A DNA stretch of 32,022 nucleotides, from the NCBI GenBank assembly GCA_017619685.1, contig JAFZRW010000050.1, forward strand, positions 1 to 32,022, given 5' to 3'. The notes under the pieces are model-generated. The model was not told the origin of the DNA, did not search any database, and was given only the letters and a program-made list of their open reading frames with translations. Of the stretch, positions 1 to 32,022 are shown piece after piece. Source of the DNA: Schwartzia sp. (in: firmicutes) (lineage in GTDB: Bacteria > Bacillota > Negativicutes > Selenomonadales > Selenomonadaceae). How positions within the stretch are numbered: the stretch's first letter is position 1; the number at the start of each line of letters is the position of its first letter. Position numbers and translations under genes: made by a program.

Positions 1-2251
1 CGGCGCAGGCGGCGTCGCCGTCGCCATTGGCGAGCTGACGGACGGCCTTTCCGTCGACCTCGACGCCGTGCCGAAGAAATATGACGGCCTCGACGGCACG
101 GAACTCGCGATCTCCGAGTCGCAGGAGCGTATGGCGGTAGTGCTCGCCAAAGAAGACGTCGCCACGTTTATCGGCGCGGCAGATGTGGAAAATCTGGAGG
201 CGACGCAAGTCGCGGTCGTGACGAAGGAGCCGCGGCTCGTCATGCGGTGGCGCGGCAAGGAAGTCGTCAATCTTGCGCGGAACTTCCTCGCGACGAACGG
301 CGTGCGCCAGCACGTCGAGGCGACCATCGTTCAGCCGGACGCGGAAAACCGCTATATGCATCGTCTGCCTGAGGAAATCGAGGCCTGCGGCTCGAACCTT
401 TATGATGCATGGTTCAAGAATCTTTCGCGGCTCAACGTCTGCGCGCAAAAAGGTCTTGCAGAGCGATTTGACTCCACCGTCGGCGCCGGCACGGTTTTGA
501 TGCCTTTCGGCGGAAAGCATCAGCTCACGCCGCAGGAGGGCATGGTGGCGAAACTTCCGATGCTGGAAGGGGAGACGAACACCGCTACGGCGATGGCGTA
601 CGGACTCGATCCGTACCTGATGGAGTGGAGCCCGTTCCACGGCGCGATGTACGCGGTCGTCGAGGCCGTGGCGAAGATCGTTGCGATGGGCGGCAATGCA
701 AAGCACGCGTGGCTGACGCTTCAGGAATATTTCGAGAGCCTCGGCAAGGACGAAAAGAAATGGGGCAAGCCTTTCGCGGCGCTTCTCGGCGCGCTTTGGG
801 CGCAGCGCTCGCTGGAAATCGCCGCCATCGGCGGCAAAGACTCCATGTCCGGCACGTTCATGGATATCCATGTGCCGCCGACGCTGGCGGCTTTCGCTGT
901 GGGCGTACTGCCTGCGGACGTCGTCGTTTCGGCGGAATTCAAGGCGATAGGCAGCACGGTCTACGCCGTTCCGTGTCCAAAGGACGAGGTCGATATGCCG
1001 GACTTTGCCCGTCTTCGCGATAATTTCGAGAAGGTCGCGGCGATGACCGCGTCGCGTCAGGTTCTTTCTGCCGCGACGGTACGCGTGGGCGGTGTTGCGG
1101 CGGCAGTGACGAAAATGTGTCTCGGCAACGGGATCGGTTTCTGCTTCGACGCCGCGCTGAATGCGGAGGAGCTGTTCCTGCCCGACTACGGCACGATCCT
1201 TTTGGAGCTGCCCGAAGGCACGGACGTGGAGACGGCGCTCGCCGGTACGGGCGCATACGTGCTCGGCTATACGATGGAGCAGCCGAATATCGTCTGCGGC
1301 GGCGTCATCGTCAATCTGGGAGAAGCGGAAAGCGTATGGAGAGAGCCGCTGGAACGAATCTTCCCGACGAAGATCTCCGCCGCGCCCACTGCGGTGCCGC
1401 AAACGCCCGATTACACGCAGGGAAGCAGTATCGCCGCGAGCGTGCATTATGCGCAGCCGCGCGTCTTCATTCCCGTATTCCCCGGCACGAACTGCGAGTA
1501 TGATTCCGCCCGCGCGTTTGCGAAAGCGGGCGCGAAAGTCGAGACGCTCGTCGTGCGAAATCTGACGCCGCGCGCTATCGGAGAAACGGTCGAAGCCATC
1601 TTGAACGGCATAAAATCCGCGCAGATCATCATGCTGCCGGGGGGCTTTTCCGGCGGCGACGAGCCGGACGGCTCGGGGAAATTCATCGCGGCGATGTTCA
1701 GGAATCCGTGGATCCGCGACGCGATCATGGAGCATCTGACGGAGCGGGACGGCCTGATGCTTGGCATCTGCAACGGCTTCCAGGCGCTGATCAAGCTCGG
1801 CCTCGTGCCGTACGGGGATATCCGCCCGCTTTCCGACAATTCGCCGACGCTGACGTTCAACACCATCGGACGTCATGTTTCGTGCATGGTCCGCACGAAA
1901 GTCGTGTCGAATCTTTCACCGTGGTTTTCCGGCGTGCCCGTCGGCTCGGTGCAGACGGTTCCCGTTTCCCACGGCGAGGGGCGTTTTTACGCGGACAAGG
2001 AGATTCTCGCGCGATTGCGCCTGCGGGGGCAGATTGCCACGCGGTACGTCGACGCTGCGGGCAATCCGAGCATGGACGTCGCTTTCAACCCGAACGGTTC
2101 GGTTTGGGCCATCGAAGGAATCACGAGTCCCGACGGCCGCGTTCTTGGCAAGATGGGTCACTCGGAACGCGTCGGAGAAAATATCGGAATCAATGTTCCC
2201 GGCGAAAAAGACCAGCAAATTTTCGCCTCCGGCGTCAGATATTATCTGTAA
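1..2251 (+). CDS. purL: Phosphoribosylformylglycinamidine synthase, fused form (5'-truncated by window)
   Basis: This enzyme makes FGAM from FGAR, glutamine and ATP in de novo purine synthesis, in the cytoplasm. The reading frame is already open at base 2, so the start lies outside the window; about 749 C-terminal residues are visible. The visible part begins in the synthase half (GAGGVAVAIGELTDGLS, then IGGKDSMSGTF, typical of FGAM synthases). It ends in a class I glutamine amidotransferase domain with the nucleophile motif GICNGFQ and a downstream VSHGEGRF motif carrying the His/Glu partners. The amidotransferase is fused to the synthase, as in long single-chain PurL of about 1200-1300 residues, rather than encoded by separate purL and purQ. 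The gene ends TAA at 2249-2251 and is followed closely by a strong terminator. Identification is secure; only the missing N-terminus is unknown. Confidence 0.95.
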   Translation, partial: GAGGVAVAIGELTDGLSVDLDAVPKKYDGLDGTELAISESQERMAVVLAKEDVATFIGAADVENLEATQVAVVTKEPRLVMRWRGKEVVNLARNFLATNGVRQHVEATIVQPDAENRYMHRLPEEIEACGSNLYDAWFKNLSRLNVCAQKGLAERFDSTVGAGTVLMPFGGKHQLTPQEGMVAKLPMLEGETNTATAMAYGLDPYLMEWSPFHGAMYAVVEAVAKIVAMGGNAKHAWLTLQEYFESLGKDEKKWGKPFAALLGALWAQRSLEIAAIGGKDSMSGTFMDIHVPPTLAAFAVGVLPADVVVSAEFKAIGSTVYAVPCPKDEVDMPDFARLRDNFEKVAAMTASRQVLSAATVRVGGVAAAVTKMCLGNGIGFCFDAALNAEELFLPDYGTILLELPEGTDVETALAGTGAYVLGYTMEQPNIVCGGVIVNLGEAESVWREPLERIFPTKISAAPTAVPQTPDYTQGSSIAASVHYAQPRVFIPVFPGTNCEYDSARAFAKAGAKVETLVVRNLTPRAIGETVEAILNGIKSAQIIMLPGGFSGGDEPDGSGKFIAAMFRNPWIRDAIMEHLTERDGLMLGICNGFQALIKLGLVPYGDIRPLSDNSPTLTFNTIGRHVSCMVRTKVVSNLSPWFSGVPVGSVQTVPVSHGEGRFYADKEILARLRLRGQIATRYVDAAGNPSMDVAFNPNGSVWAIEGITSPDGRVLGKMGHSERVGENIGINVPGEKDQQIFASGVRYYL

Positions 2252-2265
2252 TAAAGATTAAAAGT

Positions 2266-2299
2266 ACGCCCCGGCTTGGAAAAGCCGGGGCGTCTTTTT
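2266..2299 (+). terminator. Intrinsic terminator after purL, probably bidirectional
   Basis: A perfect 12-bp stem (ACGCCCCGGCTT paired with AAGCCGGGGCGT) with a GGAA loop is followed by CTTTTT. On the minus strand the same stem is followed by ACTTTTAATC, so it can also end the convergent cdd operon, whose stop lies at 2329. Confidence 0.9.
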
Positions 2300-2328
2300 G
2301 TCGCAGTAACCGGGGAACGAACTGCCGA

Positions 2329-2727
2329 TTATCCTTTTATGTTTTCGTCGGTAAACGCTTCGGGCAGGAGTTCTGACAGCGTCATCTCTTTCACTTCGTC
2401 GGCGAGATTCGCCATCAGGATATGCGGAATGCGGAACTCTGCGATGACTTGGCGGCACGCGCCGCAGGGCGGCACCGGAGACGGGCCTTCGGCGACGACG
2501 GCCAAAGCCAGGATGTCCTGCTCTCCGGCGGAAATTGCCTGATAGATCGCCGTGCGTTCTGCGCAGTTCGTCACGGAGTAAGAAGCGTTTTCCACGTTGC
2601 AGCCGCCGTAGATTTCGCCCGACGCGCCGAGCACCGCCGCGCCCACCGCGAATTTCGAGTACGGACAATATGCGAATTCGCGTACGCGTTTCGCTTCGGC
2701 AAGCAGTTTCTTGTCTGTTTCTGTCAT
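2329..2727 (-). CDS. cdd: Cytidine deaminase
   Basis: A 132-residue protein of the small tetrameric cytidine deaminase type, which converts cytidine and deoxycytidine to uridine and deoxyuridine in pyrimidine salvage. The zinc site is visible: CNVENASY, then NCAERTAI with the first zinc-binding Cys and the catalytic Glu, and PCGACRQ with the other two Cys. The length fits the family. It is the last gene of a minus-strand nucleoside-salvage operon, 37 bp downstream of pdp, and is preceded by a GAGGAGGAAAC ribosome binding site. The product uridine and deoxyuridine are substrates of the neighbouring phosphorylase, so the two genes make sequential steps. Confidence 0.96.
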   Translation of the reverse strand: MTETDKKLLAEAKRVREFAYCPYSKFAVGAAVLGASGEIYGGCNVENASYSVTNCAERTAIYQAISAGEQDILALAVVAEGPSPVPPCGACRQVIAEFRIPHILMANLADEVKEMTLSELLPEAFTDENIKG

Positions 2728-2764
2728 GTTGTTTCCTCCTCTTAATAAGTTGAGTGAAAAGATT

Positions 2765-4090
2765 TTATGTAAATCGTTCTATGCCGTCTTTTTCCACGCG
2801 CGCGTAAATCAGCGGACGCGGAGCGGGCGGCGTCTTTCCGATGGAGACTGCGGCGAGGAAACGTCGCTCGGCCTCGGGCAGCGCATCCTCCCGTGCGGTC
2901 AAAAATGTTGCGATCGGCTCGCCTTTCTTTACCGCGTCGCCGTATTTCTTTTTCAGCAGGACGCCCGCCGCCGGATCGATGGCGTCGCCGTACTTTTCGC
3001 GGCCTGCGCCGAGCATGCAGGAGACGACGCCGACGCTTTCCGCGTCCGTTTTCGTGATATAACCGTCCGTCGGCGCGAGGACGTCATGCGTGATCTTCGC
3101 CTGCGGCAAGAGCGACGTGTCGCGAATCACCGAGTCGTCCCCGCCCTGCGCCCGAACCATCGCGCAGAATTTTTCGAGCGCCGCGCCGGACGTCAGCGCC
3201 TCCGTTGCCAGACGCATACATGTTTCGCGGTCGCCATGTCCCGCCAGATAGAGAAGTTCCGACGAGAGCAGCAGGCTTTCCTCGCGAAGGTCGCGCGGGC
3301 CTTCCCCGTGGAGCACCGCAGACGCTTCCGCCACTTCTGTCGCATTTCCAACGGCGAAGCCCAGCGGCGCGTCCATATCGGTGATGACGGCTTCCGTGCG
3401 CCGTCCTGCCGCCTCGCCGATGGCGACCATCGTCTGCGCGAGTTTTTCCGCCTCTTCGGCCGTTTTCATGAAAGCGCCGCTGCCGACTTTCACGTCGAGC
3501 AGGATCACGTTTGCACCGGCCGCCAGTTTCTTGCTCATGACCGAGGAGGCAATCAGCGGAATGCTGTCCACCGTCGAGGTCACGTCGCGCAGCGCATAAA
3601 GTTTTTTGTCGGCGGGGACGAGGTCTCCCGTCTGCCCCGCGACCGCAAGCCCGCAGGTTTTCACGATGCGGAAGAATTCCTCGCGGGAGAGCTCCGTCCG
3701 AAGACCGGGAATCGACTCCAGCTTGTCCAGGGTGCCGCCGGTGTGGCCGAGGCCGCGGCCGGACATTTTCGCCATCGTCAGCCCGGCCGCCGCCGCGATG
3801 GGCGCGACGATCAGCGTCGTCTTGTCCCCGACGCCGCCCGTCGAGTGCTTGTCCGCTTTGACGCCGGGCAGCGCCGACAGGCCGATCGTCTCGCCGGAGC
3901 GTTCCATCGCCAGCGTCAGATTCGTCGTTTCTTCGTCCGTCATGCCGCGAAACCAGATTGCCATTAAGAGTGCGGACTGCTGCTCCCTGGGGATCTCATC
4001 GCGCGCGCAGCCGTTCACGAAAAACTCGATCTCTTCTTTTGTCAGCGCGCCGCCGCGCTTTTTTGTCGTGATCAAATCGTATATCCGCAT
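2765..4090 (-). CDS. pdp: Pyrimidine-nucleoside phosphorylase
   Basis: A 441-residue enzyme of the thymidine/pyrimidine-nucleoside phosphorylase family (Pdp/DeoA), which splits uridine, deoxyuridine or thymidine with phosphate into base and (deoxy)ribose-1-phosphate. The N-terminal helical domain begins MRIYDLITTKKRGG. The phosphate-binding stretch KHSTGGVGDKTTL lies near residue 80 and KMSGRGLGHTGGTLDKL near 108, both family hallmarks. The C-terminal domain is present and the length matches complete family members. It starts 6 bp after the deoB stop, with a GGAGG lying in the end of deoB, so the two are co-transcribed. Its sugar-1-phosphate product is the substrate of DeoB. Whether it prefers uridine and thymidine (Pdp) or thymidine only (DeoA) cannot be decided by eye; Pdp is the usual form in Firmicutes. 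Confidence 0.94.
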   Translation of the reverse strand: MRIYDLITTKKRGGALTKEEIEFFVNGCARDEIPREQQSALLMAIWFRGMTDEETTNLTLAMERSGETIGLSALPGVKADKHSTGGVGDKTTLIVAPIAAAAGLTMAKMSGRGLGHTGGTLDKLESIPGLRTELSREEFFRIVKTCGLAVAGQTGDLVPADKKLYALRDVTSTVDSIPLIASSVMSKKLAAGANVILLDVKVGSGAFMKTAEEAEKLAQTMVAIGEAAGRRTEAVITDMDAPLGFAVGNATEVAEASAVLHGEGPRDLREESLLLSSELLYLAGHGDRETCMRLATEALTSGAALEKFCAMVRAQGGDDSVIRDTSLLPQAKITHDVLAPTDGYITKTDAESVGVVSCMLGAGREKYGDAIDPAAGVLLKKKYGDAVKKGEPIATFLTAREDALPEAERRFLAAVSIGKTPPAPRPLIYARVEKDGIERFT

Positions 4091-4096
4091 GATGTT

Positions 4097-5272
4097 TTAC
4101 TGCCTCCGAATCTCGGTCCAGAAACTCACTCCTTCGCAGGGGAGTTTGCAGCCGAGCATTTCCGCCGCCGTGACGCCGATGTCGGCGAAAGTGCGCCGCG
4201 TGCCGAGATCGACGCCGGCCTTGACGGTCGCGCCGTAAACGAGAAGGGGCGTATATTCGCGCGTGTGGTCGCTGCCGGAAAAGCCGGGGTCGCAGCCGTG
4301 ATCCGCCGTAATCATCATCACGTCGTCCGCGCGCATGCGCTTCATGAACTGCGCGAGCTGACGGTCGAAAGTCGTGGCCGCTTTTGCGTAGCCCTCGACG
4401 TCGCGTCGGTGGCCGTATTTCATATCAAAATCGACGAGATTGACGAAGCAGAGCCCCGTGAAGTCCTCGTCCTGCGTCGCGATGGTCTTGTTCATGCCGT
4501 CGTCGTTGCCGTCCATCGCGATATGGCGGCCGACGCCCCGCGCGGCGAAAATGTCCGAGATCTTGCCGACGCCGATGGTCGTGAGGCCCGCCGCTGAAAG
4601 CACGTCGAGCAGCGTCGGCTTCGGCGGATCGAGGGAGTAGTCATGGCGTCCCGCCGTGCGCTCGTATTCGGGATACGCGCCGATGAACGGACGCGCGATC
4701 ACGCGTCCGACGCCCCAGTCGCCCTGCATGAGCGCGCGGGCTTTCTTGCAGTAATCGTAGAGCTTTTCGCGCGGCACTATGCTTTCGTGGGCGGCAATCT
4801 GCAGCACGCTGTCCGCCGACGTGTAGACGATCAGCGCGCCCGTTTTTTCGTGCTCGCGCCCGTAGTCGTGAATGACTTCGGTGCCGGAGTACGGCTTGCC
4901 GCAGAGCACGGGGCGGCCGAAGGTCTCTTCCAGCTTTTTCATCAGCTCCGGAGGGAAGCCGTCGGGAAACGTCGGCATACCGTGTTCCGACACGACGCCG
5001 GCGATTTCCCAGTGTCCCGTGGTCGTGTCCTTGCCCTGGGAAAGTTCGGCGCAGCGTCCGAAAGCGCCTATCGGAGTTCCGGTGCCGCCGCCGACGCCTT
5101 CGATATGGAAAAGCCCCAACGACGCAAGATTCGGCGTGTCATAGTCGGGCGATTTTCGTATCGTCTGCAGCGTATGGGAGCCTGCGTCGCCGAAAGTCGC
5201 CGCGTCCGGAAGCTCGCCGACGCCGAAGCTGTCCAGCACGATCAGGTAAACTCTTTTCACAGCCGAGGTCAT
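4097..5272 (-). CDS. deoB: Phosphopentomutase
   Basis: This enzyme interconverts ribose-1-phosphate/ribose-5-phosphate and the deoxy forms, linking nucleoside breakdown to central metabolism. It belongs to the alkaline-phosphatase-like metalloenzymes: the N-terminal VLDSFGVGELPDA holds a metal Asp and the C-terminal TADHGCDP and SDHTREYTPLL hold the Asp/His ligands. The length of 391 residues matches the family. The frame is open ten codons further upstream, but ATG at 5272 is chosen. It overlaps the upstream GNAT stop as ATGA (5269-5272) and has GGAGGG about 7 bases upstream. It is followed by pdp after 6 bp, giving an acetyltransferase-deoB-pdp-cdd operon. Confidence 0.96.
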   Translation of the reverse strand: MTSAVKRVYLIVLDSFGVGELPDAATFGDAGSHTLQTIRKSPDYDTPNLASLGLFHIEGVGGGTGTPIGAFGRCAELSQGKDTTTGHWEIAGVVSEHGMPTFPDGFPPELMKKLEETFGRPVLCGKPYSGTEVIHDYGREHEKTGALIVYTSADSVLQIAAHESIVPREKLYDYCKKARALMQGDWGVGRVIARPFIGAYPEYERTAGRHDYSLDPPKPTLLDVLSAAGLTTIGVGKISDIFAARGVGRHIAMDGNDDGMNKTIATQDEDFTGLCFVNLVDFDMKYGHRRDVEGYAKAATTFDRQLAQFMKRMRADDVMMITADHGCDPGFSGSDHTREYTPLLVYGATVKAGVDLGTRRTFADIGVTAAEMLGCKLPCEGVSFWTEIRRQ

Positions 5273-5799
5273 TCGTGTCCCTCCTTTTGCAGCGCGCGCC
5301 ATTCGCGGTCCAGGATTCCGAGCATCACGAGATTTTCATACGTCCCGTTCACGAGAATCGTTTCGCGCATGACGCCTTCGCGCTTGAGACCGACCGCTTC
5401 GTAAACGTGCAGCGCGCGGTCGTTGTATTCCTTGCAGTCGAGCCAGCCCCGGTGCGCGCCAGCGTCCTCAAAGGCCCACGCCAGCAGGAGATTCATCGCT
5501 TCTTTTCCGTAGCCTTTGTCGGGCTCGTTGATGATCACGCGCCGCCAATATTGCTCATGGTGCGGGCTGTTCAGTCCCGTCGCTACGATGAATCCCACCG
5601 GCGCGCCGTCGTCTTTCCGCTCGACGATCAGATGAACGCTCGAGGGGGAGTCCAGCGTGTCCAGATGATAGGAACGGGAGTCTGCGATGATATAGCGTGC
5701 GTTTTCCGGCGCAGCCTCCGAAGCGAGAATATAGTCGAGGTCGCTCTCCTCTGCGACGCGCAGACGCAGCCGCGTTCCCTCGCGTACGATTTTTCCCAT
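5269..5799 (-). CDS. GNAT-family N-acetyltransferase, RimJ/RimL-like
   Basis: A 176-residue GNAT acetyltransferase that would use acetyl-CoA to acetylate an amine on an unknown substrate. The N-terminal strand reads GTRLRLRVAEESDLDYI. The acetyl-CoA motif A is INEPDKGYGKEAMNLLL, with the Q/R-x-x-G-x-G/A pattern partly kept as KGYGKEA. The end reads NDRALHVYEAVGLKREGVMRE, typical of the RimJ/RimL subgroup. The frame is open 17 codons upstream, but ATG 5799 is preferred because AAAGGAG lies 8 bases before it. It overlaps deoB by 4 bp and is the first gene of the nucleoside operon, although nothing in it suggests a nucleoside-related substrate. Confidence 0.85.
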   Translation of the reverse strand: MGKIVREGTRLRLRVAEESDLDYILASEAAPENARYIIADSRSYHLDTLDSPSSVHLIVERKDDGAPVGFIVATGLNSPHHEQYWRRVIINEPDKGYGKEAMNLLLAWAFEDAGAHRGWLDCKEYNDRALHVYEAVGLKREGVMRETILVNGTYENLVMLGILDREWRALQKEGHE

Positions 5800-5880
5800 C
5801 GGTCGGCTCCTTTCAATGTATATCTGTATAGTACTTTGACACGGGAGCAAAAAATCCTGCCGATTCTTTATTTCGCATGT

Positions 5881-5919
5881 AAAAAAATGAAAGCCGCCCG
5901 TCGGACGACTTTCATTTTT
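5881..5919 (-). terminator. Intrinsic terminator after the FtsA-like gene
   Basis: An inverted repeat (AAAATGAAAG against CTTTCATTTT, with a partly paired GC-rich centre) ends on the minus strand in a run of seven T. It lies 13 bases past the stop of the FtsA-like gene. Confidence 0.75.
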
Positions 5920-5931
5920 ATCTCATTCCTG

Positions 5932-8442
5932 TTATTTTTTGAGCGCTTCGGCTTTTTCTTTCTCAAGCTGCGCGAGATAGCCGGAAAGGAGACCTTCCTT
6001 CAGTCCGCCGCTCTCTGCGGGGGCCGGTTCCGACGCAGGCGCTTCTGCCGTTTCGGCAGGGTCGAAAAGCTCCGTGGAGGATTCGGCAGATTCGCTGGGC
6101 TCGGCGGCCTTCGCTGCGACATTCGCCGCGGCTTTTTTGGCGATAACGTCCTTCGAGAGCTGAATGTCGACGTCGATGTGGTCGCCGTTCATGATCGGAT
6201 CGGTGAACGTCGCGGGCGTGTCGTTGACTTTGATCGTGACGTGCATCCCGCTGGTCGGTTCCGGCGGCGTGAAGCCCACCGCCATCAGCGCCGTGCTGAC
6301 GAGCGTTGCGCGGCGTTCGGACAGCTCATATTTCACGCTGCACCCTTCGGTGACGATGGTGTTCGCCGTGGCGGGGCGTCCGTTCAGTTCCAGGGACACC
6401 GCCGCAGACGGGATTTTCTTTTCCGCGCCGTTGAAGTAGATCACGAGGCTCGTCTCGTAATCGGAAAGCCCAAGCACTTCGCCGAGTTTCGGATCGTCCG
6501 GCAGATGATACTCGATGCGGTCGCCCTCGTAAATCGTCGTTGAGAGCGTCGTCGGCTCGTCGTTCAGGAGAATCTCCGGAATGCAGGTGAACTGCGTCTC
6601 GGCGCCGTTCAGCTTGTATTTGATTTTCTTTCCCGTCGGCGGGTAGCCGGTGGCCTTCAGCGCTTCGCCGACGCTGCGCGTCTTTTTCGTCGTGACGACG
6701 TCGCCGTCCGCGAGGAGTCGATTCTCGTCCGCGGGTTCGTCGTTCACGAGGAACGCCGCCGCGAGTTTTTTCGGGTTGCCGTTGATATAAAGCGTGTACG
6801 GCTCTTCCTTCGTTTCGAGGACGCTCCCGACGGTCAGCGTCGGCAGCGTGCTTTCGTTGCCCGCCTCGATCTCGATATGCGCGCCGCTCTCGATGATCGT
6901 GTCAAGGTCGGCGGGCGCGCCGTCTACGGTGATGTGGGGGGCGGAGCCAATCGTGCCGGGGAAGAATTTCGCTTCGCCGTCCACTTCGATATGGAGACCG
7001 ACGTCGGTTTCCGTGGCTTCCCGCTGGATCTGGACGCCGGCCGCGAGCAGCGCGTCGGCGACGGTCATGTTGCGGAAATTGAACAGACGGTGTTCCTCGC
7101 CGGAAACGTAAACCGTCAGGAAATGGAGTGTATTCAGCGACGCGATCTTCAAGATGCCGAGCGGCGTCACGGCGTCCGGCTGCATCAATTCCGGCGGCAG
7201 GGCAGAGACGCCGTCGATGGCGTTCGGACGGCGTACGGCAACGCGTTCTACGGGGATTGAGAGCTTGTCCGCCACGAGGGTCGCGAGACGAGGCGTCAGT
7301 GCGCCGCCGCCCACGAGCAGCACCGCCTGCGGCTCGTCGCCGTTCAGGTCGACGATCTGTCGTGCGATGGCGTCGGCGAGCGCCTGAATGGCGGGCATGA
7401 TGGGATCGAGGATTTCGTCGGCCTTCAGATGGTATTCCATGCCGAGAATATCCATGAAATCCACGTCTTTTCCCTCGGCGGCGTCGCGTTTGATGCGCTC
7501 GGCGACGTTGAAGTCGAGCAGGAATTTCTGGCTGATGGCTTCGGTGATTTCATCGCCCGCCTGCGGCACCATGCCGTAAGCGATGACGCTGCCGTTTTTC
7601 GTGATGGCGACGTCGGACGTGCCTGCGCCGATATCGACGAGCACGAGATTCAGATGACGCATGGTCGGCGGGATCAATACGTTGATTGCGGCAATCGGTT
7701 CGAGGGTGACGGCTTTCAAAGAAAGATTCGTCGCCGTGAGCGCCGAGTCCATGGAATCGACGACCTGGCGCGGCAAGAAGGTGGCGATGACGGACGCCTC
7801 GGCATGGGAGCCGCGCTGTCCGACGAGGGATTTCAGCGGAATGCCGTCCAGCGAATACTGGATCGTGCTGTAGCCGACGCAGTAATAGCGCGTCGGATCG
7901 TCAATCTCGGAGGACTCGGCGAGCTTCGCCTGCGCCGCCTGCACGCCAGAAAAATCGAGAAGACGCTCGCCCTCGGCGGTGATGACGCCGGCAAAATCCA
8001 TTTCCGCCTCGGCGGTCATCGTATAAAGCGCGCGGCCTGCGGCGGCAACGGCGACGCTTTTCAGCGGGCCGGTGGACGCTTCCAGTGCGCGCTTGACTTC
8101 GCCGATGACGGCGGCGACCTGCGGCACGTCATGGATCTGGCCGTCGAGCATGGCGCGGGTCTTGTGCTCCCTGCGCGTGGTATCAAGGATCGTCAGCGTA
8201 CCGTCTTCCTCCTGGGCAGCGACAATGCCGATAACGCTTCGCGTGCCGATGTCGAGCGCGAAAATGAGGTCCCGGTTATCTTTGGGCGCAGATTTTTTTG
8301 TTGCGGGTTTATGCGCCGCCGTTTTTTTCGGGGCGCTCTTTTTCGGCGCGGCGACCGCCTTTTCGGCGCCGTTTGCTGCCGTGTCGTTCTTTTTCGTACG
8401 ACGCGTCGCCTTTTTCGGCGCGTCGGCTTTCTCGATTGCCAT
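5932..8442 (-). CDS. FtsA-like actin-fold ATPase with C-terminal 60-residue repeat array
   Basis: An 836-residue protein about twice the length of ordinary FtsA (about 420). Residues 1-55 are a Lys/Ala/Pro-rich tail resembling histone H1 tails. Residues about 58-432 are an FtsA/PilM-type actin fold: ALDIGTRSVIG (phosphate 1), a 1C-like segment ending VAVAAAGRAL, LVDIGAGTSDVAI (phosphate 2) and LLVGGGALTPR (adenosine site). Residues about 443-763 hold a repeat array described under findings. An acidic Ala/Glu/Pro linker and a charged C-terminal helix follow. Start ATG 8442 is preferred over ATG 8451 because the GGAGG lies 10 bases before it and only 1 base before the other. The gene stands alone with its own promoter and terminator. 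FtsA tethers FtsZ to the membrane; whether this protein does so is unknown, and a cell-envelope role is inferred. Confidence 0.85.
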   Translation of the reverse strand: MAIEKADAPKKATRRTKKNDTAANGAEKAVAAPKKSAPKKTAAHKPATKKSAPKDNRDLIFALDIGTRSVIGIVAAQEEDGTLTILDTTRREHKTRAMLDGQIHDVPQVAAVIGEVKRALEASTGPLKSVAVAAAGRALYTMTAEAEMDFAGVITAEGERLLDFSGVQAAQAKLAESSEIDDPTRYYCVGYSTIQYSLDGIPLKSLVGQRGSHAEASVIATFLPRQVVDSMDSALTATNLSLKAVTLEPIAAINVLIPPTMRHLNLVLVDIGAGTSDVAITKNGSVIAYGMVPQAGDEITEAISQKFLLDFNVAERIKRDAAEGKDVDFMDILGMEYHLKADEILDPIMPAIQALADAIARQIVDLNGDEPQAVLLVGGGALTPRLATLVADKLSIPVERVAVRRPNAIDGVSALPPELMQPDAVTPLGILKIASLNTLHFLTVYVSGEEHRLFNFRNMTVADALLAAGVQIQREATETDVGLHIEVDGEAKFFPGTIGSAPHITVDGAPADLDTIIESGAHIEIEAGNESTLPTLTVGSVLETKEEPYTLYINGNPKKLAAAFLVNDEPADENRLLADGDVVTTKKTRSVGEALKATGYPPTGKKIKYKLNGAETQFTCIPEILLNDEPTTLSTTIYEGDRIEYHLPDDPKLGEVLGLSDYETSLVIYFNGAEKKIPSAAVSLELNGRPATANTIVTEGCSVKYELSERRATLVSTALMAVGFTPPEPTSGMHVTIKVNDTPATFTDPIMNGDHIDVDIQLSKDVIAKKAAANVAAKAAEPSESAESSTELFDPAETAEAPASEPAPAESGGLKEGLLSGYLAQLEKEKAEALKK

Positions 8443-8500
8443 AAAATCCATACCTCCAAGTGCTTTCGGTGTTTCCTTTGATTGAACGCTCTATTCGGAT

Positions 8501-8529
8501 ATTATATATGAAGCGGCGACGATTTACAA
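8501..8529 (-). promoter_or_regulatory. Sigma-A-type promoter of the FtsA-like gene
   Basis: On the minus strand TTGTAA is followed after 17 bp by a perfect TATAAT, about 59 bp before the chosen ATG. Confidence 0.6.
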
Positions 8530-8619
8530 ATTGAAAATCAGAACTTTTTTGCAGGAAATTTATAACAAATCGCGAATAATAAACATAATAATGAATTTGC
8601 GCATAAGGAGATGAAAGGT

Positions 8620-9891
8620 ATGGGCACGAACGGGGAGGTTATCACCGGCAGCGACTTCAAGCGCATGATTGCGGGCGCATACAGCGAGTTCTTGCTGGAA
8701 TATGAGAATATCAACGCGCTCGACAAAAAGCTCCGTCCGTCGTATGGCGCTCATCCGGGCACGAATATTTTGCGGACGATGGGAGCGGCGGTCATGCCGA
8801 CCGCGACGACGAAAGACGACAGTATCGGCGGGCTCTCACGCCGTGTCGCGTCGGCGGCGATCCTCGGCGCCAGGGGCAATTCCGGCGTGGTGTTGTCGCA
8901 GATTTTCCGCGGTCTTGCGAAAGGCCTCAGCGGGAAGGTCAACGCGACGTCGTCGGAATTCGGCAAGGCGTTCCAATACGGTATTTTGTACGCGCAGCGC
9001 GTGCTGCCGGAAGAACCGGAGCGTCCGCTGGTCAACGCGGCGCGTGCGGTGGCGAAAGGCGCGTATCACGCGGTGCGGGCGAATCTCCCAATCACGGAAA
9101 TCTTGGCCGCCGCCATTGCGGCGGGGGAGCATCCCGTCGCGGGCGACGCCGAGCTCGATGTGGGCGAGCGCATCATGCTGACGTTCCTCGTCGGCTGTCA
9201 AAAAGGACTGAACGGCAATTTCGTTTCCCCCGCGCTGAATTTTTCCGTCGGGACGGGAGAGAAGACGGCGGGATTGCCCGACCCGCGCCGCGATATTGTG
9301 CACCCGTATTGCCTGACGTTTTGCATCAAGAATCAGCAGGCGGATGAAAATGAGGTCGAGCGGCTCCTGGCGGAAAATTCCAGTTTCGTTGTCGTCGAGC
9401 GCAGGCGTCATACGCTGCATGTGCATCTGCATACCGCGCATCCCGGCGTCGTGCTCGAATATGCGGCGGGGCTTGGCCCGATCAGCGATATTCGGCTGAA
9501 CAATATGGCGGAGCCGCATTCGATGGTACTCGCGCATTCGTCGCTCATGCCGGTGGCGCTGTTGGCCGTCTCGCGCCGTGAGGAGCAGGCGAATCGGCTG
9601 ACGGAGCTCGGCGCGACATTGATCACGCGCGGCGACGAAGGCGACGTGCCGTCCGTCGGCGCGCTCGTGAACGCCGCACACAGCGATCTCGCGGAGTCTT
9701 ATGTGCTTGTGCCGGACGGGCCGCGAATGAAGCTGGAACTGCAGCAGGTCAAGCGCATCATGGGCCACCGTGTTGAGATCGTTTCCGTCTTGAGTGAAGC
9801 GGAGCAGGAGGCCGCCGTCAGGAGCTTCGACCGCCGCCTTTCCGCCGAGCAAAATGCCGAGCGTATGCAGGCGCGACTGATGGATAAGTAA
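8620..9891 (+). CDS. FakA/DhaL-like (DAK2 domain) protein with degenerate metal site
   Basis: A 423-residue relative of the fatty-acid kinase FakA/YloV, whose DhaL-like N-terminal domain binds ADP-Mg and phosphorylates fatty acid bound to FakB. The family motif GARGNSGVVLSQIFRG is present at residues 83-98. However, the stretch that normally reads NALNVFPVPDGDTGTNM is here NALDKKLRPSYGAHPGTNI (32-50). The aspartates that bind the magnesium ions are lost while GTN is kept. The C-terminal part (VPSVGALVNAAHSDLAESYVLVP) resembles the FakA C-terminal domain. Full FakA is about 550 residues, so this is shortened. Start ATG 8620 is chosen because AAGGAG abuts the alternative ATG at 8611. It is divergent from the FtsA-like gene. 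It may be a non-catalytic paralogue; this is inference. Confidence 0.75.
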   Translation: MGTNGEVITGSDFKRMIAGAYSEFLLEYENINALDKKLRPSYGAHPGTNILRTMGAAVMPTATTKDDSIGGLSRRVASAAILGARGNSGVVLSQIFRGLAKGLSGKVNATSSEFGKAFQYGILYAQRVLPEEPERPLVNAARAVAKGAYHAVRANLPITEILAAAIAAGEHPVAGDAELDVGERIMLTFLVGCQKGLNGNFVSPALNFSVGTGEKTAGLPDPRRDIVHPYCLTFCIKNQQADENEVERLLAENSSFVVVERRRHTLHVHLHTAHPGVVLEYAAGLGPISDIRLNNMAEPHSMVLAHSSLMPVALLAVSRREEQANRLTELGATLITRGDEGDVPSVGALVNAAHSDLAESYVLVPDGPRMKLELQQVKRIMGHRVEIVSVLSEAEQEAAVRSFDRRLSAEQNAERMQARLMDK

Positions 9892-9902
9892 GGAAAGAAA
9901 AA

Positions 9903-9943
9903 GGGGCTGTCGCAGGAAGAATGATTCTTCCTGCGACAGCCCC
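9903..9943 (-). terminator. Long hairpin at the left end of the AT-rich element
   Basis: Two 20-bp complementary arms (GGGGCTGTCGCAGGAAGAAT and its complement) surround a single base, so the real loop is about seven bases. The poly-T tract (CCTTTTTCTTTCC) follows on the minus strand only, and the plus-strand side reads AATGTCG. It lies 11 bases after the FakA-like stop and may still stop that transcript through stem strength. Confidence 0.55.
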
Positions 9944-10027
9944 AATGTCGTACTTAGAGAATTTTCAGTTAAGTCTTGAAACCTTTGTCTTGTCTGCAAT
10001 TTTTCTGTGTCTGTTTTTGTCATGAAG

Positions 10028-10058
10028 ATTTTGAAGTAAGAAATTCTTACCTCAAAAT
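10028..10058. repeat. AT-rich inverted repeat inside the element
   Basis: ATTTTGAAGTAAGAA pairs with TTCTTACCTCAAAAT, 15 bp with one G-U pair, just before the right terminal repeat. Confidence 0.6.
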
Positions 10059-10181
10059 TTTGCTTGTGCGACAGCCCCTTTGGGGCGGATAGGGCAGGAA
10101 ATTTTAAGCCGTTGTCGAATAAAAAACAAATACAGAAAACAAGGGGAGTCTTCCGTGCATCTGCGACAGGAGGCGGCATCG

Positions 10182-13438
<3,257 letters not shown>

Positions 13439-13442
<4 letters not shown>

Positions 13443-14803
13443 AAAAGCAAAAAGAAACGCGGCTCGTATTGCCGCGCGAGGAATGGCCGTATGAAGTGCC
13501 GAAGAATTGGGTATGGACAACAATCGCATCTATCTTTGATGTAACTTCCAGCAAAAGAGTACATAAAGATGATTGGCTTAAAGAAGGAATACCTTTTTAT
13601 CGCACAAGAGAATTAGTAAAACTCTCAGATTATGGTACAGTTGATAATGAATTATTTATTTCGCGTGAAATGTATGAAGCGTTCAAAAAAAACTTTGGTG
13701 TCCCTCAAATAGGAGATATATTGATTAGTGGAGTTGGAACTATTGGAGTTCCATTTGAAATACAATCAAATGATGAATTTTATTTCAAGGATGGAAACGT
13801 AGTTTGGTTCAAGAAAAAAAAGACAGTTAATTCACGATATATCTACCATCTATATAAAAGTGAGTTCCTGACAAATCAATTACATAATATGTCAGGGGGA
13901 ACCACGGTTGACACATATACTATTGTCAATGCTAAGAGGACCTTAATTCCCCTCCCTCCGCTTCCCGAGCAACAGCGTATCGTCGCCCGTATCGAATCGC
14001 TTTTCTCGAAGCTCGACACCACCGCCGAAAAAATCCGCGCCGCCCTCGACCAATTCCCAATCCGCAAAGCCGCCATTCTGCACAAGGCTTTCACGGGGGA
14101 ACTGACGAAAAAGTGGCGCGAAGAGCACGGAGTGGGGATGGAGAGCTGGGAAAGAAAAACTTTTCAGAATCTCGGTGAAACAAAATTAGGAAAAATGCTG
14201 GACAAGGCCAAAAATCTTGGACACCCCACAAAATATTTGCGAAATATAAATGTTAGGTGGTTCAGCTTTTCGTTTGAGGATGTATTGGAGCTTTTAGCTA
14301 CGGAAGATGAGCGAAAAAAGTTTTCCATTGAAGATGGGGATGTATTGATTTGTGAAGGCGGCGAGCCAGGACGTTGCGCTGTATGGACAAATGGACCAAA
14401 TACGTTCATCTATCAAAAAGCATTGCACCGTTTTCGCCCATATCCTGATAATTTAAGCCAATTTATAGCATATAATCTATATTATCTGAGTATTAGCGGT
14501 AAATTGGAATCTTATTATACCGGCACAACAATTAAGCACTTAACAGGAAAGTCATTGGCAAAACTTTCTGTTCCTGTTCCCACGCTCCCCGAACAAAAAG
14601 AAATCGTCCGTATCCTTGACGTTATTTTCGATCGCGAGCAGAAAGCGAAGGAAGCCGCCGAGCACCTGCTCGAAAACATCGACCTTACAAAAAAATCCAT
14701 CCTCGCCCGCGCCTTCCGAGGCAAACTTGGAACGAACGACCCGAAGGAAGCAAGCGCGGAAGGATTGCTGAAATACTCATATCATAAGGAGGTTTCAAAA
14801 TGA
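13439..14803 (+). CDS. hsdS: Type I restriction-modification specificity subunit
   Basis: HsdS sets the DNA target for both methylation and cleavage. The 454 residues show the classic two-fold layout: TRD1 about 20-165, a central conserved helical region (LPPLPEQQRIVARIESLFSK) about 169-235, TRD2 about 238-380, and a second conserved region (TLPEQKEIVRILDVIF) about 381-440. The conserved regions are GC-rich, whereas both TRDs (bases about 13511-13945 and 14151-14580) are strikingly AT-rich, as expected from domain exchange. The start is TTG 13439, overlapping the hsdR stop as TTGA with GGAGGAG about 8 bases upstream. The stop overlaps the next gene as ATGA. The target sequence cannot be read from the protein. 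Confidence 0.92.
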
Positions 14804-16047
14804 ATCGAACACATGAAAATAATTTACCAAAACTGCCTATTCCATATAAACTGACTGAAATATTCATAGACAATTTTAAGACATTCGATGATTCTCATAT
14901 TTATTTCTCAAAAGATATGACTGTTTTCGTCGGAGATAATGCTTCAGGGAAAAGCTCTATCCTGCAGGCATTAACCTTTTTGAAATATTGTTGCACCTCC
15001 ACGGTAGATGACTTTATGAAAGACCGTAGAATGAACGCAGATGATCTTGCTTCAAAGTTATTTCCAAAATTTCAAAAAAATATTACTTTTAGTTTAGAAT
15101 TTGAAAGCGAACAGAAACCTTTAGATAGCCTTTCTTGGATGATTACTTTCGTGGTCAATAAAACAGACAATAAAATAACATTACGTTCAGAAAAAATAAC
15201 ATGGCCATCTATATATAATGTAAAGTCACAGATGATCTTATATTACGATTCAAAAGAAGGTTTTCGACAGAATGAACGAGACAATAAAGGGGAATCCATC
15301 CCTGTAGGCGAGTATTCTTCTTCGCTGATCCGTTTTATTGATGAAAAACAGCGCGAGCAATTTCCACACCTCTACGCCATTAAGCATTTCTTTTTGGAAA
15401 CGGAGCCGTTAGACTTGCTCACACCAAAGGACATGAGACGAAGCGCTCGTGGGCAGGAACGTTCTTTAGGATTTAGCGGTGAAAAATTGCCGAATCTCAT
15501 TTACAAATTGAATGGAAATGAAAGAGAAACATTATTAAATACATTGACTAGAGTGCTTCCTAAAATGAAATCTGTAAGATCAGTGCGTTCCGGCTCAGGA
15601 CGGGCAGGATGGGCACATTTGGAAACCATAGAGCAGTTCAATGAGCACCCTATCACGGTTCAATCCGGTGGAATCAGCGACGGCGTTTTGCGCCTTGTAG
15701 CTTTATTTGCGTTGCCGTTCCTGAACAAAAGCGGCGGCGTCATTTTGCTGGACGAGGTAGAGGACGGAATCAACTCCAGCAACATTGCAATTCTTATGGA
15801 GTTTTTGCGGGAGTATAGCAAAAACAATGGGCAGCAAATTATTCTGACTACGCACAGCACTGTTTTGTTAGACTATGCAAAACCGGAGGAAATTCGTTGC
15901 CTATATCGAGATATAAACGGCTTTACCCAATGTGTAAACTTTTTAGACCTAAAAGACATCAAGGAAGAATTAGCTTATCTCTATCCGGGTGAAGCAATGC
16001 TGAATCGTGGAAAGGATTTTATGAAAGGCTTCACGGAGGAACGCTGA
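14800..16047 (+). CDS. AAA/ABC-type ATPase (AAA15/AAA21, RloA-like) embedded in the restriction operon
   Basis: A 415-residue SMC/ABC-like ATPase. It begins with ITEIF-type strands (LTEIFIDNFKTFDD), then Walker A GDNASGKSS (45-53), a signature-like QSGGISDGVLRL (288-299), Walker B VILLDEVEDG (314-323) and the H-loop LTTHST (349-354). This order is that of the OLD/AAA15/AAA21 families, whose members occur in abortive-infection systems such as RloA, AriA of PARIS and OLD. No nuclease domain is fused to it. Its start overlaps the hsdS stop (ATGA), and its TGA shares a base with the ATG of the TOPRIM-like gene, so the pair is translationally coupled. It is AT-rich compared with hsdR and hsdM. A phage-sensing role is inferred from the family and context. 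Confidence 0.85.
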   Translation: MNRTHENNLPKLPIPYKLTEIFIDNFKTFDDSHIYFSKDMTVFVGDNASGKSSILQALTFLKYCCTSTVDDFMKDRRMNADDLASKLFPKFQKNITFSLEFESEQKPLDSLSWMITFVVNKTDNKITLRSEKITWPSIYNVKSQMILYYDSKEGFRQNERDNKGESIPVGEYSSSLIRFIDEKQREQFPHLYAIKHFFLETEPLDLLTPKDMRRSARGQERSLGFSGEKLPNLIYKLNGNERETLLNTLTRVLPKMKSVRSVRSGSGRAGWAHLETIEQFNEHPITVQSGGISDGVLRLVALFALPFLNKSGGVILLDEVEDGINSSNIAILMEFLREYSKNNGQQIILTTHSTVLLDYAKPEEIRCLYRDINGFTQCVNFLDLKDIKEELAYLYPGEAMLNRGKDFMKGFTEER

Positions 16048-16805
16048 TGTTAAAACTTTTATTGCAGGGAGAAGGCCCGACGGATTGTGGAACTGTAAAT
16101 TATCAAACGGGAACTATAGAGGAAGGCCCCGTTCAGATATTTATTCGCAAAATCCTTGGAGAAACAGACGTAACCATGAACCTGTTCCCACGCTCGGAAA
16201 TGGAACTAAGCTCGCCCAAACACAGAAGGATTCGGTTGCAACCTCACAACCGGAATCTGAAAGGACATGGAATCCGCGCATATCTTTTGAGCATTGAGGC
16301 AATGCGACAAAAATGCGACGGAGGCATGTTATATGTCGACGCTGATAAGGAAAGCGGTGTCGACGCACGAAAAGAATCCGCATGTCAAAAAAGATACGAC
16401 GAGATAAAAACAGATATTCTTCGTGGTTTTCAGGCGAAAGAACTCCGCGGCGTTGCCGCAATCCCCATGAAGATGATCGAAAGCTGGATGATAGGGGACG
16501 AAAAAGCGCTTCCAAAGGCTTTCGGAGGAATTCGACAGTCCAAGCACAAGAAGGACAATCAAAAAGGAGCTGTTGAATCGTGTCCTGCAAAGCCGGAATT
16601 AGATTGGGGAGATAAGGCTAACCCAAGCAGTAATTATCCTAAGAATCGGTTATCCCGGATATTATCCGCGTATAATCGAGAAGCTTGTCGGGAAGTCTTT
16701 TGCGAAATAGCGAAAAATGCTGACATTACAACGCTTCGCAAGACTTGCCCCATCAGTTTCGATGATTTCCACAATCAACTCATAGCATTACGAAAGGAAA
16801 TATGA
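16047..16805 (+). CDS. TOPRIM-like protein (DUF4276/RloB type), likely effector partner of the ATPase
   Basis: A 252-residue protein with a TOPRIM-like pattern: an N-terminal strand ending in Glu (LLLQGEGPTD, E9), then LYVDADKES with D98 and D100, and AAIPMKMIESWMIGD at about 137-151, which is characteristic of DUF4276-like proteins. The end reads CPISFDDFHNQL. TOPRIM proteins coordinate metal through these acidic residues and are often nucleases. In PARIS the AAA ATPase AriA holds the TOPRIM protein AriB, and in Campylobacter hsd loci RloA and RloB occur together. This pair has the same layout. The family assignment rests on motifs only. The gene overlaps the ATPase by one base and ends TGA one base before the next ATG. 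It is AT-rich like its partner. Confidence 0.7.
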   Translation: MLKLLLQGEGPTDCGTVNYQTGTIEEGPVQIFIRKILGETDVTMNLFPRSEMELSSPKHRRIRLQPHNRNLKGHGIRAYLLSIEAMRQKCDGGMLYVDADKESGVDARKESACQKRYDEIKTDILRGFQAKELRGVAAIPMKMIESWMIGDEKALPKAFGGIRQSKHKKDNQKGAVESCPAKPELDWGDKANPSSNYPKNRLSRILSAYNREACREVFCEIAKNADITTLRKTCPISFDDFHNQLIALRKEI

Positions 16806-16806
16806 A

Positions 16807-17088
16807 ATGAATAATACCATCATCAGCGATGGACCATACAATATGAATCCGCTTCTCCATCAATTATTTTCTGCACTGGTAAATCAAAGCATTATCAACC
16901 AAAGACAACGAACGGTCATCTTGCCAAAAGGCCAACAAGAGGCATTAAATAAGATTTTAGAAGCGTTACACGATTTCAATGAGAATTGGTCAAAAATTGA
17001 ACCTGCATTTAAACCGATTGCTTTCGAGGAAAGCATATTAAAAATCGCTTCCGAAATTGGATGGATTATTGAAAGGAACCAACCATGA
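16807..17088 (+). CDS. Small unknown protein of the restriction-operon insert
   Basis: A 93-residue protein that I do not recognise. It has no signal peptide or membrane segment. The middle (KGQQEALNKILEALHDFNENW) and the end (FEESILKIASEIGWIIE) look helical. It starts one base after the TOPRIM-like stop, and its TGA overlaps the hsdM ATG as ATGA, so it is translated from the same message. AT-rich composition matches the ATPase and TOPRIM-like genes and not hsdM, so it probably arrived with that module. It could be a regulator, an inhibitor of the effector, or simply the coupling piece that keeps hsdM translated; nothing in the sequence decides. Confidence 0.6.
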   Translation: MNNTIISDGPYNMNPLLHQLFSALVNQSIINQRQRTVILPKGQQEALNKILEALHDFNENWSKIEPAFKPIAFEESILKIASEIGWIIERNQP

Positions 17089-18500
17089 CCACGCAGGAAA
17101 TCGTGCAAAAGCTCTGGAACCTCTGCAACGTGCTTCGGGACGACGGCATCACCTATCATCAGTACGTCACCGAGCTGACCTATATCCTGTTCCTGAAAAT
17201 GGCGAAGGAAACGGGTTCGGAGAAGGACATTCCCGAGGGCTGGCGCTGGGATGACCTGACCGCGAAAAGCGGCGTCGCGCTGAAAAGTTACTACAAGAAG
17301 CTCCTGACGCAGCTCGGCGAGCATTCCACGGGGCGCATCCGCGAAATATATCAGGGCGCGTCCACGAACATTGACGAACCGAAGAACCTCGAAAAGATCA
17401 TCACCTCCATCGACGCCCTCGACTGGTTCTCCGCCCGTGAGGAAGGGCTTGGCAATCTCTACGAAGGGCTTTTGGAGAAGAACGCCAACGAGAAGAAATC
17501 CGGCGCAGGCCAATATTTTACGCCCCGCCCGCTCATCGACGTGATGACGCGGCTGATGAAGCCGCAACCCGGCGAACGGTGCAACGATCCGGCCTGCGGC
17601 ACATTCGGCTTCATGCTTGCCGCGAGCCGATACGTGCGCGAGCACACGGACGACTTTTTCGACCTTGACGCCGACATGGCAACTTTCGAGAAAAACGAAG
17701 CGTTCACGGGCTGCGAGCTTGTCCATGACGCGCACCGCCTCGCTCTGATGAACGCCATGCTTCACGACGTCAACGGAAAGATTTTCCTTGCCGACACGCT
17801 TTCCAACGTGGGCAAGCAAATGAAGGGCTACGACCTCGTGCTGACGAATCCGCCCTTCGGCACGAAGAAAGGCGGCGAGCGCGCGACCCGCGACGATTTC
17901 ACGTTCCCGACGAGCAACAAGCAGCTCAATTTTCTCCAGCACATCTACCGCAGCCTGAAAGCCGACGGCAAAGCGCGTGCTGCCGTCGTACTGCCGGACA
18001 ACGTGCTTTTCGCCGACGGCGACGGCGCGAAAATCCGCGCCGACCTGATGGACAAATGCGACCTCCATACCGTCCTGCGTTTGCCTACGGGCATTTTCTA
18101 CGCGCAGGGCGTCAAGACGAACGTGCTGTTCTTCACGCGGGGCAAGACCGACAAGGGCAACACCAAGGAAGTCTGGTTCTATGACCTTCGGACGAATATG
18201 CCCTCCTTCGGCAAGACGAATCCGCTGAAAACGGAGCATTTCAAAAATATCGAGGCTGCCTTTGAAGCGAAAGATCGCCATACGGTCAAAGATGAACGGT
18301 TCAGCGTCTTCACCCGGGACGAGATTCGCGCGAAGGGCGACAGCCTCGACCTCGGCCTGATTCGCGACGATTCGGTGCTGGATTACGACGATCTCCCCGA
18401 TCCTGTCGAAAGCTGTGAAGAGACTATCGCTCAGTTGGAGGAAGCAACCGGGCTTTTGATGGACGTGGTAAAGGAACTGAAATCGCTTCGCGCTTCTTAA
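17085..18500 (+). CDS. hsdM: Type I restriction-modification DNA methyltransferase subunit (N6-adenine)
   Basis: HsdM methylates adenine in the HsdS-defined target, using S-adenosylmethionine. The 471 residues show the N-terminal helical HsdM domain (VQKLWNLCNVLRDDGITYHQY), the linker GAGQYFTPRPLIDVM, the SAM-binding motif DPACGTFGF at about 168, the catalytic NPPFG at about 255, and a C-terminal helical segment for HsdS contact. All key residues are present, so it should be active. The gene is GC-rich like hsdR and overlaps the small upstream gene by 4 bp. Its position last, after the foreign-looking module, separates it from hsdS and makes its translation depend on the module genes. A strong terminator follows. 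Confidence 0.95.
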   Translation: MTTQEIVQKLWNLCNVLRDDGITYHQYVTELTYILFLKMAKETGSEKDIPEGWRWDDLTAKSGVALKSYYKKLLTQLGEHSTGRIREIYQGASTNIDEPKNLEKIITSIDALDWFSAREEGLGNLYEGLLEKNANEKKSGAGQYFTPRPLIDVMTRLMKPQPGERCNDPACGTFGFMLAASRYVREHTDDFFDLDADMATFEKNEAFTGCELVHDAHRLALMNAMLHDVNGKIFLADTLSNVGKQMKGYDLVLTNPPFGTKKGGERATRDDFTFPTSNKQLNFLQHIYRSLKADGKARAAVVLPDNVLFADGDGAKIRADLMDKCDLHTVLRLPTGIFYAQGVKTNVLFFTRGKTDKGNTKEVWFYDLRTNMPSFGKTNPLKTEHFKNIEAAFEAKDRHTVKDERFSVFTRDEIRAKGDSLDLGLIRDDSVLDYDDLPDPVESCEETIAQLEEATGLLMDVVKELKSLRAS

Positions 18501-18516
18501 CCTTGCGGTTAGCTCA

Positions 18517-18553
18517 AAAAGCCGTCGCCGGAATCAAACCGGCGGCGGCTTTT
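18517..18553 (+). terminator. Intrinsic terminator closing the restriction operon
   Basis: AAAAGCCGTCGCCGG pairs with CCGGCGGCGGCTTTT (15 bp, one G-U pair) around a short loop, ending in TTTT, 16 bases after the hsdM stop. Confidence 0.85.
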
Positions 18554-18557
18554 AGTA

Positions 18558-18586
18558 TTGCTTTTATGCGTTCGGATTGATAAAAT
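18558..18586 (+). promoter_or_regulatory. Sigma-A-type promoter of metG
   Basis: TTGCTT is followed after 17 bp by TAAAAT, 31 bp before the metG ATG and directly after the restriction-operon terminator. Confidence 0.55.
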
Positions 18587-18616
18587 AAAGAAGTTATCTT
18601 TTAGGAGGGAATTTTC

Positions 18617-20557
18617 ATGGCGAACAAAACTTTTTATATAACGACGCCGATCTACTATCCGAGCGCGAAGCTGCACATCGGCCACGCGTACTGCACGACG
18701 ATCGCGGACGCGACGGCGCGCTTCAAGCGGCTGGCGGGCTACGACGTGTTCTTCCTGACCGGAAGCGACGAGCATGGGCAGAAGATTCAGCAGGCCGCTG
18801 AAAAAGAAGGCGTGACGCCGATCGAATATGTGGACAAGATCGTCGCGGGCTTCCAGGCGCTCTGGAAGCGTCTCCATATCTCCAACGACGATTTCCTGCG
18901 CACCAGCGAGCCGCGTCATCACCGCGTCGTGCAGGAATTTTTCCGCCGCGCGAAAGCGAAGGGCGACGTCTATAAGGGCGAATACACGGGACTTTACTGC
19001 ACGCCTTGTGAAAGCTACTGGACGGAGCTGCAGCTCGACGAGAACGGCTGCTGCCCCGATTGCCACCGCCCCGTGGAGCAGGTGTCGGAAGAGGCGTATT
19101 TCTTCAAGCTGTCGAACTACGCCGACCGATTGCTGGCGCATATCGAGGCGAATCCCGAGTTCATCCAGCCGGTCTCCCGCCGCAACGAGATGATCAGCTT
19201 CATCAAACAGGGCCTCGACGACCTCTGCATTTCGCGCACGTCCTTCGACTGGGGAATCCCCGTTCCGGACGACGAGAAGCACGTCATTTACGTCTGGTTT
19301 GACGCGCTGACGAACTATGTGACGGCGGCGGGCTTCTTTGACGATCCCGAAAAATTCAAGAAATTTTGGCCGGCGGACGTGCACCTCGTCGGAAAAGAGA
19401 TCGTGCGCTTCCACTCCATCATCTGGCCCGCGATTTTGATGTCCCTCGAGCTGCCGCTGCCGAAGCAGATTTACGGCCACGGCTGGCTGATCGTGGACGG
19501 AGATAAGATGTCGAAGTCCAAGGGCAACGTCGTCGACCCGAATCTCCTGATCGACGAGTTCGGTGCGGACGCAATCCGCTACTTCTTGCTGCGGGAAATC
19601 GCGCTGGGACAGGACGGCAATTTCTCCCGCGACGCGCTGATCGGGCGCATCAACGCCGATCTCGCCAACGACCTCGGAAACCTCCTGCACCGCACGTTGA
19701 ATATGATCGGAAAATTCCAGGACGGCGTCATCGAGGCGGCGACGACGAAGAGCGCGGTGGACGAGGATTTGATCGCGCACGCCGGGGAGCTGGTTCGGGA
19801 TTATTCGGACGCGATGGAAAAGATGGAACTGAGCCGCGCGATCAAACTGCTTTGGGCGTTCATCGGCCGTGCGAACAAGTATATCGACGAGACGGCGCCC
19901 TGGGCGCTGGCGAAAGACGCGGCGAAAAAATCGGAGCTTGCGACGGTCATGTACAATCTCGCCGAGAGCCTGCGCGTGATCAGCGTGCTCGTTTCGCCGT
20001 TCATGCCCGAGACGGTGCCGAAAATCTGGGCGCAGCTCGGCATGGCGCAGGATTTTGCGTCGGTGCGCCTTGAAGACGTGAAGACCTGGGGCGGCGTTCC
20101 TGCGGGACAGCATATCGGCGAAGCGGAGCAGCTTTTCCCGCGCATCGAAGTGGAAAAAGAAGCGCCCGCTCCGAAGGAGAAGCCGGAGAAGCAGAAAGCC
20201 GCGCCAAAACAGGAGAAAAAAGCGGAACCTGCGGAAAACGGCGTTATCACCATCGACGAGTTCAAGAAGACGGAACTTCGCGTAGCGGAGGTCACGGCGG
20301 CGGAGCGCATACCGAAGACGGACAAGCTGATGAAACTGACGCTTTCCCTCGGAGACGAGACGCGGGAAGTCGTGTCCGGCATCGCCGACGCCTATACGGC
20401 GGAGGAACTCGTCGGCAAGCATGTTGTGCTCGTCGCGAACCTGAAGCCCGCGAAACTGCGCGGCGTTATTTCCCACGGTATGGTGCTGGCGGCCTCCGAC
20501 GGCGAGAAGTTGAAATTGATCGAGACGGATATGCCCGCCGGAAGCGTGGTGCGCTGA
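18617..20557 (+). CDS. metG: Methionyl-tRNA synthetase with C-terminal tRNA-binding domain
   Basis: Charges tRNA(Met) with methionine. The 646 residues hold the class I signature HIGH at 20-23 and KMSKS at about 297-301. A zinc knuckle lies between, with CTPC and CPDC at about 127-147. An anticodon-binding helical domain, a Lys/Pro/Glu-rich linker and a Trbp111/EMAP-type OB-fold (VITIDEFKKTELRVAEV to the end) follow. The start ATG 18617 has AGGAGGG at good spacing. The tatD-like gene begins one base after its stop, a pairing that is common in Firmicutes. Methionine use here and metK at the right end of the window are biochemically linked but not adjacent. Confidence 0.97.
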   Translation: MANKTFYITTPIYYPSAKLHIGHAYCTTIADATARFKRLAGYDVFFLTGSDEHGQKIQQAAEKEGVTPIEYVDKIVAGFQALWKRLHISNDDFLRTSEPRHHRVVQEFFRRAKAKGDVYKGEYTGLYCTPCESYWTELQLDENGCCPDCHRPVEQVSEEAYFFKLSNYADRLLAHIEANPEFIQPVSRRNEMISFIKQGLDDLCISRTSFDWGIPVPDDEKHVIYVWFDALTNYVTAAGFFDDPEKFKKFWPADVHLVGKEIVRFHSIIWPAILMSLELPLPKQIYGHGWLIVDGDKMSKSKGNVVDPNLLIDEFGADAIRYFLLREIALGQDGNFSRDALIGRINADLANDLGNLLHRTLNMIGKFQDGVIEAATTKSAVDEDLIAHAGELVRDYSDAMEKMELSRAIKLLWAFIGRANKYIDETAPWALAKDAAKKSELATVMYNLAESLRVISVLVSPFMPETVPKIWAQLGMAQDFASVRLEDVKTWGGVPAGQHIGEAEQLFPRIEVEKEAPAPKEKPEKQKAAPKQEKKAEPAENGVITIDEFKKTELRVAEVTAAERIPKTDKLMKLTLSLGDETREVVSGIADAYTAEELVGKHVVLVANLKPAKLRGVISHGMVLAASDGEKLKLIETDMPAGSVVR

Positions 20558-20558
20558 A

Positions 20559-21488
20559 ATGAAGGAAGAAAACGCGGCCCTTGATCCCGGCGCGCGGGCG
20601 GCGGCAGAGCAAAAGGCGCGCAAGGCTGCGCGCGACGCTTCGCGAAAGACCGGAGCGGAGGAAACGACCGCTGAGAAAGGCGCGATCGCGCCGCCCTGGG
20701 AGCGCGGCGCGGAGGGAATCGAGCTCGTCGACACTCACGCCCATATCGACGGGGAAGACTTCGACGGCGACCGCGAGGAAATGCTGGACCGCGCGAAAGC
20801 GGCGGGCGTCGTGGCCGTCGTGACCTTCGGCGACACGATGGAATCTTCAGCGCGCTGCGTCGCTCTTGCGTCGTCCCATGAAGCCGTTTTCGCGGGCGTC
20901 GGCGTCCATCCGGAAAACGCGTTCCCGCTTTCGCAGGCGGAGGAAGATCGTCTCGCCGCGTGGACGAAGGAGAAGAACGTCGTCGCGATCGGCGAGATCG
21001 GGCTTGACTATTACTGGGAAAAGGACGAGGAAAAGCGCGCGCTCCAGCGGAAAATGTTCTCGCGTCAGCTTGCGCTGGCCCGCGACCTCGATTTGCCCGT
21101 CTGTATCCACGACCGGGAAGCCCACGGCGATCTGATGACGATCCTGAAGACCGAGGGACGGAAAAATCGCGGCGTGATCCACTGCTTTTCGGGAAGCTGG
21201 GAAATGGCGAAGGAGCTTTTGAAGCTCGGGTGGTACATCGGCATCGACGGCCCGCTGACTTACAAGAATGCGGCGAAGCTGCCGGAAATCGTGGAGAAAA
21301 TGCCTGCCGACCGTCTGCTGGTCGAAACGGACTGCCCGTATCTTTCGCCGCTTCCGTATCGCGGGAAACGAAACGAGCCCGCATACGTCCGGATTACGGC
21401 GGAACGTGCGGCCCAGATTCGCGGGGAAAGCATAGAAGCTCTTGCCGCGCAGACGACGAAAAACGCCCGTATGGTGTACGGACTGTAA
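20559..21488 (+). CDS. tatD: TatD-family metal-dependent hydrolase/DNase with N-terminal extension
   Basis: A 309-residue TatD/YcfH-type hydrolase; family members are TIM-barrel metal-dependent 3'-exonucleases. Ligands are visible: DTHAHID (H60, H62), GEIGLDYY (E146), CIHDREAH (H184), IHCFSGS (H208) and VETDCPYLSP (D258). Ordinary members are about 255 residues and begin right at the LVDTHAHID strand. Here about 53 extra residues precede it, rich in Ala, Arg, Lys and Glu. No usable start codon with a ribosome site lies close to the barrel start, so the extension is probably translated. It is coupled to metG by a one-base gap. The symbol follows the broad family name; yabD or ycfH would also be used. 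Confidence 0.9.
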   Translation: MKEENAALDPGARAAAEQKARKAARDASRKTGAEETTAEKGAIAPPWERGAEGIELVDTHAHIDGEDFDGDREEMLDRAKAAGVVAVVTFGDTMESSARCVALASSHEAVFAGVGVHPENAFPLSQAEEDRLAAWTKEKNVVAIGEIGLDYYWEKDEEKRALQRKMFSRQLALARDLDLPVCIHDREAHGDLMTILKTEGRKNRGVIHCFSGSWEMAKELLKLGWYIGIDGPLTYKNAAKLPEIVEKMPADRLLVETDCPYLSPLPYRGKRNEPAYVRITAERAAQIRGESIEALAAQTTKNARMVYGL

Positions 21489-21526
21489 CAGAAATTCTGA
21501 GATGCGTACGGCATATTCACAGGCGC

Positions 21527-21569
21527 AAAAAATGGAGGAAGAAAATCGGTTTTTCTTCCTCCATTTTTT
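21527..21569. terminator. Bidirectional intrinsic terminator between tatD and the diguanylate cyclase
   Basis: A 19-bp perfect stem (AAAAAATGGAGGAAGAAAA and its complement) with a TCGGT loop has T-runs on both strands, serving tatD from the left and the convergent gene ending at 21579 from the right. Confidence 0.9.
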
Positions 21570-21578
21570 GTGGGTATA

Positions 21579-22748
21579 TTATTCTTCTTCAGCCGACATG
21601 CGCGGACACGAATACCGGACGAAGTTCGCCTTGCCGTTCTTCTTGGCGGCGTAAAGCGCTTTGTCGGCCAGCGAGTAAAGCTCCCGGAAGCCGCAATGGG
21701 CCTCGCCGATGCCCACGCCGATGCTGCACGTCAGATGGCTGGCTTCGCCGATCTTCCGGCTGCAAAGCTTCTCCAGGATTTCCCGTGAGCGTTCGTCTAT
21801 CCGCGTGAGAGGTTCGTCTGCCGGGATCGGCATGAGAACCATGAATTCGTCGCCACCGACCCGGCCAAGGATGTCGGAGGAGCGGAAGGACTGCGTCAGA
21901 ATTTCCGCAAAGGATTTCAGGAGCTCGTCGCCCGTTTGGTGGCCGTACTTGTCGTTGACCTGCTTGAAGTCGTCGAGGTCGATGATGAAGAGCGCGGACA
22001 TTTCGCCGTCTTTTTGGTGGGCGAGGTACCCGGCCGCCTCGTATTCGAAGGTGAGCTTGTTATATAAGCCCGACAGGAGATCCTGACGGCTCTTGTCGGT
22101 CGCTTCCGAGTATTTTCGCGCAAACCAGTTTGCCTGACAGAAAATGAAGGCCAGTACCGCAACGAGCACCAGCAGCATGGCGGCGACCGTCGTCAGGACG
22201 TAATGGCGGAGCGCGGATTCAAGGCCATCCGCGGATTGCGAAGCCATCAGCGCTCCGACCACGGCGTCGTCGCTCTCCTGCCGGATGGGGATCACATACG
22301 CCTGGCACGACTCCCCGTTAATCATGATATGGCGGCACCAAAGCTGTTTCCCCTCCTGGAGGGTGTGCGTCAGGATCGCGTCGTCCGCAGGCAGCCCGAT
22401 ACAGCGGTTCTCATCTTTGTCATGGATGGACGTCATGATCGCCGTCTTGCCGAAATAAAAGGTGAAGTCGGTGCCCGTCTGCTTTTTCAGGTCGTCGACG
22501 ATGGAAGTCTTTTGCGAGATATTGACATTCATGCCGCGCCAGACATAGCCGTCTTCCTGACGACGGTAATCGCCATAGCCCTGACTGGAATAAAAGGCCA
22601 GGGCGGCCATGGCCGCGGAGCGCAGATTTCCTTCCTTTTCGTTGTACAGGTTCGTCCGAAACTGCGTGAGGCCGAGGATCAGAGCAATCGAGGCGAAGAT
22701 GAGCAGCGGCAGGCAGTTCGATAGTAAGAGTTTAGTTCGGAATTTCAT
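21579..22748 (-). CDS. Membrane sensor diguanylate cyclase
   Basis: Makes cyclic di-GMP from two GTP. The 389 residues contain TM1 (7-28), an extracytoplasmic sensor of about 150 residues (29-182, single-Cache-like in size and position), TM2 (183-205) and a GGDEF domain. The metal/substrate residues are in IIDLDDFKQVNDKYGH, the active site is GGDEF at 298-302, and the inhibitory I-site is RSSD at 289-292, five residues before it. The cyclase therefore looks active and feedback-controlled. Its ATG overlaps the stop of the upstream binding-protein gene by 4 bp (22745-22748), so both are made together. This suggests the binding protein feeds ligand information to the sensor domain. Confidence 0.92.
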   Translation of the reverse strand: MKFRTKLLLSNCLPLLIFASIALILGLTQFRTNLYNEKEGNLRSAAMAALAFYSSQGYGDYRRQEDGYVWRGMNVNISQKTSIVDDLKKQTGTDFTFYFGKTAIMTSIHDKDENRCIGLPADDAILTHTLQEGKQLWCRHIMINGESCQAYVIPIRQESDDAVVGALMASQSADGLESALRHYVLTTVAAMLLVLVAVLAFIFCQANWFARKYSEATDKSRQDLLSGLYNKLTFEYEAAGYLAHQKDGEMSALFIIDLDDFKQVNDKYGHQTGDELLKSFAEILTQSFRSSDILGRVGGDEFMVLMPIPADEPLTRIDERSREILEKLCSRKIGEASHLTCSIGVGIGEAHCGFRELYSLADKALYAAKKNGKANFVRYSCPRMSAEEE

Positions 22749-23722
22749 AACTGCTCCTTTGTAACCGCGGAAACGCCCGTATCGGTCACGTCGCCGTTGC
22801 CCGTGTATTCTCCCTTGAGCGCGCGGACGGCGAGCACGAGACCGTCATGCCCCATCTTTTCCGGCTTTTGCTGCATGGTCGCATAGATGACGCCCTCCTG
22901 GATCATGGAAAGGGTGTAGTCGGACGTGTCGAAACCGATGACGATCTGATGCGTACCGGATTCACGGACCTGCTCGCCGACAGCCTGCGTCATCTGTTCG
23001 TTCGCCCCGAAGAAACCGACGTATTCCGGATGCACCTTTACGCTGTCCTTGACGTCCTGCCGGTCGGAGCGCATATAAATGGTCGGCGCTATCGTAAAGT
23101 GCGTGTTCCTGAATATCGAGCGGAAGCCGTTGATTCGCAGAATCGTGTTCTGGGCTTGCTGATTCATCGCCACGATGCCGATCGTACCTGAAGAAATGCC
23201 CGCTTCGTAAAGCGCCTGCCGCATGGCCGCTCCGGCGACGCGACCGGCCTGTTCGTTATCCGTCATCAGGGTGGCAGCCGCTTTCTCGGTGGCGGCGCTG
23301 TCCACATACACGATCTTAACGCCTGCCGCTTTCGCTTTTCGCAGATTCTCGTTCACTTCCGTCTGCGATACGGCGGAAAGCAGAATCGCCTGCGCGCCTT
23401 CAGCAACGGCCCTGTCGATGCACTTTTTCTGTTCCGCGACGGAACGGACGGCGGGCGCAATCCATTGATAGTCGATCTTTCCCAGTTCTTCTGCCGCCTG
23501 TCGGCAGCCGGCGTCGATATTTTGCCAGTAAGTGCTGCCCTGATCCATAGTGATGAGGAAAATCTTGTATTGGGAATTATCTGCGGCCGGGCGTTTGCCT
23601 TCCCGTTTGGTGGAGTCCTCGCGCACTACGATATCCGGTTCCTCGGCCAGGGCGTAGTTGCCCAGCAGGAACGCGAACACGACCGCGAGGACGGCGCTCG
23701 CCGCCCAAAATATCTTTTTCAT
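22745..23722 (-). CDS. Periplasmic sugar-type binding protein (RbsB-like) paired with the diguanylate cyclase
   Basis: A 325-residue type I periplasmic binding protein (Peripla_BP_4, ribose/galactose/AI-2 class). An N-terminal signal peptide or anchor (KKIFWAASAVLAVVFAFLLG) ends NYALA-EE, a plausible signal peptidase I site without a lipobox Cys. The mature part begins KIFLITMDQGSTYWQNIDAG and has EGAQAILLSAV, GVKIVYVDS and QIVIGFDTS, the usual hinge and ligand strands. The ATG at 23722 is preferred over 23728 because AGGA lies 7 bases before it. No ABC permease or ATPase gene is adjacent, which is unusual for a solute-binding protein. It is translationally coupled to a membrane diguanylate cyclase, so a co-receptor role like LuxP or TorT is inferred. 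The ligand is unknown. Confidence 0.88.
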   Translation of the reverse strand: MKKIFWAASAVLAVVFAFLLGNYALAEEPDIVVREDSTKREGKRPAADNSQYKIFLITMDQGSTYWQNIDAGCRQAAEELGKIDYQWIAPAVRSVAEQKKCIDRAVAEGAQAILLSAVSQTEVNENLRKAKAAGVKIVYVDSAATEKAAATLMTDNEQAGRVAGAAMRQALYEAGISSGTIGIVAMNQQAQNTILRINGFRSIFRNTHFTIAPTIYMRSDRQDVKDSVKVHPEYVGFFGANEQMTQAVGEQVRESGTHQIVIGFDTSDYTLSMIQEGVIYATMQQKPEKMGHDGLVLAVRALKGEYTGNGDVTDTGVSAVTKEQL

Positions 23723-23864
23723 TTCCATATCCTGAATCGCCTCACGCGTTATTCCATAATTGTTTTAGCAATATACAACCACTTTTTATATGCTTCTTTT
23801 ATGAAATTTGGGAGGAAAGTATGAAGAAATGGAGACGATAGGACGACGATAGACGACGACGGCA

Positions 23865-23918
23865 CAGAAAAAAGGCGGCGCATGAAGAGCGTTCCCTTCA
23901 TGCGCCGTGCCTTTTCTG
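23865..23918 (-). terminator. Intrinsic terminator after bioY
   Basis: GGCGCATGAAG pairs with CTTCATGCGCC, extended outward by AAAAGGC/GCCTTTT with a small bulge. The minus strand continues CCTTTTTTCTG. It separates bioY from the binding-protein gene. Confidence 0.8.
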
Positions 23919-23948
23919 TCGCATCCTAGAAATATCGTTCGTAATATA

Positions 23949-24491
23949 TTACGCCGTTCCCAGCATATTGTTCACGCGCACGCCGAGAGCCGACGCCGCG
24001 AAGCATTTCAAAAGATCGCCGGGAATGAACGGCACGACGGCAATCATCATTGCCTGCCCCAGCGATACGTCCATCCAGAGCATCAGCGACGCGAGGCCGC
24101 CCACATAGGTCAGCGGCATTCCGACGACGATGTCGACCAACGCGTAGCGGCGAAAATTCGGCGTCGCGCCTTTCAGCGCGCTGACCAGAGGATAGACGAG
24201 AAGCCAAATCAGAATGAAGCCGCCTGTCGGCCCGAAGAGCTTTCCGGAACCGGACGTGCCGCCCGTCAGGACGGGCAGACCGCAAAGCCCAAGCAGGATG
24301 TAGACCGCGACGGCCACAAAGGTTTCCCTCGGCGTCAGCACGAAAGCGGTCACGCCCAGCGCCAGCGTCAGGGCCGAGACCATGCTCAGCGTGAACGGCA
24401 GCGGGAACGAGAGATAGGCGGCCACGCAGAGGAGCGCCACGCAAAGCGCGATCTTCGTAATCGACCGCGCCGAAAAATGTCGTTCGTTCAT
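23949..24491 (-). CDS. bioY: Biotin ECF transporter S component
   Basis: A 180-residue integral membrane protein with about six hydrophobic segments that captures biotin for uptake by an energy-coupling-factor transporter. The BioY hallmark is the region GSGKLFGPTGGFILIWLLVY, where the GPTGG turn is diagnostic. The N-terminus reads SITKIALCVALLCVAAYLSF. ATG 24491 is chosen over an in-frame ATG 18 codons upstream because AGGAAAGGAAG lies about 10 bases before it and the upstream codon falls inside the promoter. No ecfA/T or biotin-synthesis genes are adjacent, so it presumably uses shared ECF modules elsewhere. Expression is probably controlled by BirA (see the operator). Confidence 0.93.
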   Translation of the reverse strand: MNERHFSARSITKIALCVALLCVAAYLSFPLPFTLSMVSALTLALGVTAFVLTPRETFVAVAVYILLGLCGLPVLTGGTSGSGKLFGPTGGFILIWLLVYPLVSALKGATPNFRRYALVDIVVGMPLTYVGGLASLMLWMDVSLGQAMMIAVVPFIPGDLLKCFAASALGVRVNNMLGTA

Positions 24492-24524
24492 TCCAAATAC
24501 TTCCTTTCCTATAAACGCACTTAC

Positions 24525-24552
24525 ATTATATAAGAGTATATCCATTTGTCAA
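24525..24552 (-). promoter_or_regulatory. Consensus promoter of bioY
   Basis: The minus strand has a perfect TTGACA (24552-24547) and a perfect TATAAT (24530-24525) with a 16-bp spacer, about 33 bp before the bioY start. Confidence 0.85.
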
Positions 24553-24577
24553 CCACAAAAATACAATAAGTAAACGA
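24546..24577 (-). promoter_or_regulatory. Probable BirA operator overlapping the bioY promoter
   Basis: Minus-strand half-sites TCGTTTACT and GGTTGACAA are separated by 14 bp. The second half differs by one base from GGTTAACAA, the known Gram-positive BirA half-site, and the first matches TTGTTAACC at six of nine positions. The second half covers the -35 box, the expected place for repression by biotin-loaded BirA. Confidence 0.55.
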
Positions 24578-24653
24578 ACGTTTTGCGTTTTCTGGGAAGG
24601 AAAAGAAGCGCGGAGCGCGAATATATACAGAAGCAATTTCCGGGAGGTACGTT

Positions 24654-24929
24654 ATGGACAAGATAGATAAAAGTACTGTCGAGGCGAGGCGCGCAGAGTG
24701 TCTTTCCCTTTTGACCGCGTGGACGGAGGAGACGGAACTCAAGCTCCGGCGCCGCGGCGTCGCGTTCACGCCGAAAGAGCGCGAAGCGATCGACGCGGCG
24801 AAAGCGAAACTCGCCGTGCGGATCCAGAAGCAGCCGGACGAATTCTGGGCGGAAGAAACGACTGCGAAAGCGCGGCTTGAAAAACTGTCGGCAGGCCTGT
24901 TGCAGGGCATTGGGGGAAACGTACAGTGA
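24654..24929 (+). CDS. Small charged protein coupled to ligA, unknown function
   Basis: A 91-residue protein that I do not recognise. It is very rich in Lys, Arg, Glu and Ala with no membrane segment, and stretches such as EARRAECLSLLTAWTEETEL and KEREAIDAAKAKLAVRIQKQ suggest long helices, possibly a coiled coil. GGGAGG lies about 8 bases before ATG 24654. The stop TGA overlaps the GTG start of ligA (GTGA at 24926-24929), so it is translated just ahead of the ligase. Position suggests either an accessory factor for the ligase or a leader that sets its translation; there is no direct evidence for either. Confidence 0.7.
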   Translation: MDKIDKSTVEARRAECLSLLTAWTEETELKLRRRGVAFTPKEREAIDAAKAKLAVRIQKQPDEFWAEETTAKARLEKLSAGLLQGIGGNVQ

Positions 24930-26884
24930 CGAGGGAAGAACATCTCGCCGCGATCAAGGCGGCGGACGCGGCCTATTACAACGACGACGCGCCCGTGATG
25001 GCGGACAGCGAGTACGATAAACTGCGCGCCGACTACATCGCGAAATACGGAGCCTCCGATCTCGACTACGTGCCGGGCGAGGCGGCGGCGGCGTTCTCGA
25101 AATTCCGTCACACCATGCCGGTCATCAGTCTTGCGAAGGTGAAGTATGACGAGGAGCGCGGCAAACTGGAAACCGAGCTGCGCCGTCTTTGGCCTGTGCT
25201 GCACGAGCCGAAGCTGGACGGGCTGACCGTCGTCGCTTATCCGAAGAGCGACGGCTCCTGCACTTTTGTCACGCGCGGCGACGGCAAGACGGGCGAGGTG
25301 CTGCCTTTTTTCATTCGTGACTACGAAAAGAGCGGCGTGAATCGCACGGGAGAAGCGGTGCGCGGCGAAGTCTTCATGGACGTGGCGACGTTTTCCGCCA
25401 TCAACGCCGAGCGCGAAGCGGCAGGAGAGGAGCTTTTCCGCAATCCGCGCAACGCGGCGGCGGGCATCTTGCGGAACAAGGAGCGCAGCGTCTATCTCGA
25501 CCGGCTCCGCTACATGGTCTACGATTTGCCGGCGCTCGATATCGCCGAGCCGGACAAGCTCGCGATGCTTCGGGAAAAGACCGCTTTCGAGGTCGCGCCC
25601 GTGGGCGGCGCGAAAAGCGTGGAAGAAGAAATCGCCGCCATCGGGTCGTTTTATGAAGAGCATTTGCAGGGCGGCGTGCCCATCGACGGCGTCGTGGTAA
25701 AGAACGCCGAAGCGGGAAGTCTCGCGCGTTTCGGCGGCACGAATCATCACAATTCCAACGCCGTCGCCGTAAAATTCCGCCCCGACCAGGCGAAGACCGC
25801 GCTTCGCGAGATCGTCTGGCAGGTCGGGCGCGACAGCCTGACGCCGGTGGCCGTCTTCGACGAGGTGGAGCTGGACGGCACCACGGTCTCGAAAGCGAGC
25901 CTGCACAACTGGGCGAACGTCCGCCGCCTCGCGCTGCACCCGGGCGACGCCGTGCTCGTGGAAAAGGCGAACGAGATCATTCCGCAGGTCATCCAAAATT
26001 TCGGGCAGGAAACGCCGCCCGCGCCTTTCGCGCGCCCGACGGTTTGTCCCGCCTGCGGCGCGGCGCTGGCAAGCCGCCGACTCGAAACGGCGATTCCCGA
26101 CATTCCCGAGGACGAGCAGATCGAGCTTTATTGCCCGAACGACGCCTGCGCCGAAAAGCTCGCGCAGGCCGTCGCCTATCTCGGCAGCCGAAGGCTACTC
26201 GCCATCGACGGCCTTTCCGTCATGACCGCGCGAAAACTGACGGGAGCGACGGGCGAGACGAGCGCGCGCATCGCCGCGCCCTGGGATATTTTCCGTCTGA
26301 CCATCGAGGATTTCAAAGCGCTTCCGGGCTTCGCGGAAAAATCCGCCGCCGCGCTTTACGACGCCGTACAGCAAGCGCGCCAGTCCTGCGACCTCGCCCA
26401 TTTCGTCGCCGCGTGCTGCGTGCCGGGCGTCGGCCTGACCGTCGGCGGCGCGCTGATGCGCCGCTACCATACCACCGACGCGCTTTTCGCCGCCTTGTCC
26501 GACGAAGCGCGGAAAGACGAATTGACCGCCATCGACGGCATCGGCGAGACGTTGGCGGCGATCTTGCAGGGCAAGAATTTCACGGCCGCTTTCCGCGCGC
26601 TGCGCGAGCACATCACGCCGACGGCTTACGAGCCGCCCGCCGAATCCGCGGGCAGTCCGCAGGGGAAATCGCTGACTTTCGTCATCACAGGCAAGCTCAG
26701 CCGTCCCCGGGACGAAATCAAGGCGGAGCTCGAAGCGAAGGGCCATAAAGTCACGGGCAGCGTCTCGAAGAATACCGACTATCTGCTTTGCGAATCAAAG
26801 GATTCCCAGAGCTCGAAGGCAAAAAAAGCCCGCGAGCTCGGCACCCAAGTGATTGGGGAAGCGGAACTCGCGGACATATTGTAA
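24926..26884 (+). CDS. ligA: NAD-dependent DNA ligase, divergent form
   Basis: Seals DNA nicks using NAD. The 652 residues follow LigA order: Ia domain (DDAPVMADSEYDKLR); adenylation domain with the nucleotidyl-Lys motif EPKLDGL (K96), TRGDGKTGE and RNPRNAAAG; OB-fold (SKASLHNWANV, GDAVLVEKANEIIPQV); a four-Cys zinc finger (CPACG at about 374 and CPNDAC at about 402); helix-hairpin-helix repeats; and a C-terminal BRCT domain (FVITGKLSRPRDEIKAELEA). Several near-invariant stretches differ from ordinary LigA: the usual PMLSL is PVISL, and the loop before VAVKF lacks the usual PRWA. It starts with GTG overlapping the upstream small gene. The product is likely active, but it may be a second or fast-evolving ligase. 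Confidence 0.93.
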   Translation: MTREEHLAAIKAADAAYYNDDAPVMADSEYDKLRADYIAKYGASDLDYVPGEAAAAFSKFRHTMPVISLAKVKYDEERGKLETELRRLWPVLHEPKLDGLTVVAYPKSDGSCTFVTRGDGKTGEVLPFFIRDYEKSGVNRTGEAVRGEVFMDVATFSAINAEREAAGEELFRNPRNAAAGILRNKERSVYLDRLRYMVYDLPALDIAEPDKLAMLREKTAFEVAPVGGAKSVEEEIAAIGSFYEEHLQGGVPIDGVVVKNAEAGSLARFGGTNHHNSNAVAVKFRPDQAKTALREIVWQVGRDSLTPVAVFDEVELDGTTVSKASLHNWANVRRLALHPGDAVLVEKANEIIPQVIQNFGQETPPAPFARPTVCPACGAALASRRLETAIPDIPEDEQIELYCPNDACAEKLAQAVAYLGSRRLLAIDGLSVMTARKLTGATGETSARIAAPWDIFRLTIEDFKALPGFAEKSAAALYDAVQQARQSCDLAHFVAACCVPGVGLTVGGALMRRYHTTDALFAALSDEARKDELTAIDGIGETLAAILQGKNFTAAFRALREHITPTAYEPPAESAGSPQGKSLTFVITGKLSRPRDEIKAELEAKGHKVTGSVSKNTDYLLCESKDSQSSKAKKARELGTQVIGEAELADIL

Positions 26885-26887
26885 ATC

Positions 26888-28243
26888 CTATTTAAAAATG
26901 TATCCGCTGACGAAGAGCCAGAGAATGATCAGCGGGAGAATCCACGTCATGTAGAAGCGGACGCCTTGCGGCAATTTGACGCCGTCGCCCGTATTGACCT
27001 CGGCGAAGAATTTCTCCCAGCCCCAGCCGTAGCGGCTCGTGCAGAAGAGAAGGTAAATCATGCTGCCGATGGGCAGGATGTTGTTGCTCAAGATGAAGTC
27101 TTCGAGGTCGAGCACGCAGGTGCCGGGACCGAGGGGAGCAAAGGAAGACCAGACGTTGAAGCCGAGAGCGCAGGGCAGCGACAGCAGGACGACGACGGGG
27201 ATTCCCCAGCGTACGACTTTGGTGCGGCTTGCGCCGGTCGCGTCCATCATGCAGCTCGTCAGGTTTTCAAAGACGGCGATGACGGTGGAGTAAGAGGCGA
27301 AGGTCATGAACAGGAAGAACATGCCGCCCCAGAATCGGCCGAAAGGCATGTGATTGAAAACGTTCGGCAGCGCGACGAAGATCAGGTTCGGCCCTGCGGT
27401 GGGGCTGACGCCGTAGCTGAAGCAGGCGGGAAAGATGATGAGGCCCGACATCAGCGCGACGACGGTATCAAGGACCGTGATCCAGACAGCCTCCCCCAGG
27501 AGGCTTTTTTCTTTGCCGATATAGCTTCCGAAAATGGCCAATGCGCCGACGCCGAGGCTCAGCGTGAAAAACGCCTGCCCCATCGCGGCGTTGATGACGG
27601 GGATCGGGCCGTCCTGCATGAACCGTTCGAAATCCGGCAGCAGATAATAGGCCAGGCCTTCGCCGCCGCCGGGGAGCAGGAGCGAGTTGGCGGTCAGCAG
27701 GATCATCAGCACGAAAAGCGCGCTCATGATCCATTTCCCCGCCTGCTCGACGCCGTTCTTGAGACCGAGATAGCAGACGCCGCCGCAGAGCACGACCGTC
27801 GCCGCCATATAGGCGGTCATCGTCACGGGGTCGGACAGGAGCGCGCCGAAGACGCCGCCGACTTCTTCCGGGGAGAGCCCGTCAAAGCCGCCGGAAACGG
27901 TCTTGTAAAGATAGTAGGGCATCCAGCCGGCGACCGTCGTATAGAACATCATCAGCAGGAAATTTCCGGCCAGCGCGATATAGCTGAACAGATGCCATTT
28001 CGTTTCTTTCGGCTCCAGCTCATTGAACGAGGTCATGACGCTGCGTCCGCTGGCGCGTCCGACGCCGAATTCCGCAATCATGACGGGAATCCCGAGCAGC
28101 ACGAGGAACGCGAGATAGATCAGCACGAAGGACGCTCCGCCGTATCGCCCCGTGATGAACGGGAATCGCCATACGTTGCCGAGCCCGATGGCGCAGCCTG
28201 CCGAAATCAGAATAAAGCCGAGTCTTGATGAAAATTGTTCCAC
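26888..28243 (-). CDS. Sodium:neurotransmitter-type symporter (SNF/NSS family)
   Basis: A 451-residue integral membrane transporter of the LeuT/MhsT/Tyt1 family, which moves amino acids with sodium. The family signature GCAIGLGNVWRFPF is in TM1 (residues 15-28), followed by GGASFVLIYLAFLVLLGIPV. About eleven hydrophobic segments are seen, as in many bacterial NSS members rather than twelve. The substrate cannot be read from the sequence; hydrophobic or aromatic amino acids are usual. The start is GTG 28243, with GGGAGG 8 bases upstream. It converges on ligA with only three bases between the stop codons. Confidence 0.92.
   Translation of the reverse strand: MEQFSSRLGFILISAGCAIGLGNVWRFPFITGRYGGASFVLIYLAFLVLLGIPVMIAEFGVGRASGRSVMTSFNELEPKETKWHLFSYIALAGNFLLMMFYTTVAGWMPYYLYKTVSGGFDGLSPEEVGGVFGALLSDPVTMTAYMAATVVLCGGVCYLGLKNGVEQAGKWIMSALFVLMILLTANSLLLPGGGEGLAYYLLPDFERFMQDGPIPVINAAMGQAFFTLSLGVGALAIFGSYIGKEKSLLGEAVWITVLDTVVALMSGLIIFPACFSYGVSPTAGPNLIFVALPNVFNHMPFGRFWGGMFFLFMTFASYSTVIAVFENLTSCMMDATGASRTKVVRWGIPVVVLLSLPCALGFNVWSSFAPLGPGTCVLDLEDFILSNNILPIGSMIYLLFCTSRYGWGWEKFFAEVNTGDGVKLPQGVRFYMTWILPLIILWLFVSGYIFK
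27488..27510 (+). terminator. Candidate plus-strand terminator inside the symporter gene
   Basis: AGCCTCC-CCCA-GGAGGCT followed by TTTTTCTTT forms a textbook intrinsic terminator reading rightward, antisense to the symporter. No terminator fits in the three-base gap after ligA, so this may end ligA transcripts about 600 bp past the stop. Confidence 0.4.
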
Positions 28244-28284
28244 CGGAAAATCCTCCCGTAAATCGAAGTGCTGGTACGTGGTTT

Positions 28285-28313
28285 ATTCTAAACGATATAT
28301 TGCTTTTTTTCAA
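28285..28313 (-). promoter_or_regulatory. Sigma-A-type promoter of the symporter gene
   Basis: On the minus strand TTGAAA is followed after 17 bp by TAGAAT, 42 bp before the GTG start and directly after the terminator of the upstream gene. Confidence 0.65.
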
Positions 28314-28348
28314 GAAAAATCCCGCAGGATTGCTTGCCCTGCGGGATT
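28314..28348 (-). terminator. Intrinsic terminator after the DUF2225 gene
   Basis: An 11-bp stem AATCCCGCAGG/CCTGCGGGATT with a nine-base loop runs on the minus strand into TTTTC. Confidence 0.85.
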
Positions 28349-28371
28349 CTTGAATGTGCTTTGTGCGGGAT

Positions 28372-29529
28372 TCAGCCTTTTTCCTTCGCCGTCTTGACTT
28401 CCTGCCACATATCGCGCGCCATCTCGAAGAGCTTCGGCGCGGAAGTGCGCAGCGCCTGGTTGCTGATGATGCGGCTCAGGTGCTTCGTCGCTTTGTCGTA
28501 GTCCTTGCGCATGACATGGATCGCGCCGGTCAGGTACGTCGCCATCGTGTCGGACATCTTGTCCACCGGATAGTTTTCCGTATCGAGGGACAGGTCGAAG
28601 AGCTCCGCCGCCTTGTCGAGCGCGGCGCGCTCTTTCTCCGCGTCGCCGTCGTAGCGGTGGATCCAGGCCATGATCAGGTAGAGATTCGCGCGGCGGTTCG
28701 GCGAGGGATCGGCCAGCTCGTTGAACAGGATCGCCATCTCAAGATACTGGACGGCCTGCTCGGAGGTGCGTTCCTCGACGAAGGGCAAAGCAAGGTCGGT
28801 CGACTGCAGGAACTCCTTCAGCTTTTCCTGCGTCTTTTCCGGCATGCGGCGGATGAATTTCTGCTCGTCGGCGGCGTAGCCGCAATGCTCGCAGGCCCAT
28901 ACGCGATAAAGGTACGGGTTGAAGTCCTTGTAGTGGATGCAAAGGTCGAGATCGGTGGTCTCGGCGATGAGGCGCGATTTGCATTTGACGACGTGCGTGT
29001 TTTGGCCGCAGACCGGGCAGGGCCGCTCCAGCACGAACGTGTATTTTTCCGCGCCGCTGGCCGTAGCCTTTTTCTCTTCGGCGGCTTTCGCTTTTGCCGC
29101 GCGTTCTTCGTTTGTCTTGTTGACCTGGTTCCTGAGCAGGGCGAGCTTGTCCGCGAAAGCGCCGCCGACGCCCGACGGAACGCCCGGGGAAGCCTCTTCG
29201 TCCTCGTCCTTGACTTTGGACATATCCAGCCCCTTGTCGGGCGAAACCTCTTTTGACAGCGCGTCCATCGTCGCATAGGCGTCTATCACGTCCTGCGCTT
29301 TTTTGGACTCTTTTTCGGCCTTTTTATGCAATATGTTTTTAATCGCGGCGAGCTTGTCCGCCTCGCTGACCGCCGTCTTGGCGGCGCTCGGCTTCATCTG
29401 CTTCTTGAGCGCGGAGAGCTTGTTCAGGTCAGCCGCCGAGGCAGGATTTCCGCCGTTTTTTACGATGAGAAAAATCTCATGGCAAATGTCGGGATCGCGT
29501 AGAAGTTGGAGAAATTCTTCCTTTTGCAT
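28372..29529 (-). CDS. DUF2225 zinc-ribbon/TPR-like protein
   Basis: A 385-residue cytoplasmic protein. Residues about 1-150 are charged, Lys/Ala/Glu-rich and probably largely helical or disordered. They are followed by a zinc-ribbon-type pair, CPVCG and, about 45 residues later, CEHCGYAADE. The C-terminal part has helical repeats (YLEMAILFNELADPSPNRRA, then ANLYLIMAWIHRYDGDAEKE) resembling TPRs. This is the DUF2225 arrangement seen widely in Firmicutes, of unknown function. ATG 29529 is chosen over 29547 because GGGGG lies 8 bases upstream of it. The N-terminal region is longer than in the DUF2225 proteins I recall. It is divergent from the second diguanylate cyclase, with a 155-bp gap in which I see no clear promoter. 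Confidence 0.8.
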   Translation of the reverse strand: MQKEEFLQLLRDPDICHEIFLIVKNGGNPASAADLNKLSALKKQMKPSAAKTAVSEADKLAAIKNILHKKAEKESKKAQDVIDAYATMDALSKEVSPDKGLDMSKVKDEDEEASPGVPSGVGGAFADKLALLRNQVNKTNEERAAKAKAAEEKKATASGAEKYTFVLERPCPVCGQNTHVVKCKSRLIAETTDLDLCIHYKDFNPYLYRVWACEHCGYAADEQKFIRRMPEKTQEKLKEFLQSTDLALPFVEERTSEQAVQYLEMAILFNELADPSPNRRANLYLIMAWIHRYDGDAEKERAALDKAAELFDLSLDTENYPVDKMSDTMATYLTGAIHVMRKDYDKATKHLSRIISNQALRTSAPKLFEMARDMWQEVKTAKEKG

Positions 29530-29684
29530 GATGGTGCCCCCTTGCATTCTGTATCTTCTTTATATTATCACATTCGCGCATGGAGAGGAAGAGGCGTTTT
29601 ATTTTTTTGCGCGGCAGGAAAAAAATAATGATTGTAGAAATACTTCTTAGCATTAGCATTTAGTTTCAAAAGGAGGGGAGAAGG

Positions 29685-31229
29685 ATGGACGATCGCTTGA
29701 CAAGGCGCTGCGTGCTCCTTTTTGTCTCCTTCATGCTGCTGTTTTACGGCGCAATGATATTTCTTCCCGATTGGGCGGGGCCGGTGTCGAATGCGGGCAG
29801 TATCCTCGGGGACGCGCTTTCGATGGCGATCATGGCGGCGGGACTGCGCCGCTGGCCGGAAAGCCGTCGGCTCGCGTGGAAGCTCTTTCTCGCCGGCATC
29901 GCCGTCTATATGGTCGGGGACATGGTCTGGGTGTATGAGGAAGAAGTTCTCGGCCTCGAAGTGGAATCACCGTCGATTCCCGATTTCTTTTACCTTTCGA
30001 GTACACTGGTCTGTTTTTTCGCGCTTCTCCGGTATATCCATGACGAGAAGACCATCGACATTGCGACGGCGGGCTTCGATATCCTGATTTCCATCGTCGC
30101 CAGCGCCGGTCTTCTTTACAATTATGTCATGCTTCCGGTGTCGAGCTTCAAGGAGATGGGCTTTTGGCAGGCGGCGGTCATGATGGCCTATCCCGTGGCG
30201 GACTGCGTGTATCTCCTGGGCATGTTCTCGCTGATCTTCGGCATGGGGCGGCGTCGGGCGCGGAACGGCAGGAACTTCCTGCTGGGCGCGGGTCTCTTCG
30301 TGATGTTCCTCGCAGATCAGACGTATTTGGTCAAGTCCATCACCGAGTATGTGTCCGGCGGGCTGCTCGATCCCGTCTGGTCGATGAGCTTTGGGCTGAT
30401 AGCGCTGGCGTCGCTTCGGGTGCCGGATTGGGAGGAGATGGCGGAGGAAGACACGGAAGCCGCGCCGTGGCTCGAATACCTGCGGATGCTGCTGCCGTAT
30501 CTTTTGACGGTTCTAATTTTGCTTCTGGTCGGCATGGAGTATGGGCTGATTGGCAGCCCCTTCTTCGTCGGAGCACTGCTGCTTATGATGCTTTTGAGCG
30601 TACGGCAGGTCGTCGTGCTGATCGGCAACCGAAAGCTGCTTTCGGTCATTTCCGAGAATGAGCGGGAGCTGCACAAGAAGAATCTGGAACTGCAGAAGCT
30701 GAACCATCATTTCATGACGGAGTCCGAGACGGACTTCCTGACGAAGCTTTTGAACCGACGCGCGATCGTGCAGGCATTCGAGCGCCTGAAGCCCATCGGC
30801 AACGAGCCGGAGACGCTGGGGCTTTTGCTCGTGGACGTCGATTATTTCAAGAAGGTCAACGACACCTTTGGGCACCAGAAGGGCGACGAGGCGCTGGTCG
30901 GCGTGGCGGAGTCGATCCGGCACACGATTCGAGGCGACGATCTCGGCGGCCGGTTCGGCGGCGACGAATTCCTCGTGCTGCTGCCGGGAGCGAACGGTGA
31001 TGCGGTGGAAAGGGTGGCGGAGCGGCTTCGGGCTGCGGCGGCGAAAAATGAGACGCTGGCGGAGATGAAAGTGACGCTTTCCATTGGCGGGGCGAGCTGG
31101 AGCGTCGGAATAGACGACTATCGGCCAAACAAATTGATGCGCCACGCGGACGAAGCGCTCTATGTAGCGAAGGAAAAAGGGCGCAACTGTTTCGTGATGT
31201 ACCGTGAGGGACTGGAAGACGAAATCTGA
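29685..31229 (+). CDS. Multi-pass membrane diguanylate cyclase
   Basis: A 514-residue cyclic di-GMP synthase. Residues about 1-320 hold some eight hydrophobic segments (for example RRCVLLFVSFMLLFYGAMIF and LLPYLLTVLILLLVGMEYG) forming an unclassified membrane sensor region. A coiled-coil linker (ENERELHKKNLELQKLNHH) and a GGDEF domain follow. LVDVDYFKKVNDTFGHQKGD carries the metal/substrate residues, the active site is GGDEF at about 425-429, and the I-site RGDD lies five residues before it. All catalytic residues are present. ATG 29685 has AGGAGGGGAG upstream. The membrane region resembles MASE-type sensors, but I cannot name a specific family. Confidence 0.92.
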   Translation: MDDRLTRRCVLLFVSFMLLFYGAMIFLPDWAGPVSNAGSILGDALSMAIMAAGLRRWPESRRLAWKLFLAGIAVYMVGDMVWVYEEEVLGLEVESPSIPDFFYLSSTLVCFFALLRYIHDEKTIDIATAGFDILISIVASAGLLYNYVMLPVSSFKEMGFWQAAVMMAYPVADCVYLLGMFSLIFGMGRRRARNGRNFLLGAGLFVMFLADQTYLVKSITEYVSGGLLDPVWSMSFGLIALASLRVPDWEEMAEEDTEAAPWLEYLRMLLPYLLTVLILLLVGMEYGLIGSPFFVGALLLMMLLSVRQVVVLIGNRKLLSVISENERELHKKNLELQKLNHHFMTESETDFLTKLLNRRAIVQAFERLKPIGNEPETLGLLLVDVDYFKKVNDTFGHQKGDEALVGVAESIRHTIRGDDLGGRFGGDEFLVLLPGANGDAVERVAERLRAAAAKNETLAEMKVTLSIGGASWSVGIDDYRPNKLMRHADEALYVAKEKGRNCFVMYREGLEDEI

Positions 31230-31249
31230 ATGAGGTTCGTTTTTTTGGC

Positions 31250-31278
31250 TTGACAATCGTTTGGCAATCGGGTATCCT
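31250..31278 (+). promoter_or_regulatory. Promoter of the metK riboswitch transcript
   Basis: A perfect TTGACA (31250-31255), 17-bp spacer and TATCCT (31273-31278), about 20 bp before the riboswitch. Confidence 0.75.
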
Positions 31279-31299
31279 AAAAACATAAAGCTGAATAAA

Positions 31300-31406
31300 G
31301 ACTCATCAAGAGCAGCAGAGGGACTGGCCCGATGAAGCTGCGGCAACCATTGAGCAATCAAAAAGGTGCCAATTCCTTTAGGTGCATTCGCCTATAAGAT
31401 GAGAGA
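31300..31406 (+). promoter_or_regulatory. SAM-I (S-box) riboswitch
   Basis: The conserved core is plain: AGAGCAGCAGAGGGACTGGC, then CCCGATGAAGCTGCGGCAAC, and later AGGTGCCAATTCC. P1 is formed by ACTCATC (31301-31307) and GATGAG (31398-31403). The same GATGAGAG (31398-31405) can pair with CTCTCATC (31418-31425) in the terminator loop, giving the antiterminator. SAM binding frees the terminator and lowers metK expression. Confidence 0.95.
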
Positions 31407-31412
31407 ACGTTT

Positions 31413-31443
31413 CCCGGCTCTCATCGTAGAAGCCGGGTTTTTT
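31413..31443 (+). terminator. Riboswitch-controlled terminator before metK
   Basis: CCCGGCT pairs with AGCCGGG, followed by TTTTTT. The loop contains the CTCTCATC antiterminator partner. Confidence 0.92.
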
Positions 31444-31445
31444 AT

Positions 31446-31612
31446 GGGGAAACACTGAACAAGTCCGTCCGCGTCTCTGCCGGGTCTTTTCCCGTCATGC
31501 GGTGTCAGATGACGCTCGACGTAGCTCCGTGGCTACGACTTCGCGTCATCTTCCTTGCCTGACGAGAAAATCCCTCGACAGAGCTGCGAACTTCCTTGTC
31601 CATTGTTTCCCC
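31446..31612. mobile_element. Palindromic MITE-like element in the metK leader
   Basis: The 167-bp block begins GGGGAAACACTGAACAAG and ends CTTGTCCATTGTTTCCCC. The two arms of about 80 bases are imperfect reverse complements throughout, meeting at GTAGC-TCCGTG-GCTAC (31521-31536). It holds no gene and no obvious target duplication. It lies between the riboswitch terminator and the metK ribosome binding site. Confidence 0.7.
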
Positions 31613-31687
31613 GGAGAATTTACTCGAGTTTTTATTTAGTGAAGCGTTGGGCGGAGTTTTCCGCATAGATGTAAAGGAGGATAAAAG

Positions 31688-32022
31688 ATGGCAAAAAATC
31701 GTATTCTTTTCACGTCGGAGTCGGTAACGGAAGGCCACCCCGACAAGATGGCGGACCAGATCTCGGACAGCATCCTCGACGCCATCATGGAGCAGGACCC
31801 GATGGGGCGCGTGGCGGCGGAGACGCTGGTCACGACGGGACAGGTGCACGTCGTCGGAGAAATCTCGACGAAGTGCTATATCGACATTCCGAAGATCATT
31901 CGCGACACGGTGGAGCGCATCGGCTACACCGACGCGAACTACGGCTTCGACTGCAAGACCTGCGGCATCCTCGTCTCCATCGACGAGCAGTCGGCGGATA
32001 TCGCCCTCGGCGTCGACAAGGC
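31688..32022 (+). CDS. metK: S-adenosylmethionine synthetase (3'-truncated by window)
   Basis: MetK makes SAM from methionine and ATP. The first 111 residues are visible and carry the N-terminal family signature [20 protein letters not shown], with the ATP/methionine-binding His and Asp, and [17 protein letters not shown] near the window end. ATG 31688 has AGGAGG about 7 bases upstream. The gene is under the SAM-I riboswitch and terminator upstream, so its own product represses it. About 240 bp of leader, most of it the palindromic element, separates the terminator from the start codon, which is longer than needed. Confidence 0.96.

Follow-up and report, generated by a model that had tools for sequence, protein, structure and literature searches.

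Wall growth and division in bacteria are organised by a small number of well-studied actins. The protein family reported here resembles one of them, FtsA (TIGR01174), in its actin fold with a 1C subdomain and in its ATP motifs. While FtsA ends in an amphipathic helix, the family protein ends in a predicted array of beta-grasp modules. PilM (TIGR01175) and EutJ belong to the same actin subfamily and give weaker matches, but the gene context of the family is different and, to our knowledge, neither of the two carries such an array. The array shares the beta-grasp fold and the VNG...GDxIxV signature with ThiS, MoaD, TGS and Ub-Mut7C, but its modules are in tandem, apparently interleaved, without a terminal GG and fused to an actin ATPase. 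Tandem ubiquitin-like domains within a single bacterial protein are found in the multi-ubiquitin BubA (PDB codes 9cd2, 9d59 and 9ea8); the sequence kinship to BubA, however, is little beyond the fold, and no conjugation genes were recognised near the family gene. RpfB with its DUF348 modules (PDB code 5e27) likewise presents short ubiquitin-like modules in tandem, which our model matches with a Z of 5.8. RpfB is a secreted wall enzyme and is not known to have an actin domain.

In agreement with the original prediction, which knew of no such description, searches of the largely open-access literature found no account of an FtsA fused to a beta-grasp or ubiquitin-like array, or of a relative linked to mre, min or rodA. 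What we rate as new is the C-terminal architecture on an actin of the FtsA superfamily; the superfamily itself is known. If our reading is correct, more than half of the sampled Bacillota genomes encode an FtsA paralogue with a ubiquitin-fold stalk in the place of the membrane anchor. In Clostridia and Negativicutes it would be a further component in the control of shape or division, and it would be relevant to how lineages that have no canonical FtsA manage. The interleaved beta-grasp array would be an unusual way of building a repeat protein.

The actin domain and its relation to FtsA

The window, the whole stretch of 32,022 nucleotides from Schwartzia sp. that was analysed, encodes on the minus strand an FtsA-like protein of 839 amino acids with a C-terminal beta-grasp array (5932..8451), defined by its open reading frame and by homologue matches. 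In most Negativicutes genomes searched, homologues match this frame near full length, at approximately residues 60-765. The protein opens with a Lys/Ala-rich N-terminal extension (residues 1-58; 8278..8451, minus), whereas in most Clostridial members the actin domain begins near the N-terminus. The FtsA-type actin-fold ATPase domain with its 1C subdomain follows (residues 60-433; 7153..8274, minus; TIGR01174 and VIA), with LDIGTRS and DIGAGTSD as its phosphate motifs.

Residues 60-433 match the FtsA Pfam model at 2.5e-12 and the full TIGR01174 model (positions 2-368) at 1.4e-22. The AlphaFold2 model of the core (pLDDT 83, pTM 0.56) has as its best solved fold relative the Vibrio FtsA (PDB code 7q6f; VIA Z of 37.0, 361 residues at 2.4 Å). 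The model aligns over FtsA 8-389 and presents the actin fold with the 1C subdomain. Weaker actin matches are seen for PilM (Z of 31.2), MreB (25.0) and EutJ (24.8). Both the sequence models and the fold match thus bear out the fusion of the repeats to an actin-fold ATPase. Simple patterns find the two phosphate-binding motifs in 266 and 255 of the 272 different family members collected; the pattern for the adenosine motif matched 105 of the 272, and we considered it too strict for interpretation.

The matches of the actin part to PilM_2, TIGR01175 and EutJ, with the PilM Z of 31, would suit an assembly ATPase of PilM or EutJ type that binds membrane-protein tails of a pilus, a microcompartment or another machine. 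We regard this as distinctly unlikely. FtsA ranks higher on both fold and HMM, the TIGR01175 score of 60.4 bits is below the cut-off of 133 bits, and the conserved neighbours include no recognised pilus or microcompartment genes, nor do the neighbours in the window include any pilus genes.

Judged by its sequence, the protein is a Bacillota paralogue of FtsA and not FtsA itself, as four observations argue. First, its TIGR01174 score of 80.3 bits is below the curated cut-off of 175.85 bits; family members score 77-128 bits and canonical FtsA 190-444 bits. Second, in a tree of 45 actin domains the 25 family members form one clade (100/100), separated by a long branch from the 14 canonical FtsA sequences, which form another (99/99). 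Third, canonical FtsA ends in an amphipathic helix (for example, SRLKNWWRELF), but this helix is missing from most family members, which end just after the last beta strand; the median terminal hydrophobic moment is 0.40 in the family versus 0.64 in canonical FtsA. Fourth, a canonical FtsA above the cut-off coexists with the family protein in most Clostridial genomes tested. Canonical FtsA adjoins FtsZ where both were searched (for example, in G377), and no gene of the FtsA-like family was found beside ftsZ.

The C-terminal repeat and its predicted fold

All of the motifs named in the original prediction are found in the 839-residue frame, shifted by +3, as that count had started from the second Met. 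In the 839-residue numbering, the C-motif (consensus VNG/VND...GDxIxI) occurs in five copies: VDGAP 509, VNDEP 569, LNDEP 629, LNGRP 689 and VNDTP 742. The corresponding Gly turns are SGAHI 522, DGDVV 582, EGDRI 642, EGCSV 702 and NGDHI 755. The hairpins lie at VDGE 490, INGN 556, LNGA 614 and FNGA 673, and one earlier hairpin is added to those by VSGE at 449. The periodicity, predicted as exactly 60 residues, is so for three of the four C-motif intervals (60, 60 and 60) but not for the last (53), and the hairpin intervals are less regular (41, 66, 58 and 59).

In the self-match of the single sequence, lag 60 is the best among all lags, followed by 180 and 120, with a score of -0.26 versus -0.33 for the best of 1000 shuffles. 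On a profile built from 52 homologous sequences, lag 60 scores -0.40, which is above the highest value at any lag from 40 to 90 in each of 2000 column permutations (best, -0.57). As lag 60 beats every permutation and shuffle, the repeat is confirmed as real and not the product of chance. Its anatomy is kept across the family, and homologues differ by whole units of about 60 residues.

Pfam gives hints only for the window protein alone (Ub-Mut7C, DUF348 and TGS), the Ub-Mut7C score being 21.6 against a gathering cut-off of 23. Over 52 homologues the matches reach 1.5e-15 for ThiS, 3.7e-11 for Ub-Mut7C and 3.2e-9 for TGS, with weak DUF348 matches in 16 members. ThiS is above its gathering cut-off in several homologues (for example, 41.7 versus 22.5), and one member (L041) has a ThiS match at 1.7e-10 whose best stretch falls at the place corresponding to module 5. 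As for a known Pfam family over this region, ThiS passes its cut-off on portions of the array in other members, but the array itself is covered by no model in Pfam or NCBIfam. The PDB profile search with the array returned no sequence relative and chance-level matches only.

The AlphaFold2 model of residues 425-768 (pLDDT 82, pTM 0.49) shows repeated beta-grasp modules, in which a beta-hairpin, a helix and strands 3-5 are arranged around one sheet in the order of that fold. The overall arrangement of the domains is uncertain, at a pTM of 0.49 for the array and 0.56 for the core. Foldseek with the array model places linear ubiquitin and the E. coli multi-ubiquitin at the top, followed by ISG15, talin FERM, TGS and SAMP1. 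VIA-align gives Z of 6-8 to BubA, SAMP1, ThiS and TGS; the alignments to ThiS, SAMP1, TGS and ubiquitin variants extend over approximately 60 residues at 2-3 Å. Residues 20-112 of the array model (module 1) match BubA, SAMP1 and ThiS (Z of 6.9-7.9), residues 124-231 (module 3) match ubiquitin-like folds (Z of 5.6-6.1), and residues 245-344 (module 5) match ThiS (PDB code 2lek; 61 residues, 2.2 Å, Z of 6.2). The Z values are middling if taken alone; nearly all top rows are beta-grasp proteins, in agreement with the sequence profiles. Assignment of the modules to the ubiquitin-like beta-grasp fold of the ThiS/TGS type is well supported by profiles and model together. Where four to five beta-rich, perhaps beta-grasp-like modules had been proposed, Pfam over the homologues, AlphaFold2 and the fold search give five.

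The best sequence matches being ThiS, MoaD-type and multi-ubiquitin domains, one might propose a chemical role, with the modules as sulfur carriers or conjugated ubiquitin-like tags and the actin domain as their regulator. We hold this to be very improbable. A GG is found at the end of 1 of the 272 members and within the last eight residues of 3, and none of the genes beside the window gene was recognised as being of E1, E2 or JAB type.

Probable interleaving of the modules

In the AlphaFold2 model the chain passes through hairpin 0, helix 1, hairpin 1, strands 1, helix 2, hairpin 2 and strands 2, and continues in this order until helix 5 and strands 5. Hairpins, helices and strand blocks thus number five each. 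The array starts with an extra hairpin and has none in the last repeat, as interleaving requires. Predicted module 1 (residues 444-529; 6865..7122, minus; AlphaFold2 and fold matches) would be made of hairpin 0, helix 1 and strands 3-5, with hairpin 1 inserted. Module 2 (residues 485-589; 6685..6999, minus; AlphaFold2 elements and couplings) would interleave with modules 1 and 3, module 3 (residues 552-649; 6505..6798, minus) with modules 2 and 4, and module 4 (residues 608-710; 6322..6630, minus; AlphaFold2 elements) with modules 3 and 5. Module 5 (residues 668-765; 6157..6450, minus; ThiS fold and Pfam matches) has its helix-strand part contiguous, and in homologues the corresponding part gives a Pfam ThiS match. 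Where whole beta-grasp domains are matched, only about 60 aligned residues are spread over approximately 90-100 residues of the model (61 across 100 for ThiS 2lek), and the contiguous helix-plus-strands ThiS match sits at the last module, without an intervening hairpin.

Mean-field couplings were derived from 239 sequences and tested against random blocks (Fisher); an earlier run on 102 sequences was noisy and was repeated with the larger set. Helix k couples to strands k (5e-7), as in module 4, where helix 4 is coupled to strands 4. Hairpin k-1 couples to helix k (0.006), while hairpin k and helix k give 0.40. Hairpin k-1 also couples to strands k (k=2-5; 0.03), as for the strands of module 2 with hairpin 1; the sequence neighbours hairpin k and strands k are nearly as strong (0.05). 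A circularly permuted module (hairpin-strands-helix) was rejected, as helix k+1 and strands k are uncoupled (0.89).

Most likely, the first hairpin of each module is supplied by the preceding repeat. The model and the anatomy of the ends are good support for this arrangement and the couplings moderate; together they suggest interleaving. Ordinary contiguous modules, as beads on a string, would be in keeping with the similar coupling of hairpin k to the strands k that it adjoins in sequence, and the AlphaFold2 confidence between modules is limited. We consider beads unlikely, as the order of the fold, the array ends, the helix-strand couplings and the ThiS match of the last module, contiguous over helix and strands, all fit interleaving.

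Distribution, gene context and possible function

In an even draw of 398 Bacillota genomes, 218 have a homologue at E <= 1e-30, and almost all of these have just one. Near-full-length homologues occur throughout the Negativicutes, the named matches being Selenomonas and other Selenomonadaceae. Measured between the start of the actin domain and the stop codon, the members form three length clusters (584-594, 641-666 and 700-730), to which the Selenomonadaceae members with a tail are added. Three C-motifs (446, 505 and 555) are found in the shortest class; the middle class mostly has four and the long class mostly five, by a motif count that is noisy. The three classes, which differ by about 60 residues, correspond to 3, 4 or 5 modules. 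Within the family, the array has grown or shrunk by whole units of about 60 residues.

All nine three-module genomes examined, from 4 families, have the order mreD, PBP2, minC, minD, minE, the FtsA-like family gene and rodA, followed by an M23 peptidase, an M50 peptidase and a radical SAM gene; Pfam confirmed the mreD-to-rodA cluster at one locus (L087). The family gene is mostly tightly spaced to rodA at these loci, and an MreB match lies approximately 5-6 kb upstream in the 4 of 4 genomes checked. A second lineage has MreB/Mbl upstream at 3 of 4 loci, at a distance of three or four genes. Most four- and five-module lineages have no conserved neighbours of the family gene; the neighbours vary and include haem genes, cheR and ATP synthase, by names read from sequence.

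We propose, at evenly balanced confidence, that the protein is an FtsA paralogue that combines an actin ATPase with an interlocked stalk docking on Rod or Min partners. Each module would lend a hairpin to the next, resulting in an interlocked and fairly rigid stalk, the length of which would be tuned by whole units of about 60 residues. The actin domain would assemble or switch with ATP like FtsA. The stalk would replace the membrane helix of FtsA and dock the actin domain on its partners, for which RodA-PBP2, MreCD or MinCDE are candidates, and so a cytoskeletal ATPase would be linked to wall synthesis or to placement of the division site. For the functional part, ATP-dependent assembly and docking on Rod or Min, we give about even odds at best, since some near-complete genomes lack the gene and most lineages show no linkage. 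The wider proposal is more tentative, and we would put it somewhat below an even chance: much of the Bacillota may have an undescribed second FtsA-type ATPase that works with Rod and Min through an interlocked polyubiquitin-like stalk, evolved by modules.

The Selenomonadaceae members carry an added Pro/Ala-rich tail, which in the window is a Pro/Ala/Glu-rich linker with the terminal GLLSGYLAQLEKEKAEALKK (residues 769-839; 5935..6147, minus). In 14 of 37 Selenomonadaceae members (L004-L007, L010, L013, L025, L028, L031, L035-L037, L042 and L286) the last residues of the tail follow the pattern [ST]IxDFI[RH] or a variant close to it, with a striking resemblance to the C-terminal peptide TIPDWLRHS of Selenomonadaceae FtsZ; 0 of 761 neighbour genes have this ending. 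The genus of the window has a GLLxDYLAxxEKEK-type ending instead, which is duplicated in L020.

This likeness to FtsZ tails would suit a protein that replaces FtsA as Z-ring anchor and divisome activator in lineages without FtsA, such as the Selenomonadaceae. No canonical FtsA was above the cut-off in the Selenomonadaceae tested, and at least six other genomes (G052, G329, G141, G078, G368 and G385) have no match over the FtsA cut-off; both groups keep the family protein. Replacement is nevertheless improbable in our judgement. Most Clostridia tested have both proteins, the family protein has no membrane helix, and its gene was not found beside ftsZ. SepF is present in 18 of 18 genomes tested, with two copies in most Selenomonadaceae tested, and both canonical FtsA and the FtsA-like protein are missing from two high-quality Selenomonadaceae genomes (G016 and G019). 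As these two keep FtsZ and SepF, the FtsA-like protein is not universally needed. FtsZ was found in 19 of 19 genomes tested, and nine Selenomonadaceae genomes (G006, G009, G010, G012, G016, G017, G019, G028 and G029) have at least two FtsZ-family genes, with four matches in G006, and two SepF genes. C. difficile has been reported to be without an FtsA homologue (PMC12548448, PMC10693644).

In the window, the FtsA-like gene is flanked on one side by a GNAT acetyltransferase, a phosphopentomutase-type metalloenzyme and a pyrimidine nucleoside phosphorylase, and on the other by a reading frame without a Pfam match and a type I restriction system. The adjoining frame (459 amino acids; 8836-10215, minus) has no Pfam match at 1e-5 and may not be the real gene, since the Selenomonadaceae relatives encode on this side a 435-residue protein on the opposite strand; a frame of 426 amino acids lies opposite to it in the window (8611-9891). 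The type I restriction-modification system (10080-18500, plus) comprises HsdR, HsdS and HsdM, and an AbiEii-type AAA ATPase and a DUF4276-like protein are encoded between HsdS and HsdM.

Follow-up and report, generated by a model that had tools for sequence, protein, structure and literature searches.

Does a solute-binding protein (SBP) whose gene overlaps that of a membrane GGDEF protein still serve a transporter, or does it act as the ligand-bearing half of a receptor that sets cyclic di-GMP (c-di-GMP)? The question is raised by a gene pair in the window, by which is meant the whole stretch of DNA analysed here, 32,022 nt from Schwartzia sp. (Selenomonadaceae; GCA_017619685.1, contig JAFZRW010000050.1, positions 1-32,022, forward strand). 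The SBP gene lies upstream of the cyclase gene, and the locus is laid out as follows:

22745..23728, minus strand: SBP of the sugar type (Peripla_BP_4), 327 aa, with an alternative start at 23722
21579..22748, minus strand: predicted membrane diguanylate cyclase, 389 aa, arranged TM-sCache_3_3-TM-GGDEF
22745..22748, minus strand: ATGA overlap, 4 bp shared by the SBP stop and the cyclase start
23949-24545, minus strand: bioY, a neighbour of the pair
20559-21488, plus strand: tatD, a neighbour of the pair, convergent with the cyclase gene
23876..23907, minus strand: strong terminator-like hairpin (14 pairs) 3' of bioY, which sets bioY apart from the SBP-cyclase unit
21534..21562, both strands: terminator-like hairpin between the cyclase gene and the convergent tatD

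The 4-bp overlap described in an earlier sequence-only reading of this DNA is borne out by the ATGA at 22745-22748, and the statement in that reading that no permease or ABC ATPase lies nearby holds across the whole window, in which HMMs for the CUT2 permease and the RbsA ATPase found no match. The SBP start that it placed at 23722 is the second Met (residue 3), and the open reading frame extends to 23728. The pair occurs in a single copy in the window's genome. Comparison of the window with two congeners gave dN values of 0.10-0.16 and dS values of 0.76-1.22 for both genes, and both are under strong purifying selection. A fused SBP-cyclase product made by stop read-through was considered and set aside because the C-terminus of the SBP and the N-terminus of the cyclase lie on opposite sides of the membrane.

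The SBP matches Pfam Peripla_BP_4 with an E-value of 3.6e-40 (138.6 bits; cut-off 35.1), and its AlphaFold2 model (pLDDT 91, pTM 0.79) aligns with the 50 solved chains listed at Z 27-33. The nearest folds among these chains are the glucose/xylose, arabinose, and glucose-galactose binding proteins together with XylFII (Z 29-33), and most of the nearest solved structures are of proteins that bind glucose, galactose, xylose, or arabinose. Two segments of the protein bear on its function:

23645..23728, minus strand: putative N-terminal signal or anchor segment, residues 1-28, without a lipobox Cys, unlike most orthologues
22754..23569, minus strand: two-lobed sugar-binding domain, residues 54-325, with W68, D143, R198, N243, D267, and Q287

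These six residues are presumably the sugar contacts, an assignment that we carry over from ribose-binding protein. W68, D143, R198, D267, and Q287 are kept in 27 of 27 cyclase-linked and 33 of 33 SBPs linked to methyl-accepting chemotaxis proteins (MCPs), N243 is kept in 26 of the 27 cyclase-linked SBPs, and an alignment with glucose-bound 2h3h has W, D, R, D, and Q in common with the pocket and nothing further. Judged by these residues the sugar pocket looks intact and the SBP still looks able to bind sugar. Signalling and transporter SBPs differ at positions 121, 219, 230, 268, and 286, among others. The absence of the lipobox Cys, read by eye, extends to the congeners, and a possible cleavage site (A-L-A before E) in the window's SBP is absent from the two congeners; the lipobox pattern scan misses clear lipoboxes (CGC, PGC, MACG) and served as a guide only.

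The protein had earlier been called a ribose/AI-2-type binding protein. The sugar part of that description agrees with the Pfam match and the folds, and the AI-2 part does not stand, as the LsrB model scored 36.2 bits against a curated cut-off of 384. Identity with TorT was rejected on the same kind of evidence (27.5 bits against a cut-off of 200, and 25.3 against 310). The ligand is probably a hexose: transporter-linked relatives adjoin genes for PFK, mannose-6-phosphate isomerase, and FGGY kinase, and a paralogue is linked to a phosphotransferase (PTS) operon. Such gene neighbours point towards a hexose but do not fix the ligand.

The cyclase combines an sCache_3_3 domain (3.7e-18, residues 76-180; 66.3 bits against a cut-off of 28.8), which agrees with the extracytoplasmic sensor attributed to it earlier, with a GGDEF domain (1.2e-36), and its AlphaFold2 model is fair (pLDDT 84, pTM 0.49). 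Its parts are placed as follows:

22200..22667, minus strand: extracytoplasmic Cache sensor, residues 28-183, placed by alignment with 8py0_B
22440..22442, minus strand: codon for Ala103, which occupies the place of the formate-anchoring Arg in sCache_3_3
21630..22085, minus strand: GGDEF catalytic domain, residues 222-373 (Pfam)
21843..21884, minus strand: RSSDILGRVGGDEF, with the RxxD inhibitory site and the GGDEF active-site motif

By its motifs the protein is a diguanylate cyclase with an intact active site and an RxxD inhibitory site, and the GGDEF motif is invariant in the 26-row cyclase alignment. The sCache_3_3 domain is likewise found in 26 of 26 cyclases of this kind in the family, and the sensor columns (mean identity 68%) and the cyclase as a whole (64%) are equally conserved.

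Conservation of the pair was examined in 189 Selenomonadaceae genomes (an order-level search gave the same 189), with SBP matches accepted at E <= 1e-20. Matches were found at 35 places in 25 genomes. A cyclase lies directly downstream at 26 of these places, with a gap of -4 to +31 bp (25 junctions plus that of the window), and a further 4 places are extra SBPs in tandem upstream (L043, L044, and L048), so that 30 of the 35 fall in SBP-cyclase clusters. The remaining 5 comprise one that belongs to a PTS operon of the fructose type (L052), two with neither cyclase nor transporter alongside (L057 and L058), and two in which the SBP gene is cut off by the contig end (L059 and L060). The three tandem loci belong to one genus (g15), in which two or three divergent SBP genes precede a single cyclase gene and the upstream copies form a clade of their own in the SBP tree. 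The paralogue at L052:7191-8138, a lipoprotein, sits inside an operon of the order PfkB kinase, EIIA-EIIB, SBP, EIIA-EIIB-EIIC, and a PTS operon is an unusual partner for a binding protein.

The pairing also holds when it is read from the sensor side. A sensor profile (A3) gave 26 strong matches (339-389 bits) in 23 genomes, the next score being 124 bits; because A3 was built from SBP neighbours, and because the patterns of the species scan described below need WRGMN or GYGDY, outlying sensors may be missed. All 26 strong matches among the 189 family genomes belong to SBP-paired cyclases, and the SBP gene is immediately upstream in each. Chance adjacency or an annotation artefact is ruled out by this pairing in 26 of 26 family loci. 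The pair is patchily spread, being present in 23 of the 189 family genomes, most of which are metagenome-assembled genomes (MAGs).

A scan of 84,980 species with the patterns DGx[VI]WRGMN and Y[ST][SG][HQR]GYGDY recovered 61 loci: 25 SBP-cyclase loci from rumen and other Selenomonadaceae, a Selenomonadaceae-type locus with a truncated receptor in a MAG named Treponema (L148), and 35 loci of a Lachnospiraceae type, which brings in a second family of gut bacteria. The last are found in Roseburia, Blautia, Kineothrix, Mobilisporobacter, and others, and include one in a MAG named Muribaculaceae (L169); the contigs of L148 and L169 are probably mis-binned. In 34 of the 35 Lachnospiraceae-type loci a receptor with the same sensor lies just downstream of the SBP gene, and all 33 full-length receptors of this type that were scanned combine sCache_3_3 with MCPsignal. 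Thus, the same SBP and the same sensor occur with either a chemoreceptor or a cyclase output, which indicates that the constant link is that of SBP to sensor and that the output has been swapped.

These lines of evidence make it likely that the pair is a ligand-bearing co-receptor system that sets c-di-GMP, that is, a two-protein membrane receptor. The co-receptor proposal of the sequence-only reading is thus backed by the 26 of 26 pairing, by the sensor linkage across the output swap, and by the loss of the Cache Arg described below; the kind of system was very probably named correctly, and the two genes very probably form one sensor of outside sugar. The docking, ligand identity, and direction of effect that we infer are as follows. 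Outside the inner membrane the SBP would bind a sugar, probably a hexose, and in this loaded state it would dock on the Cache domain of the cyclase. Docking would change the Cache dimer and TM2 and hence the activity of the GGDEF domain, with c-di-GMP most likely raised by the loaded SBP. The SBP itself would derive from a CUT2 ABC transporter, having been coupled first to a Cache chemoreceptor and later, together with the sensor of that receptor, to a GGDEF domain. A more far-reaching version, for which we consider the prospects evenly balanced, is that a formate-sensing Cache domain was turned into an SBP-docking receptor, that the input was moved whole from chemotaxis to c-di-GMP, and that in one genus a single cyclase integrates several sugars through two to three SBPs. 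The same complex could also work with the opposite sign, an empty SBP keeping the cyclase active (or inhibiting it) and sugar bringing about release. Sequence neither fixes the sign nor furnishes a point against this arrangement, which is possible, if somewhat doubtful.

The Cache domain bears on a second alternative, namely that it senses a small molecule of its own and that the SBP has an accessory role and does not bind it. Direct binding of formate by sCache_3_3 domains is documented (PMC12415202; 8py0), and in the cyclase model the Cache portion aligns with 8py0_B, a formate-bound chemoreceptor domain, at Z 18.4 (rmsd 2.4, 151 residues aligned). The formate residues reported for PacF are R142, T145, and T158 (PMC12501870), a spacing that recurs in 8py0 and corresponds to positions 103, 106, and 119 of the cyclase. 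These positions were compared in 61 non-identical SBP-type sensors (26 from cyclases, 32 long MCP-type, and 3 truncated) and in 14 relatives outside this group, the latter count being reached after one broken frame of L187 was dropped. Thr106 is kept in all 61 SBP-type sensors, as a domain with its own ligand might be expected to show, but at position 103 each of the 61 has Ala, Pro, Val, or Ser in place of Arg, and Thr119 is present in 14 and replaced in 47. The Arg-x2-Thr-x12-Thr formate site of sCache_3_3 sensors is thus absent from all 61 SBP-type sensors, and the outside relatives have the Arg in 14 of 14 cases and Thr119 in 12. The Cache domain therefore appears, from these alignments, to have given up its own formate-type site. 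In addition, SBP and sensor remain together in two bacterial families and with two outputs, and an independent small-molecule sensor is accordingly judged very unlikely.

It should be added that 2 of the 14 outside relatives, both of which keep the Arg, adjoin an SBP of another family, Bmp, so that loss of the Arg is no rule for all SBP neighbours. In these two loci a Bmp (PnrA-like) SBP lies beside a related sCache receptor (L189:6272-7459 with L189:4526-6262, and L190:7291-8520 with L190:5532-7277), a further SBP-Cache association in the same family, independent of the first.

Under the preferred reading, in which the SBP docks on the Cache domain, a contact surface might be sought among residues that are fixed in SBP-type sensors and not in others. 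G57, Y58, W70, R71, M73, and N74 are among these, and they lie just after the first long helix; the G57-N74 cluster would represent the membrane-distal end of the sensor and is a candidate docking face. Across the 26 pairs, SBP distances correlate with Cache distances at r 0.87 and with GGDEF distances at 0.81; the partial correlation is 0.62 for SBP and Cache given GGDEF and 0.40 for SBP and GGDEF given Cache, and none of 5000 permutations gave SBP-Cache values as high. These correlations agree with contact between SBP and Cache, and shared descent can also give them.

A third alternative is that the SBP is still a transport protein with ABC partners elsewhere in the genome and that the cyclase is merely co-transcribed. 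It draws on the ancestry of the SBP and on the fact that most SBP orthologues look like lipoproteins, which is common for the SBPs of transporters. In a phylum-wide survey of 398 genomes, close SBPs (E <= 1e-50) were found in 8 genomes besides the window's own, all outside Selenomonadaceae, and these 8 SBPs, more distant relatives that fall outside the paired clade, lie without exception in loci with CUT2 ABC genes; one such operon (L209) also holds a LytS-type kinase and an AraC-type response regulator. This setting of the distant relatives suggests that the co-receptor role is derived. Near the SBP gene, CUT2 permease or RbsA ATPase genes were found in 0 of 31 family regions. The earlier expectation that orthologues mostly adjacent to ABC permeases would speak against a co-receptor therefore fails to apply to the paired group and describes its distant relatives. 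Intermediate arrangements exist: Kineothrix (L186) has ABC genes, SBP, and chemoreceptor all together, and Mobilisporobacter (L185) has chemoreceptor and ABC genes with no SBP beside the receptor in the stretch examined. These two are the only CUT2-bearing loci among the 31 family regions and the 61 loci of the species scan. In an SBP tree of 76 rows made by a quick method, 67 paired and derived rows separate from those linked to transporters (SH-aLRT 97); within the 67, 34 rows make up a cyclase clade (support 100) that also takes in the PTS-linked and orphan rows on long branches. The order suggested by this tree is transporter, then chemoreceptor, then cyclase.

An unlinked cognate transporter was sought among the PF02653 permeases of the 25 SBP carriers. 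These are LivH/LivM-like pairs, with one more in four genomes, where permease type was assigned by family models in G135 only and by score and paired position in the other carriers, a 79-residue fragment in G062 being left out. The completest carrier, G135 (100% complete), has three PF02653 permeases, one LivH-like, one LivM-like, and one beside a TrpX-type protein; none was called a sugar permease above cut-off by the family models, and no CUT2 permease was found in this genome. No PF02653 permease was detected in G121, G122, or G123, though each carries at least two SBPs in tandem. An unlinked transporter was rejected on these grounds, and continued service in transport is highly unlikely. 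That the two genes travel together through duplication or gene transfer with no functional contact, as the patchy spread of the pair might suggest, is the most improbable of the alternatives, given the same adjacency with unrelated output domains, the tandem SBPs upstream of one cyclase, and the strong purifying selection on both genes.

The favoured co-receptor reading has several precedents. NspS belongs to the PotD type and MbaA combines GGDEF with EAL; ArtI has a further role in an ABC transporter, and its gene is not linked to that of STM1987; the LytS receptor of XylFII is a histidine kinase; and LuxP-LuxQ and TorT-TorS, in which ligand-bearing binding proteins are co-receptors of histidine kinases, respond to AI-2 and TMAO, respectively. 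From the last two the Schwartzia pair differs in that its SBP falls below the LsrB and TorT cut-offs and its output is GGDEF. Activation of cyclases by SBPs is an accepted mechanism, and in NspS-MbaA of Vibrio cholerae, found also in Sinorhizobium meliloti, an SBP likewise controls a membrane c-di-GMP enzyme (PMC9602780). That system differs in its polyamine ligand, the Schwartzia pair consisting of a sugar-type SBP (Peripla_BP_4) and an sCache_3_3-GGDEF protein that lacks EAL. In ArtI-STM1987 of Salmonella, the binding protein and the periplasmic domain of the cyclase are both reported to be required for a nutrient response, there to l-arginine and through a dCache_1 domain (PMC8846402). XylFII-LytS of Clostridium resembles the pair in that a sugar SBP is bound to the extracytoplasmic domain of a receptor, and the SBP aligns with XylFII (5xsd_B) at Z 31.3 (rmsd 2.7, 266 aligned; 5xsj was matched by sequence); however, the LytS sensor is described as a four-helix bundle (PMC9769921) and the Schwartzia sensor is a Cache domain. 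The formate chemoreceptor 8py0 shares the fold of the cyclase sensor but keeps the Arg-x2-Thr formate spacing. In Salmonella, AI-2 is reported to act on the cyclase YeaJ directly, without LsrB (PMC9637222), and in gut bacteria most of the sCache_3_3 domains studied have assigned ligands, formate being among the commonest Cache ligands (PMC12415202). In the open-access literature no paper was found that describes the pairing of an SBP with an sCache_3_3 cyclase.

Signalling from SBP to cyclase is therefore already known, and a sugar-type SBP with an sCache_3_3 cyclase is a new variant, with most of its interest lying in how it evolved, in the loss of the Cache site, and in the tandem SBPs. It offers a traceable case in which a transport protein would have become a c-di-GMP input, with older stages still present in living bacteria in the form of the ABC operon, ABC genes with a chemoreceptor, and the chemoreceptor alone. 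If the reading is right, rumen sugar availability would be tied directly to c-di-GMP, a field with few known sugar receptors. Loss of the Cache ligand Arg may also provide a simple sequence sign with which to find Cache receptors that listen to a protein and not to a small molecule.

As for the cell in which the pair would operate, the window's genome has 13 GGDEF matches and 6 MCP matches, and the number of GGDEF matches indicates that c-di-GMP is very probably made. PilZ had no match in the window's genome, and a PilZ protein was not found in G000 or G135. A second GGDEF protein of 514 aa is encoded in the window at 29685-31229 (plus strand).

Elsewhere in the window, positions 10080-18500 hold a Type I restriction-modification island in the order HsdR, HsdS, AAA_21 ATPase, one open reading frame, and HsdM, and positions 5932-8451 encode an 839-aa protein with matches to FtsA/PilM-like ATPases. 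A sigma-70-like promoter with a perfect 12/12 match precedes bioY at 24525-24552, and this stretch, we presume, might hold a biotin operator.
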